Assembly: GCF_900143015.1 (NCBI RefSeq)
Contig: NZ_FSRT01000003.1
Coordinates: 186,001 to 250,000, forward strand
DNA: 64,000 bases
Direction of reading: 5' to 3'
Source: Fibrobacter sp. UWB11
GTDB lineage: Bacteria; Fibrobacterota; Fibrobacteria; Fibrobacterales; Fibrobacteraceae
Part shown: piece after piece, positions 1 through 64,000 of the stretch
Layout: each line of letters begins with the position of its first letter
Numbering within the stretch: position 1 is the first letter of the stretch
Made by a program: the position numbers and the translations under genes
Notes under the pieces: generated by a model
Databases searched by the model: none
What the model was told of the DNA's origin: nothing
The model's input: the letters and a program-made list of their open reading frames with translations, nothing else

Positions 1-1067
1 TTTACAACTACATACCATTTCCCACTAGTTTTATCGTCCTTCAATATTTCAAATGTATCTTTAAGTTTTGGACGATATAAATTAATCCTATTCTTTTGAT
101 TATCCCATTTCCAGATAGATACAGAGATATTAAACCTGTTTTCTACAAGACTAGTAAATCCAGCTTCAATTCCCAATTCATATTGTTTATCACCTTTCTT
201 AAAATGACCACCTAGATACAAGCCACCATTCCACCAATCTCCACTTAAAGAATCGTGTTCCTTTTGGTTCAAGCTCGATTGAATATTTTCAATCCGCTTT
301 TCAAGCAATTTTTTTTGCTCCGACAAAAATTTTTCTCGACGTTCGAGCAATTCTCCCAATTCCTTATCTTTATCTATAAAGAAATTTCGCTCTTTTTCAG
401 ACAGTTCTGACATATAGCCTCCCTTTCGTTCTAAAAAATGGATAAAATCGTTTAAATAAGAAAGATATTTTGAATTACAATGATTCAAATAATCGTTTAA
501 ATTTTGTTTTAACTTTTCTAGAAATTCTCTATAATAAATCGTTTTAAAATTAGGATTTACATTTTCATATTCAGCCTTTTCACACAAAGCCAAAAGAATG
601 CACACAGTATGTAAATTAAAAAGTTCACTTTCTTTTTTCGCACTATTATAATAATCGTCAAAGTCATTATTTGGAAACGCATCAATTTTATTCTCTACGC
701 ATACTTTTAAGCAATCTGCTGTTAAGAGCAAATCCATACGATTTCCCTTTTCAGTACATTTTTCTGTTTCAGCGCAAACGCTTTGAGTATACAAAATGTT
801 TTTCTTATCAAGCACCTCTATTGCCGCAGAATACTTTTCTTGATAGACCTCAAGAAGAGTATCGAAGAAAAGAGTTCCAAACCCATGCGGATTTCTAGTA
901 TCGAAGAAAAAAGCAAACAATCTCGAACATATTTCTTCTAATCGTTTCCAGGGATACTCACAAAGTTCCAAGTAAGTCGGTTCATACACCGGTTTAGGTG
1001 GACACTTCTCCTTAAACTCGTCAAGAAGTTTATTAAATTCTGCCAGCTGTTTTTCGTCTTTTTCCAT
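1..1067 (-). CDS. PD-(D/E)XK nuclease-superfamily protein, C-terminus cut by window edge
   Basis: An open frame runs from an ATG at 1067 off the left edge, about 355 residues seen. The N-terminal third has a PDDEXK_4-like signature: NPHGFG, then an acidic stretch leading to NRMDLLL and, about ten residues on, CVENKI, which would be the D...ExK catalytic core. The middle is a long charged helical region rich in Glu, Lys and Leu, probably coiled coil; the end has WWNGGLYLGG. Family members are mostly uncharacterised and often sit in accessory islands. The gene is clearly more AT-rich than the housekeeping genes, suggesting transfer. The active-site reading is by eye; function is unknown. Confidence 0.6.
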   Translation of the reverse strand, partial: MEKDEKQLAEFNKLLDEFKEKCPPKPVYEPTYLELCEYPWKRLEEICSRLFAFFFDTRNPHGFGTLFFDTLLEVYQEKYSAAIEVLDKKNILYTQSVCAETEKCTEKGNRMDLLLTADCLKVCVENKIDAFPNNDFDDYYNSAKKESELFNLHTVCILLALCEKAEYENVNPNFKTIYYREFLEKLKQNLNDYLNHCNSKYLSYLNDFIHFLERKGGYMSELSEKERNFFIDKDKELGELLERREKFLSEQKKLLEKRIENIQSSLNQKEHDSLSGDWWNGGLYLGGHFKKGDKQYELGIEAGFTSLVENRFNISVSIWKWDNQKNRINLYRPKLKDTFEILKDDKTSGKWYVVV

Positions 1068-1103
1068 AAGTAAATCCTTTTGTCATTAAATATGATTGTA
1101 ACA

Positions 1104-1146
1104 GACTATCAAGAATGTAGATTCAGCGCACGACAATTAATGTCGT
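1104..1146. repeat. 43-bp direct repeat, left copy
   Basis: The block starts GACTATCAAGAATGTAG and ends in the hairpin ACGACA-ATTAA-TGTCGT. It recurs at 1964-2006 with one mismatch, so the two copies bracket the gene at 1173-1856. A degenerate third copy of the hairpin half is at 2600-2619. Confidence 0.85.
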
Positions 1147-1172
1147 ACGAGAAAAGAGAAAAAATTCAATTT

Positions 1173-1856
1173 CTATTTTTCAAGAATCCAATTTTCACGC
1201 AAAAAATTAAGGAAAACAAGACTATTCTTTTGACCATACATTTTGCCACGACGTAGTGGTCCATTCCATTCACTACTTCTTGATGGATGATTAAACGGTA
1301 AATAATTTATACCTTTTCTTTCTGTATAATCCCACAAATTTTCCCCCATATATGTTTTATAATCTTCCTCTGCAGAATCAAAAGCAAGAACACCAAAAAA
1401 TGCAACTAAATCCGGCGATAGAATTTCAAGAACATTATGAAAATTCAATACAGCTAGTTCACAATCTTTTTCCTCGCATATATCACGAAAAGAGGTACTT
1501 TCGTCCGCCGGTCGCAAAAAATAATTATACGCCGCAATTTCATCAAATCCTGAAGGGAAAAAATTTCTCAAAGCCGCTTCAATTGGAGCCTTAAATTTAC
1601 CATAACCCCTTTCTGAAGAATGTCTTGTATTACAGCATTCACATTCGTCATCTGTAATACCTTCCACTCCAGCATACCACCCTTCAATATTACGATGAAT
1701 TGTTGAATTTTGGTGTAAATAATGGCTCTCTCCCACAAGCAAAAGTTTCTTATGCTCAGGCGATTCATAGTTACACCCCACAAATGGCACCATATATGGG
1801 TGCGTTTTATAGAAAGGAATAGATTGAAATTTTGCATCATAAGTAGTGACAAACAT
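1173..1856 (-). CDS. Uracil-DNA-glycosylase-superfamily-like protein
   Basis: A 227-residue protein. Near residue 40 it has LLLVGESHY, in the place of UDG motif A, and near residue 190 FNHPSRSS, resembling motif B (HPS). Between them lies a hydrophobic strand ILSPDLVAFFGVLAF like the core strand of UDG folds. The usual catalytic Asp of GQDPYH is not evident, so it may bind rather than cleave DNA, or act on another substrate. It is AT-rich, stands alone between 43-bp direct repeats, and has no obvious operon partner. The family call is inferred from motif order only. Confidence 0.45.
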   Translation of the reverse strand: MFVTTYDAKFQSIPFYKTHPYMVPFVGCNYESPEHKKLLLVGESHYLHQNSTIHRNIEGWYAGVEGITDDECECCNTRHSSERGYGKFKAPIEAALRNFFPSGFDEIAAYNYFLRPADESTSFRDICEEKDCELAVLNFHNVLEILSPDLVAFFGVLAFDSAEEDYKTYMGENLWDYTERKGINYLPFNHPSRSSEWNGPLRRGKMYGQKNSLVFLNFLRENWILEK

Positions 1857-1963
1857 ACATCCCCCCTCTGATTGTTAAAGAGATAACCACCGTATAATCT
1901 TTAAATATACGCTATTTTTCTAAAATTTCGTTTTTTTCAGCTCGTTCCTCTAAAAAATTTTCT

Positions 1964-2006
1964 GACTATCAAAAATGTAGATTCAGCGCACGACAATTAA
2001 TGTCGT
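1964..2006. repeat. 43-bp direct repeat, right copy
   Basis: Second copy of the 1104-1146 block, differing by one base (AAAAATG for AAGAATG). It also ends in the ACGACA/TGTCGT hairpin. Together the two copies delimit an 860-bp segment carrying a single gene. Confidence 0.85.
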
Positions 2007-2021
2007 TGATACGAGCATAAA

Positions 2022-2052
2022 GGAGATTCCCGCTCAGAGGCGGGAATGACAA
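2022..2052. repeat. Dispersed palindromic repeat (CCCGC...GCGGG-AATGACA)
   Basis: The sequence ATTCCCGCTCAGAGGCGGG followed by AATGACAA folds into a short GC hairpin. The same element recurs at 2642-2671 and 3772-3800, so it is a mobile or amplified intergenic palindrome and not a gene-specific terminator. Confidence 0.75.
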
Positions 2053-2057
2053 TTCAT

Positions 2058-2579
2058 CTACTTGATTCGATCGCTGCAGAATTCTTGACGACCGCATTTT
2101 TCGCAGTAGGCGCCCATCCAAAGCGTGTCAAATTGTTCTATAGCGGGTTCGACGATTTGCGGGTCATTCGTGAGGATTCCCGCTTCGAAGTTGCGACGGA
2201 GCGAGCTTTTCATGCCAATGCCAGCGCCTGTCAAGTTTGCAGAGCCGATGTAGGCGGTTTCTAGATCGAAAATCATCATCTTGAAATGGACTCTCGGACA
2301 CATGACGCGTTCGAGGTCGGTCGCGAGAATCTTATAGCGGTCGAAATCTTCGCGGAAGTTCGGGCCGGGTTCCTTCGCGTGAATCAGTCGCACACCCACG
2401 CCGCGCTTGAGGAGTCCTGCAAGTTGTCCGAGCAGCGGAATCGATTCGCCGTTTTGCTTCACGTAAACGTCCTTGATGTCAGCGGTGCCGATCCAGAGCG
2501 TTTCACGGACTGTCGCGATACAGGAAATCACTTCGGAATAGTGTTCTTCATTTTGGATGTACTTGGTGAACGTGGACAT
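2058..2579 (-). CDS. Phospholipase D-like (single HKD) protein
   Basis: About 173 residues from the ATG at 2579; an in-frame extension to 2609 is less likely because it runs into repeat sequence. It has one HKD motif, HFKMMIFD, followed by AYIGSANLTGAGI, the typical HxK(x)4D...GSxN core of PLD-superfamily nucleases and transferases. Single-HKD proteins normally dimerise to build the active site. The C-terminus, YCEKCGRQEFC, may be a small metal-binding knuckle. It lies between repeats and next to a WYL regulator, a setting often seen in DNA-processing or defence islands. Substrate unknown. Confidence 0.7.
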   Translation of the reverse strand: MSTFTKYIQNEEHYSEVISCIATVRETLWIGTADIKDVYVKQNGESIPLLGQLAGLLKRGVGVRLIHAKEPGPNFREDFDRYKILATDLERVMCPRVHFKMMIFDLETAYIGSANLTGAGIGMKSSLRRNFEAGILTNDPQIVEPAIEQFDTLWMGAYCEKCGRQEFCSDRIK

Positions 2580-2641
2580 GGAAAGAAATATAGTATTGTC
2601 GCACGACAATAGATGTCGCGTGATTTATATATATTAAAAAA

Positions 2642-2745
2642 AGGAGATTCCCGCTCGGAGGCGGGAATGACATGCAAAAACGAGATGGCGATGCCGGAAC
2701 CCCGGAACATGTCCGGGGCAAGCTCCAGTCCGGCATGACAAGGAC
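2642..2745. repeat. Two dispersed palindromic repeats in tandem
   Basis: The first element is ATTCCCGCTCGGAGGCGGG followed by AATGACA. The second is a longer palindrome with CCCCGGAACATGTCCGGGG and the tail GGCATGACA. Both end in ATGACA like the other copies in the window. They fill the space in front of the WYL gene. Confidence 0.7.
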
Positions 2746-2754
2746 GGAGGTCTT

Positions 2755-3768
2755 ATGGAAAATCTTGGACGCGGTGAACGCATGGTGCGAATTTTTGTGT
2801 ACCTGATGGCACACTATAACAATCATTATAGCGTTACGGACATCATGCAGCATTTGGATATTCCCGCAAGTGAATTGCGAAGCGTGCAGCGCGACATGCA
2901 GGCACTCATCAATATTCCTGGAGACTACATCGAACGTTATACAGAATTCGGAAAGGTTTACTACCAAGCAAATGTTCCTAAGGCAGACAAGCTTGTTTTT
3001 CCCGAGTTCAGCGATACGTTATTACATTTGGTTTTCTTGAAGCGTGTTGCAAACATTTATCCGGCATCGGCTTCGCTTGTCAACAACTTGACAACACAGA
3101 TTAGCGGGAGTCTCCCCAAAAAATCGCAGGACACTCTTTCGCAACTTTCATCAGCATTGAACAACCGCATTCTCTTTATGGGTTCTGCGCCTGGGTTTGA
3201 CGAAGCGTCAGCAAAAAATTTATATACATTCCTGCGAGCCATTTGCGAGCATAGAAAAGTTCAAGTACGCTACACAGATAACTGGGGAAATTTCACAGAC
3301 AAAGTTCGTATTCCGCTAATGATTGTGATGCATCAAGGGGACATCTATGTCGGTTGCACATCGCAGAGCCACGCAGGTGCAACTTACACGTTAAAACTTT
3401 GCCGAGTTGAATCCGTAAAACTCACGCAAGAACAGTTCATCGAAGACGCCAAAGTGCTGGAAGCTCTACGAGCAAGGATTCGTGCGGGAGCTCTCTTGTT
3501 GGGCGAGCAATCTCCAAAGTCCGAAGAAGTCGTCATTTTATTTGAAAAGCAAATTTTGAACACGCTCAAGGAGCATCCTTACCATCAATCCATGCATATC
3601 GAAGAACGCAAAAACGATTTACGTGTGACGATGAAAGTCGAAGTGAACGATTTGCTCAAGCAATGGGTTATGTATTACGGGAACATCGCGACGGTCAAAC
3701 AGCCGGAAGAACTGAAGCGGATGATTCGAGAGACAGCGAAAAAGCTGGTAGAAAAGTACGAAAAGTAA
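2755..3768 (+). CDS. WYL-domain transcriptional regulator
   Basis: A 337-residue protein with a good Shine-Dalgarno (GGAGG) before the ATG. The N-terminus (about residues 1-70) is an HTH of the YafY/DeoR type, with helices around SVTDIMQHLDI and RSVQRDMQAL. The middle (about 170-220) matches a WYL domain: KVQVRYTDNWG...RIPLMIVMHQGDIYVGC. The last 100 residues resemble the WYL C-terminal extension. WYL regulators sense nucleotide-like ligands and often control DNA-damage or phage-defence genes. Its neighbours (PLD protein, UDG-like protein, PD-(D/E)XK protein) would fit that, but no target is shown. Confidence 0.75.
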   Translation: MENLGRGERMVRIFVYLMAHYNNHYSVTDIMQHLDIPASELRSVQRDMQALINIPGDYIERYTEFGKVYYQANVPKADKLVFPEFSDTLLHLVFLKRVANIYPASASLVNNLTTQISGSLPKKSQDTLSQLSSALNNRILFMGSAPGFDEASAKNLYTFLRAICEHRKVQVRYTDNWGNFTDKVRIPLMIVMHQGDIYVGCTSQSHAGATYTLKLCRVESVKLTQEQFIEDAKVLEALRARIRAGALLLGEQSPKSEEVVILFEKQILNTLKEHPYHQSMHIEERKNDLRVTMKVEVNDLLKQWVMYYGNIATVKQPEELKRMIRETAKKLVEKYEK

Positions 3769-3771
3769 AGG

Positions 3772-3843
3772 GGATTCCCGCTCGAAGGCGGGAATGACAA
3801 AGCCCCCAAAATAGGCGACCCCGGAACTAGTCCGGGGTGACAA
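3772..3843. repeat. Two dispersed palindromic repeats
   Basis: A copy of the ATTCCCGC...GCGGGAATGACA element is followed by GACCCCGGAACTAGTCCGG with a GGTGACAA tail. The latter type recurs inside the trmB reading frame at 53730-53757. Confidence 0.75.
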
Positions 3844-3937
3844 TGTGAGCAGAGCTGCTTTTTTGCACGTATTCTAGGCAAAAATCAAGCATTTTCAGCC
3901 TAAAAAGGGCTCGTTATTACTAAAATCACCGTCTTGC

Positions 3938-3986
3938 TATAGTAAAAAGCTATAAGAACAGCAATTTTCTTAAAAATTTTTATAAT
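3938..3986 (+). promoter_or_regulatory. LysR-type operator and promoter of metY-cysK
   Basis: TATAG-TAAAAAG-CTATA at 3938-3954 is a perfect TATAG-N7-CTATA inverted repeat. A TATAAT -10 element lies at 3981-3986 with no good -35 box, as expected for an activator-dependent promoter. The same 17-bp motif recurs in front of other sulfur genes in the window. Confidence 0.65.
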
Positions 3987-4086
3987 TCTCCCTACTTTCC
4001 TATTGGAGTAGTAGGTTTAAGTTTTTAAATTAAACCCGTCAAACGAACGAGGCACCCCGAAAGGGAAAAGCCTGGAGGATTTCGCT

Positions 4087-4131
4087 ATGCGATGTCGAAT
4101 GTGTAATCTAGCCGAAGGCAAGCGGGCCTAA
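4087..4131 (+). CDS. Candidate leader peptide with Cys codons (MRCRMCNLAEGKRA)
   Basis: A 14-codon ORF with a strong GGAGGA Shine-Dalgarno eight bases before its ATG. It has Cys at positions 3 and 6 and two Met. It lies in the about 270-nt untranslated leader of metY. The bases CGGGC at its 3' end could pair with GCCCG in the hairpin at 4176-4224. It resembles the Cys-rich leaders at 11041, 12154 and 18626 but has fewer Cys codons, and no U-tract terminator follows, so any control might act on translation or Rho. Just upstream, AGGC...GCCT (4050-4073) encloses a CCC-GAAA-GGG stem. Confidence 0.45.
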   Translation: MRCRMCNLAEGKRA

Positions 4132-4175
4132 TACCGCCAAAATTTAACGCTCAGATTTGAGCAAACCTATTAACA

Positions 4176-4224
4176 ATCGCGTCGCCCGACGCCAACAGTA
4201 ACAAAACGATCGGGCGATTGCGAT
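4176..4224 (+). promoter_or_regulatory. Stable hairpin in the metY leader
   Basis: TCGCCCGA (4182-4189) pairs perfectly with TCGGGCGA (4210-4217). The flanking ATCGC/GCGAT extends the stem. No T-run follows, so it is not a standard intrinsic terminator. It sits about 35 bases before the metY start. Confidence 0.5.
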
Positions 4225-4259
4225 ATCTCGCGCAAAGGCGCACAAGGAATTATAATACT

Positions 4260-5546
4260 ATGACGACTCAGAACAAACTCCATTTCGAAACTCTTCAGCT
4301 CCACGTTGGTCAGGAACAGGCAGACCCGGCAACCGATTCCCGCGCAGTTCCTATATACCAGACCACCTCTTACGTGTTCCACAGCGCTCAGCACGCTTCT
4401 GACCGTTTCCACCTGAAGGATGCTGGTAACATTTACGGCCGCCTCACCAATACCACTCAGGACGTTTTTGAAAAGCGCATCGCTGCTCTCGAAGGCGGTA
4501 TCGCAGGTCTCGCAGTCGCTTCTGGTGCAGCAGCTCTTACTTACGCCATCACGGCTCTCGCCCGCAAGGGTGATCACGTGGTCGCTCAGCGTTCCATCTA
4601 CGGCGGTACATACAACCTCCTGGAACATACGCTCAGCAAGTTCGGCATTGAAACGACTTTCGTTGACATCCACAACCTCAAGGAAGTCGAAGGTGCCATC
4701 AAGGCTAACACGAAGCTCGTCTTCATTGAAACGCTCGGCAACCCGAACTCCGACATCCCGGATATCGAAGCCATTTCCGAACTCGCTCACAAGAACAAGA
4801 TTCCGGTCGTGATCGACAACACCTTCGGTACTCCGTACTTGATTCGTCCGCTCGAACACGGTGCTGATATCGTCGTGCATTCTGCAACGAAGTTCATCGG
4901 CGGTCACGGTACGACTCTCGGCGGCGTGATTGTTGACGGTGGCAAGTTTGATTGGGCTGCATCTGGCAAGTTCCCGCAGTTCACCGAAACGAACCCGAGC
5001 TACGGTGTGCCTTTCACCGCAGCAGCTGGCGCTGCAGCTTACATCGTTTACATCCGCGCTATCCTTCTCCGTGACGAAGGTGCAGCAATTTCCCCGTTCA
5101 ACGCATTCCTTCTCTTGCAGGGCACTGAAACGCTTTCGCTCCGCCTTGACCGTCATGTGGAAAACACCAAGAAGGTTCTCGAATTCCTCTCGAAGCACCC
5201 GAAGGTCGCTAAGGTCAACCACCCGAGCTTTGCAGATCATCCGCAGCACGCTCTCTACCAGAAGTACTTCCCGAACGGTGCAGGTTCCATCTTCACATTC
5301 GATGTGAAGGGCGGCCAGGCAGAAGCCTTCAAGTTCATCGACGGGCTCAAAATTTTCAGCTTGCTCGCTAACGTTGCCGACGTGAAGAGCCTCGTTGTTC
5401 ACCCGTATACAACGACCCACTCCGAACTCACTCCGGCTGAACTTGCCGAAGCTGGTATCTCTCCTGCAACGATCCGTCTCTCTATCGGTACGGAACACTA
5501 CGAAGACATCATCAACGACCTCGCACAGGCTCTTGACCAGATTTAA
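4260..5546 (+). CDS. metY: O-acetylhomoserine sulfhydrylase (aminocarboxypropyltransferase)
   Basis: A 428-residue PLP enzyme joining O-acetylhomoserine with sulfide to give homocysteine, or with methanethiol to give methionine directly. It has the Cys/Met-metabolism PLP fold: YGR near the N-terminus, SGAAA phosphate loop, and [11 protein letters not shown] with the PLP lysine. The length suits MetY (about 430), longer than MetB/MetC. I place the start at 4260 ([15 protein letters not shown]) after AAGGA; an upstream TTG at 4218 in the same frame lies inside the leader hairpin. It heads an operon with cysK, 25 bases downstream, under a LysR-type operator and a long leader. A second metY is at 45199. 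Confidence 0.93.
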
Positions 5547-5571
5547 TTATAAATAACAAAAGGATTCTACC

Positions 5572-6504
5572 ATGTCAAAAATTTACGCATCTGCTGACCA
5601 ACTTATCGGTCATACCCCGCTCCTCGAACTTTCCCACATCGAAAAGGAAAACAATCTCCAGGCTAAGATTGTGGCAAAGCTTGAATATTTCAACCCGGCT
5701 GGATCTGTCAAAGATCGTATTGCTAAGGCAATGATTGACGATGCCGAAGCTTCAGGCAAGCTTAAGCCGGGTTCCGTGATTATCGAACCGACTTCTGGTA
5801 ACACTGGTATCGGTCTCGCTTCCGTCGCAGCAGCTCGCGGCTACCGCATCATCATCGTGATGCCGGAAACCATGAGTATCGAACGTCGCCAGCTCATCAA
5901 GGCTTACGGTGCAGAAATTGTTCTCACTGAAGGCGCTAAGGGCATGAAGGGCGCTATCGCTCGTGCAACGGAACTTTCCAATGAAATTCCGAACAGCTTT
6001 ATCCCGGGTCAGTTCGTGAACCCGGCAAACCCGGCCGCTCACAAGGCAACGACGGGTCCGGAAATTTGGGAAGACACGGATGGCAAGGTTGACATTTTCG
6101 TCGCAGGTGTAGGTACTGGTGGAACGGTCACGGGTGTCGGTGAATACCTCAAGTCCCAAAATCCGAATGTGAAGGTTGTCGCAGTTGAACCGGAATCTTC
6201 TCCGGTGCTTTCCAAGGGCACGGCTGGTCCGCACAAGATCCAGGGTATTGGCGCAGGCTTTGTTCCGGATACTTTGAACACCTCCGTCTATGACGAAGTG
6301 CTCCCGGTCAAGAACGAAGACGCATTCGCCGCTGGCAAGGCAATTGCCAAGGCTGAAGGTATCCTCGTCGGTATCTCTTCTGGTGCAGCCCTCCACGCCG
6401 CAGTCGAACTTGCAAAGCGCCCGGAAAACAAGGGCAAGACGATTGTCGCACTCCTCCCGGATAGCGGCGACCGTTACCTCTCCACTCCGCTCTTTGCTGA
6501 CTAA
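5572..6504 (+). CDS. cysK: Cysteine synthase (O-acetylserine sulfhydrylase)
   Basis: A 310-residue PLP enzyme making cysteine from O-acetylserine and sulfide. Hallmarks are [11 protein letters not shown] with the PLP lysine near residue 44, [23 protein letters not shown], and the C-terminal [11 protein letters not shown]. It follows metY by 25 bases with its own AAAGGA site, so the pair forms one sulfide/thiol-assimilating operon. A second member of the fold at 13646 has a slightly different active-site sequence (EATAGNTG), so this one is the likelier housekeeping CysK. Confidence 0.95.
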
Positions 6505-6603
6505 GTGTTAGATAAAATTTGTTCGGTAAGTGCTTCGCGGTTCCATTCGCCTCGCAGTAGAAACCGGGAAAAAACATTAAGATGATTCATTATTGAGTGA
6601 AAA

Positions 6604-6640
6604 ACGCTAGAAGGTTCCATTCGCCTCCCTAGCGTTTATT
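6604..6640 (+). terminator. Intrinsic terminator after metY-cysK
   Basis: CGCTAG...CTAGCG stem with an 18-base loop, then TTTATTTGTGTTTT. Confidence 0.6.
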
Positions 6641-6658
6641 TGTGTTTTATACGATGCA

Positions 6659-6689
6659 TTGTCATCCCGGCCCTGTGCCGGGATCGCCA
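6659..6689. repeat. Dispersed palindromic repeat
   Basis: TGTCATCCCGGCCCTGTGCC continuing GGGATCGCC, the reverse orientation of the ATGACA-ended palindromes elsewhere. It lies just before mnmA. Confidence 0.65.
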
Positions 6690-6712
6690 ATTATAAAAAG
6701 AACGGTTTTAAC

Positions 6713-7813
6713 ATGTCACAGAAAAAGCGTGTCGCTGTAGGATTGTCGGGCGGTGTGGATTCCGCCCTTTCGGCGTATTTACTGAAAAAGCAAGGTTACG
6801 AAGTTGTCGGCATGACGATGGCAACGTGGGACGGCTCCGTGAAAATGCCCGCGGTCGAAGGTCGCGAAGGTTGCTATGGCCCTAGCGAAGACAAGAACAT
6901 CGAAGAAGCTAAACTTGTCGCAGAGCGTCTCGGGATTCCGCATTATGTTGTTCCGGTCGCCGAAGAATACAAGCACCGGGTTCTCGATTATTTTCGTGCA
7001 GAATACCGCGCAGGGCGAACGCCGAATCCGTGCGTCCGTTGCAATCAGAGCATCAAATTCGGAGCACTGTTGCATGCTGCCCGCAAAATGGGAATTGAAT
7101 TCGATTATTTTGCGACTGGGCATTACGCGCGGCTCGACTTTTTAAATCCAGATGTTCCGTTCTTGTACGAAGCGCTGGACGAGCATAAAGATCAGACGTA
7201 CTTTTTGTCACGACTTACGGCAGAGCAACTTTCGACAGTGATTTTTCCGCTAGGCGGAATGCAGAAAGCCGAAGTAAAAGCGCTCGCCAAAGAAATCGGC
7301 TGGGACGATTTTGCAACAAAGCGCGAAAGCCAGGACTTTATCGAATGCGGCGATTACTCGGTGTTATTTGACGAGAGCGACAATGTTCCTGGAGATTTTG
7401 TCGATGTGAACGGCAAAATTCTTGGAAAGCACAAGGGAATTGTGCATTACACGATCGGACAACGCAAGGGGCTCAACATCGGCGGGCAAGCAGAACCGCT
7501 TTATGTTGTAGCGATTGACGCACACCACAACCAGGTAATTCTCGGACCGCGCAGCGCATTGAGCTGTACCGAAGTTTCAGGCGTTGACTTGAACTTGATG
7601 GTTTCGGAAACGTCCCCACTTTTAAAAGAACCGCTCACAGCGCACATTCGCCTCGGTCACAAAGGCGCAACAGCTAGAATTACTGCTTTGGACACTGCCG
7701 CCGGCAAAATCCGCGTGCAGTTTGATGAGCCACAATTCGCATCTGCTCCGGGACAAGTGCTCGTGCTATACGCGAACAAAGGCGTGGTCGCGAGCGCGAT
7801 AATTGATAAGTGA
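6713..7813 (+). CDS. mnmA: MnmA-type tRNA 2-thiouridylase
   Basis: A 366-residue protein of the PP-loop ATPase type that thiolates U34 of Lys/Glu/Gln tRNAs using sulfur relayed from a cysteine desulfurase. Seen are the PP-loop LSGGVDSA, the first catalytic-Cys region NPCVRCN, ATGHYAR, and the HYTIGQRKGL C-terminal domain motif. Odd point: most MnmA proteins carry the second Cys in SxxICFI, whereas here the equivalent stretch reads SQDFIECGDY, so the Cys is displaced by about four residues. It may be a divergent paralogue. Start chosen at 6713; the in-frame upstream start at 6659 lies within a repeat. It sits in a sulfur island, which fits a sulfur-transfer enzyme. Confidence 0.85.
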   Translation: MSQKKRVAVGLSGGVDSALSAYLLKKQGYEVVGMTMATWDGSVKMPAVEGREGCYGPSEDKNIEEAKLVAERLGIPHYVVPVAEEYKHRVLDYFRAEYRAGRTPNPCVRCNQSIKFGALLHAARKMGIEFDYFATGHYARLDFLNPDVPFLYEALDEHKDQTYFLSRLTAEQLSTVIFPLGGMQKAEVKALAKEIGWDDFATKRESQDFIECGDYSVLFDESDNVPGDFVDVNGKILGKHKGIVHYTIGQRKGLNIGGQAEPLYVVAIDAHHNQVILGPRSALSCTEVSGVDLNLMVSETSPLLKEPLTAHIRLGHKGATARITALDTAAGKIRVQFDEPQFASAPGQVLVLYANKGVVASAIIDK

Positions 7814-7819
7814 GAGGAA

Positions 7820-8221
7820 TCAAATTTCCAAAAGTTCTCGCCCAATTTTACGGATTTCTTCACGAATAAGTTTTTCCCGTTCAGCAGACGGCTTTTTGGA
7901 ACCATTCATATACGCAGCCATCAACGACTGTTGTATTCCTAGCCGTCTTGCCACTTCGGACATATTAAGCGATTTAAATTTCGCCGAGCCACGCAACGGA
8001 TGTGCTTGCGGTTCAAAAATGCTATCGTAAGAGAGATCTTCGTCTATTTCATCCCAGTGCAAGCCACCAAAAGACAATCTGAAAGCAGCCCGCTGTTCTG
8101 CACTAGCAGAACGAAGTCGTTCCGAATCACGGAATTTCAAAAGGGCTGTACGCCCATCCTTTGCTGTTAGCAAAATTCCGCCCTTCACGAGTTCAGCGCT
8201 TTCGATGTCTCTTTTGTGCAT
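7820..8221 (-). CDS. DUF2442 protein with C-terminal HTH
   Basis: A 133-residue protein. Residues 10-60 match DUF2442 (GILLTAKDGRTALLKF...FGGLHWDEIDEDLSYD). Residues 80-115 form a helix-turn-helix (NMSEVARRLGIQQSLMAAYMNGSKKPS). DUF2442 proteins are often antitoxin-like partners of DUF4160 toxins; no DUF4160 gene is visible here, so it may be an orphan. It is convergent with mnmA, six bases away. Confidence 0.75.
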   Translation of the reverse strand: MHKRDIESAELVKGGILLTAKDGRTALLKFRDSERLRSASAEQRAAFRLSFGGLHWDEIDEDLSYDSIFEPQAHPLRGSAKFKSLNMSEVARRLGIQQSLMAAYMNGSKKPSAEREKLIREEIRKIGRELLEI

Positions 8222-8374
8222 GTTATTTAAGCAATGTCGGCATTTAATCTCCTTCGAATTTAGGATATAATTTTATATCCGTCAATATTGTGTTACGTTT
8301 TTTAGAAGCTTTTGAGCCTCCTATATTCTTAACACGCTTTTCTCGGAGATTTGGTTCACATTTTTTTGTAAAAA

Positions 8375-8400
8375 AAATCCTACCCGATTGGATAGGATTT
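8375..8400 (-). terminator. Intrinsic terminator after the solo NifH-like gene
   Basis: Read on the minus strand: AAATCCTA, a 10-base loop, TAGGATTT, then a run of T. It lies 28 bases past the stop of the gene at 8428-9273. Confidence 0.75.
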
Positions 8401-8427
8401 TTTAGAGATAGTTGGCAATAAAAAGTT

Positions 8428-9321
<894 letters not shown>

Positions 9322-9394
9322 TTAGAATTTGAGTCAACCCTTTTCAATATTTTTTTAACCCATTCCGTCACAATTTTTCTTTTTTTTGCATCGC

Positions 9395-9411
9395 TATAAA
9401 AACTTTTTATA
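9395..9411. promoter_or_regulatory. LysR-type operator-like inverted repeat between nifH copy 1 and nifB
   Basis: TATAA-AAACTTT-TTATA, extended outward by GC on both sides, has the same 5-7-5 spacing as TATAG-N7-CTATA with one change per arm. It lies 57 bases upstream of a TTGAC block that is shared with the other nifH copy at the same distance. It could serve both divergent genes. Confidence 0.5.
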
Positions 9412-9675
9412 GCCCCATTCAGCGGAAATCTATTGCGCATCGCAAAAAAATATTTTTTTTGATTTTTGCCCCTTGTTTCATATTGTCTTTCGCTATACCG
9501 CTTTTTAAATTTTGCCCGAACTTCTTCGACAGAGAAGTAAAAGAATTAATCACATTACGGAACGTTAGGCAACCGTTCATCTTTTTCAACAAACTAAATC
9601 GGCATTTACCGCTAGTTTAGCGCAAGGCGTTTACGTCTTGTGTTTACACGAATCCTTTGCCTTTGTGAGGTTTTT
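9412..9675. other. nifB upstream region
   Basis: AT-rich, with no further ORF. A small hairpin CGCTA-GTT-TAGCG lies at 9610-9622. I see no sigma-54 -24/-12 pair and no NifA-type site. Confidence 0.4.
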
Positions 9676-10548
9676 ATGGCAATCGATCAAGAAAACGTTT
9701 TTAGAGAGCACCCTTGTTTTGGTGCGTGTAAGAATCGTAAAGGGCGTATTCATTTGCCCGTCGCTCCGGGCTGCAATATCGAATGCCGTTTTTGCGACCG
9801 CCGCATCAACGAAGACGCACAAATCCCGGGAAATACAAGTAAAGTCATTAAGCCCGAAGAAGCATGCGGATACATTCGCAAAGCATTAGAATTCGTGCCG
9901 GAGCTTACCACGGTGGGTATTGCAGGGCCTGGCGATACGCTTGCAACGCCGTTTGCACTGGATACGTTCCGCCTCGTCAAAAAGGAATTTCCGCAGTTGA
10001 TTCGTTGCATGAGCACAAATGGGCTTTTGCTGAACGACAAAGCAGACGAAGTCATTGATGTGGGTATCGACACGCTGACGGTTACGGTGAATGCCGTTGA
10101 CCCAGAAATCGAGGCTATGATCAACGCGAGAATTTTCTACCACGGCAAAACTTATACGGGCGTTGAAGCAGCTGAAATTCTGATTCACAACCAGCTCGAA
10201 GGGATCCGCAAAGTTGCAAAGAGCGGCACGCTTATCAAGGTAAATACAGTTCTTTGCCCAGGAATCAACGACAAGCATATCGAAGATGTCGCTGCAACTG
10301 TCCGCGAAGCCGGTGCGATTATATATAACATCATCCCGTTGATTCCGCAGAACGGTTTCAAAGACATTCCGGCACCAACTCCGAAGGGACTCGCAATTGC
10401 ACAGGAACAGGCAGGCGTATTTATCAACGTGTTCAAGCATTGTGCGCATTGCCGCGCTGATGCCGTTGGCGTTCCCGGCGTTTACGATGTTGGTGCACAA
10501 ATCTACATGGACCGCATCCGTGTAAAGGAGACATTCTCTCATGGCTAA
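9676..10548 (+). CDS. nifB: NifB-like radical SAM cofactor maturase
   Basis: About 290 residues from the ATG at 9676 (MAIDQENVF) after GTGAGG; an in-frame GTG at 9640 is less likely. The radical SAM motif is CNIECRFC (Cys33, 37, 40). The N-terminal EHPCFGAC and C-terminal HCAHCRADAVG (Cys256, 259) match NifB regions that hold the K-clusters used to build the carbide-centred [8Fe-9S-C] NifB-co. It lacks a fused NifX domain; that domain is the next gene, overlapping by 8 bases. Odd: canonical NifB has a Cys shortly after the radical SAM motif (NRK-Y/F-DC); here the text reads CDRRINEDA with no Cys. Product likely feeds the HDK enzyme at 22-26 kb. Confidence 0.85.
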   Translation: MAIDQENVFREHPCFGACKNRKGRIHLPVAPGCNIECRFCDRRINEDAQIPGNTSKVIKPEEACGYIRKALEFVPELTTVGIAGPGDTLATPFALDTFRLVKKEFPQLIRCMSTNGLLLNDKADEVIDVGIDTLTVTVNAVDPEIEAMINARIFYHGKTYTGVEAAEILIHNQLEGIRKVAKSGTLIKVNTVLCPGINDKHIEDVAATVREAGAIIYNIIPLIPQNGFKDIPAPTPKGLAIAQEQAGVFINVFKHCAHCRADAVGVPGVYDVGAQIYMDRIRVKETFSHG

Positions 10549-10957
10549 ATACAAAGTAGCAGTTGCCACAAATGATGGCATAAACGTCAATGTCCATTTT
10601 GGACATGCAGCAGCTTTTGACATTTATGAAGTCGATGACGTGAGCGGAAAATTTGAAAAGATTGAAGTTCGCATAAAGCCAGAACATTGCGATGGTTCGT
10701 GCGGAGACGGAGCATGTGGAAGGCAAGAGGTTGAACATTCGTCTATGTTTGCGGCCGCAAAAAATCTTGCTGATTTAGATTACGTTCTTTGCCAACAGCT
10801 TGGCCCGCAGGCAATTCAATCATTGGCTCGCTTTAACGTGCGTGCTTTTGATATTGCGCTCCCCATCGATGAAGCAATCGCCAAGATAAATTTATACCGA
10901 AAGAAATTAGCTGAACGACTTTCAAGAATCAAGGGTTTACAAAATAAGACTTTATAA
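10541..10957 (+). CDS. NifX/NifB-C-terminal-domain protein
   Basis: A 138-residue protein of the dinitrogenase iron-molybdenum cofactor domain family (NifX, NafY, VnfX). N-terminus KVAVATNDGINVNVHFGHAAAFDIYEV is typical, with the conserved GH pair. A Cys cluster at residues 50-59 (HCDGSCGDGACG) is an insertion that might hold an Fe-S cluster. It overlaps nifB by 8 bases, so the two are translationally coupled. Likely role: carrier or insertion factor for the NifB product. The last 30 residues are basic and helical. Confidence 0.85.
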   Translation: MAKYKVAVATNDGINVNVHFGHAAAFDIYEVDDVSGKFEKIEVRIKPEHCDGSCGDGACGRQEVEHSSMFAAAKNLADLDYVLCQQLGPQAIQSLARFNVRAFDIALPIDEAIAKINLYRKKLAERLSRIKGLQNKTL

Positions 10958-10983
10958 AGTTCAAAAAAAATTTTAAAAACAAC

Positions 10984-11012
10984 TTGACGGAAGAAAAGTT
11001 TGGTTTTATATT
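10984..11012 (+). promoter_or_regulatory. Promoter of the methyltransferase leader
   Basis: TTGACG, 17 bases, TATATT. Expected start near 11019, about 22 bases before the leader ORF at 11041. Confidence 0.6.
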
Positions 11013-11040
11013 TATTCCTACCAATTCAATAGGAAATTAA

Positions 11041-11088
11041 ATGAGTATTCAATTTGCAAGATTTTGTTGTTCTAGCGACCGATGTTGA
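11041..11088 (+). CDS. Cys-rich leader peptide MSIQFARFCCSSDRC
   Basis: A 15-codon ORF with AGGA seven to ten bases upstream. Cys codons are at positions 9, 10 and 15, the last just before the stop. ACGGGCG (11088-11094), starting at the stop codon, is perfectly complementary to CGCCCGT (11121-11127), the 5' arm of the terminator that follows. A ribosome paused at the CysCys pair leaves ACGGGCG free to open the terminator. A ribosome that reaches the stop covers it and the terminator forms. That is the geometry of ribosome-mediated attenuation sensing Cys-tRNA. The role is inferred; the ORF, terminator and complementarity are read directly. Confidence 0.75.
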   Translation: MSIQFARFCCSSDRC

Positions 11089-11120
11089 CGGGCGCTTATT
11101 GCGGTATTGAATGATTTTCT

Positions 11121-11155
11121 CGCCCGTGTAAGGATATCCTGCACGGGCTTTTTTT
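11121..11155 (+). terminator. Attenuator terminator before the methyltransferase
   Basis: GCCCGTG (11122-11128) and CACGGGC (11142-11148) form the stem, with an inner AGG/CCT helix, then seven T. It lies between the leader peptide and the gene it would control. Confidence 0.8.
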
Positions 11156-11201
11156 ACAGGCTTTTTTGCCTGCAACTCAAAAAATTTTAGGAAATAAAAC
11201 A

Positions 11202-12044
11202 ATGGAAAGTTTAACAGCAAAATTGTGCGCATTTGCTCGTGCTTGGCATTCGTCGCAGCCAGACCACACCGTTTTCAATGATTTCTTGGCCCTGGACTTT
11301 ATGGGTCGAGAAGAATACGATAAAGTTTCGAACTTTATCTTAAAACGTTTTTCGCAAGAATCGGAAAATTCGGTTGAGTATTTCAATCGAAAATATTTCC
11401 TCCCAATCGTACTTTCGCGAAGCCGCTTTGCAGAAGATCGCGTGAAGCTTTTGGCCCAATCGGGGCCGATTCAATATGTGATTTGCGGAGCAGGTGTAGA
11501 CACGTTCTCATTTCGCAACAAAAATCCAAATGTCGAAGTTTTCGAATTAGATTTGCTACCAACGCAAAGCTACAAGAAAAAACGCATTCGTGAGCTTCAG
11601 TGGAATGTTTCGAAGAACGTCCATTTTGTTGCGGTTGATTTTAGCAAGGATCGCATTGTAGATAAGCTTGTTGAAAACGGTTTTGACCGCAAAAAGCCAA
11701 CTGTCGTCAGCATATTGGGCGTCTCGTATTATCTGCCGCTGTCCGTATTTGCCGAGACAATTCGTCAGTTTTCGGAAATTGCAGCAACAGGAATTTCAAT
11801 TATATTCGACTACCTGCAAAAAGAAGCGTTCTCTACTTCCGTTTTGCAATTGAAAAAAATCGTTGCCGATTGCGGTGAAACAATGGCAGAAGGCTATCGT
11901 GATCGTGAAGTTTTTGAAGTACTTGAACGCAATGGTTTTAAGGTCGATGAATTTCTTGGTGAAAGCGCATTACAACAACGTTACTTTCTGACAGGAGACC
12001 TTAAAGCATTTGATTCCGTGCGCCTCATCGCAGCAGTGCGTTGA
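11202..12044 (+). CDS. Class I SAM-dependent methyltransferase, LCMT-like (PF04072 type)
   Basis: A 280-residue protein starting at 11202 after TAGGAAAT. The SAM-binding part is YVICGAGVDTFSFR (about residues 98-111), followed by an acidic strand (VEVFELDLLPTQSYKK), as in leucine-carboxyl-methyltransferase-like small-molecule methyltransferases. Substrate unknown. It is controlled by a Cys-rich leader and lies immediately before the transsulfuration pair. In Bacillus subtilis a methyltransferase gene, yrrT, precedes mtnN-mccA-mccB, so a role in methionine/SAM recycling to cysteine is plausible but inferred. Confidence 0.75.
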   Translation: MESLTAKLCAFARAWHSSQPDHTVFNDFLALDFMGREEYDKVSNFILKRFSQESENSVEYFNRKYFLPIVLSRSRFAEDRVKLLAQSGPIQYVICGAGVDTFSFRNKNPNVEVFELDLLPTQSYKKKRIRELQWNVSKNVHFVAVDFSKDRIVDKLVENGFDRKKPTVVSILGVSYYLPLSVFAETIRQFSEIAATGISIIFDYLQKEAFSTSVLQLKKIVADCGETMAEGYRDREVFEVLERNGFKVDEFLGESALQQRYFLTGDLKAFDSVRLIAAVR

Positions 12045-12045
12045 T

Positions 12046-12124
12046 TATAGAAAAACTTTATCACTAGCTTTAGAAAAATAGTATAAACAAATCTCTTGCC
12101 AAATCGAAAGGCTTTATCTAAATT
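12046..12124 (+). promoter_or_regulatory. Candidate LysR-type operator and promoter of the transsulfuration operon
   Basis: TATAG-AAAAACT-TTATC at 12046-12062 matches the 17-bp motif at eight of ten positions. A candidate promoter follows: TTGCCA (12096-12101), 17 bases, TAAATT (12119-12124). The operator-to--35 gap is 33 bases, one helical turn more than the 22 seen at 26191 and 29588. Confidence 0.45.
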
Positions 12125-12153
12125 AAAACCTACAAAAGAAACAGGATACAAAA

Positions 12154-12216
12154 ATGAATTTTTATTTCAATAGCTTGAATTTTGCTTGCTGTTGTCGATG
12201 TCGAACGGGCATCTAG
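12154..12216 (+). CDS. Cys-rich leader peptide MNFYFNSLNFACCCRCRTGI
   Basis: A 20-codon ORF with AGGA seven bases upstream of its ATG. Four of five consecutive codons are Cys (residues 12, 13, 14, 16). CGAACGGG (12202-12209), right behind the Cys codons, pairs at seven of eight positions with CCCGCTCG (12244-12251), the 5' arm of the terminator that follows. Pausing at the first Cys codon should leave CGAACGGG exposed; finishing at the stop (12214) should cover it. This is the same layout as the 11041 leader, with unrelated sequence, which argues for real function: relief of termination when charged Cys-tRNA is scarce. Confidence 0.85.
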   Translation: MNFYFNSLNFACCCRCRTGI

Positions 12217-12243
12217 TTTTTAGGCTATACTTTTAAACAGGTT

Positions 12244-12279
12244 CCCGCTCGGTTTTATGTTCCGTAGCGGGATTTTTTT
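12244..12279 (+). terminator. Attenuator terminator before the transsulfuration pair
   Basis: CCCGCT-CGG pairs with CCG-T-AGCGGG (12244-12271), then seven T. It lies 67 bases before the downstream start codon. Confidence 0.85.
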
Positions 12280-12345
12280 ATTCAAAAAATTTCAAAAAAA
12301 ACAAAGGCGCTATCACTTAGTAGCGTCACAGGAGATTATTATCTT

Positions 12346-13503
12346 ATGTCAAATTTCAACTATATCGAAACGAAACTCATTCACGGCGGCATTGATGGCG
12401 ACAAAACAACAGGAGCTGTCAACGTTCCCATTTACCAGACTTCAACCTACAAGCAGTACGGCCTCGGAGAAAATACGGGCTGGGAATATTCCCGCACAGG
12501 AAACCCGACGCGCGCTGCGTTGGAAGCTTTAATTGCGGAACTCGAAGGCGGTGTTGCCGGCTTTGCTTTTGCGAGCGGCATGGCAGCAACATCAACTGTT
12601 CTTTCACTTTTCAAGCAAGGCGACCGCATCATTATTTCGAGCAACGTCTATGGCGGAACCTTCCGCGTTCTTGACAAAGTATTCAAGAATCTCGGCATTA
12701 CGTACTCCATTGAAGACACCACCGATTTAAAAACGCTCGAAACCAAGATTACGTCCGATGTGAAGGCATTTTTCGTTGAAAGCCCAGCCAACCCGCTTTT
12801 GACCGTGACGGACTTGGCAGGCGTTGCTGCAATTGCAAAGAAACATAATATCTTGACCATTGTCGATAATACATTCATGACTCCTTATTTGCAGCGTCCG
12901 TTGGAACTCGGCGCCGACATTGTGGTACATTCCGCAACCAAGTATTTGGGCGGCCATAGCGATGTGGTGGCTGGCCTTGCAGTGACCAACAACAAGGAAA
13001 TTGCAGAACGTCTCGCATTCAATCAGAATGCAGTAGGCGCAGTACTTGGACCTTTCGATTCTTTCCTCTTGATTCGCGGCATCAAAACTCTTGGTGTTCG
13101 CTTGGATCGTCATACCGAAAATGCTGAAAGTATCGCCCGCTATCTCGAAAAGCACGAAGCCGTAAAGCACGTTTATTATCCGGGACTCCCGACAGCTCAA
13201 GGTTATGAAATCAACAAAAAGCAGGCCAAAAACGGCGGCGCCATGATTTCATTCGAACTCCGCGAAAACTATGACATCAAGAAATTCTTCAAGGCCCTCA
13301 AACTAGTGTCACTTGCCGAAAGTTTGGGCGGTGTCGAAAGCCTCGTATGCCATCCGGCCACAATGACCCACGCATCCATTCCAAAGGAAATCCGCGAAAA
13401 AGTCGGTATTACCGATGGACTTATCCGCTTGTCTGTGGGCATCGAAAAAGTGGATGACATCATTTCGGACGTAAACGCAGCTATTGAAGCAGCAAAGGCA
13501 TAA
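12346..13503 (+). CDS. Cystathionine gamma-lyase/gamma-synthase-type PLP enzyme (MccB-like)
   Basis: A 385-residue Cys/Met-metabolism PLP enzyme. Motifs: YSRTGNPTR, FASGMAA, and HSATKYLGGHSD with the PLP lysine. Length and sequence fit cystathionine gamma-lyase or gamma-synthase, not MetY. The next gene is a CysK/CBS-fold enzyme, and the pair resembles B. subtilis mccB/mccA, which turn homocysteine into cysteine by reverse transsulfuration. The operon starts with a leader peptide of four near-consecutive Cys codons and a terminator, so expression should rise when cysteine is low, which suits a cysteine-producing direction. MetB function cannot be excluded by sequence alone. Confidence 0.85.
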   Translation: MSNFNYIETKLIHGGIDGDKTTGAVNVPIYQTSTYKQYGLGENTGWEYSRTGNPTRAALEALIAELEGGVAGFAFASGMAATSTVLSLFKQGDRIIISSNVYGGTFRVLDKVFKNLGITYSIEDTTDLKTLETKITSDVKAFFVESPANPLLTVTDLAGVAAIAKKHNILTIVDNTFMTPYLQRPLELGADIVVHSATKYLGGHSDVVAGLAVTNNKEIAERLAFNQNAVGAVLGPFDSFLLIRGIKTLGVRLDRHTENAESIARYLEKHEAVKHVYYPGLPTAQGYEINKKQAKNGGAMISFELRENYDIKKFFKALKLVSLAESLGGVESLVCHPATMTHASIPKEIREKVGITDGLIRLSVGIEKVDDIISDVNAAIEAAKA

Positions 13504-13524
13504 ACAGATTGCTTCGCTACGCTC

Positions 13525-13623
13525 GCAATGACATGCTAGGCGAATACCGCGACAAAGAACTTGTTCTTTGGCATGGTTGAGCCGACGCAGTCATGCACTT
13601 TGTGCAATGACGTGCTAGGCGAA
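13525..13623. repeat. Pair of dispersed repeats between the transsulfuration genes
   Basis: GCAATGACATGCTAGGCGAA (13525-13544) and GCAATGACGTGCTAGGCGAA (13604-13623) differ by one base. Both follow short palindromes (GCTTCGC...GCTCGC; GCACTTTGTGC). They fill most of the 142-bp gap but need not break the operon. Confidence 0.75.
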
Positions 13624-13645
13624 GCCTTTTAAAAAGAGGTTTTTT

Positions 13646-14557
13646 ATGAAATACTATGAATCCATGAAATCGTTAATCGGAAACACACCGCTTGTTAAGC
13701 TTACTCATGTTGGAGTTCCAGAAGGTGTAAACTTGTTTGTGAAGCTTGAGTTGTGGAATCCTTCGGGTAGCGTGAAAGACCGTACCGGTTATTATATGGT
13801 CGAAGAAGCTTTCGAACAAGGAACGCTCAAGCCAGGTGGAACGATTATCGAAGCTACTGCAGGAAACACCGGTCTCGGAATCGCCTTTGCCGCCCTCAAC
13901 CGCGACGTGCGCGTAATCTTTGTGGTACCAACAAAGTTCTCGCAAGAAAAGCAGACGCTTTTGCGTGCGCTAGGCGCAGAACTCATCAACACCCCGCGTG
14001 AAGAAGGCATGCTCGGAGCCGAAAAGAAAGCCGAAGAATTACTCAAGCAAATCCCGGATTCCATTTCGCTCAGACAATTCCATAACATGGCAAATCCTCG
14101 CGCCCATTACGAAACGACCGGCCCCGAGATTTACAAGGACCTTGACGGACATATCGATTATATAGTCGCTGGCGCAGGGAGCGGCGGCACATATTCGGGA
14201 ATCCTCAAGTACCTCAAGGAACGTAATCCCAATATTCAAGGCGTGTTGGCAGACCCCGTAGGCTCCACAATGGGCGGCGGCGAACATGGCGATTATAACA
14301 TCGAAGGAATCGGAAACGATTTTATCGCCGACACTATGGACATGTCCCTCGTCGATAGAGTTGTAAAAATCAATGATGACGACGCTTTTGGCGGTGCACG
14401 CGACCTCGCCAAAAAAGAAGGCATCATTGCAGGATCTTCATCGGGAGCGGCTTTTGCGGCTGCCAAAAAATTGATTGCTTCGGGCGCACGCGGAAACATC
14501 GTCTTTGTAGCACCGGACCGTGGCGACCGCTACTTTAGCAAGGGATTATATAAATAG
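13646..14557 (+). CDS. CysK/CBS-fold enzyme, probable O-acetylserine-dependent cystathionine beta-synthase (MccA-like)
   Basis: A 303-residue fold-type II PLP enzyme. It has LWNPSGSVKDRTG with the PLP lysine, EATAGNTGLG, AGAGSGGTYSG and PDRGDRYFS. EATAGNTG with GGGEHGDYNIEGIG resembles cystathionine beta-synthase/MccA proteins, where housekeeping CysK has PTSGNTG. It probably condenses homocysteine with O-acetylserine (or serine) to cystathionine, which the preceding enzyme cleaves to cysteine. There is no C-terminal CBS regulatory domain. Same operon as the preceding gene. Confidence 0.8.
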   Translation: MKYYESMKSLIGNTPLVKLTHVGVPEGVNLFVKLELWNPSGSVKDRTGYYMVEEAFEQGTLKPGGTIIEATAGNTGLGIAFAALNRDVRVIFVVPTKFSQEKQTLLRALGAELINTPREEGMLGAEKKAEELLKQIPDSISLRQFHNMANPRAHYETTGPEIYKDLDGHIDYIVAGAGSGGTYSGILKYLKERNPNIQGVLADPVGSTMGGGEHGDYNIEGIGNDFIADTMDMSLVDRVVKINDDDAFGGARDLAKKEGIIAGSSSGAAFAAAKKLIASGARGNIVFVAPDRGDRYFSKGLYK

Positions 14558-14595
14558 ATAAAAATTGATTTAACGATAGATTCGAGAAAGAAATA

Positions 14596-14620
14596 CCCCT
14601 GATGTTTAAAACATCAGGGG
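14596..14620. terminator. Bidirectional terminator
   Basis: CCCCTGATGTTT and AAACATCAGGGG form a near-perfect hairpin, with T-rich sequence on both sides. It separates the convergent transsulfuration and SsuABC operons. Confidence 0.8.
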
Positions 14621-14647
14621 CTTTTCTTAGTTGTTTTTATAAATCAA

Positions 14648-15412
14648 TTAATTTACTTTTGTCCAAAACAAAACCTTGCGTTTTACAAATTCAAATAGTT
14701 CCATAATCGCAAGAACAACAATGCCCGTCCAAAGGATTCCGGCAACCATGTTGGGGTAATCGGAATAGTCTGCATAAAATTGCACGAAATGCCCTAGCCC
14801 TGTATTTTCGCCAAAGAGTTCAGCAACAGTGAGCATAATGAACGAAAGCCCCATGCCTACAGAAAGCCCCGAAAAAATGGAAGGAAGGCTTGCGACAAAG
14901 GCAATTCTCCACAAGTATTCAAAGCGACCAATGCCGATGATGGCGGCGTTCCGCTTGTATTTTTCAGGAATATCGGCAGCACCGGCTGCGGTATTCAAGT
15001 AAATGGGCCAAAAAGCGGCAATAAAAATGATGAATGTGGAAGAAAGATAGAATGTCGGCAAAATGGCGATTGCGTAAGGAATATAGACGTTAGGCGGAAT
15101 GGGTGCCGCAAATCGGGAAATAGGCTTTAACATATTGCCCACCCAAGGAACGGATCCAGAAACAATTCCAACGGAAATCCCGACAACAGCCGCGGCAAAA
15201 TAAGCGGGAACAAGCTTCAGGAGCGACGCCCACGCACTCCGCAAAAGTTCTTCACGAGAATTGAAGAGGGCTTCCGCAATCGCTTTGGGCGATGGGAACA
15301 AATATTGGCTACTCCATTCCGGGCCGCTACTGATAAACGTCCAAATTCCAAGCAAAAGAAGAAGGAATAAAAATCCTGAAAATTTAGATAGGTATTTTAC
15401 AAAAATTCTCAT
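14648..15412 (-). CDS. SsuC/TauC-type ABC transporter permease
   Basis: A 254-residue inner-membrane permease with about six hydrophobic segments. It has the binding-protein-dependent transport signature near residues 165-190 (KYKRNAAIIGIGRFEYLWRI). Last gene of the porin-SsuA-SsuB-SsuC operon, overlapping ssuB by four bases. No ssuD or tauD oxygenase is nearby, and the organism looks anaerobic, so the cargo may be an organosulfur compound processed without oxygen, for example a thioether feeding the nitrogenase-like reductase. Confidence 0.85.
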   Translation of the reverse strand: MRIFVKYLSKFSGFLFLLLLLGIWTFISSGPEWSSQYLFPSPKAIAEALFNSREELLRSAWASLLKLVPAYFAAAVVGISVGIVSGSVPWVGNMLKPISRFAAPIPPNVYIPYAIAILPTFYLSSTFIIFIAAFWPIYLNTAAGAADIPEKYKRNAAIIGIGRFEYLWRIAFVASLPSIFSGLSVGMGLSFIMLTVAELFGENTGLGHFVQFYADYSDYPNMVAGILWTGIVVLAIMELFEFVKRKVLFWTKVN

Positions 15413-16224
15413 ATGCTAGCGCCCTCCTGTACGGTATGGCCGAGTTTTTCAAGGATGTCCTTGTGGTAGGCATCTTCGATTTCGATAATTGTTTTTTGAA
15501 CTTTTTCGTTGCGGAACCATTCCGTGCGACTTTTCTTCACCGGGAAATCCAAAGGAATATCGGCAATAATGCGGCCAGGCGTAGAACCCAATACAATAAT
15601 TCGGCTCCCTAAATAAACAGCCTCGCGAATATCGTGCGTCACAAACAAAGTTGTTATCGGACGGTCTTTTACGCCACGGCAAAGCTCAAGGACTAAATCT
15701 TGAAGGCTTGCACGATTTACAGGATCAAGCGCTCCAAAGGGTTCATCCAAAAGAAGGGCGTCCGCCCCAACGCTCAACGCTCTTGCAATAGCTCCACGTT
15801 GACGCATACCGCCCGAAAGTTCAAAGGGATATTTATGGAGGCTTCCGGAAAGTCCCACCAAGTTCAAATATTCTTCAGCCAAATGTTTTGCAAAACGCCC
15901 ATTGACCTTTTTAGTTTTTTTAATAGCGAGCGAAACATTTTGTAGAAGGGTTAACCAAGGAAAAAGAGTGTAGTCTTGAAAGACTACGCTCCTTTCTGCG
16001 GAAGGTTTTTCGATTTCTTTTCCCTTCCAGTAGACACGCCCTTCGCTTGGCTTAGTAAGCCCGGCGAGAAGGTTCAGCAAAGTGGTCTTGCCACTGCCGC
16101 TTTCGCCTAGTAAACAAACAAATTCGCCTTGGTTGATTTTCAAGTTGATGTCTTTCAGGATGGGCTTGCCATCATAAGAAAAACCGAGATTTGTTGCTTC
16201 AAAACCACTTTGCGTTTGACTCAT
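15409..16224 (-). CDS. SsuB/TauB-type ABC transporter ATP-binding protein
   Basis: A 271-residue ATPase: Walker A GESGSGKTT, Q-loop VFQDYTLFPW, signature LSGGMRQRGAIAR, Walker B DALLLDEPFGALD, H-loop TLFVTHD. Typical of nitrate/sulfonate/taurine importers. Overlaps the permease gene and follows ssuA by 12 bases. Confidence 0.9.
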   Translation of the reverse strand: MSQTQSGFEATNLGFSYDGKPILKDINLKINQGEFVCLLGESGSGKTTLLNLLAGLTKPSEGRVYWKGKEIEKPSAERSVVFQDYTLFPWLTLLQNVSLAIKKTKKVNGRFAKHLAEEYLNLVGLSGSLHKYPFELSGGMRQRGAIARALSVGADALLLDEPFGALDPVNRASLQDLVLELCRGVKDRPITTLFVTHDIREAVYLGSRIIVLGSTPGRIIADIPLDFPVKKSRTEWFRNEKVQKTIIEIEDAYHKDILEKLGHTVQEGASI

Positions 16225-16236
16225 GTTGATTTTACC

Positions 16237-17265
16237 TTAGTTTCTAGACTTGAATATTTTTTCGGCGTTGGCATAGAATTCAGATTTGGGCTGTTGCTTG
16301 CGGAGTTCGGCAAGCGCTTTGCGATAGTAGTCAGTGAGCACGTATTCAGAGACTTTCCTGTCGGACTTGATGAATTCAGCATCTTTCAAGAAATCCCAGA
16401 AGAATTCGACCCCCTTTACGTTCGGGTCGGTATCCTGCGTCACGTAACCGCTGTAGAAAGCCTTGTTGACGAGAGCCGTATCAAGCTTAATCCACTTAGC
16501 AATAATTTCTACGCTCTTCTTGTGATCGTTTGCGACAAGTTCTTCGGCTTCAATCAGCGACTTGACCAAGCGCTTGTAAATGTCGTCACGGCCTTCAAGT
16601 TTGCGTAGCGATGCAATGAGGCGGCAGCAAATATGTCCCGGATTGATGTCCTTGCTGCGGAGCACCACAGAGAGACCCGCTTCTTCGGCACGGAGGTCGT
16701 GCGGGCCCCAGGTCACGCCGGCATACACACTGCCGTTCTTTACCGCTTCGATAACTGCAGGCGGATTTTTGAGTTCTACAATAGTAACATCCTTACGCCA
16801 GTCAATACCTTCTTTTTTGAGGCCTCCGCGAACAATGGCATCCGCTGTTCCCAAACGGATTGTAGCGATTTTCTTTCCCTTGAGATCGCTCAGTTTTTTG
16901 ACGGAGCCTGCATTTTCCTTGCGGGTAATCACAGCCTGGTCGCCACCCATGAGGCCGCCAATAACGCGAATATCAGCACCCTGCGAAACGTGGATCAGCG
17001 GAGCGAGTGAGCCAAAAGCACCTGCATCGAGCTTTCCGGCACGAACGGCAGCAATGCCATCGCCAGAATTCGAGAATTCCACCAATTCTACGTCAAGGCC
17101 GTTCTTCTTGAAAATGCCCGCATCTTTTGCGATGAAGAATTTGCCCTGGCCCGTAGAAGAGAGGTAGCCAATGGAAAGCTTGTCTGCGGCAATTGAAGAT
17201 GATACGCAGGCGAGAACAAAGAGGATTGCTGTTGCAATTCGGATGTATAATTTATTCTGAGTCAT
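16237..17265 (-). CDS. SsuA-type periplasmic substrate-binding protein
   Basis: A 342-residue protein with an N-terminal signal peptide (hydrophobic run, AXA-like end at SSIAADK). It has the NMT1/SsuA fold: LSIGYLSSTGQGKFFIAKDAGIFKKNGLDVELVEF without long gaps, then FGSLAPLIHVSQGADIRVIGG. Such proteins bind alkanesulfonates, taurine, nitrate or thiamine precursors. Sulfur context and the Cys-rich leader upstream argue for a sulfur compound. ATG preceded by GGGAGAAT. Confidence 0.85.
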   Translation of the reverse strand: MTQNKLYIRIATAILFVLACVSSSIAADKLSIGYLSSTGQGKFFIAKDAGIFKKNGLDVELVEFSNSGDGIAAVRAGKLDAGAFGSLAPLIHVSQGADIRVIGGLMGGDQAVITRKENAGSVKKLSDLKGKKIATIRLGTADAIVRGGLKKEGIDWRKDVTIVELKNPPAVIEAVKNGSVYAGVTWGPHDLRAEEAGLSVVLRSKDINPGHICCRLIASLRKLEGRDDIYKRLVKSLIEAEELVANDHKKSVEIIAKWIKLDTALVNKAFYSGYVTQDTDPNVKGVEFFWDFLKDAEFIKSDRKVSEYVLTDYYRKALAELRKQQPKSEFYANAEKIFKSRN

Positions 17266-17282
17266 TGTTAAATTCTCCCTTG

Positions 17283-18494
17283 TTAGAATGCATAAGTTGC
17301 AGAAAGTTGATAGCGATTCAAGTCAGCTTCCTTTACCGTATTTGCAGTCCAGTAATCTGTTTGAACGTGAAGGTATTCAAAGCCAAACGAGAATGCGTCT
17401 GTCAAATTGTAGGTCGTATTGGCAAAGAATGAGAAGTTTTGTTCACGACCACCGACTTTTCTGATATCTTCGCGCTTCAGCTTGTCAAGCCCTGCACCCA
17501 CATTAAAGGCCAGCTTTTGAATAAATTTTGCCTGCAAAGCGATCCAGCCACCATAAGCGCCAATGCTTCTTACGCTTTCTGGATCTTCAGTATTTGCAGC
17601 AAGTCCGCGTCCAATGCCTGCCGCATAAGTATCAAGATTTGCACCAATAAAATATTCACCAAGAAAGGTAAAGTTACTTGTTATGGGGAGCGTTAAATCC
17701 ACATTGAAAGACCATGTGGGAATATCCTTCGTATCGCCTGTGGCATCCAAGTCAACTTCTTCTTGGCCGTAGTGACCGGAAATACCTAAACCGAATTTCT
17801 TGCCATCAACCCAAAGAGGAAGCGCAATGCCGATGCGTCCCTGAATTGTGGGAATGTCGGCATCAACACCAGTTTCCGAGGCAGAAGAAGTGTTGTAAGG
17901 TTGTGTTTCGCCGATAGTACGGAGAAGGGCAACGGCAAAATCCAAAGAACCTTCGCCAACAGGGACTTTTTCAGTGAATCTGAGTTGAGCTCTGCGAAGG
18001 CCCGGATCACCCGAATTGTTAAGAACGCCAGCGTTGAGCGTCGGAGTCACCAATGGAGAAATCAAATCCCATGTTTGACCGCCCAAAATGGAGAAGCCGG
18101 ACTTGCCAAAAGAAATTTCACCGTAACCATGACGGAGTCTCGGAGTAGGAGCGTTGCCGGAACCGCCGCCGTAGAAATCAACTTCGATTTTACCATTTGC
18201 CTTGAAGAACGCAGTATCGCTACCGCTCGAAAGATTGAGGCCGATTCTCGTCAGGTTCGGCGTAAAATGCCAACCGCCATCATTTTCGTTTGTAATGTCC
18301 GATGCAGCGGCAAAATTTGCAAAGTTACCGTTATTACTTTTGGAATCTTCGTAAGCAGCATTCAAAGATGCAAAACCGTAAAGCGTTGCACTTACGCCAG
18401 ATTTCGTGGAAACCGCAATGGGTTCTGCAGCAAAAGCGGTAAATGAAGACAAAAGGATAACTTGAGTTATAGTTTTTTTAATATTGAAATTCAT
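17283..18494 (-). CDS. Outer-membrane porin-like beta-barrel
   Basis: 403 residues with a signal peptide ending at TAFAAEP. The rest is alternating amphipathic strands with aromatic girdles, ending in ATYAF; a terminal Phe is the usual BAM recognition residue. Start placed at 18494 (MNFNIKK) after GGAGATTTTT; a longer frame to 18569 runs through the leader. It is first in the operon with SsuABC, so it probably forms the outer-membrane entry for the same sulfur compound. No specific porin subfamily is recognised. Confidence 0.75.
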   Translation of the reverse strand: MNFNIKKTITQVILLSSFTAFAAEPIAVSTKSGVSATLYGFASLNAAYEDSKSNNGNFANFAAASDITNENDGGWHFTPNLTRIGLNLSSGSDTAFFKANGKIEVDFYGGGSGNAPTPRLRHGYGEISFGKSGFSILGGQTWDLISPLVTPTLNAGVLNNSGDPGLRRAQLRFTEKVPVGEGSLDFAVALLRTIGETQPYNTSSASETGVDADIPTIQGRIGIALPLWVDGKKFGLGISGHYGQEEVDLDATGDTKDIPTWSFNVDLTLPITSNFTFLGEYFIGANLDTYAAGIGRGLAANTEDPESVRSIGAYGGWIALQAKFIQKLAFNVGAGLDKLKREDIRKVGGREQNFSFFANTTYNLTDAFSFGFEYLHVQTDYWTANTVKEADLNRYQLSATYAF

Positions 18495-18596
18495 GGAAAA
18501 ATCTCCTAATTTTTGTATGAGTTGAGTAACCACGCAGAGCAATATTCTGCGCGCATTTAGAATCGCCAATCAACCTTCAAAAAGGCATCGGCTTAT

Positions 18597-18626
18597 TTAC
18601 TGATGAATTTTACAGCTACAACACAT
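18597..18626 (-). CDS. Cys-rich leader peptide MCCSCKIHQ
   Basis: A nine-codon ORF with Cys at positions 2, 3 and 5, and GAGGA before the ATG. It lies about 100 bases ahead of the porin-SsuABC operon. CAACAC upstream can pair with GTGTTG over the first Cys codons, with the ribosome site in the loop. Downstream hairpins are GCCGAT...ATTGGC and CGCAGA...TCTGCG (around 18539-18557); neither has a U-tract. Control could therefore be Rho-dependent or translational. Confidence 0.65.
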   Translation of the reverse strand: MCCSCKIHQ

Positions 18627-18757
18627 ATAGGTATCCTCGTGTTGATTGTTCATGTGTCGGAACACTGCGTTCTCGATTGCGATGCCTAAGTTAGAAAACA
18701 AAAAACGCTTTGTAAAATACTTTATTTTTATCGCTTGATATAAGGTTTGGCTTTATG

Positions 18758-18774
18758 TATAAAATTAATTTATA
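18758..18774 (-). promoter_or_regulatory. LysR-type operator-like repeat upstream of the porin operon
   Basis: TATAA-AATTAAT-TTATA, flanked by G and C, has 5-7-5 spacing and matches the motif at eight of ten positions, with the same changes as the 9395 site. The surrounding DNA is AT-rich, so chance is a real alternative. Confidence 0.35.
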
Positions 18775-18822
18775 CACACTACACACAAATAGCAACAGGC
18801 TATAAACAGTGTTTGCAATCAA

Positions 18823-20250
18823 TTAAACTTGAAAAAGGTCGGCAATGATTTGCACTGCTTTTTTCATCTTATTTCTTTCAACAGAAGAATAGTTGATAAC
18901 AAACTTGTGTTCCGATGGAGTGGCCTCAAAATAATATTCCGAAAGAGCCTTAACATTGACGCCCTTTTGACGCAAGCGTTTGCCGAATTCTGCATCAGAA
19001 CAATTGGTATTCATCTCAAGAATAAAATGCAAGCCAGCATCTTCTTCGTAAACATGCGCTACTTTTGAAAGCTTACTTTTATCAATCGCCGTAAGCAATG
19101 CGTCTCGTTTACTTCTGTACAAATTGCGCATACGGTTGATATGCGTTTCGTAATACCCGAGGTCAATAAACTTCGCCATCACATATTGGTCAAGAGTCGA
19201 TACGGTACAAGAATAAAACGAAAGTTCGTTGTGAAATTTTTCGGCAAGGTGCGGAGGGAGAACCATATAACTGAGCCTAATGGCAGATGTCATCGTCTTG
19301 GAGAATGTATTCAAGTACACAACCTTTTCAGTTACATCAATATTTTGCAATGCGGGAATCGGTTTTCCGGTCATGCGAAATTCGCTATCGTAGTCATCTT
19401 CGACAATGTAGCGCTTGGGCGATTCTGCCGCCCAGCTGAGCAAACGATAACGCTCACCAACAGGCATCACCTTCCCGGTTGGAAAATGATGCGCCGGAGA
19501 AATATGCACGATATCGGCATTTGATTTCTTTAATGCATCTACAAAGTTGTCGCCTTCAACAGGGACATGGTTCACCTTGACACCATATTGACTGTAGATT
19601 TTTGAAATCTTGCTCCAGCCAGGATCTTCGACAGCATAGCACTTGTCAAATCCCAACAGCTGAACAAGCAAGCCATAGAGATAATCCGTTCCCGCCCCGA
19701 TAACAATTTGTTCAGGCGTCACCTGAATATTCCTGAATTCACGGAGCATGCGCACAATAGCGCGGCGAAGCTCTAATGTGCCAACGCCAGGAGAGACTTG
19801 CAACAAGTCCTTTTGCCTTTCGCAAAGAACTTCTCGGGTAATCTTAGCCCAGGTCGAAAAAGGGAAAGCCTCGATATCCGCGCCATTGCTTGCAAAATCG
19901 GCAATGTACTTTGGGTTGGTATGCTCAGATTCTTCGTGAAAATCAGCCCGAAGCCTGCGAGAGCGATACGATTTTTGACGAGTCTGGACTTGTGATGTTG
20001 CTTTCGCATTTATATCAACGACAAAGAATCCCTTTTTCGGAAGAGAATAAATAAAGCCTTCGGCCAAAAGTTGTGCGTAAGCATTTTCAATGGTCACCAC
20101 GCTAACGCCGAGATTTTGCGCAAGACTTCTTTTAGATGGAATCTGTTCATCTGCTAAAATTTTCCCGCTTACGATATCTTTTTTGATGCATTGGTAAAGA
20201 TAATGATAAAGGCTATTGGAACCTGCCTTGGACATATCGTAAGTAAACAT
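18823..20250 (-). CDS. pdxR: PdxR-like MocR-family regulator
   Basis: About 475 residues. The N-terminal GntR-type winged helix (residues 10-75) has IPSKRSLAQNLGVSVVTIENAYAQLLAEGFIYSLPKKGFFV in pieces. A long linker leads to an aminotransferase-I-like domain with IVEDDYDSEFR and NTFSKTM holding the PLP lysine. MocR proteins of this type sense PLP and activate pdxST. It is divergent from pdxST, with CTGAC direct repeats between. I start it at 20250 (MFTYDMSKAG); longer frames read back into the pdxS promoter. Confidence 0.85.
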   Translation of the reverse strand: MFTYDMSKAGSNSLYHYLYQCIKKDIVSGKILADEQIPSKRSLAQNLGVSVVTIENAYAQLLAEGFIYSLPKKGFFVVDINAKATSQVQTRQKSYRSRRLRADFHEESEHTNPKYIADFASNGADIEAFPFSTWAKITREVLCERQKDLLQVSPGVGTLELRRAIVRMLREFRNIQVTPEQIVIGAGTDYLYGLLVQLLGFDKCYAVEDPGWSKISKIYSQYGVKVNHVPVEGDNFVDALKKSNADIVHISPAHHFPTGKVMPVGERYRLLSWAAESPKRYIVEDDYDSEFRMTGKPIPALQNIDVTEKVVYLNTFSKTMTSAIRLSYMVLPPHLAEKFHNELSFYSCTVSTLDQYVMAKFIDLGYYETHINRMRNLYRSKRDALLTAIDKSKLSKVAHVYEEDAGLHFILEMNTNCSDAEFGKRLRQKGVNVKALSEYYFEATPSEHKFVINYSSVERNKMKKAVQIIADLFQV

Positions 20251-20254
20251 AAAC

Positions 20255-20298
20255 CTGACCTTATTAAATATGCAAATCTGACATTTAACTGACCTTAT
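20255..20298. promoter_or_regulatory. Direct repeats between pdxR and pdxS
   Basis: CTGACCTTAT occurs at 20255-20264 and 20289-20298, with a weaker CTGACATTTA at 20278-20287. The two full copies are 34 bases apart. MocR regulators bind direct repeats, so these are the likely PdxR sites. Confidence 0.6.
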
Positions 20299-20391
20299 AA
20301 AAATAATAAAAAACTGAATATTGAACAAGCCCAACGAATGTTTTAAATTCCCCCTTGAAAAAAAAAACATTTCACAATCAAGGAGATACTC

Positions 20392-21270
20392 ATGCCAGAA
20401 CAGAACCGTTACGAACTCAATAAGAATCTTGCCCAAATGCTTAAGGGCGGTGTCATCATGGATGTAACCACGCCGGAACAGGCCAAAATCGCAGAAGCTG
20501 CAGGCGCTGCCGCCGTAATGGCATTAGAGCGCATTCCCGCCGATATTCGCGCCGCTGGCGGTGTATCAAGAATGAGCGATCCAAAAATGATCAAGGGTAT
20601 TCAGGACGCCGTTTCCATCCCTGTGATGGCCAAATGCCGCATCGGGCACTTTGCAGAAGCACAGATTTTACAGGCCATCGAAATCGACTACATTGACGAA
20701 AGCGAAGTGCTTTCTCCAGCCGATGATGTTTTTCACATCAACAAGCGAGAATTCAATGTTCCCTTCGTGTGCGGCGCAAAAGATTTGGGCGAAGCATTAC
20801 GCCGAATCGAAGAGGGTGCGTCCATGATTCGTACCAAGGGAGAGCCGGGCACGGGCGACATCGTCCAAGCTGTACGACACATGCGTCTGATGAATCAGGA
20901 AATCGCCCGCATTTCCAACTTGCGCGAAGACGAACTTTTCAACAGGGCTAAAGAACTTCAAGTGTCGTACGACCTGGTGCGCTATGTTCACGACCACAAG
21001 AAACTTCCGGTCGTGAACTTTGCGGCTGGGGGTGTTGCCACTCCCGCCGATGCTGCCCTCATGATGCAACTTGGCGCAGAAGGCGTATTCGTGGGATCCG
21101 GCATTTTCAAGTCGGGCAATCCCGCAAAGCGTGCCGCCGCAATTGTTCAAGCCGTTACGAACTACACCGATGCAAAACTTATCGCCAAACTTTCCGAAGA
21201 CCTGGGCGAAGCCATGGTCGGTATCAACGAACAAGAAATCGCATTGCTTATGGCAGAAAGGGGGAAATAA
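20392..21270 (+). CDS. pdxS: PLP synthase subunit PdxS
   Basis: A 292-residue (beta/alpha)8 lyase that builds PLP from ribose 5-phosphate, glyceraldehyde 3-phosphate and ammonia. It has [37 protein letters not shown] in sections, and [32 protein letters not shown] in sections. AAGGAGATA precedes the start. Overlaps pdxT by one base. It lies between the sulfur-uptake operon and the HDK operon. Confidence 0.97.
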
Positions 21271-21884
21271 TGTCCAACGCAAAACCGCAGATAGGCGTGC
21301 TTGCGGTGCAGGGTGCGTTCATCGAACATGAACGCATTCTTGAATCGCTTGGCGTCGAAGTCTTTGAAATTAGGCAATTGCGTGATCTCGACCGTCATTT
21401 AGACGGTCTTGTACTCCCCGGAGGTGAAAGCACCGTACAAGGCAAGCTCCTTCGCGACTTGGGGCTATTCGAACCATTGCGTCAAAAAATTGTAAACGGG
21501 CTTCCCGTGCTTGCGACATGCGCAGGGGCAATTCTCCTTGCCGAACACATCGCGGGCGAAAACAAGGCTCACTTCGCAACGCTTCCGGCAGTCATCCGTC
21601 GCAATGCTTACGGACGGCAGCTCGGCAGTTTCTTTACAGAAAACGAAGTCGCGCACATCGGAAAAGTTCCGCAAACTTTTATTCGCGCACCATTCTTCGA
21701 ATCTGTTGGGAACGACGTCGAAGTTCTTTCGCGAACCGCGAGCATAAACACTGACGCAAACGCCACAAGCGCCACAAAGCAAATCGTCGCCGTAAAATAC
21801 AAGAATCAAATTGCACTGTCGTTCCATCCAGAACTCAATAGCAATACAAGCATTCACCAGTACTTTTTGAATCTTGTAAAGTAG
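21270..21884 (+). CDS. pdxT: PLP synthase glutaminase subunit PdxT
   Basis: A 204-residue class I glutamine amidotransferase. Motifs: GVLAVQGAFIEH, LPGGESTVQGKL, nucleophile region LATCAGAILLA, and C-terminal FHPEL, giving the Cys-His-Glu triad. It supplies ammonia to PdxS. The start overlaps the pdxS stop (TAATG). Confidence 0.96.
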   Translation: MSNAKPQIGVLAVQGAFIEHERILESLGVEVFEIRQLRDLDRHLDGLVLPGGESTVQGKLLRDLGLFEPLRQKIVNGLPVLATCAGAILLAEHIAGENKAHFATLPAVIRRNAYGRQLGSFFTENEVAHIGKVPQTFIRAPFFESVGNDVEVLSRTASINTDANATSATKQIVAVKYKNQIALSFHPELNSNTSIHQYFLNLVK

Positions 21885-21932
21885 GGCATGCGCATGTCCA
21901 ATCCGCAAATTCATTTACTTCAAATAAAAAAT

Positions 21933-21954
21933 GCCGACTGATGAACCAGTCGGC
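21933..21954. terminator. Bidirectional terminator between pdxT and the HDK operon
   Basis: GCCGACTG and CAGTCGGC with a six-base loop; A-rich before and T-rich after. It serves the convergent transcripts. Confidence 0.8.
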
Positions 21955-21985
21955 ACTTTTGTTGATGTAGTGAAGAAGCAAGAAC

Positions 21986-23338
21986 TTACTTTCCGCCAAC
22001 GGATGCGCTATAAATTTTTTCAAGCAAATTAAGCGCACCCTTATAACCGACGAAACTACGATTGATAATCAAAGTTTCGCTGGACGGAGGTGTAATTTCA
22101 AAGAACAAAGCGCCCTTATCATTGGCAAGATTGATTTCCCAAGAAGAAGCAAGAATCAACGGCTTTCCAGAAGAGAAATCAACTTCCTTGATTGCCTTTT
22201 CAATCAAGTAGCCATCTTCTTCGAATTCCACTTCAACATCGACACCTTCGCTGATATTATGGAAAGCATCTTCAATTCCCTTGCGGAATTTCTGCGGAGG
22301 ATCGTCCGTGATAATCGCCTTGCGCGGAATAAGGCCGATTTGGTCAGCAAGGAACTTGGTGTAAGCAAGCGTGTAAGCGGAATCAGCGGTAATCGCAAAT
22401 TCACTCGGCATACCATACCAGTATTCAGCAAAGAATTCAGAGAAGTGTTCCAAATAGTAGTAATAAATACCATTTTCTTGTTCAATGAACTTTTCGCTCT
22501 GTTCCTTATCGATTCCGGCAAAATCAACAACTTTGCGGATAAATGCAGCAGTTGCTTCGGCACCGATTGGAATTTCAGGAATATGGAGGAACGGCTGACC
22601 ATATTTTTTCTCAAGGTGTTCAGCATTTCTCACGCCGACCCACGGAGAAACCACCAAGTTGAACTGGGCTTCTGGAATGCGCAACCAGTCCTTGACACCG
22701 TTATTTTCAGGTCCAAAGAGCACATTCACTTCAAAGCCAGCGCCACGGAGAATACGGGCAAGTTCCTGATAATCTCCGCGCCAGTTCTGGTTGTAATACG
22801 GAACTTCAAACCAAAGGTTGACAAGGCCCTTCTTGCGTTCGCCCTTGTAATCGCCCACAAACTGATCGACAATGGCGTTTACCACTTCTTCGTGACCGAA
22901 AAGGTTATTGCCCTTAAAGCCTGCGGTATCCACAGCCACAATCGGGTAACCCAAATCGCGATATTCATTCACCAAGCTGGGGACGTCATCACCAATGAGG
23001 CCGCCCACGCAACCCGTGAGAACAACATAAAGGTCGCCATCGAAAACTTTGAGTGTCGATTTGATTAACTGATCCAAAGTCTTGATGCCGCCAAACACGA
23101 TATCGTTTTCGGTGGAGTTTGCGCTCGGCATGTTACCAGCACCAGCGAAAATGCTGCCCTGGAAGCCGTTTTCAAAAGTGAGGAATGCGGTTTGCTTAAG
23201 CTGGCAACCCGGAGAGCAGTTGGCTATAGGAACTGCACCCTTGATGCCGACAACCGTATTGGACGCACCGACTGCACAAGAATAGCGGGGGTCCGAAATA
23301 GAATTGCTTTTTTTCTTTGTTTTAAGTGCTTCTGACAT
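21986..23338 (-). CDS. Nitrogenase-like component K (MarK-type candidate)
   Basis: A 450-residue NifK-family protein, shorter than Mo-nitrogenase NifK (about 520). P-cluster ligand positions are kept: Cys21 (RYSCAVG), Cys45 (NCSPGC), Cys110 (LTGCVGGLIGDD), followed by VDTAGFKGN. It should pair with the D subunit in an alpha2beta2 core that holds P-clusters at the interface. It is last in the H-D-K operon, 17 bases after D. With no nifE, nifN or nifV visible and only sulfur genes around it, a methylthio-alkane-reductase-like role is preferred over N2 fixation; that is inference from context and cofactor ligands. Confidence 0.85.
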   Translation of the reverse strand: MSEALKTKKKSNSISDPRYSCAVGASNTVVGIKGAVPIANCSPGCQLKQTAFLTFENGFQGSIFAGAGNMPSANSTENDIVFGGIKTLDQLIKSTLKVFDGDLYVVLTGCVGGLIGDDVPSLVNEYRDLGYPIVAVDTAGFKGNNLFGHEEVVNAIVDQFVGDYKGERKKGLVNLWFEVPYYNQNWRGDYQELARILRGAGFEVNVLFGPENNGVKDWLRIPEAQFNLVVSPWVGVRNAEHLEKKYGQPFLHIPEIPIGAEATAAFIRKVVDFAGIDKEQSEKFIEQENGIYYYYLEHFSEFFAEYWYGMPSEFAITADSAYTLAYTKFLADQIGLIPRKAIITDDPPQKFRKGIEDAFHNISEGVDVEVEFEEDGYLIEKAIKEVDFSSGKPLILASSWEINLANDKGALFFEITPPSSETLIINRSFVGYKGALNLLEKIYSASVGGK

Positions 23339-23355
23339 TTTCGAAATCTCCCTTA

Positions 23356-24960
23356 TTATGCGTTTTCTGAATTAGATTCTTTATCTTTGCTGAACTTGAG
23401 ATTTCTCGGTTCAGGAAGGTCATTGAGTGTTTCCGGGTGATGCGTCAGGTAGAACGGATCGTCCTGAGCAAGCCACCAATCAGAATACGGGAGCTTCACA
23501 TTACGCTTGAGAACCTGATTAAACTTTGTACGTGAAAGAACGCCCTTGAGCATTTCACCAATGCGGAGAATACCTTGATAGCCCACTGGAATATGTTCGT
23601 CACCCATGGTGAGGGTCGGGAATCCAAGGTGGCCCGCAACAGAGGCAAGGCCCGGATGGCGAATGAGCAAGAAGTCCGTCTTGGCACGCTTCAAAAGTTG
23701 CGGAAGCTGGAAGGCACGAGTCTTACTTACAGTATAGTGCGGAATGTCGCCGTAAGTTTCCACAAGTTCCTTCAAGGTGTCTTGATGCTTTCCAGCGCCA
23801 TCGTAAATGGGGTCATGGTGGAAAACGAGAGCTGCATCATGGCCAATTCCAAGTTCCGAAAGAACACTGATAAGGCCGTGAGCATAAGCAGAACCCGTCA
23901 TCACGATGCCGTTCTTGCCCTTGAAAAATTCGCGAAGTTCAGCGAGCTTCGGAGCAATACGCTTATGTTCACTTTCGATATATTCTTCAGCTTCTTTTTC
24001 TTTGCCAACAACTTTTGCAATAGCGCGGAGCCATTCGTCAGTGCCCTTAATGCCATACGGTTGCGGAGCATCGATTTGCGGAACGCCGAAGGATTCTTCA
24101 AGTGCGGTGGCCATGTAGCCACCCAAAGTATCGCAGAAGGTAGCAGTCGCGACAGCTTCAGAAGCCTGGCGGATTTCATCGAAAGATGCAGTATCCAAGA
24201 GGTAGTTGACGCGGAGGCCAAGCGGAGCAAGCATTTCAGAGAAATAGTCCGTTCCCCAAAGCGCAACAATATTGAGCAAGTCATTTTGCTTTTTAGTCGG
24301 ATGGCGATTCACGATTTGACGGAGAACGCCATGGAATGCAATGTCGAAGCCGGTTGACCAATGCTTGGAACGGAAACCTTCGCAGTGCAGCGGAATTATA
24401 GGCACGCCAACTTCCGGTTCCATTTCTTCGGCGACGGAGTCAATGTCTTCACCGATAATAGCGGTAGCGCAAGCCATGCCAATGAAAATAGCCTTGGGAT
24501 TGAAACGTTCCTTTGCATCACGAATCGTTTGACGAAGCTTTTCAGAAGCACCGAACACCATGTCCTGTTCTTTCAGGTTGGTGCTGATGTTCAAAGTATT
24601 CTGCAAAGGCTTGCCACGACGCTTAAGGCCCACATGCATAGAAAGGTTGAATTTGGAGTTTTCGCCGCTGCAGCCGATCGGGGAATGGTCAATCAAAGCG
24701 CAGTCCGTGAGGTTGCCCACCTGGCACTGAACAATTGCATTGGAGCACATGGTTTCTTGGTTCAGCGGAGAAGCGAGTTCGCAAAGCTTACAGCCGCCAC
24801 CCTTGCCCGCACAGCCACCGTGCTTTTTCGCACTGCGTTCGTCGTAGGCAGATTCCTTGATCAAGTCGCTGGCTTTGCCGTCCCAACCGATAATGGTACC
24901 CAGTCGATATTCGCGGTTCTCGACCGAGGTCATATTTAAATTAATGTTAGTTGATGCCAT
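23356..24960 (-). CDS. Nitrogenase-like component D (MarD-type candidate)
   Basis: A 534-residue NifD-family protein. P-cluster cysteines: Cys72 (TMCSN), Cys97 (HSPIGCSG), Cys164 (MACATAIIGEDI). Cofactor ligands: Cys276 (ATFCDTLGGYM), matching NifD Cys275, and His456 (GDEHIPVGYQG), matching NifD His442. The second-sphere LHCEGFRS is also kept. So it should bind a NifB-derived cluster, unlike the chlorophyllide-reductase-type relatives. An extra N-terminal Cys cluster (Cys50, 57, 60: GGCAGKGGGCKLC) and a C-terminal extension (DWWLAQDDPFYLTHHPE) are not standard NifD. Sandwiched between H and K. The best match in role is methylthio-alkane reductase, which cleaves C-S bonds of thioethers. Confidence 0.85.
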   Translation of the reverse strand: MASTNINLNMTSVENREYRLGTIIGWDGKASDLIKESAYDERSAKKHGGCAGKGGGCKLCELASPLNQETMCSNAIVQCQVGNLTDCALIDHSPIGCSGENSKFNLSMHVGLKRRGKPLQNTLNISTNLKEQDMVFGASEKLRQTIRDAKERFNPKAIFIGMACATAIIGEDIDSVAEEMEPEVGVPIIPLHCEGFRSKHWSTGFDIAFHGVLRQIVNRHPTKKQNDLLNIVALWGTDYFSEMLAPLGLRVNYLLDTASFDEIRQASEAVATATFCDTLGGYMATALEESFGVPQIDAPQPYGIKGTDEWLRAIAKVVGKEKEAEEYIESEHKRIAPKLAELREFFKGKNGIVMTGSAYAHGLISVLSELGIGHDAALVFHHDPIYDGAGKHQDTLKELVETYGDIPHYTVSKTRAFQLPQLLKRAKTDFLLIRHPGLASVAGHLGFPTLTMGDEHIPVGYQGILRIGEMLKGVLSRTKFNQVLKRNVKLPYSDWWLAQDDPFYLTHHPETLNDLPEPRNLKFSKDKESNSENA

Positions 24961-24986
24961 AGATTTTTACCTCCTGCCGGTTCTCG

Positions 24987-25844
<858 letters not shown>

Positions 25845-25960
25845 TTAAGAGTCTGATTCCTACAAAAATGCTAGGTTTGGCGGAATTTTAGAATTAATGT
25901 CAACCCTTTCCAATATTTTTTCAACCCATTTCGACCAAAAAAAATTTTTTTCGGCTCAGC

Positions 25961-25977
25961 TATAGCTTCGCCTTATC
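25961..25977 (-). promoter_or_regulatory. LysR-type operator-like repeat upstream of the HDK operon
   Basis: TATAG-CTTCGCC-TTATC (plus strand) matches the motif at eight of ten positions. It lies 57 bases upstream of the TTGACA at 25903-25898, the same distance as for the solo nifH copy. Confidence 0.5.
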
Positions 25978-26174
25978 GCTCAATTTATTCCGTTCCTATC
26001 ACTGGTCAAAAGACATGGTTTTGAGCATCTAAAAAGGATTCGCTAAACAATAACACCTAATATTCTTATAAAGATTAAGTTTAATTATTTTATTTAAAAT
26101 AATTGTTTAGAAACATTATAACAAATTAATCTAAACAGAGAAAATTTCTATTCCATCGAACACACCGAAGATTG

Positions 26175-26242
26175 TATAGTAAAAAACTATAACAAGCACT
26201 AGAAATATAATATTAGACAATAGCATCAATTCCTTCTATATT
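26175..26242 (+). promoter_or_regulatory. LysR-type operator plus promoter of malY
   Basis: TATAG-TAAAAAA-CTATA (26175-26191), 22 bases, TAGACA (26214-26219), 17 bases, TATATT (26237-26242). The same spacing, 22 then 17, is found upstream of the DUF4418-ABC operon at 29572-29639, and the text around -10 (CCTTCTATATT) is shared. Good evidence for a common activator. From 25992 to 26174 the DNA is AT-rich with nothing else recognised. Confidence 0.75.
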
Positions 26243-26295
26243 ATGTGCCGGCGTGAAAAGCCTACAACTGCAAAGTTTTGCAACGGAGACTCGCC

Positions 26296-27507
26296 ATGTC
26301 AGAAGATATTGAACGAAATTTAGACTTTGATACCGTTATCGAGCGTCGCCACACGAATTCCATCAAATACGACTTCGCGGTGGAGCAACGTGTAGTAAAG
26401 CCGGGTGAAGATCCTTATAGTCTTCTCCCGCTTTGGGTCGCTGACATGGATTTCAAAACTTCTTCGTTTATTCAAGACGAGTTGATTCGAGTTGCCGAAT
26501 ATGGGATTTTCGGTTATAGCGAGCCGAAAGACGATTACTACGAAACCGTCAAAAACTTTTATCGCCGCCGCCACAATTATAACATCGAAGACCGCAAATG
26601 GATTATTAAGGTTCCTGGAGTGATGTTTGCGCTCGGTATGGCCATCAAAGCATTTTCGAATGAAGGCGATTCCATACTCATCCAGCAGCCGGTCTACATG
26701 CACTTTGCCGATGTCATCATCAATAACAATCGCAAAGTCGAGAGCAATAATCTTGTCTATGGCGAAGATGGTCGCTATCACATCGACTTTGTGGATTTCG
26801 AAAAGAGAATCATCGAAAACAACATCAAACTCTTTTTACTTTGCAGCCCGCACAATCCCGTTTGCCGCGTCTGGACCCGCGAAGAGCTTACACGCCTCGG
26901 AGAAATTTGCCTCAAGCACAATGTCATTGTCGTAAGCGATGAAATCCATAGCGATTTCGTCTTTGAAGGAACGCATACCGTATTTGGTTCGATAAGCGAA
27001 GACCTTGCGGACAATTCCATCATCGTCACCGCCCCGACAAAAACATTCAATTTGGCAGGCATCCAAATCGCACACGCCTTCATAAAAAATCCATTGATTC
27101 GCCGTGCATTCCGCAAGCAAATTTTTGCCTCCGGCTACAGTCAAGTCAGCATCCAAGGAATCGTCTCAGCACAGGCCGCCTACAGCAAAGGCGAAGTTTG
27201 GCTCGATGCGCTCCTCAAATACATCAAAGGAAATATCGATTTCACAAACAAATTCATTAAAGAAAATTTAAAGGGAGTCAAGCTCGTACCGATGGAAGCA
27301 ACCTACCTCGCATGGATTGACTTCAACGGGACAGGGCTTTCACCAGACAAGATCCAAGATCGCATCCGAAACAAGGCTCGACTGTGGCTCAACAACGGGA
27401 TTCTTTTCGGGAATACCGGAGAAGGGTTCCAACGGCTGAACCTAGCTTGTCCACGAAGTACCTTGGCCGAGGCTCTCAATAGGCTAAAAGTTGCGTTCAA
27501 TTCATAG
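26296..27507 (+). CDS. MalY/PatB-type cystathionine beta-lyase
   Basis: A 403-residue fold-type I aminotransferase-like PLP enzyme. N-terminal ERRHTNSIKYD and LLPLWVADMDF, CSPHNPVCRVW, VSDEIHSDFVF and TAPTKTFNLAG with the PLP lysine are typical of PatB/MalY C-S lyases, which split cystathionine (or cysteine thioethers) to a thiol, pyruvate and ammonia. The start at 26296 follows CGGAG; an in-frame TTG at 26278 is less likely. Under a perfect LysR-type operator, divergent from the HDK operon. Confidence 0.88.
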   Translation: MSEDIERNLDFDTVIERRHTNSIKYDFAVEQRVVKPGEDPYSLLPLWVADMDFKTSSFIQDELIRVAEYGIFGYSEPKDDYYETVKNFYRRRHNYNIEDRKWIIKVPGVMFALGMAIKAFSNEGDSILIQQPVYMHFADVIINNNRKVESNNLVYGEDGRYHIDFVDFEKRIIENNIKLFLLCSPHNPVCRVWTREELTRLGEICLKHNVIVVSDEIHSDFVFEGTHTVFGSISEDLADNSIIVTAPTKTFNLAGIQIAHAFIKNPLIRRAFRKQIFASGYSQVSIQGIVSAQAAYSKGEVWLDALLKYIKGNIDFTNKFIKENLKGVKLVPMEATYLAWIDFNGTGLSPDKIQDRIRNKARLWLNNGILFGNTGEGFQRLNLACPRSTLAEALNRLKVAFNS

Positions 27508-27524
27508 GGACGCACAACGAGAAG

Positions 27525-27562
27525 CCCTCAGGAAGCCTAGAATCCACCTGAGGGTTTCTTCT
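27525..27562 (+). terminator. Intrinsic terminator after malY
   Basis: CCCTCAGG...CCTGAGGG (27525-27554) with a 14-base loop, then TTTCTTCTATTTTT. Confidence 0.75.
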
Positions 27563-27574
27563 ATTTTTAATATT

Positions 27575-27591
27575 CCTATAACACATATAGG
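27575..27591. promoter_or_regulatory. Inverted repeat upstream of the LysR gene
   Basis: CCTATA-ACACA-TATAGG. It uses the same half-sites as the island operator but in the opposite arrangement, 107 bases before the LysR start. It could be an autoregulatory site. Confidence 0.35.
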
Positions 27592-27697
27592 ATAGGAACG
27601 GAAAAATTTTTATATTTTCGCCTAGTCGCAAGAGGGGGCAGCCCCACTCAAGGCGGGATTTACAACTTCACATTAAATTTAGGGATTACAAATAACC

Positions 27698-28642
27698 ATG
27701 ACATTACAACAATTACGCTACGCCATCGGAATCTCTAAAGTCGGTTCCTTCAACAAGGCTGCCGAGTCTTTATTCATTTCCCAGCCTTCATTGACGACGG
27801 CCATCCACGATCTCGAAGATGAAATCGGCATCACGATTTTCAACCGCACGAGTCGCGGTGTCACGCTCACGCCCGAAGGCGAAGAATTCATTGCCCGCGC
27901 AAACGAGCTTTACAACCACTACACTTCCGTTCTCGAACGCTACAGCAAGGAAGAACAGAAGAAGAAGCGTTTCGCTGTTTCGACGCAGCACTACTCCTTC
28001 GCCGTCAAATCCTTCGTGAACATGGTGAAGAAATTCAACATCGATGACTACGAATTCGCCCTCCGCGAAACAAAGACGAAAGAAGTCATTGACGATGTGA
28101 CAAGCCTTCGCAGCGAAATCGGCATCATCTACTTGAGCGACTTTAACCGCAAGTACATCACTTACCTGCTGAGAGAACACGACCTCGTTTTCCAGAAATT
28201 GATTGATTGCAATGCTTACGCCTACATGTGGAAGAACAACCCGCTCGCGAAAAAGCCCTACGTCAACCTCGAAGACCTTTCGGAATACCCGTGCCTTTCT
28301 TTTGAACAGGGCGAAAGCGGCAACTACTACTTCGCTGAAGAAATTCTAAGTACAAACGAATATCACAGAACCATCAAGGCAAATGACCGCGCCACCATGC
28401 TGAACTTGATGGTGGGCCTCAACGGCTACACGCTCTGCTCCGGTATCATTAGCGAAGAAATCAACGGTTCCGATTATGTGGCCGTGCCGTTCAAGGATGC
28501 CAAAGGCGAAAACGACCGCAAGATGGAAATCGGCTACATCACCAAGAAGAACTTCATGCTCAGCACGATTTGCCGCATTTACATCCGCGAGATGGAAGAA
28601 TACCTAAGCGCTTACACTTCTGAACATCGTTCGGAACAGTAG
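27698..28642 (+). CDS. LysR-family transcriptional regulator, candidate sulfur regulator
   Basis: A 314-residue protein. The N-terminal winged HTH (residues 1-60) is classical: LRYAIGISKVGSFNKAAESL, ISQPSLTTAIHDLEDEIG. The remainder is a type 2 periplasmic-binding-like effector domain. It resembles CysB/CmbR-type regulators found with sulfur genes in anaerobes. It is the only LysR gene in the window, and the 17-bp TATAG-N7-CTATA motif has LysR-type spacing (T-N11-A core), so it is the natural candidate to bind those sites, with O-acetylserine or a similar effector. Binding is not shown by sequence. Confidence 0.88.
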   Translation: MTLQQLRYAIGISKVGSFNKAAESLFISQPSLTTAIHDLEDEIGITIFNRTSRGVTLTPEGEEFIARANELYNHYTSVLERYSKEEQKKKRFAVSTQHYSFAVKSFVNMVKKFNIDDYEFALRETKTKEVIDDVTSLRSEIGIIYLSDFNRKYITYLLREHDLVFQKLIDCNAYAYMWKNNPLAKKPYVNLEDLSEYPCLSFEQGESGNYYFAEEILSTNEYHRTIKANDRATMLNLMVGLNGYTLCSGIISEEINGSDYVAVPFKDAKGENDRKMEIGYITKKNFMLSTICRIYIREMEEYLSAYTSEHRSEQ

Positions 28643-28685
28643 CATTACCCCGGTTCTACGAACCGGGATTTTCTATAATTGTTTT

Positions 28686-29516
28686 ATGTCCCTTAGCTCT
28701 AGCATTTTCAACCGTACATCGCTCCTGCTCGGCGACGATGTCATGGAAAGCATCTATAAAAAGCGAGTCATCATTTTTGGACTCGGCGGTGTCGGTAGCT
28801 GGTGTGCCGAAAGCTTAATCCGTTCAGGAATACAGGAACTCGTTCTCGTCGATTCCGATCGCGTTTGTATAACCAACGTAAATCGCCAACTGATGGCAAC
28901 TCCCAAAACCGTTGGCCAAGTCAAAGTCGAAGTTCTCAAGAATCGTTTGCTCGAAATCAATCCGCACGCAAAAATCATTGCACTGCAAGACATCTACGAA
29001 GAAGCGAATACGGAAAAATTCCAGCTAGACACATTCGACTACATTATCGATGCTATCGATAGTCTCGAGAACAAGATGCAATTGCTGTGGCACGCGTCTA
29101 AAACAAAAGCTACCGTATTTTCCTCAATGGGCGCCGCCCTCAAAATGGATCCCACGCGAATCAAGGTCGCAGAATTCTGGAAAGTTTCTGGATGTCCCCT
29201 CGGCCGTGCACTCCGCGACAAGTTCAAGCGCAAAAAACTTTTCCCCAAGAAAAAAATCATGTGCGTCTATAGCGATGAGCTCTTGAAAAACCGAGGGAAA
29301 AGTTCCTCTTGCGGAACAGACGCTTGCATGTGTCCCAAAGTTCGTCACGAGCGCAGCGAAGCAGAACTTCAAAACGAGAATTTGATCAATCATGAATGGT
29401 GCAGTACAAAAGCACAAATCAACGGCACCATGGCACACGCCACCGCGATTTTCGGATTCACTATTGCGGGCCTCGTGATGCAAGACATTTATCAAAAAGC
29501 AACATTGCAGCAATAA
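28686..29516 (+). CDS. tcdA: tRNA threonylcarbamoyladenosine dehydratase TcdA (CsdL)
   Basis: A 276-residue E1-like enzyme of the ThiF/MoeB superfamily, making cyclic t6A37 in tRNA. It has FGLGGVGSWCAESLIRSGI, the ATP-binding glycine loop; VDSDRVCITNVNRQ; and DAIDSLENK. Two Cys-rich patches (SSCGTDACMC) suit a metal site. The protein family partners with cysteine desulfurase CsdA/CsdE in E. coli. Forty-three bases after the LysR gene and possibly cotranscribed. Confidence 0.9.
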   Translation: MSLSSSIFNRTSLLLGDDVMESIYKKRVIIFGLGGVGSWCAESLIRSGIQELVLVDSDRVCITNVNRQLMATPKTVGQVKVEVLKNRLLEINPHAKIIALQDIYEEANTEKFQLDTFDYIIDAIDSLENKMQLLWHASKTKATVFSSMGAALKMDPTRIKVAEFWKVSGCPLGRALRDKFKRKKLFPKKKIMCVYSDELLKNRGKSSSCGTDACMCPKVRHERSEAELQNENLINHEWCSTKAQINGTMAHATAIFGFTIAGLVMQDIYQKATLQQ

Positions 29517-29523
29517 AAAATCA

Positions 29524-29562
29524 TAGATCCTATCGGGCGTTGCCCTCCAGGATGACAGTAAC
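29524..29562. repeat. Dispersed palindromic repeat
   Basis: TCCTATCGGGCGTTGCCCTC followed by CAGGATGACAG. It has the same ATGACA tail as other family members. Confidence 0.55.
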
Positions 29563-29571
29563 GTGATTTGT

Positions 29572-29639
29572 TATAGATCTTTTCTATAAGAAGTCCTAAA
29601 AACAAAGTATTGGACAAACTCATAAACGCCTTCTATATT
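29572..29639 (+). promoter_or_regulatory. LysR-type operator plus promoter of the DUF4418-ABC operon
   Basis: TATAG-ATCTTTT-CTATA (29572-29588), 22 bases, TGGACA (29611-29616), 17 bases, TATATT (29634-29639). Geometry identical to the malY promoter. Confidence 0.75.
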
Positions 29640-29668
29640 TGGCATCGCACAAAGACAAGGAGGTATTT

Positions 29669-30097
29669 ATGACAAACGGCATATTTTTTGGATCTATAAC
29701 AGTTTTACTAGGCACCATCGTTTCGTTGCTCTCTTTTGTTTTGCTTCCTTTTTGCAAACACATGGATGGCATCGTTATGCGATGCCATTACACCTCCATC
29801 ACTGACGGCTTCGTAGGTATCGCCATCGCACTCGTTGGCATCGCCTACTTGCTATTACCCAAAGCACAAAAGGCCTTGTCTTTCGCGGTAATCGCCTTGG
29901 GTGTTATTACTTCACTTGTCCCCACAGTCATTGTAGGCGTCTGTTCGCACCCGCACATGCACTGTCATTCTATTTCATCCCCAGTTCTTCAGCTGGTAGG
30001 AATCGTTATCGCACTTTTTGCTGTGGCTAATATCGCCTTCTTGGCAAGCCGCAACTTCGAATCGGAGGATTTTACTAATGAAACACACTACGCTTAA
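29669..30097 (+). CDS. DUF4418 membrane protein
   Basis: A 142-residue inner-membrane protein with four hydrophobic segments and conserved Cys/His: LPFCKHMDGIVMRCHYT after helix 1 and GVCSHPHMHCHS before helix 4. These fit DUF4418, a family commonly found beside FtsX/MacB-like ABC genes. The Cys/His pairs suggest metal or thiol contact at the periplasmic face. Overlaps the next gene by 20 bases. The start follows AAGGAGG. Confidence 0.8.
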   Translation: MTNGIFFGSITVLLGTIVSLLSFVLLPFCKHMDGIVMRCHYTSITDGFVGIAIALVGIAYLLLPKAQKALSFAVIALGVITSLVPTVIVGVCSHPHMHCHSISSPVLQLVGIVIALFAVANIAFLASRNFESEDFTNETHYA

Positions 30098-31268
30098 AAT
30101 TATTTATACAAACTTTTGGAGTCACCCTGTTCGAAGCCTCGGCCTTGTGATTTTGACCGCCATCGCTTCGGCAACATTACTTTCTAGTGTCATTTTTTCC
30201 AAAAGCCTTGACACTGGATTCGAACAACTTTCATCACGCATGGGAGCCGATTTGCTCATCGTCCCCTTTGATAGTGAAGCCAAGGACCAGTCCATTCTTT
30301 TGCAAGGTGATTTGAGCAATCACACACTCCCTCGCGAAGTTTTAGACTTTACACGAAAGCTCCCTGGAGTAAAAATTGCCTCCCCGCAATTTTACTTCAC
30401 TACACTCAGCGCAAGTTGCTGCGATAAGAAAGTCAACATTATCGGCTTCGATTCCAAAACTGATTTTACTATCAAGCCATGGATTCGTAAAACATACAAA
30501 AGCGAATTCAAGCCTGGTTATGTCATCGCCGGAAGCGACATCGATATTGAAAAGGGCGGAATCATCAAATTTTTCGATAAGGAATTTACCGTCGTTGGAA
30601 CGCTTGAACCTCTAGGAAACAAGCTCGACCAAGCCATATTTGCCGACATCGAAACAATCGAATTGCTCCGAGAGGCCGCGGCCAGCAAAGGTTACAACTT
30701 CATCCCCAAAGAAAAACCTTCCGCAATCCTCGTAAACCTCGAAAATGGAGCAGATTTCGAAAAAATTTCTCAATCGCTTTACGAACAATTCAACGACTTG
30801 CAAGTCATCCCGCGCAAGAACATGTTCGATAGCATTATCGCAACTGCAGGCTCATTCAAAATTGCAGTATGGATAATTTCTGGATTATTCTTGCTCATCG
30901 TGATTGCAGTTGTCTACATTGCATTCTCGGTTTCGACAAACGAACGCAAACGTGAATTTGCAACACTCCTCATTATCGGAGCTACTCGCAAAAAGCTCAC
31001 CAACATCGTTCTTGGAGAATCCTTGATTGCAAGCGGGAGCGGAGCCTTTGCAGGTACGCTTTTTGGAGCCGTCGGCATCATATCTTTCCGCTTTTTGATA
31101 CAAGATAATTTGCAGATACCCTTTTCACTCCCTAACGCATCCACCATCCTTGTAACAATTATCGGTGCGCTCTTCATCCCCGCTATTGCAGGCATCGGAG
31201 CTGCGTACCACATCGCTAGAAAAGTCGGAAAAATCGACATTTACACTGCATTAAAGGAGGACGCTTAA
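30078..31268 (+). CDS. FtsX/MacB-like ABC transporter permease
   Basis: A 396-residue protein with one N-terminal transmembrane helix, a large extracytoplasmic domain (residues 45-260, with a Cys-Cys pair in SASCCDKK), and three C-terminal helices, the FtsX layout. The NERKREFATLLIIGATRKKL coupling segment is present in part. Start at 30078 after GGAGG. Forms a complex with the next ATPase. Co-regulated by sequence with malY, so it may move a sulfur compound or metal; cargo unknown. Confidence 0.85.
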   Translation: MKHTTLKIIYTNFWSHPVRSLGLVILTAIASATLLSSVIFSKSLDTGFEQLSSRMGADLLIVPFDSEAKDQSILLQGDLSNHTLPREVLDFTRKLPGVKIASPQFYFTTLSASCCDKKVNIIGFDSKTDFTIKPWIRKTYKSEFKPGYVIAGSDIDIEKGGIIKFFDKEFTVVGTLEPLGNKLDQAIFADIETIELLREAAASKGYNFIPKEKPSAILVNLENGADFEKISQSLYEQFNDLQVIPRKNMFDSIIATAGSFKIAVWIISGLFLLIVIAVVYIAFSVSTNERKREFATLLIIGATRKKLTNIVLGESLIASGSGAFAGTLFGAVGIISFRFLIQDNLQIPFSLPNASTILVTIIGALFIPAIAGIGAAYHIARKVGKIDIYTALKEDA

Positions 31269-31951
31269 TGATTCTTAACGGAAATAACATAACAAAGCAA
31301 TACACAAGACGTGGCGAAAAATTTAATGCGGTCAACAACGCAGATTTCTTCGCATGGTCAGGCGATTTTACCGTCATCTTCGGAGAATCCGGAAGTGGCA
31401 AGAGCACTCTTTTGAACGCCCTTGCTGGCGTTACCGCACCGACATCAGGGAACGTCGAACTTGACGGGCAGCCGCTCTTTAAATTAAACGATGAAGAACT
31501 CGCACGTTTACGCAACGAGCGCATCGGCTACATTCCACAAAATACAGCAAGCCTTTCAGCATTCACCGTCGCCGAAAATATCACTTTGACTTCGACCTTG
31601 TATAACAAGAAAATCGACAAGGAACATATCAAAGCGCTATTGAACAAGCTCGGCATCGCACACCTCGCCAACGAACATCCGCAAAATCTTTCTGGTGGTG
31701 AATTGCGCCGTGTTGCCATTGCACGTGCTCTAGCCAACAAGCCAGACTTGATTATTGCAGACGAACCAACAAGCAACCTCGACGAAGAAAACAGCCGCAA
31801 GGTCTATAGTCTTTTTGCAAGGCTTGCACGGACGGGAGTCGCTGTCGTCATCGCCACACATGACAAAAACGCATTCGGTTACAGCAATCGCGTTTACCAC
31901 ATGAAATCTGGCTCGCTCGTTCCCGACATCGGCGAATACGGCAACCTGTAA
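31268..31951 (+). CDS. LolD/MacB-type ABC ATP-binding protein
   Basis: A 227-residue ATPase: Walker A GESGSGKST, Q-loop YIPQN, signature LSGGELRRVAIAR, Walker B DLIIADEPTSNLD, H-loop VIATHD. It starts at the stop of the permease gene (TAATG). Closes the DUF4418-FtsX-ABC unit. Confidence 0.92.
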   Translation: MILNGNNITKQYTRRGEKFNAVNNADFFAWSGDFTVIFGESGSGKSTLLNALAGVTAPTSGNVELDGQPLFKLNDEELARLRNERIGYIPQNTASLSAFTVAENITLTSTLYNKKIDKEHIKALLNKLGIAHLANEHPQNLSGGELRRVAIARALANKPDLIIADEPTSNLDEENSRKVYSLFARLARTGVAVVIATHDKNAFGYSNRVYHMKSGSLVPDIGEYGNL

Positions 31952-31968
31952 AATTCTAACTTTAGGTC

Positions 31969-33339
31969 ATGAAACTTCTCATCATCTACTTTCTTGTCCT
32001 TGGATTCATTTGCATCCGCGACTTGTTCAAGGTCAAGAATTTCGACGATTACGTCGTTGCAGGCCGTAAACAAAGTTCACCGCTCGTTTTCATGAGCCTC
32101 ATGGCCACTGTCCTTGGGGCTTCCGCAACAGTGGGCATCGCCGCACGTGCCGAAAGTATCGGTTTTGCCGCATTCTGGTGGCTAGGCGTCGGAGCAATTG
32201 GCTTCTGGTTCCAGGCCGCATTCCTGAGCAAACCGGTTCACGATCTCGATGTACGCACACTCCCTGAAATTGCCGAAAAGACGGTCGGGAGAACAGGACG
32301 AAAGCTCGTCGCATTTATTATTGCCGTTTCATGGATTGGAATTATCGCTGCGCAGTTTGCCGCTGTCGCAGGATTCATCGGACTTGTGCTTGGGCATGAT
32401 GCAGGCACGCAATCCGTTTTGATTACAGCAGTCATCGTGATTGTCTACACGCTTTTAGGCGGGCAACTTTCTGTTGTCCGCACTGACGCACTGCAATTTG
32501 GAATTTTGACTCTTGGATTTTTCGCCGCCGCAATTTATTTGTTCGGCGGTTTTTCCGGCGCAGAAAGCGCGACATTGTCAAATGGGACTTCCGCAGGCCT
32601 TGCCTCTTTCGGAAACTTTAATCTCTTGAACGAAAAATTCAGTTTCTCAGATTTAGCGATGATGTTATTTACCGTCGGCGGAGCCTATTTCCTCGGCCCC
32701 GATGTAATTTCAAGAAACCTCGTTGCGAAAGATTCTTCATCGGCGCGCAAGGCCGTTGTCATCGGAAGTTTCGCCATCCTCGTCTTTAGCGTGATTATCG
32801 TTTTGCTCGGCATGTGGGCAGCCACTTACGCACCGAATGTAGCCGGCAATAGCGTGAATCCTTTATTCCGCCTCGCCTCCGGCGTGCTTCCGCTACCACT
32901 CGCTGCACTTTTATCCGTCGGACTTTTATCGGCACTGCTTTCATCAGCAGACACATGCCTCATCAATTCCGCAGCCATTTTCGGAAGCGACATACTGAAC
33001 ACACGTCGAATTTCTGTAGTTCGTTTGATCGTTGTCGCTATCGGCATCATCGCCACTTACCTTGCACTCCAAGGCAAAGATATTATAGGGCTTTTAACAA
33101 TGGCGTATTCCGTCTACACACCGGGAATTGTAGCACCGCTTGCAGTCGCAATCATAGCACACAAAAAGTTCAACATCAAAAAAACATTGTGGTACGCAGG
33201 CGTTGTTGTCGGTGGACTTTTCGGGCTTATCCCCGCAATTTTTGCGTCAACTGCAAAAATTGCACTCCCCGCCTACATTCCCCATATCGGGATTGCCATC
33301 TCGCTTATTTTTGCACTTGCTAGTTTAAAACGCAAATAA
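31969..33339 (+). CDS. Sodium:solute symporter (SSS family)
   Basis: A 456-residue membrane protein with about 13 hydrophobic segments and SSS marks: FDDYVVAGRKQSSPLVFMSLMAT, then GAIGFWFQAAF, and SSADTCLINSAAIFGSDI late in the chain. Eighteen bases after the ABC gene and probably in the same transcript. Substrate cannot be told from sequence. Confidence 0.85.
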   Translation: MKLLIIYFLVLGFICIRDLFKVKNFDDYVVAGRKQSSPLVFMSLMATVLGASATVGIAARAESIGFAAFWWLGVGAIGFWFQAAFLSKPVHDLDVRTLPEIAEKTVGRTGRKLVAFIIAVSWIGIIAAQFAAVAGFIGLVLGHDAGTQSVLITAVIVIVYTLLGGQLSVVRTDALQFGILTLGFFAAAIYLFGGFSGAESATLSNGTSAGLASFGNFNLLNEKFSFSDLAMMLFTVGGAYFLGPDVISRNLVAKDSSSARKAVVIGSFAILVFSVIIVLLGMWAATYAPNVAGNSVNPLFRLASGVLPLPLAALLSVGLLSALLSSADTCLINSAAIFGSDILNTRRISVVRLIVVAIGIIATYLALQGKDIIGLLTMAYSVYTPGIVAPLAVAIIAHKKFNIKKTLWYAGVVVGGLFGLIPAIFASTAKIALPAYIPHIGIAISLIFALASLKRK

Positions 33340-33349
33340 AAACTAAAAT

Positions 33350-35044
33350 TTAATTAGGCTTGATTCGAACAACTTCGTCACAGAGTTCGCATACTGCCGG
33401 GCGGTGCGTCACAAATATCATCGTTTTTTCAGGGAACATTGCAAATAAGCGCCTATAAAGTTCGCTTTCCGTCGATTCGTCAAGCGAGGCGCTGATTTCG
33501 TCGAATAGCAAAACATTTCCGGGCCGCAACAGTCCACGCGCAATCGCAATACGTTGCGATTGGCCTTCGCTAAGGCCACGGCCACGTTCTCCCAAATTCG
33601 TATCCAAGCCTTCCGGCAAATCAAAGACGAAATCAGCACATGCGGCATGCAAAGCCTGCCGCATCTCGGCGTCTCCGACGCCGGGCCTCGCGAACTGCAA
33701 GTTATGCCGTATCGTACCGCTCATCAGCGTATTGCCCTGCGGAACATACACAAACTCTTTACGTGTATCCTTTGCAACAACACGTTCAAATGCAGTGCCA
33801 TCATGTTCTAAATAAATCAAGGCACGGCCTTCATCGGGAGCAACAAATCCGAGCAAGATTCTAAACAAAGTAGTCTTTCCCGTTCCAGTTTCACCCATAA
33901 TGGCCGACTTGCTGCCCGGTTTAAAATCATGCGAAAAATGCGAAATAATTTCTTCCCTATTTCCTTTTTGCGCATTTTCCGTCTCATAGCCAAAACTCAC
34001 ATTTTCCAGACGGACACCCACTCGAACAGCATTTTCGCTTTGCGCAGCAACACTATCCAACAAATGCGACTCATCACGCTTTACCGGAACTTCTCCGGCA
34101 TCGCGTTTCAATTCATCCAAACGATCAATACTCGCCGTCGAATGAATCAATTGCGGAACCATTCTCAAAAGCGTCAAAATCGGATGTTGGATTTGCCCCA
34201 CCAACTGCAAAAAAGAAGTCATCGTTCCGATTGTAATTATTCCATCGCGCAGCCCAAGGCCACCCCATACAAACGCAAGTAAGTAACCAAGGCCAAAAGC
34301 AGAGCCCAGCGAAAAACGCGAAATCGTCGTGAATCGCGTACGGCGCAAAACATCATGTTCCAGCTTTTTCTGTTTTCCCTTCAAGAGCCCCGTCACCCAA
34401 TTTTCACTTTCGAGCGAACGCAGCACCGCATTATATTCCACTGCTTCCTGCACCTGCATCTGGATACGGCTTTCTCCATCGCGAATATCAAGCGTCATCT
34501 GACGCAACTTTCGCGAGACCATTTTTCCAACCACAATCATTACAGGAGTAAAGAGCAACAGCGCCCATGCCAAGCGTACATCGAACCAACGCATCATGAG
34601 AAACGCACCCAAGAGTTGCACGCCCGTCACCAACATATCTGGAATCGTTTCCATCGTAGATGTACAGACCGTCTCAATATCTTTCGTGAGTCTCGACGAA
34701 ATATCGCCCGAATGTAGAGGCTTGCTGCCGTACAGTTTCCGTTCGAACAGCAACTCAAAATAAGTCAAGCGCAAAGCATTCGACTTTCGCACCATTGCAC
34801 TTGCATTCATGTAATAATACACAAGTCGAAGTACAATAGAGCCAACAACCGTAAGTACCAAAAAAACAACCATACGGATAACATCATCATTTGTCCCCGT
34901 ACGGATAGTCTCATCAATAAACTGCTTGCTGAGCCATATCATCAAAAGTCCAAACGCAACACGCCCGACACCCACCATTATGCGAATGATGATATTTGCA
35001 CGGAATCCGCGCAGTTCATGCCACAGCCAAGCAACGTACTTCAT
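33350..35044 (-). CDS. ABC exporter, fused membrane and ATPase domains
   Basis: A 564-residue half-transporter: six-helix membrane domain (residues 1-320), ATPase with GETGTGKTTLF, LSEGQSQRIAIARGLL, NVLLFDEISASLD and VTHRP. No peptidase C39 domain. It is last in a four-gene unit (HprK-like, S24/S26-like, PqqD, ABC) in which each gene overlaps the next by four bases, so all are cotranslated. Together they look like the export and processing end of a modified-peptide system. Confidence 0.88.
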   Translation of the reverse strand: MKYVAWLWHELRGFRANIIIRIMVGVGRVAFGLLMIWLSKQFIDETIRTGTNDDVIRMVVFLVLTVVGSIVLRLVYYYMNASAMVRKSNALRLTYFELLFERKLYGSKPLHSGDISSRLTKDIETVCTSTMETIPDMLVTGVQLLGAFLMMRWFDVRLAWALLLFTPVMIVVGKMVSRKLRQMTLDIRDGESRIQMQVQEAVEYNAVLRSLESENWVTGLLKGKQKKLEHDVLRRTRFTTISRFSLGSAFGLGYLLAFVWGGLGLRDGIITIGTMTSFLQLVGQIQHPILTLLRMVPQLIHSTASIDRLDELKRDAGEVPVKRDESHLLDSVAAQSENAVRVGVRLENVSFGYETENAQKGNREEIISHFSHDFKPGSKSAIMGETGTGKTTLFRILLGFVAPDEGRALIYLEHDGTAFERVVAKDTRKEFVYVPQGNTLMSGTIRHNLQFARPGVGDAEMRQALHAACADFVFDLPEGLDTNLGERGRGLSEGQSQRIAIARGLLRPGNVLLFDEISASLDESTESELYRRLFAMFPEKTMIFVTHRPAVCELCDEVVRIKPN

Positions 35045-35310
35045 TCAACCACGTTTACTTTCTGCCATTCATTAACAATCGATGCCACATCTTTCAAGGC
35101 ATCGTCTCTTGACACGTCATACTCTTCACAAAGTACATCCGTAAGGCTTTCTACCGTAAAATCACCTTGAGCCTCAGCCTGTTTCCACAACCATGATGCA
35201 GTTTCATTCAAACAAAGGAGTCGACCAAAATCAAGAGCGCCAACACCCTCACCCATAATTACTTGTTCACCGCAAACATCGCGCAGCACAAAACCATTCT
35301 TAATTTTCAT
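35041..35310 (-). CDS. PqqD-family peptide-binding protein
   Basis: 89 residues; the wHTH-like PqqD/RRE fold that grips leader peptides. MKIKNGFVLRDVCGEQVIMGEG, LNETASWLWKQAE and DVLCEEYDVSRDDALKDVASIVNEW are typical. A stand-alone PqqD next to an ABC exporter usually signals RiPP precursor handling. ATGA overlaps on both sides. Confidence 0.82.
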   Translation of the reverse strand: MKIKNGFVLRDVCGEQVIMGEGVGALDFGRLLCLNETASWLWKQAEAQGDFTVESLTDVLCEEYDVSRDDALKDVASIVNEWQKVNVVE

Positions 35311-35741
35311 AATTTAACCCTCTTATAAAACCATAGAAAGTAACGTCTAAAAGGTAGTAGAATATACCACAATTTTGCAGCACATTTCCGCCAAAACGTT
35401 TCTAATGAGCGTTTTTTGCCCTTAGCACTTACAACATAAACAACTTTTGCACGAACATCATCCCAATTGCAATGTTCCCGCAACGACAAATTGCCATCGC
35501 CCATCAAGGTCACGTGATTTCCGTCTATCGCCACAATGCGGTGTATTACATAATTACCAGTTTCAACTTTGGCAAGCACAACACTCCCGCGTTTACAACC
35601 TTCTGGACGTTCGAGGATAACTTTTTCAGAGCCACCTATAATAAAAGGCAACATGCTTACACCATTCACCGGAAACGTAACGGCCACGCCGTCGTCAACC
35701 AGGCGAATCGCCTCTGAAAGAATAAAATCATCCGAAATCAC
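35307..35741 (-). CDS. S24/S26-family (LexA/signal peptidase-like) protein
   Basis: A 144-residue protein. VNGVSMLPFI gives the catalytic Ser region (about residue 29); RGSVVLAK, NYVIHRIVAIDG and MGDGN follow as in type I signal peptidase-like folds. A hydrophobic, basic C-terminus (WYILLPFRRYFLWFYKRVKL) may anchor it. It could trim the leader of the exported product. Overlaps its neighbours by four bases each. Confidence 0.78.
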   Translation of the reverse strand: MISDDFILSEAIRLVDDGVAVTFPVNGVSMLPFIIGGSEKVILERPEGCKRGSVVLAKVETGNYVIHRIVAIDGNHVTLMGDGNLSLREHCNWDDVRAKVVYVVSAKGKKRSLETFWRKCAAKLWYILLPFRRYFLWFYKRVKL

Positions 35742-36607
35742 GCAATCGTCTCACAGCAAAGTTTAGCAGCAGCCTCATCCGGCAAACATTCCAAATGCCA
35801 AACAGGAACATGCGAAGCAAGCGAATTTTCTGTACGATGCAGGCCATCAGCAATAGCCCTGTCCCAGCGCTTTCCAGAAATACTAGGCAACAGCGCCGCA
35901 TATGCCGACACGCCACGTAAACGTTCAATCTTATTATGCGGAGCCTGTTCCAACAAAACGAAGCCGCCTAACGGAGCATCCATATTTTTGTAGCATGGAG
36001 TTTTACCACTCCAAGGACTTCCATAAACTTTGGCGCACAAGCCATCTTCGAAAAAGCGAACGACAGGATTATCGTCATTCAACAATTCCGTACCGGCGAT
36101 ATGGCGCAGCCACAATCTTGCATGGGTACTTTTCCCCGTTCCGCTTTTTCCAAGGAACAGATATCCACAATTTTGATAAGTTACCACAGCGGCATGGAAC
36201 AAAGTCGTTCCAAGATTTGCTGTAGCCAAAGCATACAAGACCATCAATGCGTTGTCAATAGAAAACTTATGGGTTTTTGATTTTTCTTCGGGCAGATAAA
36301 GTTTTGCCGACTTGTAGTCTTTTGAGCAAACCAACATTCCCGTTGAAACGCTCCTTAATACAAACTCAAAAGTCGGCAGATTTTCAGCGGTATGACCACA
36401 GATAATATCTTGGCCTTCCTCGCTCTGGCGCATTTCTTCCACATACTCAACGTAAGCACCCTGTACAATAGAAAGTGAGAAAACAGCATCACAAGCGTCA
36501 TCATCATTTACAACGAAAGGTTCATAATTTTGCATCAACGAAAACATATCTTCGTCAGCATCAACAGAAAACTGATGTTCAGCAACCTTGTAATACCTTT
36601 TAGCCAT
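35738..36607 (-). CDS. HPr kinase-like P-loop protein
   Basis: A 289-residue protein with the HprK/P C-terminal fold: FLGKSGTGKST (residues 152-161) and LNDDNPVVRF as the Walker-B-like/second-Asp segment. Such HprK-like kinases accompany PqqD and ABC genes in lasso-peptide and other RiPP loci, where some phosphorylate the peptide. There is no HPr gene beside it. First gene of the export unit. Confidence 0.8.
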   Translation of the reverse strand: MAKRYYKVAEHQFSVDADEDMFSLMQNYEPFVVNDDDACDAVFSLSIVQGAYVEYVEEMRQSEEGQDIICGHTAENLPTFEFVLRSVSTGMLVCSKDYKSAKLYLPEEKSKTHKFSIDNALMVLYALATANLGTTLFHAAVVTYQNCGYLFLGKSGTGKSTHARLWLRHIAGTELLNDDNPVVRFFEDGLCAKVYGSPWSGKTPCYKNMDAPLGGFVLLEQAPHNKIERLRGVSAYAALLPSISGKRWDRAIADGLHRTENSLASHVPVWHLECLPDEAAAKLCCETIA

Positions 36608-36687
36608 AAATTCCCTTTACAGAACACATTTCAAGTATTTATTTCCAATAATAGAAAAAAAGACTAAAATTCAGACTCTATATAAAA

Positions 36688-36712
36688 AAAGCCGCGAGAC
36701 ATTCCCGCGACT
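36688..36712 (-). terminator. Terminator of glnA
   Basis: Minus strand: GTCGCGGG-AATGT-CTCGCGGC, then seven T. It lies beyond the tandem repeats that follow glnA. The stretch 36608-36687 is AT-rich; a promoter for the HprK-like operon must lie here but is not distinct. Confidence 0.8.
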
Positions 36713-36766
36713 TTTCAAATTGCACACAAGTCATCAGCCAACGACTAGTAGATGAATGGGCATATA

Positions 36767-36905
36767 GGCTTCCCACCTTCGACGGGAAGCCATGCTTTTC
36801 ATTAGTAAATGAATGCGCATTGAGGCCTCCCACCTTCGACGGGAGGCCATGCTTTTCATTAGTAAACGAATGCGCATTGAGGCCTCCCACCTTCGACGGG
36901 AGGCC
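36767..36905. repeat. Three tandem hairpin units of 57 bp behind glnA
   Basis: Hairpins GGCTTCCCACC...GGGAAGCC (36767-36791) and GGCCTCCCACC...GGGAGGCC (36824-36848, 36881-36905) are spaced exactly 57 bases. Each unit also carries TTTACTAATGAAAAGCAT (minus strand), which repeats the end of glnA (codons for FIY plus stop). So the array seems to have grown by duplication from the glnA 3' end. On the minus strand a frame of 19-residue repeats is open (36678-36890); I do not call it a gene. Confidence 0.85.
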
Positions 36906-36915
36906 ATGCTTTTCA

Positions 36916-39033
36916 TTAGTAAATGAAAAGCATCTCTCTATACTTCGGCAGGGGCCAGAGTTCGTCGGGAACGATTTTTTCTAAGCCATCTACTTCCTTG
37001 CGGAGAGCGGCAATCGCATCGACAATGCCTTCATGGAGTCCACCAAGAGACTTTTCCATCACATCAATGGCAGCCGTCAAACGAGTCAAGCCTTCGCCGA
37101 GCGATTTGGCGTAACCGTCAAGACCCGGGAATCCTTGGTTCAAAGCCATTTCGTTTGTCTTGAGCGCATTGGAATATGCTTCCACGACCTTCGGCAAAAT
37201 AATATTCTTTGCCATATCGCGAGCAATTTCACCTTCGATATGAATACGCTTGTGGAAGTCTTCGCAATTCACTTCGTAACGGGAAATCATTTCGGCACGG
37301 TTCATTACGCCATACTTTTCGAAGAGAGCAATATTTTCTTCCTTCGTCAAAGCCTTGAGCGCTTCCATCGAAGTGCGGATGTTCGGGAGGCCGCGTTTTT
37401 CGGCTTCCTTCACCCAATCTTCGGTATAGCCATTTCCGTTGTACAAAATGCGCTTGTGTTCCTTCACGATCTTTTGCAAAATTTTCTGCAAGCCCGTGTG
37501 GAAGTTCTTGTCATCAAGCTTTTCAAGCTGATCCGAAATCAAGTCGAAAGCTTCAGCGACGATTGTATTCAGAACAACATTCGGTTCAGAGCAGCTCTGG
37601 CTAGAACCTGGTGCACGGAATTCGAACTTGTTGCCCGTAAATGCAAACGGAGAAGTTCTGTTACGGTCCGTAGCATCGCGCGGGAGCGGCGGAAGCGTAT
37701 CGGAACCAAGTTTCATGGCGCCAGCTTGCTTGCTGGACTTCGGTACACCTTGTTCGAGCTGTTCAATCACGTCGGTGAGCTGATCGCCGAGGTAAATGGA
37801 GATGATTGCCGGAGGAGCTTCGTGAGCGCCGAGGCGGTGATCATTGCCAGCACCTGCGCAAGTCATGCGGAGCAAATCTGCATGCGTATCGACGGCATAC
37901 ATGATGGCGCAAATGGCTGTGAGGAACACGGCATTTTGGTGCGGGTCCTTGCCCGGATTGAGCAAATTGCCCTTGCCGTAAGAAAGGCTCCAGTTGTTGT
38001 GCTTACCAGAACCGTTCACGCCAGCAAACGGCTTTTCGTGCAACAAGCAAACGAGACCGTAGCGGTCAGCCACATTGCGGAGCGTTTCCATCACGAGCAT
38101 GTTATGGTCGCAAGCAAGGTTCACTTCTTCAAAAAGCGGAGCAAGTTCGAACTGAGCCGGAGCCACTTCGTTGTGGCGAGTCTTTGCCGGGATGCCAAGC
38201 TTCCACAGTTCCTTTTCCACATCGTTCATAAAGTTCAAGATGCGGCTCGGGATGCTGCCAAAGTAATGGTCATTCATTTGTTGGTGCTTTGCAGGAGTAG
38301 CACCGAAAATCGTGCGGCCGGCTTGGTACAAGTCCGGGCGTTGCAGATAAAATCTCTTGTCGATGAGGAAGTATTCCTGTTCGGCGCCGAGCGTGACGGT
38401 CGTCTTCTTGGGACCAGCCTTGAAGCAAGTCATGAGGCGGCGAGTCGACTTGGAAAGAGCCTGCAAACTGCGGAGGAGCGGAGTCTTCTTGTCGAGAGCT
38501 TCACCCGTATAGCTGCAGAAAGCGGTCGGGATGCAAAGCGTAGCACCATTGCCGTGACGCTTGATGAACGCCGGAGAAGTCGGATCCCAAGCCGTATAGC
38601 CGCGAGCTTCGAACGTAGAACGGAGGCCGCCACTCGGGAAGCTAGAAGCATCCGGTTCACCGACAATCAAGTTTTTGCCGCTAAAGGCCATAATTGCCTT
38701 GCAACCAGACGGTTCAAGGAAGCTGTCATGCTTTTCTGCAGTCGAGCCAGTCAAAGGCTGGAACCAATGCGTAAAGTGCGTTGCACCGCGATCCATTGCC
38801 CAGCGCTTCATTGCATGAGCGACATCGCCAGCGATGCTCGGATCAAGAGCGACACCTTCGTCAATCGTTGCGAGAAGCTTTTCGCAAATGTCCTTCGGGA
38901 GGTAGGTGCGCATGGCATCGGCATTGAAAACGTCTTCGCCATAAAAATCGACATTCGCAGGAGCGGCAGGCATCACAGCACTCACCGGAGCAGTTGCGAT
39001 ATCGTAGATGGCCTTATTACGACTATTGTTCAT
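36916..39033 (-). CDS. glnA: Glutamine synthetase type III
   Basis: A 705-residue GSIII (GlnN type, about 700 residues, against about 470 for GSI), converting glutamate and ammonia to glutamine. Seen are FTHWFQPLTGSTAEKHDSF in parts, LGAEQEYFLID, NDHYFGSI, AGAGNDHRLGAHEAPPAI in parts, and HNEVAPAQFELAP. GSIII is the main form in Bacteroides and Fibrobacter types. AAGGGA precedes the start. It is divergent from a sigma-54 activator, with two TTACA-N4-TGTAA repeats between. Confidence 0.95.
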   Translation of the reverse strand: MNNSRNKAIYDIATAPVSAVMPAAPANVDFYGEDVFNADAMRTYLPKDICEKLLATIDEGVALDPSIAGDVAHAMKRWAMDRGATHFTHWFQPLTGSTAEKHDSFLEPSGCKAIMAFSGKNLIVGEPDASSFPSGGLRSTFEARGYTAWDPTSPAFIKRHGNGATLCIPTAFCSYTGEALDKKTPLLRSLQALSKSTRRLMTCFKAGPKKTTVTLGAEQEYFLIDKRFYLQRPDLYQAGRTIFGATPAKHQQMNDHYFGSIPSRILNFMNDVEKELWKLGIPAKTRHNEVAPAQFELAPLFEEVNLACDHNMLVMETLRNVADRYGLVCLLHEKPFAGVNGSGKHNNWSLSYGKGNLLNPGKDPHQNAVFLTAICAIMYAVDTHADLLRMTCAGAGNDHRLGAHEAPPAIISIYLGDQLTDVIEQLEQGVPKSSKQAGAMKLGSDTLPPLPRDATDRNRTSPFAFTGNKFEFRAPGSSQSCSEPNVVLNTIVAEAFDLISDQLEKLDDKNFHTGLQKILQKIVKEHKRILYNGNGYTEDWVKEAEKRGLPNIRTSMEALKALTKEENIALFEKYGVMNRAEMISRYEVNCEDFHKRIHIEGEIARDMAKNIILPKVVEAYSNALKTNEMALNQGFPGLDGYAKSLGEGLTRLTAAIDVMEKSLGGLHEGIVDAIAALRKEVDGLEKIVPDELWPLPKYREMLFIY

Positions 39034-39059
39034 TTTTTTCCCTTAATGTCTTCCCCGTC

Positions 39060-39120
39060 TTGTCATCCCGGACCTGAGCCTGCCCCGGATATTTTCCGGG
39101 GTTCCGGGATCGCCATTTCA
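39060..39120. repeat. Dispersed palindromic repeat
   Basis: TGTCATCCCGGACCTGAGCC, then a nested CCCCGGATATTTTCCGGGG palindrome, then TTCCGGGATCGCCA. Same family as 6659 and 2685. Confidence 0.65.
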
Positions 39121-39204
39121 GAGATTTTTAATTAACAGACTATAAGTTAGCAATGCTTTTACCCCTTTGCACTGTACAAAATCGCCTAATTTCCGCCCTT
39201 TTCA

Positions 39205-39247
39205 TTACATTTTTGTAAAATTTATTCAGTTTATTACATTTTTGTAA
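39205..39247. promoter_or_regulatory. Twin TTACA-N4-TGTAA sites between glnA and the sigma-54 activator
   Basis: TTACATTTTTGTAA occurs at 39205-39218 and 39234-39247, 29 bases apart. A 5-4-5 inverted repeat of this kind fits CRP/FNR-family regulators. Being in a divergent promoter region, they may set both genes according to nitrogen or carbon status. No clear sigma-54 -24/-12 pair was found. Confidence 0.6.
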
Positions 39248-39296
39248 AACAAATAGCAAAATATTTGCTATATTAAACTCGTTCATCTCTCCTAGA

Positions 39297-39328
39297 GCTG
39301 CGTCGGGTTACCGCAGGCCCGGCGCAGC
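39297..39328 (+). promoter_or_regulatory. Leader hairpin of the sigma-54 activator
   Basis: GCTGCG-TC-GGG pairs with CCC-GG-CGCAGC around a 10-base loop, 21 bases before the start codon. No U-tract. It could be a structured 5' UTR. Confidence 0.4.
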
Positions 39329-39349
39329 AACAGGGAATTCGGAATAAAC

Positions 39350-40489
39350 ATGGATATACAATCCCTTGAAAACACGACTTTCGCGGCCATTGTCGAGAAA
39401 ATCCAAAAGGTTCGCAAGCGTGACGAGCTTCTTAAAAGCATTCAAGGAATTTTAAAGCACAACTTCGAATCCATCGAAAACGAACACCTCATCGAATGCC
39501 AAAAAATCCGTAACATCATCGAAGGCATTCCAGGCGAACTCATCGGTAACACGCGCGAAATGCGCGAAGTGAGCAAGCTCGTACGACAAATCGCCCCCAC
39601 AAGCGCAACAGTCCTCATCCGCGGAAAAGCAGGCACCGGCAAAGAATACGTAGCAAGGAGCATTCACGAATTTTCAGACCGCAAAGAAAGCCCGTTCATC
39701 GCGCTCAACTGCGACGCCCTCACCGAAGGCGCAAACTCTTTTGAAAGCGAACTTTTCGGATTTGAACGTGGAGCATTCACAGGCGCCACCAACCGTCACA
39801 TCGGCAAGGCCGAACAGGCAAACGGCGGCACACTATTCCTTGATGAAGTTGCCGACTTGCCACTCCCTGCGCAAATCAAGCTTTTACAGTTTATTCAAGA
39901 ACAACGTTTTAAGCGCCTCGGCAGCAACATCGAGCAGCGCTGTAACGTGCGCCTTATCGCAAGCACTGGCAAAAATCTTGAAGCCATGATGCAGCAAGGG
40001 GCGTTCCGCGAAGATCTTTATTACCGTCTGAACATTTTCCAGATTTCGCTCCCCGAACTGGTCCAGCGCAAGACGGACATTTTGCTTTTAGCCGACCATT
40101 TCATCGAAAAAATGAATTACAAATACGGCAAGAAAATTTTGCGTTTAAGCTCGCCTGCCATCGATATGCTCATGAGCTACCACTGGCCAGGAAACGTGCG
40201 CGAACTCGAAAACTGCATTGAACACGCATGCCTCGCCACCACTGACGTTTGCATCAACGCTTACGATTTGCCACCCACGCTACAAACCGACGTCACGTCA
40301 GGCACATCCGTACTCCCCGAAGGCAACAGCCCGCTCGCCACGCTGATGGACAGCTACGAGCGAGAAATCTTGAGCGAAGCGCTCCGCCGTCATGACGGCA
40401 ACATGAGCGCCGCCGGGCGCGACCTTTCTGTAAGCCCGCGCATGATGCTATACAAAATAAGGCGGCTAGGAATAGCCGCCTCGAACTAA
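39350..40489 (+). CDS. Sigma-54-dependent transcriptional activator
   Basis: A 379-residue bacterial enhancer-binding protein. A short helical N-terminus (1-60) is followed by the AAA+ domain: Walker A GKAGTGKE, the sigma-54 contact loop GAFTGA, Walker B GGTLFLDEVADL, and R-finger region FREDLYYRLN. The Fis-type HTH is at the end (SAAGRDLSVSPRMMLYKIRRLGI in parts). It lacks a GAF or receiver domain of usual size, so control may be by level or partner protein. Position opposite glnA suggests a nitrogen regulon. Confidence 0.9.
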   Translation: MDIQSLENTTFAAIVEKIQKVRKRDELLKSIQGILKHNFESIENEHLIECQKIRNIIEGIPGELIGNTREMREVSKLVRQIAPTSATVLIRGKAGTGKEYVARSIHEFSDRKESPFIALNCDALTEGANSFESELFGFERGAFTGATNRHIGKAEQANGGTLFLDEVADLPLPAQIKLLQFIQEQRFKRLGSNIEQRCNVRLIASTGKNLEAMMQQGAFREDLYYRLNIFQISLPELVQRKTDILLLADHFIEKMNYKYGKKILRLSSPAIDMLMSYHWPGNVRELENCIEHACLATTDVCINAYDLPPTLQTDVTSGTSVLPEGNSPLATLMDSYEREILSEALRRHDGNMSAAGRDLSVSPRMMLYKIRRLGIAASN

Positions 40490-40497
40490 GTAAATTG

Positions 40498-40525
40498 TCA
40501 CCCCGACCATTGCGCCGGGGCATCA
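40498..40525. repeat. Dispersed palindromic repeat
   Basis: TGTCACCCCGACCATTGCGC followed by CGGGGCATC. Same family as 3817 and 53730. Confidence 0.5.
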
Positions 40526-40530
40526 ATCAA

Positions 40531-41607
40531 TTATCTCACAAGAGCGATGCCGTAAACCGGGAGCATGTCCTTCGGGGCATCAATCTTCTTGAGCTTGCCT
40601 TCATCGTAAGAATAAAGGCCGCCCTTAGAGCCACGGTCACCAATGTAAAGGATGCCGTCAACATCGTCAAAGACGAGAGAACCTTCGACGTCGCTCACAT
40701 CAGAAACAGTCTTCACGGACTTTTCAGAGAGATCAACCTTTGCAAGAGGAACATCGCCATAGCCCTTATAAATAGCGGCATAGCCAACACCGTCCGGGTC
40801 TACAGCAAATGCATAGACACCACCACCGAGTTTCTTACCGTCAACAACCATCGACGAATTCTTCTTAGAGAAGTCAACAACTTCGATACCGCGCTTGTCG
40901 TCAGCATCTGTGCCATAGGCTTCATTGTATTCACCCTGAGAAGCAACGTAAAGCTTACCCTTGGCAAAGCCCATTGCCATCGGGTTTTTCTTAGCAAGCT
41001 TAATCGTGTCGAGGAGATCGCCATTGCTAAGCTTGTACAAAGCAAGGAGACCCGGAGCCGGATAAGCGTAATTTTCAGAACGCTGGAAGAGAGCAAACAA
41101 AGTATCGCCGCTCACTTCAAAATCAACGAGGTTCGGAGTAGAGGCCTTACCCTGATTGAACTTTTTCGTTTCAACAGTCTTCGTGATCTTGCCATCCTTA
41201 ACAGCAACCTTCACAAACTTGGCAGCGCCTTCCAAAGCCACCCAGACTTCATCCTTGTTGGCTTTCACAACGTCACTCGGATTGGCGCCATCATCCAATT
41301 CAACCTGCCACTTGACCTTGTTTTCCGAAGCATCAACAAGAGCAAGGTTATCAGCACCATATCTTTCGAGCACGAAAAGATTGCCATCAATACCGATAAT
41401 CTTGGAATCCTGATTGAATTGTACAGACTTATCAGAAACACCGTCTTCGTTAACCCAGCGAAGTTCGCCTGTCTTGTAGTCAGAGCCGAACACGTAAACC
41501 GAAGCCGGCTTCAGCGGATCATCATCAGCAGAAGTGGAGTTATCCGAGCAAGCCGTCATATAGAGGGCAAGGGACGATGCCGTAGCAAGCATGAGGAATT
41601 TTTTCAT
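40531..41607 (-). CDS. Propeller-like surface lipoprotein, BtuG-like candidate
   Basis: 358 residues; signal peptide with lipobox YMTAC, then SDNSTSADDD linker. The rest repeats a blade-like pattern (VYVFGSDY...ELRWV, NLFVLERYG, GKLYVASQGE, GILYIGDRGSKGGLYSYD), consistent with a YncE/quinoprotein-type beta-propeller. It lies 71 bases behind a TonB receptor under a cobalamin riboswitch. Bacteroides BtuG, a beta-propeller lipoprotein, sits on BtuB and captures cobalamin; this could be the counterpart. That role is inferred from position and fold pattern. Confidence 0.7.
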   Translation of the reverse strand: MKKFLMLATASSLALYMTACSDNSTSADDDPLKPASVYVFGSDYKTGELRWVNEDGVSDKSVQFNQDSKIIGIDGNLFVLERYGADNLALVDASENKVKWQVELDDGANPSDVVKANKDEVWVALEGAAKFVKVAVKDGKITKTVETKKFNQGKASTPNLVDFEVSGDTLFALFQRSENYAYPAPGLLALYKLSNGDLLDTIKLAKKNPMAMGFAKGKLYVASQGEYNEAYGTDADDKRGIEVVDFSKKNSSMVVDGKKLGGGVYAFAVDPDGVGYAAIYKGYGDVPLAKVDLSEKSVKTVSDVSDVEGSLVFDDVDGILYIGDRGSKGGLYSYDEGKLKKIDAPKDMLPVYGIALVR

Positions 41608-41678
41608 AGTGGTTCCTTTTTATGTTTTTCGCAGACGATATGAATTACAGATTTTGCAAGTCACATTCTGCGCGGGGT

Positions 41679-43688
41679 TTAAAACCCCTGTGTTAATGTT
41701 AATTTGTACTCTCTCCCCGGAGTTGGGTATGATATATACGGGTTTCTATACGTTTCATTCGTCAAGTTCCGGAGAGCAAAAACAAGTCGTGTTTTTTCAA
41801 AAGGTGCATAGCCAAGCGAGACATGATGCAAATCCACAGCAGGTTGCTTGATGCGATTTGCACGGTCATCAAAAATTTCAGTGCGATATTCCGAAGTCCA
41901 TGTCAAATCAAGATGATACGGCAAGTCAAATCGGGCCTCGGCATAATACGAACGCGCGGGTTCATTTGGAATTTGTTTACCATAGTAATACTTCTCATCG
42001 CTTCGATCTTCAGCATCCTGGAATGTTGCACGCAAAATCACAGAAAGCCATTTTTTCGGTTTGCTTTCAAGTTCTGCTTCAAGCCCACGCACATGAGATT
42101 CACCTATATTGACCGGTTTCGAAAATCCTCCACTCACCAGCCAATAAATTCCATTATCCACATGTGTTTCGAAATATGTTGCTCGAATGGCAGTATTGCT
42201 TTTCGGAATCATGTAATAGCCACCAATTTCAAAACGCAGCGCCGATTCATCTTTCAAATCCGGATTCGAGAGCATTCCCGGATAGACACCGTAAACTTCC
42301 ATCAGTTGCGGCATGCGAGCAAAACGGCCAAAGCTCAAATTGCCTCCATACCGAGAATTCGGTGCGTCATAACGTACAAAGCCGCGGCTTGTCCAAGAAA
42401 CGTTTCGCACATTTTCCGTTTTCAGCGACTTCGCTGTCGTCGGTTGCACAAACTTTCCACCATGCACCTCGTCCTTGACAATCGACGCAGACGCTTCACC
42501 ACCGATAGAAAGATTCTTAACAACATCATAGGACACATCGCCAGAGACATTTGTCGCAATACGCATCAAGTTCCATTTACTCGACGAGGTTCCACGTTTT
42601 TCATAATAGGCCGCGTCCATCGACAAACGCACATTGGCCTCAAGGCGTTCACCAGAATAATTCGCAACAACTTCTGGAACCAAAGTGTAACCTGCAGCGC
42701 CATATTCCTGCAAGCCTGGTAAATCATAACCCAAGTGATCTAACTGATAATACGAATGCGAAGTCGCCTTTTCATATTTTCCCGTCAGCGAAAGTTCCAG
42801 CCAAAGCCAACCGAGCAACTGCGGAAGTTCAGCACGATATGTTGTCTGTGCAAACTCGCCCTTATACCCAGCCACAGACGTCTGGTAATCATCGCGTCCA
42901 GGGTTACCACCTTCCGAGCGACTAAAATTCATATTCAATGTCGAGAACACACCATTTGCATGCAAAACGCGAGCCTTGAAAAGCCCCGAATATTCTGTAA
43001 ACTCCGCATTGCGACGCGTATCCGTAAAATCGTCATCGGGATTGTACGGCGTTCCATTTTGACTTTTAAATTCGTAATCGTTATCGCTATGGCGCACCGA
43101 CAAAGACGCGCTCACCGATGCGCTATCCGTCAAGCGCGAGAGCAACTGTGTCGAAGCTTCCCACGTATTATGGCTACCATAGCTTAAAAGCACACGACCC
43201 GATTTTTTTTCTTCCGGCTTGAGCACGGCTTCGGCAGGCTTCGAACCTTTCGTGATAAAGTTGATGGCACCGCCAATGCCGCGACCACCAAACTTTGCCG
43301 GCACACGATCCTTGTAGACTTCAATCTTTTCAATCTGGTTCAAATCAATCGAGCCAAAATCAACCGCACCGCCCGACGCATCGTTCAGCGGGATGCCATC
43401 CATGCAAACGACAATGTTCTTTGCCGAAACTCCGCGAATACTCACGGTCTGGAAACTCCCAACACCACCCTGTCGCGTATATTGCACGCCCGGCAAAGAC
43501 GCCAAGACTTCAGCGGCCGAAAGCGAACGACCTTCCCAAGCTTCGGGCAAGACTTCGGCATAGCTTGAAGATGCCTGTAAAGGCTTTACGTTTTCGGACG
43601 TTACTCCGTAAACAGACGATTCCCCTAAATCCTGAATAAACTCTTCGGAAAAACTAGAAACGCTCGCAAGCAGTACGGTCGCGCACAC
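41679..43688 (-). CDS. TonB-dependent outer-membrane receptor, cobalamin-type (BtuB-like)
   Basis: About 670 residues; open frame continues to 43769. Plug domain: LSAAEVLASLPGVQYTRQGG, VSIRGVSAKNIVVCMDGIPLND, IEKIEVYKDRVPAKFGGRGIGGAINFIT in parts. Barrel ends with LTLTQGF. The start is uncertain: the upstream part of the frame overlaps the riboswitch expression platform, including a hairpin at 43705-43720 with a short T-run, so I place the start at GTG 43688, just before the hydrophobic segment ATVLLASVSS. Under a cobalamin riboswitch, so cobalamin or corrinoid uptake is likely. Confidence 0.82.
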   Translation of the reverse strand: MCATVLLASVSSFSEEFIQDLGESSVYGVTSENVKPLQASSSYAEVLPEAWEGRSLSAAEVLASLPGVQYTRQGGVGSFQTVSIRGVSAKNIVVCMDGIPLNDASGGAVDFGSIDLNQIEKIEVYKDRVPAKFGGRGIGGAINFITKGSKPAEAVLKPEEKKSGRVLLSYGSHNTWEASTQLLSRLTDSASVSASLSVRHSDNDYEFKSQNGTPYNPDDDFTDTRRNAEFTEYSGLFKARVLHANGVFSTLNMNFSRSEGGNPGRDDYQTSVAGYKGEFAQTTYRAELPQLLGWLWLELSLTGKYEKATSHSYYQLDHLGYDLPGLQEYGAAGYTLVPEVVANYSGERLEANVRLSMDAAYYEKRGTSSSKWNLMRIATNVSGDVSYDVVKNLSIGGEASASIVKDEVHGGKFVQPTTAKSLKTENVRNVSWTSRGFVRYDAPNSRYGGNLSFGRFARMPQLMEVYGVYPGMLSNPDLKDESALRFEIGGYYMIPKSNTAIRATYFETHVDNGIYWLVSGGFSKPVNIGESHVRGLEAELESKPKKWLSVILRATFQDAEDRSDEKYYYGKQIPNEPARSYYAEARFDLPYHLDLTWTSEYRTEIFDDRANRIKQPAVDLHHVSLGYAPFEKTRLVFALRNLTNETYRNPYISYPTPGREYKLTLTQGF

Positions 43689-43784
43689 GCGAACGTCTAA
43701 AAGGCTGCGTCTGCACGCAGTCAAACACCCACGCAAACGCGTGGCTATGCAAAGCGATGTCTTTCGCACCGTTTAACAACCCGT

Positions 43785-43965
43785 GGCGCAAAGCGCCCGT
43801 TGTGCCTTACAGTTCTTCTGACTCGGGGATCGCTCTACTTCCAGCCCCTTCACACCCGCCTTGCGGCAAGCATTGGTTTATGCTGGTTTCGTCCTCCCTT
43901 ACAGCGGCGAGACCGTTCCCGGCTTTCACGGGATTCTCTTATATCGCATCGTTAGCGACACGATA
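43785..43965 (-). promoter_or_regulatory. Cobalamin riboswitch
   Basis: On the minus strand: GAATCCCGTGAAAGCCGGGA, then CGGTCTCGCCGCTGTAAGGG, the hallmark core of adenosylcobalamin riboswitches (GTGAAANNCGG, CCGCNACTGTAA). Downstream are AACCAGCATAAACCAATGC, GGCGGGTGTGAAGGGGCTGG and the B12-box-like GAGTCAGAAGAACTG. The platform has two hairpins, one (43705-43720) resembling a terminator. It controls the TonB receptor and lipoprotein. Confidence 0.88.
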
Positions 43966-44045
43966 CAGCGTTTTACCGCATAAGGCAATACCTATGAAAA
44001 ATATAGTAAACATACGGGGATTTCAACCCCTCCCGCCTATTTTTG

Positions 44046-44972
44046 TCATTTTCGCGGTTTCCATTCCGCGAGCACCATGCCCGCAACGATAGCCGCCGCA
44101 CCCGCAATCGCGACGGCTGTTATTTTTTCGTCAAGTGCAATCACCGCCGTAATAATCGTCACGAGCGGAATTGCATAAATGTAGTTGCTTGCGAGGACCG
44201 TCCCGATTTGCTTTAAAACTTTATTCCAAATCAAGTAGCCAAATAGCGACGAGAACACCGTAAGGCAAATAAAGTTAAACGAGACTACAGGCTCCGCAAA
44301 ATTTAGCCACGGAACATCAAGCGCCTTTTGAACGCTACCGCCAGCCTCGATGAACACCGCCGGGATTGACGAAAGCGCCCCATAAAAGAACATCTTGCGC
44401 GTTATGAAAAGCGTAGAATACTTTTCATTCAGCGGACGCACAATCAAAGAATAAATCGTCCACATGCACGCCGAGCTAAACGCCAGCAAGTCGCCCACCG
44501 GGGAAAGCTTCAGGATAAACTTTCCATTCAACACCACAAGCACCATCCCGACAAACGTGACAAGGCACCCGATAATTTGCCGTTTGCAAAGACGTTCGCT
44601 CTTGTAAATAAGCCCTGCAAAAATCATCGTGAGTAGCGGATTCGTACAGACAATCAGCGACACATTGCTCGACGGTGAAAGCGTCAGTGCCGTATTTTCG
44701 GCCCAAAAGTAAAGCGTACAGCCCGTGAGCCCGCACACAAACAAAATCAATTCGTGCTTCCAGTTTTCGCAACGGAACTTTTTATGGGAGGCAGCGAGGA
44801 GCAACAAGTACGTCACCACGAACCGCAACGTGAAAATCTGCACCGCCGAAAAGCCGTGATTCAAGAGCACCTTCGTGCTCACGAAGCTCGTCCCCCAAAA
44901 GAGGATAGTCACGACAGCGAGAATGTGCCAAAGGGCAAGGCCGCGGGAAAATGTTGCAGAAATCTTTTTCAT
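44046..44972 (-). CDS. EamA-family (DMT) transporter
   Basis: A 308-residue inner-membrane protein with ten hydrophobic helices in two EamA repeats (LFWGTSFVSTKVLLNHGF in the first; TVFSSLFGYLIWNKVLKQIG in the second). Members export amino acids or metabolites, including cysteine pathway thiols in some bacteria. Start at 44972 (MKKISATFSRG); the upstream TTG is less likely. Divergent from the second metY. Confidence 0.85.
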   Translation of the reverse strand: MKKISATFSRGLALWHILAVVTILFWGTSFVSTKVLLNHGFSAVQIFTLRFVVTYLLLLAASHKKFRCENWKHELILFVCGLTGCTLYFWAENTALTLSPSSNVSLIVCTNPLLTMIFAGLIYKSERLCKRQIIGCLVTFVGMVLVVLNGKFILKLSPVGDLLAFSSACMWTIYSLIVRPLNEKYSTLFITRKMFFYGALSSIPAVFIEAGGSVQKALDVPWLNFAEPVVSFNFICLTVFSSLFGYLIWNKVLKQIGTVLASNYIYAIPLVTIITAVIALDEKITAVAIAGAAAIVAGMVLAEWKPRK

Positions 44973-45043
44973 CGAAACAAAAGATAGAAAATACAAGCAT
45001 CATTTCCTCTAACGAGCGAGAAATCCCAATTTTCCACCTTTGC

Positions 45044-45060
45044 TATAACTTTTTTCTATC
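45044..45060. promoter_or_regulatory. Weak LysR-type operator-like site
   Basis: TATAA-CTTTTTT-CTATC matches the 17-bp motif at eight of ten positions; CTATCTATAAT follows. In the divergent EamA/metY region. Confidence 0.3.
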
Positions 45061-45131
45061 ACTATCTATAATTTTTGACTAATTATGCTTTATTTTTTTC
45101 AACCAACCCGCCTAGAGATTCACTTTACCCA

Positions 45132-45160
45132 TAGACTCAGCTATAGAAAGCAACTATATT
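45132..45160 (+). promoter_or_regulatory. Promoter of the second metY with an overlapping perfect operator
   Basis: TAGACT (45132-45137), 17 bases, TATATT (45155-45160). TATAG-AAAGCAA-CTATA (45142-45158) is a perfect copy of the island motif but overlaps the -10, where a bound regulator should repress. So this metY may respond in the opposite sense to malY. Confidence 0.5.
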
Positions 45161-45198
45161 TCACACCATAAAAAATTTATTAGAAAAAGGAATTTCAC

Positions 45199-46476
45199 AT
45201 GTCCAAGATCGAAACTCTTTGTATTCAGGGCGGTTGGCAGCCGAAAAACGGCGAACCGCGCGTTCTCCCCATCTACCAGAGCACCACGTTCAAGTACGAA
45301 ACGACCAATGACATGGCCGACTTGTTCGACCTGAAGGCATCCGGCTACTTCTACACCCGTTTGCAGAACCCGACCAACGACGCTGTTGCCAACAAGATTG
45401 CCGCTCTCGAAGGTGGTGTTGCCGCTATGCTCACGAGTTCCGGTCAGGCAGCAAACTTCTACGCAGTCTTCAACATCTGCGAAGCTGGCGACCATTTCAT
45501 CAGCACTTCTGCTATTTATGGCGGTACGAGCAACCTCTTCTCCGTGACGATGAAGAAGCTCGGCATCGAATGCACATTCGTTGACCAGGATGCCTCTGAC
45601 GAAGAAATTGAAAAGGCTTTCCGCCCGAACACCAAGTGCTTCTTCGGTGAAACCGTTGCAAACCCGGCCGGCAAGGTGCTTGACCTCAAACGCTTCGCTG
45701 ACATCGCCCACAAGCACGGCGTTCCGATGATTGTGGATAACACGTTCCCGACCCCGATTCTCTGCCGCCCGATTGAATTCGGCGTGGACATCGTGACCCA
45801 CTCCACGACCAAGTACATGGATGGCCACGCCATGGCAGTCGGTGGCTGCATCGTCGATAGCGGCAACTTCGACTGGGAAGCAAACCACGACCGTTTCAAG
45901 GGCCTCACCGAACCGGATCCGAGCTACCACGGTCTCGCCTATACGAAGGCTTTCGGCAAGGGCGCTTACATCACGAAGGCTACCGCACAGCTCATGCGCG
46001 ACTTCGGTTCTATCCAGTCTCCGCAGAACGCATTCCTTCTGAACGTCGGTCTCGAAACTTTACACCTCCGCATGCCGCGTCACTGTGAAAACGCTCTCGC
46101 CTGCGCCAAGTTCCTCAAGAACCACCCGAAGGTCGCTTGGGTCAACTACGCAGGCCTCGAAGGCGATAAGTACTACGAACTCGCCCAGAAGCAGTTCAAG
46201 GGCGGCCTTCCGTGCGGCGTTCTTACGTTCGGCATCAAGGGCGGTCGTGAAAAGTCCATCCAGTTCATGGATAGCCTCAAGATGATTTGCATCGTGACCC
46301 ACGTGGCCGACGCCCGCAGCTGTGTGCTGCACCCGGCAAGCCACACGCACCGCCAGCTCAGTGACGAACAGCTCATCGAAGCAGGCGTTGCACCGGACCT
46401 GATCCGTTTCAGCGTCGGTATCGAAAATGTCGAAGACATCGTCGCCGACCTCACGCAGGCTTTGGACAAGGTCTAA
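45199..46476 (+). CDS. metY: O-acetylhomoserine sulfhydrylase, second copy
   Basis: A 425-residue MetY-type PLP enzyme: TRLQNPTNDAV, LTSSGQAAN, VDNTFPTPILCRP, HSTTKYMDGHAMAVGG with the PLP lysine. It differs throughout from the copy at 4260 (for example IQGGWQPKNGEPRVLP at the N-terminus), so it is an ancient paralogue. One copy might prefer sulfide and the other methanethiol. RBS AAAAAGGA. Followed by a terminator. Confidence 0.93.
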   Translation: MSKIETLCIQGGWQPKNGEPRVLPIYQSTTFKYETTNDMADLFDLKASGYFYTRLQNPTNDAVANKIAALEGGVAAMLTSSGQAANFYAVFNICEAGDHFISTSAIYGGTSNLFSVTMKKLGIECTFVDQDASDEEIEKAFRPNTKCFFGETVANPAGKVLDLKRFADIAHKHGVPMIVDNTFPTPILCRPIEFGVDIVTHSTTKYMDGHAMAVGGCIVDSGNFDWEANHDRFKGLTEPDPSYHGLAYTKAFGKGAYITKATAQLMRDFGSIQSPQNAFLLNVGLETLHLRMPRHCENALACAKFLKNHPKVAWVNYAGLEGDKYYELAQKQFKGGLPCGVLTFGIKGGREKSIQFMDSLKMICIVTHVADARSCVLHPASHTHRQLSDEQLIEAGVAPDLIRFSVGIENVEDIVADLTQALDKV

Positions 46477-46505
46477 ACAATCGTATTACACCTCAATACA
46501 TCAAA

Positions 46506-46535
46506 AACGGCGCTGACCAATCAGCGCCGTTTTCT
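46506..46535 (+). terminator. Terminator after the second metY
   Basis: AACGGCGCTGA-CCAA-TCAGCGCCGTT, then TTCTTATT. Very stable stem. Confidence 0.88.
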
Positions 46536-46597
46536 TATTCTCTAGCCACGCCCAGTGTATATGCCTATATTTAGGGTACTAAAAAGAAGGATACACA

Positions 46598-47596
46598 ATG
46601 CTTAACTTAATAAGGGCTGTCAGCCGCTTTTTATCGACATACACATCGCTTTTCGTCATCGCATGTGCAGTCATCGCGTTTTTCATCCCCACGCTTTTCG
46701 GCTGGGTTCACGGCAACACGAGCTCGATTATTCTCGGCATCATCATGCTCAGCATGGGTCTCACCATCACCATGGACGATGTCCGCAACTTGATGAAACG
46801 ACCCGGTGACATTTTCCTCGGCGCCGTCGCACAGTACACCATCATGCCGCTCGTTGCTTTTACGCTCACAAAGATTTTCGGACTTGATCCGTATTTGGCA
46901 ATCGGTATTGTCCTTGTCGGTTGCTGCCCGGGCGGTGTTTCAAGCAACGTCATGAGCTTTTTGGCTAAAGGCGACGTGACCTATTCCGTGAGCATGACGA
47001 TGGCAAGCACACTTCTCGCTCCGCTTATGACTCCGCTTTTGGTCCTTTGGCTTGCCGACACGAGCATCGAAGTAAACGCAGTCGGCATGTTCCTCAACAT
47101 CCTTTACGTGACCGTCTTCCCGATTGCAATCGGCTTCACTTGCAACTACTTCTTCGGCAAGCGCGCTGGCTTCAAGGAATTCCAGGCAAACATGCCCGCC
47201 GTGAGCGTTATCGGCCTTGCGTTAATCGTCGGTGGCGTTATCGTGACCGTGCGTCCGCAGCTCTTAACGAACGGCATGGGGCTTATCGCGCTCATCCTCG
47301 CTGTGGTGTTTTTGCATAACGGCCTCGGTTACGTGCTCGGCTACAGCGTCGGTCGTTTGTTCAAATTCAACACCGCCAAGAAGCGCACCATTTCCATTGA
47401 AGTCGGCGTGCAGAATGCAGGCATGGCAACAGTCCTCGCCGGCGCATTCTTCGCCAACCCAGAAAATCTCGCACTTCACCCGGAAGCAGCCCTCTGCGTT
47501 GTTCCATGCGCCATCAGCTGCGCCTACCATTCCATCAGCGGCACAATCCTCGCCGGCATCTACGCGCACATGGACAAGAAGAAAACCAACGCTTAA
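46598..47596 (+). CDS. Bile acid:sodium symporter (BASS) family transporter
   Basis: A 332-residue protein with about ten helices. LSMGLTITMDDVRNLMKRPGDIFLGAV in parts and GCCPGGVSSNVMSFLAKGDV are typical BASS signatures (sodium site). Family substrates include organic anions, pantothenate and 2-keto acids. Position next to metY hints at a methionine-pathway anion but is weak evidence. Confidence 0.88.
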   Translation: MLNLIRAVSRFLSTYTSLFVIACAVIAFFIPTLFGWVHGNTSSIILGIIMLSMGLTITMDDVRNLMKRPGDIFLGAVAQYTIMPLVAFTLTKIFGLDPYLAIGIVLVGCCPGGVSSNVMSFLAKGDVTYSVSMTMASTLLAPLMTPLLVLWLADTSIEVNAVGMFLNILYVTVFPIAIGFTCNYFFGKRAGFKEFQANMPAVSVIGLALIVGGVIVTVRPQLLTNGMGLIALILAVVFLHNGLGYVLGYSVGRLFKFNTAKKRTISIEVGVQNAGMATVLAGAFFANPENLALHPEAALCVVPCAISCAYHSISGTILAGIYAHMDKKKTNA

Positions 47597-47626
47597 TAGC
47601 GTTCGAGGATGACAAAGCATTTGAAA

Positions 47627-47655
47627 AGGGCGGCCCTTTCGGGTCGCCCTTTGTT
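47627..47655 (+). terminator. Terminator after the BASS gene
   Basis: AAGGGCGGCCC-TTTC-GGGTCGCCCTTT stem with T-rich tail. Confidence 0.75.
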
Positions 47656-47759
47656 ATGACCAGGAAAACGTATGTCAATACAACAAAACCAAAAATCCTC
47701 AAATGCACTCGCGGCACTTTACGAACATTCATCAAGAAGCCGCGCCACAAACCGTTCCG

Positions 47760-49424
47760 TCAAGATATCAGCAATATCGCTAACACCTGACCACTCAAGA
47801 TTCTGAGCAACATCGTAAGCGGGTAAACAGATGCGTAACCGATATTTGTTGCTTCGGAATTGCTGAGTCCGTTTGCGAAAGCAAGTGCCGGAGGGTCCGT
47901 TGTTGCACCAGCAAGCACACCGCAAAGCGAGAGGTAATTGACCTTGAACACCGCCTTGCCCACAATCGCCACCGTCATTAACGGCACGAACGTGATGATT
48001 GCCGAGAGCGCCATGTAGTAAAAGCCATCGCCATTCAAAAGAACATCGAAGAACTTGATACCTGCATTGAGACCCACACAGCTGAGGAAAATCGTAATGC
48101 CAAGCTCGCGCAGCATAAGGTTTGCACTATTCGCCATAAAGAAGTTGAGCGGCCCCATCTTACGCTTACGGCTAAGGATAATTGCCACAATCAACGGACC
48201 GCCAGCAAGGCCGAGCTTGAGCGGAGTCGGCATGCCAGGAATCGCCACCGGAATGCTTCCGACAATCACGCCAAGGAAAATACCAAGGAATGCCGGCAGA
48301 ATTTCTGGATGGTCCAGCGCCGTGAGGGAGTCACCCAGTTCCTTTGCTGCAGCCGTAATCGCATCCGGCGTACCCACCACTAACAACTTATCCGCAAATT
48401 TCACACGAATATCGAGGCGCCCCGTAAACTTGAACCCGCCACGCGTCACACGGCTTACTGTCACACCGAAACGGTCGTTCAAAGCAAGCTGCTGGATGCT
48501 CTTTCCAAGAATTTTCTTGTTCGTCACGAGAATCGTCTTGACAGCCAAATTCGACTTCTGGAGCGTAATCGGTGTTGCCTGCTTTTCGCCAATAATCTTT
48601 TCCAAGCCCTCAATCGCCTCGGGCATTCCGACCACATGCACCAAGTCACCAAGTTCCAGCGTCAAGTCACCCTTCGGCATATTGATCACCTGGTCGCGAG
48701 CATGGCGCGTCACCACGGCACCCGTCGAAATAAGTCCCGGAATGTCCTTGATTTTGCAACCCACAAGATTTGCGTTATCTACTCGAAGCGTGCAAGACAT
48801 GATTTCCTTGGACTGTTCCGCAATTTCCTTCTGGTATTCAGCAGCAGCGGTGTCCGGTTTTTGCTTAAAGAACACACGCACAAGAATCATCACGAGGATA
48901 ATACCGATTACACCGAACGGATAAGCGACTGCATATCCCACACCCGTCAAAGAAGCATCTACACCCGCAGCCGTGAGTGCCGAATTTGCAGCACCCAGCG
49001 AAGGAGTGTTCGTCACAGCGCCGCAAAGCATCCCGATCAACACAGGAACGTTGTCATGCATACTCGTCGTAAAGTAGATGAGGACGGTAGCAAGTACGCC
49101 CAGAAGGACAATGCTCACTGCGAGAATATTGAGCACCAACCCGTGTCGCTTTAGGGAGTCTATAAAGCCCGGGCCTACCTGCATACCGATTGTATAAACA
49201 AACAAAATAAGACCAAATTCTTGCATAAAGTGGAGTACGCTGGGCTCAATCCGCATTCCGATATGACCGAGCAGGATTCCCACGAACAGAGCACCAGCTC
49301 CTCCAAGGCTAACGCCTTTAACTTTGATTTTCCCCACCATGATACCAATGGCAGCAGTAAGGGAAATAACCAAAACTTGTTGTCCGACGGAAGGTTTAAC
49401 GAGTAAGTCAATAAGCCAATCCAT
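47760..49424 (-). CDS. AspT/YidE-type transporter with RCK_C domains
   Basis: 554 residues: two sets of membrane helices flank two TrkA-C (RCK_C) domains in the middle (CKIKDIPGLISTGAVVTRH...GDLVHVVGMPEAIEGL and FKFTGRLDIRVKFADKLLVVGTPDAI in parts). This is the aspartate:alanine exchanger layout. Substrate is uncertain; YidE relatives are uncharacterised. Convergent with BASS. Confidence 0.85.
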   Translation of the reverse strand: MDWLIDLLVKPSVGQQVLVISLTAAIGIMVGKIKVKGVSLGGAGALFVGILLGHIGMRIEPSVLHFMQEFGLILFVYTIGMQVGPGFIDSLKRHGLVLNILAVSIVLLGVLATVLIYFTTSMHDNVPVLIGMLCGAVTNTPSLGAANSALTAAGVDASLTGVGYAVAYPFGVIGIILVMILVRVFFKQKPDTAAAEYQKEIAEQSKEIMSCTLRVDNANLVGCKIKDIPGLISTGAVVTRHARDQVINMPKGDLTLELGDLVHVVGMPEAIEGLEKIIGEKQATPITLQKSNLAVKTILVTNKKILGKSIQQLALNDRFGVTVSRVTRGGFKFTGRLDIRVKFADKLLVVGTPDAITAAAKELGDSLTALDHPEILPAFLGIFLGVIVGSIPVAIPGMPTPLKLGLAGGPLIVAIILSRKRKMGPLNFFMANSANLMLRELGITIFLSCVGLNAGIKFFDVLLNGDGFYYMALSAIITFVPLMTVAIVGKAVFKVNYLSLCGVLAGATTDPPALAFANGLSNSEATNIGYASVYPLTMLLRILSGQVLAILLIS

Positions 49425-49703
49425 ATACCATCCTTATTTTGCGCCCCAAATGTAGCATTGGAGATTGATAATGACTAATAGATTATTTATATTGTATTAA
49501 TAACTAAAAATGATAGATAACGCACTTACGCCATCTGCGCCCCCAACAATGTTATTTACTAATATAATTTAGCCCTACAAAAACGGCAAATTCCATCCAC
49601 TTTACTTTTAGCAATTCGCCCCTAAGAACGCGAAATAAACGCTACATTTCTATATTGTTTTGCAATTAAACCCGGTACTTTCGGTAAAATCAAGGCGGCA
49701 CAA

Positions 49704-50252
49704 ATGGCAGAAGAAATGATCGACATTCTGAACAGCGACGGGACTCCAGCAGGATATGCACGCGGTAGAACAGAGGTCCACGCCAAGGGGCTTTGGCACC
49801 GCACGGTCCATATTTGGGCATTTGACACCCACGGCAGAATCGTTTTCCAGCTCCGTAGCCACCTCAAGGAAAACAATCCGAACTTGCTCGACACAAGCTG
49901 TGCAGGGCACATTACCGCAGGCGATGACAGCCGCAACGCCGCCATTCGTGAACTCCGCGAAGAGATGGGCGTCGAAAAACGTCTGGACGATCTCGAATAT
50001 CTTTTTGAAGCAACCCACGAGAACGTTCTGAACAACGGAACGTATTTCGACAACGAGTATTACGATACTTTTAAGATTATTTTGTCCGACGAAGAAGCCG
50101 CGCATTTAGTTCCGCAACCGGGTGAAGTTGACGATTTCGTTTGGATGACACCGGCCGAATTCCTTGAAAATTACGCTAAAAACCCCGAAAAATTTGTAGA
50201 CCACCCCAAAGATTATGCTTGGATTCGTTCCATTTTAAATACGCAAAAATAA
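49704..50252 (+). CDS. NUDIX hydrolase (Idi/YfcD-like)
   Basis: 182 residues. The Nudix box is GHITAGDDSRNAAIRELREEMG, with Asp at the first acidic place (read in two pieces, GHITAGDD and RNAAIRELREEMG). N-terminal MIDILNSDGTPAGYARGRTEVHAKGLWHRTVHIW in parts is typical of YfcD/isopentenyl-diphosphate-isomerase-like Nudix proteins. Probable nucleoside diphosphate-type substrate, not resolved. Confidence 0.88.
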   Translation: MAEEMIDILNSDGTPAGYARGRTEVHAKGLWHRTVHIWAFDTHGRIVFQLRSHLKENNPNLLDTSCAGHITAGDDSRNAAIRELREEMGVEKRLDDLEYLFEATHENVLNNGTYFDNEYYDTFKIILSDEEAAHLVPQPGEVDDFVWMTPAEFLENYAKNPEKFVDHPKDYAWIRSILNTQK

Positions 50253-50343
50253 GCATTAAATAGTTAAAACAAGTCCACATTTTATATACATTTTTTAATG
50301 GGTTCGGGTTGATATGTTAGGATTTTTACGGGGGATGGCATCC

Positions 50344-51210
50344 ATGAAGTACAAAAATACAGCCATCGTTGTAGAGGGCGGCGGTTTACGCGGCGCGTAT
50401 TCCGGTGGCATTCTTGACATTCTTGCAGACAAAGAAATTAAATTTGGAGGTGCAGCCGGCACGTCCGCAGGCGCCATTCATTTGTGCAGTTTTTTATCAG
50501 GGCAAATTGGCCGCAACTTTCGCGTCGACACAATTCACTCTAAAAGTCCACGTTACATGAGCTTTAGAAACCTGTTATTCACAGGTGATTACTTTGCGTT
50601 CGACTATTGCTACAAACAAATTCCTTACAAGATCGATCCGTTTGAATTTGACAAGTTCACCGAGCAATGCCAAGAGACCGAATTTCATGTTTGCATGACA
50701 AACGTGGAAACAGGCCTAGCCGAATACCCACGCATCACCGACTACCGCAACGAAGACGAGATGAACAGCATCCGCGCGTCAGCAAGTCTACCGATTCTGA
50801 GCAAAATGGTTGAAATTCACGGGAAAAAATACCTGGACGGAGGTGTTGCCGACAGCATCCCGTTCGAGTGCATGTTCAAGAATGGTTTTGAACGCGTCGT
50901 CGTAATCCTTACACGCCCGCTCGGCTACCGCAAAAAAATCAACAAGGCGCTCCCGCTTGTAAAACTCGCCTACCGCCATTACCCGAAATTCGTCAATGCG
51001 ATTGCCACGCGCCACATCCGCTACAACCAGGCACTGGACAAACTCGCGAAGCTCGAAGCCGAAGGAAAGGCGTTCATCTTCCGCCCGAGCAAGCTCATCA
51101 AGATTTCGGATATTGAATCCAACAAGAAGAAAATTGCAGAACTCTACGAGCTTGGGAAACAGGACGCACACGCAAAAATGCCGGAACTGTTGAAATTTTT
51201 GGAAGACTAG
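50344..51210 (+). CDS. Patatin-like phospholipase
   Basis: 288 residues. Oxyanion GGGLRG (12-17), nucleophile elbow GTSAG (39-43) and DGG (about 163) give the Ser-Asp dyad. YjjU/RssA-type. Start at 50344 after GGGGGA; in-frame ATGs at 50314 and 50335 are possible. No signal peptide, so cytoplasmic or membrane-associated. Confidence 0.88.
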   Translation: MKYKNTAIVVEGGGLRGAYSGGILDILADKEIKFGGAAGTSAGAIHLCSFLSGQIGRNFRVDTIHSKSPRYMSFRNLLFTGDYFAFDYCYKQIPYKIDPFEFDKFTEQCQETEFHVCMTNVETGLAEYPRITDYRNEDEMNSIRASASLPILSKMVEIHGKKYLDGGVADSIPFECMFKNGFERVVVILTRPLGYRKKINKALPLVKLAYRHYPKFVNAIATRHIRYNQALDKLAKLEAEGKAFIFRPSKLIKISDIESNKKKIAELYELGKQDAHAKMPELLKFLED

Positions 51211-51362
51211 GGGATTTTTCAGCCCCGGTCCGAGACAAAAGTTCCCATTTTTTGCACTTATTTCGGCATTTTTCTCCATTTGTTGAACATTTTGCAACAA
51301 AAAACAACGTTTTCACAACACCAATTCACAACATTCAGGCATTACTATGGTAAATTTATAGT

Positions 51363-52229
51363 ATGCCCGAAGTATTAGACTATCTGGAATACCGCGAGTA
51401 CCTGAAGGACTGGTTTGTCGAGACTAAAAAAGACAACCCGTTCACCTCGTACCGCTATCTCGGCCAGAAAACCGGCGTGGATCCGGCCTGGCTTGTCCGC
51501 GTTTTCCAAAAAGAAGGCCACCTGAACGAGAGCACGCTGCCCGTGTTCATCAGAATTTGCGGCCTCGACGACAGACGGGCAGAGTATTTCAAGACACTTT
51601 ACAGGTTCAACAAGACCAAGGCAAAGCAGACGCTTTCCGAGCTTTACTACAAGCTTTTGGAACTCCGCTCGCTTGAAACACGCGTGCTTTCTGAACCGGA
51701 ACTCGCGTATTTTGGCAGCTGGGCATGTGCAGCGCTCCGCGCCCTCATCGGCATTACGAAGGACACGAGCGACATCGCAAGCCTCGGCAAGCACTTGAAC
51801 CCGCCTATTTCGCAGGATGATGCCCGTAATGCGCTCGGCATCTTGAAGCAACTTGGGCTCGTTGTGCCGGACGGCACCGGCGGTTGGAACATCACCGACC
51901 AAATTATCAGTACCGGCGGAGAAGTAAAAAGTTCCGCAGTCCGCAGTTTCCACAGACACACGATGGAACTTGCACAGGAATCGCTGGACCGCCACAAGCC
52001 CGAAGAACGCGACATTTCGAGCGTGGTATTCACCGCTGATGAATCCGACTTGCCCGAAATCAAGCACAAAATTGAAGAATTTCGCCGCGGACTTTTGCAG
52101 TTTGCCCGCAAGAGCGAACGCGCCGACCGCGTTTATGCACTGAATATCGCTATGTACCCCCTCTCCGACAAGGTAGCCGACCCGGCAACAGGCCCTACCT
52201 CGCCAGAAAACAACGGAGGTGCAAAATGA
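51363..52229 (+). CDS. TIGR02147-family regulator-like protein
   Basis: 288 residues. LDYLEYREYLKDWF, SYRYLGQKTGVDPAWLVRVFQ and the FKTLYRFNKTKAKQ segment match TIGR02147, a paralogous family expanded in Fibrobacter. The N-terminal part looks HTH-like; the C-terminal half holds ALGILKQLGLV and a winged segment. It overlaps the following lipoprotein by four bases, a common pairing for this family, suggesting a regulator or partner of that surface protein. Confidence 0.85.
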   Translation: MPEVLDYLEYREYLKDWFVETKKDNPFTSYRYLGQKTGVDPAWLVRVFQKEGHLNESTLPVFIRICGLDDRRAEYFKTLYRFNKTKAKQTLSELYYKLLELRSLETRVLSEPELAYFGSWACAALRALIGITKDTSDIASLGKHLNPPISQDDARNALGILKQLGLVVPDGTGGWNITDQIISTGGEVKSSAVRSFHRHTMELAQESLDRHKPEERDISSVVFTADESDLPEIKHKIEEFRRGLLQFARKSERADRVYALNIAMYPLSDKVADPATGPTSPENNGGAK

Positions 52230-53557
52230 TTTTCAAAAAGAAATTATATATTAAGGGTATGGACTTGAAGCAGAACAATAACAGACGCATGATTTCGCTG
52301 ATTGCACCGCTTGCAATCGGGTTTTCACTTTGCGCCTGCGGTTCTGACAATGTTGCTGGTGGCGGCCCGAGCGGCACAGAAGCCGGAAACGCCATAACTG
52401 CACAGATCCTTATTGCAGATGCACCGGCCGCCAATGCCCGCATCAAGCTCGTCGAACATAATAGCCTTGACGGTCAAGGCTACACGGCAACCACAGACTC
52501 GAACGGTTTTGTCTCTATCGAGCACGTCGCCATCGGCAACTACACGATGGAAGCATCCCTCAACGAATCCGCACTTGCACTCCAGATTCCTGTGGATGTC
52601 AAGGACACCGTAAGCGATGTCGCATTGGGCCAGCAGAATCTGCAGAAGTCTGTCTTTATCGGCGGTTCCATTGCCGACTTTATCGACGACACGACTGAAA
52701 GCCTGAAGAACATGAACGGTTTTGTCAAGTTCCGTGGTCTCGACCATTCTACCGCCATTACAAACGGCAAGTTCCAGGTATTCGGCCTCCCGGCAGGACA
52801 CCTGAACATGGTGTTTATCCCGGCTGAAACCGTCGACACGGTAAAAGTCGCTGTCGAAACGGACGCAGGGGATTCCATCACTACGCTCAAGCCGAAAACT
52901 CCGGAACCGGAAAAAGAAACTCTCGTCATAGATGATTTCGAAGATGGGGACTTCTACCACAATCTGGCCAAAGAATACACAAATTTCATGTTCGGCGGTG
53001 GCCAATGGGCGATAATGAACGATCCAGCGGTAGTAAACGTCGATTCAGTGCCAGGCTCATTCAAAATTACCCCAGTTGCAACATACACCCCGTTCGGCGG
53101 TTCTCCTTTTACCGCAATCATTCAAGATGATGGAAACGGAGGCAAGGAAGTCCACTGTACAATAGAATTTCCAGACACATCCGTGTACAAACAGGCCAGC
53201 ATGATCATGAAAGTGGATATCGGAAATGCGGGCACAGCCTATGACCTAAGCCCGGTCGATACGATCGCTTTTGATACATGGGGTCAGGGTACTGTGTATT
53301 TTGCAATACTTGATATCACTCAAACAGATATAGATCCAACACTTGGCGGTGCCGCATATACAATCGGCAAAGCCCCGATTGAACTCACTGAAGAAAAGAA
53401 GAAATACAAGTTCGCTCTCGCCGACATTCTCCCCGACGAAGAAAAACGCAAGAAAGTATCGACAATTGGAATTTCATTCCGCTACAATACGGAAATCCAT
53501 TTTGACAATCTTGAATTCATCGGCAATAACTTGCTGAACATCTGGAAGCGGCAGTAA
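52226..53557 (+). CDS. Lipoprotein paired with the TIGR02147 gene
   Basis: 443 residues with signal peptide and lipobox SLCAC (about residues 34-38), preceded by MISLIAPLAIGFSL. Residues 55-130 resemble a carboxypeptidase-regulatory-like or prealbumin-like fold (LIADAPAANARIKLVEH, TTDSNGFVSIEHVAIGNYTM). The last 200 residues start with LVIDDFEDGD and look like a carbohydrate-binding jelly-roll (FRYNTEIHFDNLEFIG). Probably cell-surface; ligand unknown. An internal start at 52262 (MDLKQNN) is possible. Confidence 0.75.
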   Translation: MIFKKKLYIKGMDLKQNNNRRMISLIAPLAIGFSLCACGSDNVAGGGPSGTEAGNAITAQILIADAPAANARIKLVEHNSLDGQGYTATTDSNGFVSIEHVAIGNYTMEASLNESALALQIPVDVKDTVSDVALGQQNLQKSVFIGGSIADFIDDTTESLKNMNGFVKFRGLDHSTAITNGKFQVFGLPAGHLNMVFIPAETVDTVKVAVETDAGDSITTLKPKTPEPEKETLVIDDFEDGDFYHNLAKEYTNFMFGGGQWAIMNDPAVVNVDSVPGSFKITPVATYTPFGGSPFTAIIQDDGNGGKEVHCTIEFPDTSVYKQASMIMKVDIGNAGTAYDLSPVDTIAFDTWGQGTVYFAILDITQTDIDPTLGGAAYTIGKAPIELTEEKKKYKFALADILPDEEKRKKVSTIGISFRYNTEIHFDNLEFIGNNLLNIWKRQ

Positions 53558-53559
53558 CA

Positions 53560-54378
53560 ATGCCGGGTGCAAATTCAGTAACATCGAATCAAGAGACTCT
53601 ACACAAAGATCTTGAAGAAGTTGTCCGCAAATATGCGCGGACAACTTTTTTGCGTCCTATCGCAGACCACACACGCGAGGCATTTGCAGAAGTCGAGACT
53701 TTTGTAGAGAAATTTTACGGGAAAAATGGTGACCCCGGAACAGCGTCCGGGGTGACAAATGCAATACGCGATGGCGCCCCCGGTGCAAATGCGGAGACTG
53801 CGCCGCAAGCTGTAATTTTAGATTCTGGTTGCGGCACGGGTGAAAGTACGATTCATATCGCACGTCGCTTTCCAGGCATTCCCGTCATCGGGATAGACAA
53901 GTCCTGCGTGCGTCTCAACAAAGCAGGTAATCCATCGCAGACAGCAGGCGAAGAAGTCCCTGCAAACGCATTCTGGATTCGAGCAGAGCTTTTGGATTTC
54001 TGGCGGCTCGCATTGGAGCACGTCAAGGCCGACAAGTGGACAATTCCGTACCATGCGGTTTATTACCCGAACCCGTGGCCCAAGCAGAGCGAAGCCACGA
54101 GGCGTTTTCACATGCACCCGATTTTTCCGACACTCCTTGCGCTCGGAGAAACGATTGAACTCCGCACGAACTGGGAAATCTACGCCCGTGAATTCGCGGA
54201 AGCCGCAAGAATTGTGTTTGAAGAAAACGCTATCAACGAGACTGCCGCACATCTAGAGGTCCAACCGCAAATCACCTGCGAATCGTTCGACCCAAGCGCC
54301 CCCGAAACAGCCTTCGAGCGCAAATACAAAGAAGCCCGCCAAGAGTTATGGCGGGTGCTCGTGGCGTTGCCACAGTAG
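53560..54378 (+). CDS. trmB: TrmB-like tRNA (guanine-N7)-methyltransferase with repeat insertion
   Basis: 272 residues. SAM motif I is LDSGCGTGEST; YYPNPWPKQSEATRRFH and IELRTNWEIYAREF are TrmB hallmarks. It makes m7G46 in tRNA. Odd: residues about 57-66 (GDPGTASGVT) are encoded by a copy of the genomic palindrome GACCCCGGAACAGCGTCCGG ending GGTGACA, kept in frame just upstream of motif I. The family usually runs 210-240 residues, so the N-terminal 85 are extended. The start is two bases after the lipoprotein stop. Confidence 0.85.
   Translation: MPGANSVTSNQETLHKDLEEVVRKYARTTFLRPIADHTREAFAEVETFVEKFYGKNGDPGTASGVTNAIRDGAPGANAETAPQAVILDSGCGTGESTIHIARRFPGIPVIGIDKSCVRLNKAGNPSQTAGEEVPANAFWIRAELLDFWRLALEHVKADKWTIPYHAVYYPNPWPKQSEATRRFHMHPIFPTLLALGETIELRTNWEIYAREFAEAARIVFEENAINETAAHLEVQPQITCESFDPSAPETAFERKYKEARQELWRVLVALPQ
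53730..53757. repeat. Dispersed palindrome inside trmB
   Basis: GTGACCCCGGAACAGCGTCC followed by GGGGTGAC, the same palindrome type as at 3817-3843, here within the open reading frame and a multiple of three in net effect. Confidence 0.75.
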
Positions 54379-54395
54379 TTGGCAGAACTGAGAAA

Positions 54396-54455
54396 AAAGG
54401 CGATTCCGGCTTACTTCGACTTCGCTCAGCACAGGCTCCGGCCGGAATGACAATG
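54396..54455. repeat. Dispersed repeat after trmB
   Basis: GGCGATTCCGGCTTACTTCG...CTCCGGCCGGAATGACAATG. Ends in the ATGACA tail of the family. Confidence 0.6.
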
Positions 54456-54478
54456 CAACGTTTTCTAAGCTCTAAGTT

Positions 54479-55690
54479 CTACTTTCTATCCTTCATCCAG
54501 TTGGCGATGAACTTCAAGTTTCTCGTGAACTTGACATCCATTTCAGCACCGGGCACCACGATAAATTCGGTAAGCCCATACTTTTCACCCCTGCTCCCCC
54601 AGTCATACGTATAACCCAGGCGCGTCCACGGGCGGGCATCTGGCCCTTCATAGCATTTTGACGCATGAGCATCAAACCAGTTCTTGAACCACATTACACG
54701 TTCAGTAACTTCGGCATCGTTTCCGTATTCACCTTCAAACGCTGTACGCATGTCATAAGCCTTCACATCGGGCACATACGCCGGTCGCATCAAGTCGTTC
54801 GGGCTCACCCACAAGAATGCCATGTGCGTATAGTTCGATGTCCTCGGTTCACCAAACAACTGCTTGAACCTCAAATCCCAATTGCGTACACCTTCCTGAT
54901 GGTCATGGAACCAAAGCAAAAGTTCCTTTTCGTTCACAACCCAGACTACGCTATCGGACTTGACTAGTTCACCATCTTTGTAGGTCTCGGCATCAGACGT
55001 AAGCGTTACCACGAGGAGTTTTGATTTGTCAGCATTCCATGTAACCTTATCGCTGTATTCATCAAGCGTCACAACCGTGAACTTTTCTTCTTCAAGAGCT
55101 TCGGATGCATCTTTTACGGCTGCAGCAAATTTCACATCCAAAATAGAATCTCGATTGACCATAGCGATCTTTTGGCCCTTGTTGTCAAGGATATCGCAAT
55201 AAGGGATGCTATCGGTATTTACAGCGACTTCGGCCTTGGCAAACTGTTCTCTCAAAAGTTCACCATTATAGGTGAACAAAGTATCGCCATCCATAAACGA
55301 AATCACAACCTTGCAGAATCCCTTATCCGGAATCACGACTGAAGTCGGGAAACGTTCATTTCCGGCACCAGCCGTATCGAGAGACATCGTATTTTCGTTT
55401 TCACCGCAAGTGTATTTGTATTCCGTAAGCGTTGCAACACCCGGTTTCATTTCGCTAAAGAACACGTTTTCTTGTTCACTGCTGAAAGCGGGCTTTACCA
55501 CGATGGACGTACCGCCAAGCATAACCGTGTGCGGAATGCCCTCGCCACAATAATAGGCAGGCTGGCGGAACACACCAATGATACCCGTTTTTCCTTGAAA
55601 GTTTTCAACCTTGGAAACACCGCTCTTTGTAAGCGAACAACCAAACAATGCAAGAGCAATAGCGCTCCCCAGTATATAAATGTTCTTCAT
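54479..55690 (-). CDS. Lipoprotein of unknown function
   Basis: About 403 residues from 55690 (MKNIYILGS) after GAGGA; frame extends to 55702. Signal peptide with lipobox ALFGC. No recognised domain. Mixed alpha/beta with many Thr/Asp turns; C-terminal part has WVSPNDLMRPAYVPDVKAYDMR and TERVMWFKNWFDAHASKCYEG. Next to the M6 protease, on the same strand but 80+ bases apart. Confidence 0.65.
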   Translation of the reverse strand: MKNIYILGSAIALALFGCSLTKSGVSKVENFQGKTGIIGVFRQPAYYCGEGIPHTVMLGGTSIVVKPAFSSEQENVFFSEMKPGVATLTEYKYTCGENENTMSLDTAGAGNERFPTSVVIPDKGFCKVVISFMDGDTLFTYNGELLREQFAKAEVAVNTDSIPYCDILDNKGQKIAMVNRDSILDVKFAAAVKDASEALEEEKFTVVTLDEYSDKVTWNADKSKLLVVTLTSDAETYKDGELVKSDSVVWVVNEKELLLWFHDHQEGVRNWDLRFKQLFGEPRTSNYTHMAFLWVSPNDLMRPAYVPDVKAYDMRTAFEGEYGNDAEVTERVMWFKNWFDAHASKCYEGPDARPWTRLGYTYDWGSRGEKYGLTEFIVVPGAEMDVKFTRNLKFIANWMKDRK

Positions 55691-55772
55691 CCTATTCCTC
55701 ATCCTGATATAACAACGTCAAGCGTATTTCAATCGAAATATAGTTAACTCGTTTCTTTTTTCAGGAAAACGT

Positions 55773-57416
55773 CTAGCGGAACTGCACGCGTTTTGCAAGC
55801 AACATTCGACCATTTACGTCAAGTTGGACAAAGACGGAACGATTTTCCCCAAAAATATCCACCGATGCAAACGAGCCTTCGAACGTATGCAAACCGAGAA
55901 TGTTTCCCAAAGCATCGTAGAATCGGAGAGACTTTTTACCCGACACAGGAACTTCAACATTCAACATTCCGCGAGATACATTCATTTGCACTCGATGTCT
56001 TTCCTTTTGCACAATCGAAGTGATGCCACTGCTAGACGATACAGAACTCGACGAAGCAATTGAACTTGAAGATGCGATAACTTTTTCAGGGCATTTGTCA
56101 AGTGATTTGGAACTTTTCACCGTAAAGCAAACACGGTCATCGCCATCAAACACGAGATTGAAAATTCCATCAATCTTTGCCTTGCCACTTTTGTTCACAA
56201 ACTCAAAATTTGCAAAAGAATCCTGATTTTTGCTGAGCACCGTACGCACTTCGACTCGCTGGTGATTTAAATCGCCATTCGGGTCATTACTAAAGAACAC
56301 ATCGTAATCATAATCGATGTACCAAATCAAAACCCCGTTCTTGCCTTGTTTTCCGCTATAAGATGAACTTCCTATCTTGGAATCAAATCCCACTGCCGGA
56401 CGATACTCGATTAAAAAATACTCATCGCGTTTATTCGGGTTTGATACCGCATACGCTTGCATTCCCGAAAGATTTTTCAGTTCGTAGACGCTATCCGTAT
56501 TTGTAATTTCAGTCGGTTTGAGCCACCCGACCGCTTCACGTTCAAATGATGAAAATGTCGGCGGATAACCGCCATTTCCATTACGCAACCCTAAAGCCAT
56601 CACGTCATACGGAAGCGGGCCAATTGTTGCATATCCCTGTTCATCAGCGCTATATGTATCTTGAAGTCCAATCACGTGGCTAAATTCATGGACGAAGGTG
56701 CCAAGCATATTAACATCTTTTGAACTCGTCGATGAAGCCTTACCTTCGGCTTTCTGCGATATAAACGCGTAGTTGTTAAACGTGTAGCCGTTCTTTGTGT
56801 AAGCTCGCTTGGCGCTATATTGCAACTTGTACTGGTGATTAAAAAAACTACTGTTTTGCGCAATCGCCTTTTCTCTCGAAAGCGGATGCAAAATGATAAA
56901 CGGAATTTCTTTTTCGTATTTGCTTGCGCGAGCCTTAAAATCAGAACGTTCGACAAGGATATCGATTGCAGGTAAAATAAATTCGCTATCGCTATTGTAA
57001 CTGCTAAATTTTTTCGGAAGCGTTATAGGATAAATATCAAATGTCGGTTTAAATTGTCCGGCGGAGCTTTCAACAAAGTAATCATAAGCACTACCGTAAT
57101 TACCATTGTCCTTGAAGCCCTTTTCATTGAACATCCTGTGCATAAAAGCAGAATCCAAGGCCTTGTAATCTGATGTTGAAACAAGCATCACCGGGAAATA
57201 GCGTTCACCAGAAGAATAGACTTCGGCATCGTTGCTGGAACGGATTTTTGACATCCCGTTCGGAGTGCGAGCAGGGAGCATATCATCGGTGTAGATGATT
57301 TTTTCCATCACAATGTTGTCTTCGGACACAACCGACTGCGCCCACGCCAAAGACGTGGAAAACAAGCAAATCCCAAACAAACCCATCCCAAATGTCGAAC
57401 GTACATACCAACTCAT
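55773..57416 (-). CDS. Secreted M6-family metalloprotease
   Basis: About 547 residues from 57416 (MSWYVRSTFG). Signal peptide ends near SLAWAQS. Zinc site HEFSHVIGLQD (HExxH plus third ligand Asp) and PYDVMALG Met-turn are M6 immune-inhibitor-A-like marks. A serine linker (ASSSSIASSSSVSSSS) follows, then an about 70-residue beta domain (VSRGMLNVEVPVSGKKSLRFYD in part), like a type IX secretion sorting domain. Likely exported to the cell surface or medium. Confidence 0.85.
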   Translation of the reverse strand: MSWYVRSTFGMGLFGICLFSTSLAWAQSVVSEDNIVMEKIIYTDDMLPARTPNGMSKIRSSNDAEVYSSGERYFPVMLVSTSDYKALDSAFMHRMFNEKGFKDNGNYGSAYDYFVESSAGQFKPTFDIYPITLPKKFSSYNSDSEFILPAIDILVERSDFKARASKYEKEIPFIILHPLSREKAIAQNSSFFNHQYKLQYSAKRAYTKNGYTFNNYAFISQKAEGKASSTSSKDVNMLGTFVHEFSHVIGLQDTYSADEQGYATIGPLPYDVMALGLRNGNGGYPPTFSSFEREAVGWLKPTEITNTDSVYELKNLSGMQAYAVSNPNKRDEYFLIEYRPAVGFDSKIGSSSYSGKQGKNGVLIWYIDYDYDVFFSNDPNGDLNHQRVEVRTVLSKNQDSFANFEFVNKSGKAKIDGIFNLVFDGDDRVCFTVKSSKSLDKCPEKVIASSSSIASSSSVSSSSGITSIVQKERHRVQMNVSRGMLNVEVPVSGKKSLRFYDALGNILGLHTFEGSFASVDIFGENRSVFVQLDVNGRMLLAKRVQFR

Positions 57417-57628
57417 AGTAATGAATATAAAATTAAATTCATCAAAAGGAGAAGCCCACACATCAGCGGGCATGACAAATCAACGATATTCTCATCATTT
57501 TCACTAAAAGCATCGGCCACGGGCCACGCCCGCATGATATACATTTTGGCGTTCAAAAAGCAGAGTTTCACAAGCGAAGCTAATTAAAATTTTTATCTTT
57601 GGGCTTGTAAAACTAAAGAGGTCTAATT

Positions 57629-57889
57629 ATGACGTTTGAAGAAATGTACGCACTGGCCTGCCAGCGCAAGAAAGACATGCCGGAAGGCAAGGGCACCACG
57701 GAACTCTTCAAGAAGGGTCCGCACGGTATCGGCAAGAAGCTCGTCGAAGAAGCTGCCGAAAGCTGGATGGCCGCTCGCTTTGAATCGCGCGACGCTCAGT
57801 GCCTCGAACTTTCTCAAGTGCTCTACTATGTTGCCGTCATGATGGCAGAAAAAGGTCTCACCCTCGAAGAAGTGTACGCTAAACTATGA
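57629..57889 (+). CDS. hisE: Phosphoribosyl-ATP pyrophosphatase
   Basis: 86 residues; HisE-type MazG-like fold. KGTTELFKKGPHGIGKKLVEEAAESWMAA in parts holds the EExxE-like metal site. Second step of histidine synthesis. Overlaps hisG by four bases. Confidence 0.88.
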   Translation: MTFEEMYALACQRKKDMPEGKGTTELFKKGPHGIGKKLVEEAAESWMAARFESRDAQCLELSQVLYYVAVMMAEKGLTLEEVYAKL

Positions 57890-58725
57890 TTAAGGTAGCT
57901 CTCCCCAACAAGGGCATGCTCTTTGAACCGACCCAGGAACTCCTCAAGGCCTGCGGTTACAAGGCATCCAAGCCCTACAAGACTTTGACCCAGATCGATT
58001 CCAAGAACGGTATCGAATTCTTCTTCCTCCGTCCGAGCGACATCCCGATGTACGTGGGTCGCGGCATCATCGACGCTGGCATCACGGGCATCGACTTCAA
58101 CGCCGAAGCGAAGAGCCCGGCAGTGAAGGTTTTGGACCTCCCGTTTGGCGCTTCCAAGCTCTGCGCTGCAGTCCCGAACGAAAGCCCGATCCAGAGCCTC
58201 GCTGACCTCAAGGATGCAACAATCGCAACAAGCTTCCCGAACATCGTGGAAAGCTACTACAAGAAGAAGATGGACTTCGTGGTGCTTGAAGGCGCTGTCG
58301 AAATTTCCGTGAGCCTCGGTGTTGCAAACGCCATCGTAGACGTTGTCGAAACGGGTACGACGCTCAAGCAGGCCGGCCTCCGTATTATCGGCGAACCGCT
58401 CTTCCGCTCTAACGCTGCCATTTTCTGTAACCCGCAGAAGACGGAACTCGAAGAAGTCAACACGCTCATCCGCCGCATCCAGGGCAAGCTCGTCGCCCAG
58501 ACGTACATGATGATCGAGTACGACTGCCCTTCCGAACTCCTCTCGAAGGCTTGCGAAATGACTCCGGGTCTCGACGCCCCGACAGTGACGAAGCTCCACG
58601 GTCGCGAATGGTACTCCGTGAAGGCCATGGTGCCGCGCGAAGAAGCCAACGCCATCATGGACAAGCTCTGGGACGCAGGCGCAAGGAGCATCCTCCTGTT
58701 CGGCATCGAAAGCGCACGTATCTAA
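57886..58725 (+). CDS. hisG: ATP phosphoribosyltransferase
   Basis: 279 residues, long-form HisG (with C-terminal ACT-like domain: TVTKLHGREWYSVKAMVPREEANAIMDKL in parts). N-terminal IKVALPNKGMLFEPT, GITGIDFNAE, and DVVETGTTLKQAGL (PRPP loop). First step of histidine synthesis; no HisZ needed for the long form. Confidence 0.95.
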   Translation: MIKVALPNKGMLFEPTQELLKACGYKASKPYKTLTQIDSKNGIEFFFLRPSDIPMYVGRGIIDAGITGIDFNAEAKSPAVKVLDLPFGASKLCAAVPNESPIQSLADLKDATIATSFPNIVESYYKKKMDFVVLEGAVEISVSLGVANAIVDVVETGTTLKQAGLRIIGEPLFRSNAAIFCNPQKTELEEVNTLIRRIQGKLVAQTYMMIEYDCPSELLSKACEMTPGLDAPTVTKLHGREWYSVKAMVPREEANAIMDKLWDAGARSILLFGIESARI

Positions 58726-59589
58726 ATGCAATCTCTCGCTTACTTGGCACGTCAACCGATTCTTGACCGCGAGGGCAAAATCTTCGCGTACGAGTTGCTT
58801 TTCCGCGACTCGCCAAGTAGCGATACCGCAATAATCGCAAGCGACTTGCAGGCGACCGCCCAGGTGCTCGAGAACATCTTGAACAGCATCGGGCTTACAC
58901 GCCTCGTCGGTGAAAGCAAGGCGTTCATCAACTGCAGTCGCGAGATTCTTCTCGACAACTTGTTCGGGCTTTTAAACCCCGACCGATTCGTTCTCGAAAT
59001 TCTTGAAGACGTTACAGTAGACGAGACACTCATCCAAGCCATTCAGCGTCACAAGTCGCTCGGCTTCGAACTTGCGCTCGACGACTTTATCATGAACGAC
59101 GAATACATTCGCCGTTTCGAACCGTTGTTCGGACACGTCTCTTACGTCAAGATGGACCTCGTCGACAATTCATCCGAAGACATCGCCAGGGCGGCACAGT
59201 TTTTCAAAGCAAAAAACATCAAGTTGCTCGCCGAAAAAGTTGAAGACGAACCGACATACAAACGCTGCAAAGATATTGGCTACGATTACTTCCAGGGATT
59301 CTATTTTGCAAAACCCGAAATCGTAACAGGCCAAAAGATAGACGCCACCTCGGCGGCCATCCTTGAAATCATCAAGCTATTGCGCACGCGCCCGACACTC
59401 GAAGTCCTCTGCGATGAATTCGACAAGCACCCGGACATTTCAGCGAACCTTTTGCAGTTCGTCAATTCCGACGTACGCAACAAACCTGTCATCGAAAGCG
59501 TCAAAGGCGCCATCGCCTGGGTAGGCATGAAGCACACTCAGGAATGGCTGACGATCATGCTGTACGCGCATTTGGACACACGCTCATGA
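58726..59589 (+). CDS. EAL-domain protein with shortened HDOD (YuxH-like)
   Basis: 287 residues. EAL-like half: YLARQPILDREGKIFAYELLFRD, FVLEILEDVT, LDDFIMNDEY, KMDLVDNS, LAEKVED, GYDYFQGFYFAKP in order. Catalytic EAL reads YELLFRD, so cyclic-di-GMP hydrolysis is doubtful. An HDOD start (LLRTRPTLEVLCDEFDKHP...LLQFVNSDV) is cut after about 75 residues, where the family usually has 200. Stop overlaps the recR start (ATGA). Confidence 0.82.
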   Translation: MQSLAYLARQPILDREGKIFAYELLFRDSPSSDTAIIASDLQATAQVLENILNSIGLTRLVGESKAFINCSREILLDNLFGLLNPDRFVLEILEDVTVDETLIQAIQRHKSLGFELALDDFIMNDEYIRRFEPLFGHVSYVKMDLVDNSSEDIARAAQFFKAKNIKLLAEKVEDEPTYKRCKDIGYDYFQGFYFAKPEIVTGQKIDATSAAILEIIKLLRTRPTLEVLCDEFDKHPDISANLLQFVNSDVRNKPVIESVKGAIAWVGMKHTQEWLTIMLYAHLDTRS

Positions 59590-60182
59590 ACGTTGAACCA
59601 CAAAGTCTGGAAAACCTGATTTCAGAATTCGCTTCCCTCCCGGGAATCGGCTTAAAGACGGCTCGCCGCCTCGCCTACCACATGCTCTCGCGCCGCAAGA
59701 GCGATGTCGAACGCTTTGCCGACAGCTTAATGCAAGCCGCCGAAAAAGTTCACCCGTGCCCACGTTGCCATGCATTCACAGATGAAGAAATCTGCCCCAC
59801 CTGCAGGGCCCGCGAAGGCGCCAAGTCTATTTGCGTTGTCGAAAAGAATTCCGATATTTTACCATTTGAACGTTCGTCTGTTCACAAAGGTCTTTACTTT
59901 GTCCTCGGCGGCGTGATTTCCCCGCTCGACGGCATCGGCCCCGAAGCACTCCACCTGCCACAGCTCGTGGAACGCATCAAGCAAGAAAACATCGAAGAAC
60001 TCGTTCTTGCCTTGGGCTCCAGCCCCGAAGCCGATAGCACAGCCCTCATGATTGACCGCATGCTCGACGGCGTAAACGTCAAGCGTACCCGCCTCGCCCG
60101 TGGAATTCCGATGGGCAGTGACCTAGAATTCATCGACGAAGTTACCATGCTTCGCGCATTCGAAGGGAGAGTTTCCTTATGA
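59586..60182 (+). CDS. recR: Recombination protein RecR
   Basis: 198 residues: HhH (LPGIGLKTARRLAYHML), zinc finger CPRCHAFTDEEICPTC, Toprim domain ICVVEKNSDI and ALGSSPEADSTALMI, C-terminal TRLARGIPMGSDLEFID in part. Works with RecFO in gap repair. Overlaps ysxC by four bases. Confidence 0.96.
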   Translation: MNVEPQSLENLISEFASLPGIGLKTARRLAYHMLSRRKSDVERFADSLMQAAEKVHPCPRCHAFTDEEICPTCRAREGAKSICVVEKNSDILPFERSSVHKGLYFVLGGVISPLDGIGPEALHLPQLVERIKQENIEELVLALGSSPEADSTALMIDRMLDGVNVKRTRLARGIPMGSDLEFIDEVTMLRAFEGRVSL

Positions 60183-60826
60183 GTACAAAAGAAAACATTC
60201 ACCAGGCTCCCGTAGAAGTGGGTGGCTACACCATCCGCTCGGCAACGTTTGTCAAGGCCGCAGTGAACCTCAAGGGTCTCCCCCAAGACCGCCTCCCGCA
60301 AATCGCTTTCCTCGGACGCTCCAACGTGGGCAAGTCTTCGCTCATGAATGCACTCATGGGGCAAAAAAAACTCGTGAAAGTGAGCTCTACCCCCGGAAAA
60401 ACGCGTGAAATTAATTTTTTTAAAGTCAATGACGAATTTTTTCTTGTAGATTTACCAGGTGTAGGGTTCGCCAAAGTCAACAATGCAAAGCGCGACCAGA
60501 TGTCCGACTTTATTCGTGAATACGTCGAAAAGTGCAAGGACCTCAAAGGGCTCATCTACCTCGTAGACATCCGCCACGGAGGGACACCTATCGACATCGA
60601 AACCGTCGAAAGCATCCGTGCAACAGGTTGCCCCGTCTTGATTGTCGCAAGCAAGCGTGACAAGGTGAACCAATCAGAACTTGCCAAAGGGCTCAAGGAC
60701 ATCCAGCAGCGACTGGATCTGGACCACAAGCCACTTTGCGTAAGTGCTCTGAAAAAATTTGGACTTGACGAACTCTGGACGGAAATTCTAGAAGCAATTC
60801 ACAGTGATGCAAGAGAAGCAACTTAA
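60179..60826 (+). CDS. ysxC: Ribosome-biogenesis GTPase YsxC/EngB
   Basis: 215 residues. G1 GRSNVGKSS, G3 DLPGVG, G4 SKRDK, G5-like VSALKK. Needed for 50S assembly. Overlaps mlaE. Confidence 0.95.
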   Translation: MSTKENIHQAPVEVGGYTIRSATFVKAAVNLKGLPQDRLPQIAFLGRSNVGKSSLMNALMGQKKLVKVSSTPGKTREINFFKVNDEFFLVDLPGVGFAKVNNAKRDQMSDFIREYVEKCKDLKGLIYLVDIRHGGTPIDIETVESIRATGCPVLIVASKRDKVNQSELAKGLKDIQQRLDLDHKPLCVSALKKFGLDELWTEILEAIHSDAREAT

Positions 60827-61715
60827 AAACTGGCAAAAGATGACTCCCATCGGGCGTTTGTTCCACACGCTCGGGATATTCATCTTGAAACGGAAAATCG
60901 GGCAACTCATCGCCTTGTTTTTTCGTACAGTTGCATCTCTCTTCGACAAAAGCCACAACTTCAAGAGCGATTCTCGCAATATCATTATGCAGACGTTCTT
61001 TACCGGCGTCGAGATATTCGTCCCGCTCTTTACCGTAGCTACGTTGTTTGGAACAATCGTCATTATCTACGTGATCTCCCTTATGGGCAGGGTGGGTTTT
61101 TCGGACATCGTCGGGGACCTCATGGTGGTGGTTATCATCCGCGAAATGAGCCCGATTATCACGGCGTTCCTGATTGCAGGCCGTACCGGTTCCTCGCTTA
61201 CCACCTACATCGGCAGCATGGTTATTGATTCCGAAGTCGACGCCCTTGCCACCATGGGCATAAACCCCATCCGTTACCTTGTGATGCCAAGCGTTATCGG
61301 CGGTGCCATAGCAACCGTCATCATGAACATCATCTTTTGCACAAGCGCCATTGGAGCCGGATTCCTCGTCACGAAGGGGCTTATCTTTGTTACCGGTTTT
61401 ACATCCAAATTGCAGATGATCAACATAAATGCGTCAGACTTGCAGATTACCTGGAGTTACCTATCCAATGAAATCTTAAAGGCACTGACCTTATCGGACT
61501 TTGTCTTTGTCATCTTAAAGCCTTTCGTCTTTGGAATCATCATCACGACCAACGCTTGCTACCAGGCATTGAACATTAAGCGTGATATCCGACAGGTTCC
61601 GAAGGCAACCTCCCGTTCGGTCATTACATCCTTCCTCTACATCGTTCTTGCTGACGTCGTATTCTTGATGTATTTCCTTTCTACTTACATGCAAAACCTT
61701 TCAACGATCATCTAG
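60807..61715 (+). CDS. mlaE: MlaE-family ABC permease
   Basis: 302 residues; MlaE/TTG2B-type permease for phospholipid (or other lipid) transport across the envelope. It has ISLMGRVGFSDIVGDLMVVVIIREMSPIITAFLIAGRTGSSLTTYIGSM in overlapping pieces and SEVDALATMGINPIRYLVMPSV in parts. Start taken as 60807, overlapping ysxC by 20 bases; 60840 also possible. Partner ATPase follows. Confidence 0.9.
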   Translation: MQEKQLKNWQKMTPIGRLFHTLGIFILKRKIGQLIALFFRTVASLFDKSHNFKSDSRNIIMQTFFTGVEIFVPLFTVATLFGTIVIIYVISLMGRVGFSDIVGDLMVVVIIREMSPIITAFLIAGRTGSSLTTYIGSMVIDSEVDALATMGINPIRYLVMPSVIGGAIATVIMNIIFCTSAIGAGFLVTKGLIFVTGFTSKLQMININASDLQITWSYLSNEILKALTLSDFVFVILKPFVFGIIITTNACYQALNIKRDIRQVPKATSRSVITSFLYIVLADVVFLMYFLSTYMQNLSTII

Positions 61716-61718
61716 AAT

Positions 61719-62543
61719 ATGTTAGACGAAGCCTTGAAACTTGAAGATGTGTACCTCTCGACAAGCGAAATGTCGGGAACGCCATTCTCGGTACCAAGCG
61801 CAGTAAAATATTTTGAAAATATAAGGGCTAGCGAAAGTAACGAAGACCAATCGCTCATTGCAGGGGCAAACCTTACCTTGAAACTGGGCGAAACGATTTG
61901 TATTGGCGGCCCTTCCGGAAAAGGGAAAAGCGCTATTCTTCGTCTGATTGCAGGGCTCGCACGTCCACTCAAAGGGCACATCTATTACTTTGGCGAATAC
62001 ATTCCGGCAGAACGCCTCACAGCACTTGAAGTGGCAAAACGTCAAGTGGGTTACGTACTCCAGAACGCAGCGCTGATTTCAAACCTGAGAGTCATAGATA
62101 ATATCGCCCTCCCGCTCCGTTACCACAAAATAGGAACCGAGGCCGAAATCAACAAGAAAGTCAACATGGCAATGGACTTGATGCGTGTCCGTAATTTTGC
62201 GACCATGTTCCCGCACGAACTCAGCGTAGGCATGCAAAAACGTGTCGCCATTGCTAGATCCTGGGTGAGAGACCCGAAGCTCCTTCTTATGGACGAACCG
62301 ACCGCAGGGCTCGACAACTACAACCGCAGAAATCTCATGCCGTTGATCGACAACATGCGAACCATGTTCAAGACGTCCATCATCATCGTCACGCACGACC
62401 TTACAATTGCGAAGGAACTGGATTGCAACCTCGTATTTTTGCACAAGAAAAAGCTTACCGAACCGCACTCTTTTGATTACTGGCTCCACTCGGATAGCGA
62501 AATTTCCAAAGACCAGTTCCGCGACCTTCAATCCAATGTTTAG
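61719..62543 (+). CDS. mlaF: MlaF-family ABC ATPase
   Basis: 274 residues: Walker A GGPSGKGKS, Q-loop YVLQN, signature LSVGMQKRVAIARSW, Walker B LLLMDEPTAGLD, H-loop VTHD. The signature is LSVGM in place of LSGGM, as in several MlaF. A long N-terminal insertion before Walker A (residues 20-50) is unusual. Pairs with MlaE; an MCE (MlaD) gene is not in the window. Confidence 0.88.
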   Translation: MLDEALKLEDVYLSTSEMSGTPFSVPSAVKYFENIRASESNEDQSLIAGANLTLKLGETICIGGPSGKGKSAILRLIAGLARPLKGHIYYFGEYIPAERLTALEVAKRQVGYVLQNAALISNLRVIDNIALPLRYHKIGTEAEINKKVNMAMDLMRVRNFATMFPHELSVGMQKRVAIARSWVRDPKLLLMDEPTAGLDNYNRRNLMPLIDNMRTMFKTSIIIVTHDLTIAKELDCNLVFLHKKKLTEPHSFDYWLHSDSEISKDQFRDLQSNV

Positions 62544-62587
62544 TTCTGAATTCAGATTTCAGAACGGACATTTTTTAGAGAAACCAA

Positions 62588-63619
62588 ATGAATTCTTCGA
62601 CTACAAACAACACCGAACTTACCCTTCCTTTACCAGACGATTTCCATGCGCATTTGCGCCAGGGCGAACTGATGCCCGGTTATGTCCGTGATCTCGTAAG
62701 CCAGTTTGGCCGCGCCATCATTATGCCGAACACCGTCCCCGCCATGACAAGCGCAGCGGCAATTGCAGATTACAAAAAGCAAATTCTCGAAGCCGCAGCC
62801 CCTGTGCGCCCGGATTTCGAACCGCTCATGACATTCAAGCTGAACCCGAACTACACGGAACAGGACTTGAAAGACATGATGGCCATAGGTGTTGTCGCCG
62901 GCAAATACTACCCCGCAGGAGTCACTACCAACAGTGCCGACGGTATCAGCGATTTTGAAGCAGTATTCCCCGTTGTCGCCATGATGGAAAAACTCGGACT
63001 CGTCCTTTGCGTTCATGGCGAAGAACCAGGTGAATTCTGCCTTGACCGCGAACCCGCATTCATCAAGCGCGTCGAAACGCTTGCCGAAAAGTTCCCGAAA
63101 CTCCGCATTGTATTCGAGCATTTGAGCAGTGCAAAGTCTGTCGAAGCCGTCAAGCGCCTCCCCGCAAATGTTGCCGCCACATTCACGGTGCATCACTTGA
63201 TGATGACCTTGGACGATATCGTCGGCGATGCACTGCGCCCGCACCACTTCTGCAAACCGCTACCCAAGCGCCCCGAAGACCGCAAGGCAATCCGCGAAGC
63301 GGCCTTCAGCGGCAATCCAAAATTCTTCCTCGGCACCGATTCCGCCCCCCACCAGCAGGGCAAAAAGGAATGTCCGTGCGGAGCCGCCGGGGTCTATAGC
63401 GCCCCCGTCGCCATCCCGCTCTTGGTACAGGAATTTGACCGCGCAGGCGCTCTCGACAAACTCCCGAATTTCATCGCGGGATTCGGCGCCGACTTTTACG
63501 GTCTACCGCGCACAACAAAGCAAATCAAGGTTGTCAAGGAATCATGGACTGTTCCTGCAATCGTGAACGGAGTTGTGCCGCTCGCCGCCGGACAAACGCT
63601 CGAATGGAAACTGAAATAA
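62588..63619 (+). CDS. pyrC: Dihydroorotase
   Basis: 343 residues, class II (PyrC). DDFHAHLRQGELM gives the first metal His pair; HGEEPGEFCLDRE, EHLSSAKSVEAV, HHLMMTLDDIVG and LGTDSAPHQQGKKE the later ligands. Third step of pyrimidine synthesis. RBS before 62588 is weak (AGAGAAACC). Confidence 0.95.
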   Translation: MNSSTTNNTELTLPLPDDFHAHLRQGELMPGYVRDLVSQFGRAIIMPNTVPAMTSAAAIADYKKQILEAAAPVRPDFEPLMTFKLNPNYTEQDLKDMMAIGVVAGKYYPAGVTTNSADGISDFEAVFPVVAMMEKLGLVLCVHGEEPGEFCLDREPAFIKRVETLAEKFPKLRIVFEHLSSAKSVEAVKRLPANVAATFTVHHLMMTLDDIVGDALRPHHFCKPLPKRPEDRKAIREAAFSGNPKFFLGTDSAPHQQGKKECPCGAAGVYSAPVAIPLLVQEFDRAGALDKLPNFIAGFGADFYGLPRTTKQIKVVKESWTVPAIVNGVVPLAAGQTLEWKLK

Positions 63620-63664
63620 TGACTTAAACCGCATTTTTCATGCAAAATGCGCAAATTTCATACA

Positions 63665-63695
63665 AAAATTCGTCTGAAAAGGCGAATTTTTTTTG
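63665..63695 (+). terminator. Terminator after pyrC
   Basis: AAAATTCG, 10-base loop, CGAATTTT then TTTT. Good intrinsic terminator. Confidence 0.82.
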
Positions 63696-63791
63696 TACAT
63701 ATAAAAAAATTTTTCCTTATTTGCTTTTTTTACTTATATTAGAAAAGCTAATCCAAAGGAATCATACCATATTTCAATCGGAGGTTTCATA

Positions 63792-64000
63792 ATGAATTTG
63801 GTAAAAACAATTGGTCGTTTTCTTCCGGTAGCCCTCTCCCTCGCAGTGCTCGTAGCCTGCGGCGATAAGAAATCTGAAAAGCCAGCTCCAGTCAAGCAGC
63901 CCGAACCAGCAAAGGTCGAAGCTCCGGCACCGGAACCAGAACAGCCGGCTCCGTTTGACTTCTCCAAGTTTGCAGCCATCAAGAACAACTCTCAGGTATA
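63792..64000 (+). CDS. Lipoprotein N-terminus, cut by window edge
   Basis: 69 residues are visible. Signal peptide with lipobox LVAC, then a Pro/Glu/Ala-rich linker (KPAPVKQPEPAKVEAPAPE) and PFDFSKFAAI. The proline-rich spacer is typical of a periplasm-spanning or peptidoglycan-linked lipoprotein, for example Pal/OmpA-like, but the domain lies outside. RBS CGGAGG. Confidence 0.75.
   Translation, partial: MNLVKTIGRFLPVALSLAVLVACGDKKSEKPAPVKQPEPAKVEAPAPEPEQPAPFDFSKFAAIKNNSQV

Follow-up and report, generated by a model that had tools for sequence, protein, structure and literature searches.

The window, by which we mean the whole 64-kb stretch of DNA analyzed here, belongs to a 3.76-Mb genome of the genus Fibrobacter and carries three neighboring genes that look, from their sequences, like mccB-mccA of reverse transsulfuration and an accompanying methyltransferase (Table 1). 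The nearest relatives of the mccB-like product are models and structures of cystathionine gamma-synthase and of bifunctional cystathionine gamma-lyase/homocysteine desulfhydrase, with no NCBIfam equivalog above its cut-off among those shown. Just 5' of the sulfur genes (8428-10957) are nifH, a short nifB-like radical SAM gene, and a nifX/NifB-C-like gene. Operons of comparable content, yrrT-mtnN-mccAB in Bacillus and ubiG-mccBA in Clostridium, convert methionine to cysteine and are under the control of CymR and a Cys T-box (PMC3519770, PMC2940859); from likeness to these we infer the same direction, methionine to cysteine, for the Fibrobacter pathway. An earlier reading made from the sequence alone (the sequence-only reading) had called the genes a transsulfuration operon; homology upholds that name, to which we add the direction, the reverse (mccB-mccA-like) being the best fit. 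Reverse transsulfuration would make cysteine the end product, as an attenuator built on Cys codons demands.

Table 1. Features of the two putative cysteine attenuators and of the genes behind them (window coordinates).
Feature	Position	Strand	Details
Promoter-like site, second element	10984..11012	+	TTGACG-17-TATATT; read from sequence
Dyad, second element	11015..11035	.	perfect, TTCCTA-N9-TAGGAA; only exact match in genome
Second leader ORF, MSIQFARFCCSSDRC	11041..11088	+	stop TGA
Segment 2, second element (GACGGGCGCT)	11087..11096	+	pairs with 11074-11081 (1:2) or 11121-11127 (2:3)
Terminator, second element	11122..11155	+	GCCCGTG...CACGGGC-T7
SAM-dependent methyltransferase gene, behind second element	11202..12044	+	TIGR00027/PF04072
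Promoter-like site, first element	12096..12124	+	TTGCCA-17-TAAATT; 9/12 consensus; weak alone, with 1.5 sites this good expected by shuffling
Dyad, first element	12129..12145	.	CCTA-N9-CAGG, degenerate in window (relatives TTTCCTA-N9-TAGGAAA); over presumed transcript start and leader RBS
Shine-Dalgarno AGGA of leader ORF	12143..12146	+	7 nt 5' of ATG
Leader peptide ORF, MNFYFNSLNFACCCRCRTGI	12154..12216	+	ATG 12154, 20 codons, stop TAG 12214-12216
Segment 1 (GATGTC)	12197..12202	+	1:2 protector hairpin with 12208-12213 (GGCATC)
Antiterminator hairpin (2:3)	12201..12252	+	predicted -17.3 kcal/mol, ribosome stalled at first Cys codon
Segment 2 (CGAACGGGCATC)	12202..12213	+	pairing and ribosome geometry
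Intrinsic terminator (3:4)	12243..12279	+	hairpin 12243-12272, -15.9 kcal/mol; T7 12273-12279
mccB-like gene, first regulated gene	12346..13503	+	cystathionine gamma-lyase/gamma-synthase family enzyme, by homology
mccA/cysK-like gene, second gene	13646..14557	+	PLP enzyme, cystathionine beta-synthase or cysteine synthase type; best match PDB 5xw3

Ahead of the mccB-like gene, the ribosome-binding site and 20-codon leader are as the sequence-only reading had described them, with four Cys codons in five: codons 12 to 16 read TGC TGT TGT CGA TGT, giving a tandem run of Cys codons 12 to 14 (12187-12195) and a further one, codon 16, at 12199-12201. None of 5,000 dinucleotide shuffles of the intergenic region produced a small ORF of this kind, and a Shine-Dalgarno-like sequence precedes the leader in most relatives. 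The strong terminator that had been proposed is confirmed, its hairpin reading TCCCGCTCGG-N9-CCG-T-AGCGGGA, as is the pairing of CGAACGGG (12202-12209) with the terminator's 5' arm, the complementarity to CCCGCTCG covering seven of eight positions; this pairing extends into the predicted antiterminator, a long interrupted hairpin. As a whole, the 136-nt region folds with z = -3.7, and 0 of 200 dinucleotide shuffles were equally stable. No match to a T-box, SAM, or other known cis-regulatory family fell on the attenuators when the window was scanned against Rfam. The sole Rfam riboswitch match in the window is a cobalamin riboswitch (RF00174, 43791-44000 on the minus strand, 78.9 bits). Small GC hairpins without a T-run stand between the attenuator and the gene's RBS on the mccB side (12306-12327) and at the second element (11156-11175), and such hairpins are kept in many relatives with changing sequence (GGCGC...GCGCC; GGGC...GCCC).

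The conservation of this arrangement was assessed in 80 Fibrobacter genomes, the genus set for the protein search with the mccB-like gene, in which 50 orthologous loci, the window counted in, had at least 88% identity and usable upstream sequence. Of these 50, 49 retain a Cys-rich leader together with the terminator and the RNA segments that compete for pairing; whether relatives with the operon also have the leader was the point on which the sequence-only reading had, beforehand, asked to be judged. The sole orthologue without a leader (G065:C34:1-2853) has 198 nt of contig ahead of the gene, with an unrelated terminator directly 5' of mccB. Remoter mccB homologues in the genus (L052-L056, 47 to 64% identity) have no Cys leader ahead of them, so the element is tied to the close orthologue rather than to the whole mccB family. 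Two loci (L050 and L051), misplaced by MAFFT in alignment A1, were placed by anchors.

Further leaders were sought by scanning the window and with a profile (R1) built from 43 elements and run against 168 Fibrobacterota genomes. The profile matched 53 of these, all in Fibrobacter or one sister genus (G141), two marginal matches being included; since the orthologues thus come from one genus and one sister genus, their conservation is not fully independent evidence. Profile matches at G072:C19, G069:C5, G107:C322, and G008:C17 were dropped, as they resembled plain terminators or chance. The exact segment 2 pattern occurs in 25 records, of which 24 are Fibrobacter and one is a "Clostridiales" MAG contig. 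That contig (LVAV01000030.1) carries a leader and Fibrobacter-like mccB-mccA genes, with mccB 93% and mccA 88% identical, and is probably mis-binned. In the window, 29 Cys-rich small ORFs were found, and two of them, the first leader and the ORF at 11041-11088, have a terminator within 110 nt behind.

These comparisons bear on a plainer account, in which the hairpin does no more than end transcription of the upstream methyltransferase gene and the Cys-rich ORF is incidental. The terminator lies about 200 nt 3' of the methyltransferase stop codon and could serve that gene too, yet the leader is conserved in frame, an ORF comparable to it is absent from the shuffles described above, the leader-terminator unit stands ahead of mccB also in genomes that lack the methyltransferase gene or carry it at another place, and a similar unit precedes the methyltransferase gene itself. 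We therefore regard this account as exceedingly improbable.

Sixty-five distinct elements were used for the geometry, folding, and pairing counts. Their leaders have 14 to 23 codons (for example, MNFYFNSLNFACCCRCRTGI, MTQKMMNKCCFCWGRCRTGD, MMLIYSSSCCWCRCRAGD, MNSPAFSKKFCNVCCVCRC, and MFYSKKIQCCMRGRC), and almost every non-Cys residue drifts among relatives, while a tandem Cys pair is present in 65/65. The Cys codons are TGT in 238 cases and TGC in 25 (of 263), and the use of both indicates that the amino acid is kept rather than the codon. The leader tail reads CRCRAGD-stop or, in several clades, CRC-stop (TGTTGA), with the RNA segment retained; because that segment survives the change, the peptide tail appears to serve the RNA. 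Recurrent CCxC and CRC motifs among the leaders might suggest that the peptide is itself functional, for instance as a Cys-rich metal- or thiol-binding peptide, but nearly everything except the Cys codons drifts, the Cys residues are variably spaced, and the conserved tail occupies the same stretch as RNA segments 1 and 2; in several clades it gives way to a stop codon without loss of the RNA. A function of the peptide is accordingly something to which we attach hardly any likelihood.

The RNA pairings are mutually exclusive, and the pairing of segment 2 with segment 3 follows three registers: CGRRCGGG:CCCGCTCG (41 elements), GAACGAGC:GCTCGTTC or near it (5), and ACGGGCG:CGCCCGT (19). Each element's own segment 2/3 pair is more stable than permuted pairs (0/20,000 permutations), by a statistic that ignores kinship. 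A segment 2 of type II forms a good pairing with arms of its own type alone (mean -13.7, versus -9.8 for arms of type I and -7.5 for those of type III), one of type III is best matched to its own arms, and one of type I is permissive. Within a register, the helices persist without, or nearly without, exception, mostly invariant, and changes on both sides are rare, so classical covariation is thin; the register shifts are stronger evidence. A 1:2 hairpin with a stem of 4 bp or more is predicted in 63/65, with pairs that differ between clades and with compensatory changes in type III (AGCG/CGCT, AACG/CGTT, and ATGCGC/GCGCAT). The terminator hairpins range from -13.3 to -21.2 kcal/mol, all with a T-run, though in the nif-linked elements this is only TTTCTT.

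The ribosome geometry fits these pairings. On the assumption, from standard footprints, of 12 nt between the A-site codon and the leading edge, the tandem Cys codons lie far enough upstream (at least 15 nt in all 65 elements) to spare segment 2, which is left free by a stall at either tandem Cys codon in 65/65. Part of segment 1 is masked by such a stall in 62/65. The last Cys codon of the window leader abuts segment 2 and belongs to segment 1, and a ribosome stalled there could not free segment 2. The sequence-only reading had supposed that a ribosome finishing at the stop codon covers segment 2, and this geometry fits in 64 of the 65 elements; in the exception (L017), the stop comes earlier and most of segment 2 is still masked. 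That segment 2 is freed only from the tandem Cys codons goes beyond the earlier reading, as do the 1:2 hairpin and an upstream twin of the element. Predicted folds ahead of a stalled ribosome, with the terminator's 3' arm not yet made, give the antiterminator in 65/65, and those after a stop-codon ribosome or its release give the terminator in 65/65. For the full-length stalled RNA, the terminator is the minimum-energy fold in 56/65, which means that antitermination must win kinetically. Antitermination in the trp attenuator is likewise kinetic.

Cysteine might instead act on translation, with stalling in the leader opening the mccB RBS, as with the leaderless polycysteine small ORFs of mycobacteria, a translational type of leader known from Canestrari et al. 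2020 as cited in PMC13236596. The small hairpin at 12306-12327, just 5' of the mccB RBS, is compatible with such a scheme. It is nevertheless very unlikely here, given a strong intrinsic terminator, a T-run, and a competing antiterminator in all 65 elements, and an mccB RBS about 50 nt past the terminator.

Taken with their conservation and the fitting geometry, the kept Cys codons and the complementary segments 2 and 3 agree with the earlier suggestion that all parts of a trp-like attenuator are present, with Cys as the predicted signal; the element is very probably a trp-type, ribosome-mediated transcription attenuator responding to charged tRNA-Cys. We infer the following course of events, from translation of the leader to the response to cysteine. 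When cysteine is plentiful, the leader would be read to its stop codon, the ribosome would mask segment 2, and the terminator would form 5' of mccB. When cysteine is scarce, the ribosome would stall when the tandem Cys codons (12187-12192) occupy its A site. This stall would open the 1:2 hairpin, and the released segment 2 could form the antiterminator with segment 3. The antiterminator would arise while the terminator's 3' arm is still to be transcribed and would so permit read-through into mccB-mccA, whose products, with the activities that their homology suggests, would make cysteine from homocysteine.

The twin element, a second Cys attenuator at 11041-11155 on the plus strand (profile match spanning 11062-11155), is absent from the sequence-only reading. 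Its leader starts 161 nt 5' of the methyltransferase gene, which it would govern by the same design. In relatives, the methyltransferase gene, or a homologue of 43 to 48% identity, stands behind its own Cys leader, 3' of mccB-mccA, or beside an ABC transporter permease gene, of which the window has one of that type at 14648-15412; the same putative control is found on mccB and on the methyltransferase gene, with a placement that varies between genomes. In most of L105-L113, the ATG of the methyltransferase leader comes directly behind a nifX-like gene's stop codon, which apparently puts the attenuator within a nif operon. It is a tentative thought, which we hold to be possible but doubtful, that two adjacent, independent Cys attenuators split a single methionine-to-cysteine regulon, and that in several species, where the second follows a nifX-like gene and has no obvious promoter of its own, cysteine gates the methyltransferase within a nitrogen-fixation operon.

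A further layer of control may lie at the promoter. A CCTA-N9-YAGG dyad is found in 39 of 49 mccB loci, against 4 of 19,600 shuffles; a genome-wide search allowing two mismatches was uninformative (125 matches versus 337 in a reversed control). TTTCCTA-N9-TAGGAAA also occurs upstream in L024 and L037, and a similar dyad precedes the 47%-identical homologues L053, L054, and L056. The dyad is a possible repressor operator for an Rrf2-type regulator, and the genome encodes one Rrf2-family protein only (140 aa; G000:C2:246924-247313); control resembling that by CymR, which is of the same family, would be a guess. A repressor acting on the dyad might even be the main cysteine control, with attenuation minor or vestigial, and both the dyad's retention over the presumed start site and the presence of that one regulator would suit this. 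We think it unlikely, as it leaves the leader, the RNA pairings, and their joint conservation unexplained, and the dyad is apparently missing at methyltransferase leaders directly behind the nifX-like gene. Repression and attenuation can, moreover, coexist.

The proposed attenuator has its closest models in the trp and his leaders, the Yanofsky class. Like them, it has a short, Shine-Dalgarno-led leader ORF with tandem codons for the end product, alternative 1:2, 2:3, and 3:4 pairings, an intrinsic terminator, and a stop codon placed so that a releasing ribosome masks segment 2; it differs in its cysteine signal, in a segment 1 that partly overlaps the Cys codons, and in its host, a member of the Fibrobacterota. 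The uORFC-8-2 motif before cysS in Rhodobacterales likewise combines an upstream ORF of tandem Cys codons with an intrinsic terminator, and ribosome-mediated attenuation has been proposed for it (PMC8632094), but it governs cysteinyl-tRNA synthetase in alphaproteobacteria and is dominated by TGC, whereas TGT prevails in Fibrobacter. In Actinobacteria, runs of Cys codons occur in leaders ahead of cys operons or cbs without conserved terminators (PMC1262725). Unlike the mycobacterial leaderless ORFs, those of Fibrobacter are Shine-Dalgarno led and followed by an intrinsic terminator. The clostridial ubiG-mccBA Cys T-box (PMC2940859) controls comparable genes (methyltransferase, mccB, and mccA) through the same signal, tRNA-Cys charging, and by premature termination, but there the RNA binds tRNA directly, while in Fibrobacter a ribosome would read a peptide leader; the Fibrobacter methyltransferase, of the TIGR00027/LCM family, also differs from the clostridial set.

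A literature search of incomplete coverage found no published attenuation in Fibrobacter. The type of switch is known, and its use in Fibrobacterota and as two side-by-side copies appears to be new. The phylum, which includes major rumen cellulose degraders, would apparently join the range of bacteria with ribosome-read cysteine attenuators. The 65 natural variants, with their shifting registers and stop positions, offer a test bed for attenuator geometry, and the second attenuator would link the methyltransferase to cysteine metabolism. The gene set that clostridia place under a Cys T-box would here be under a peptide leader, with signal and target the same and the sensor different.
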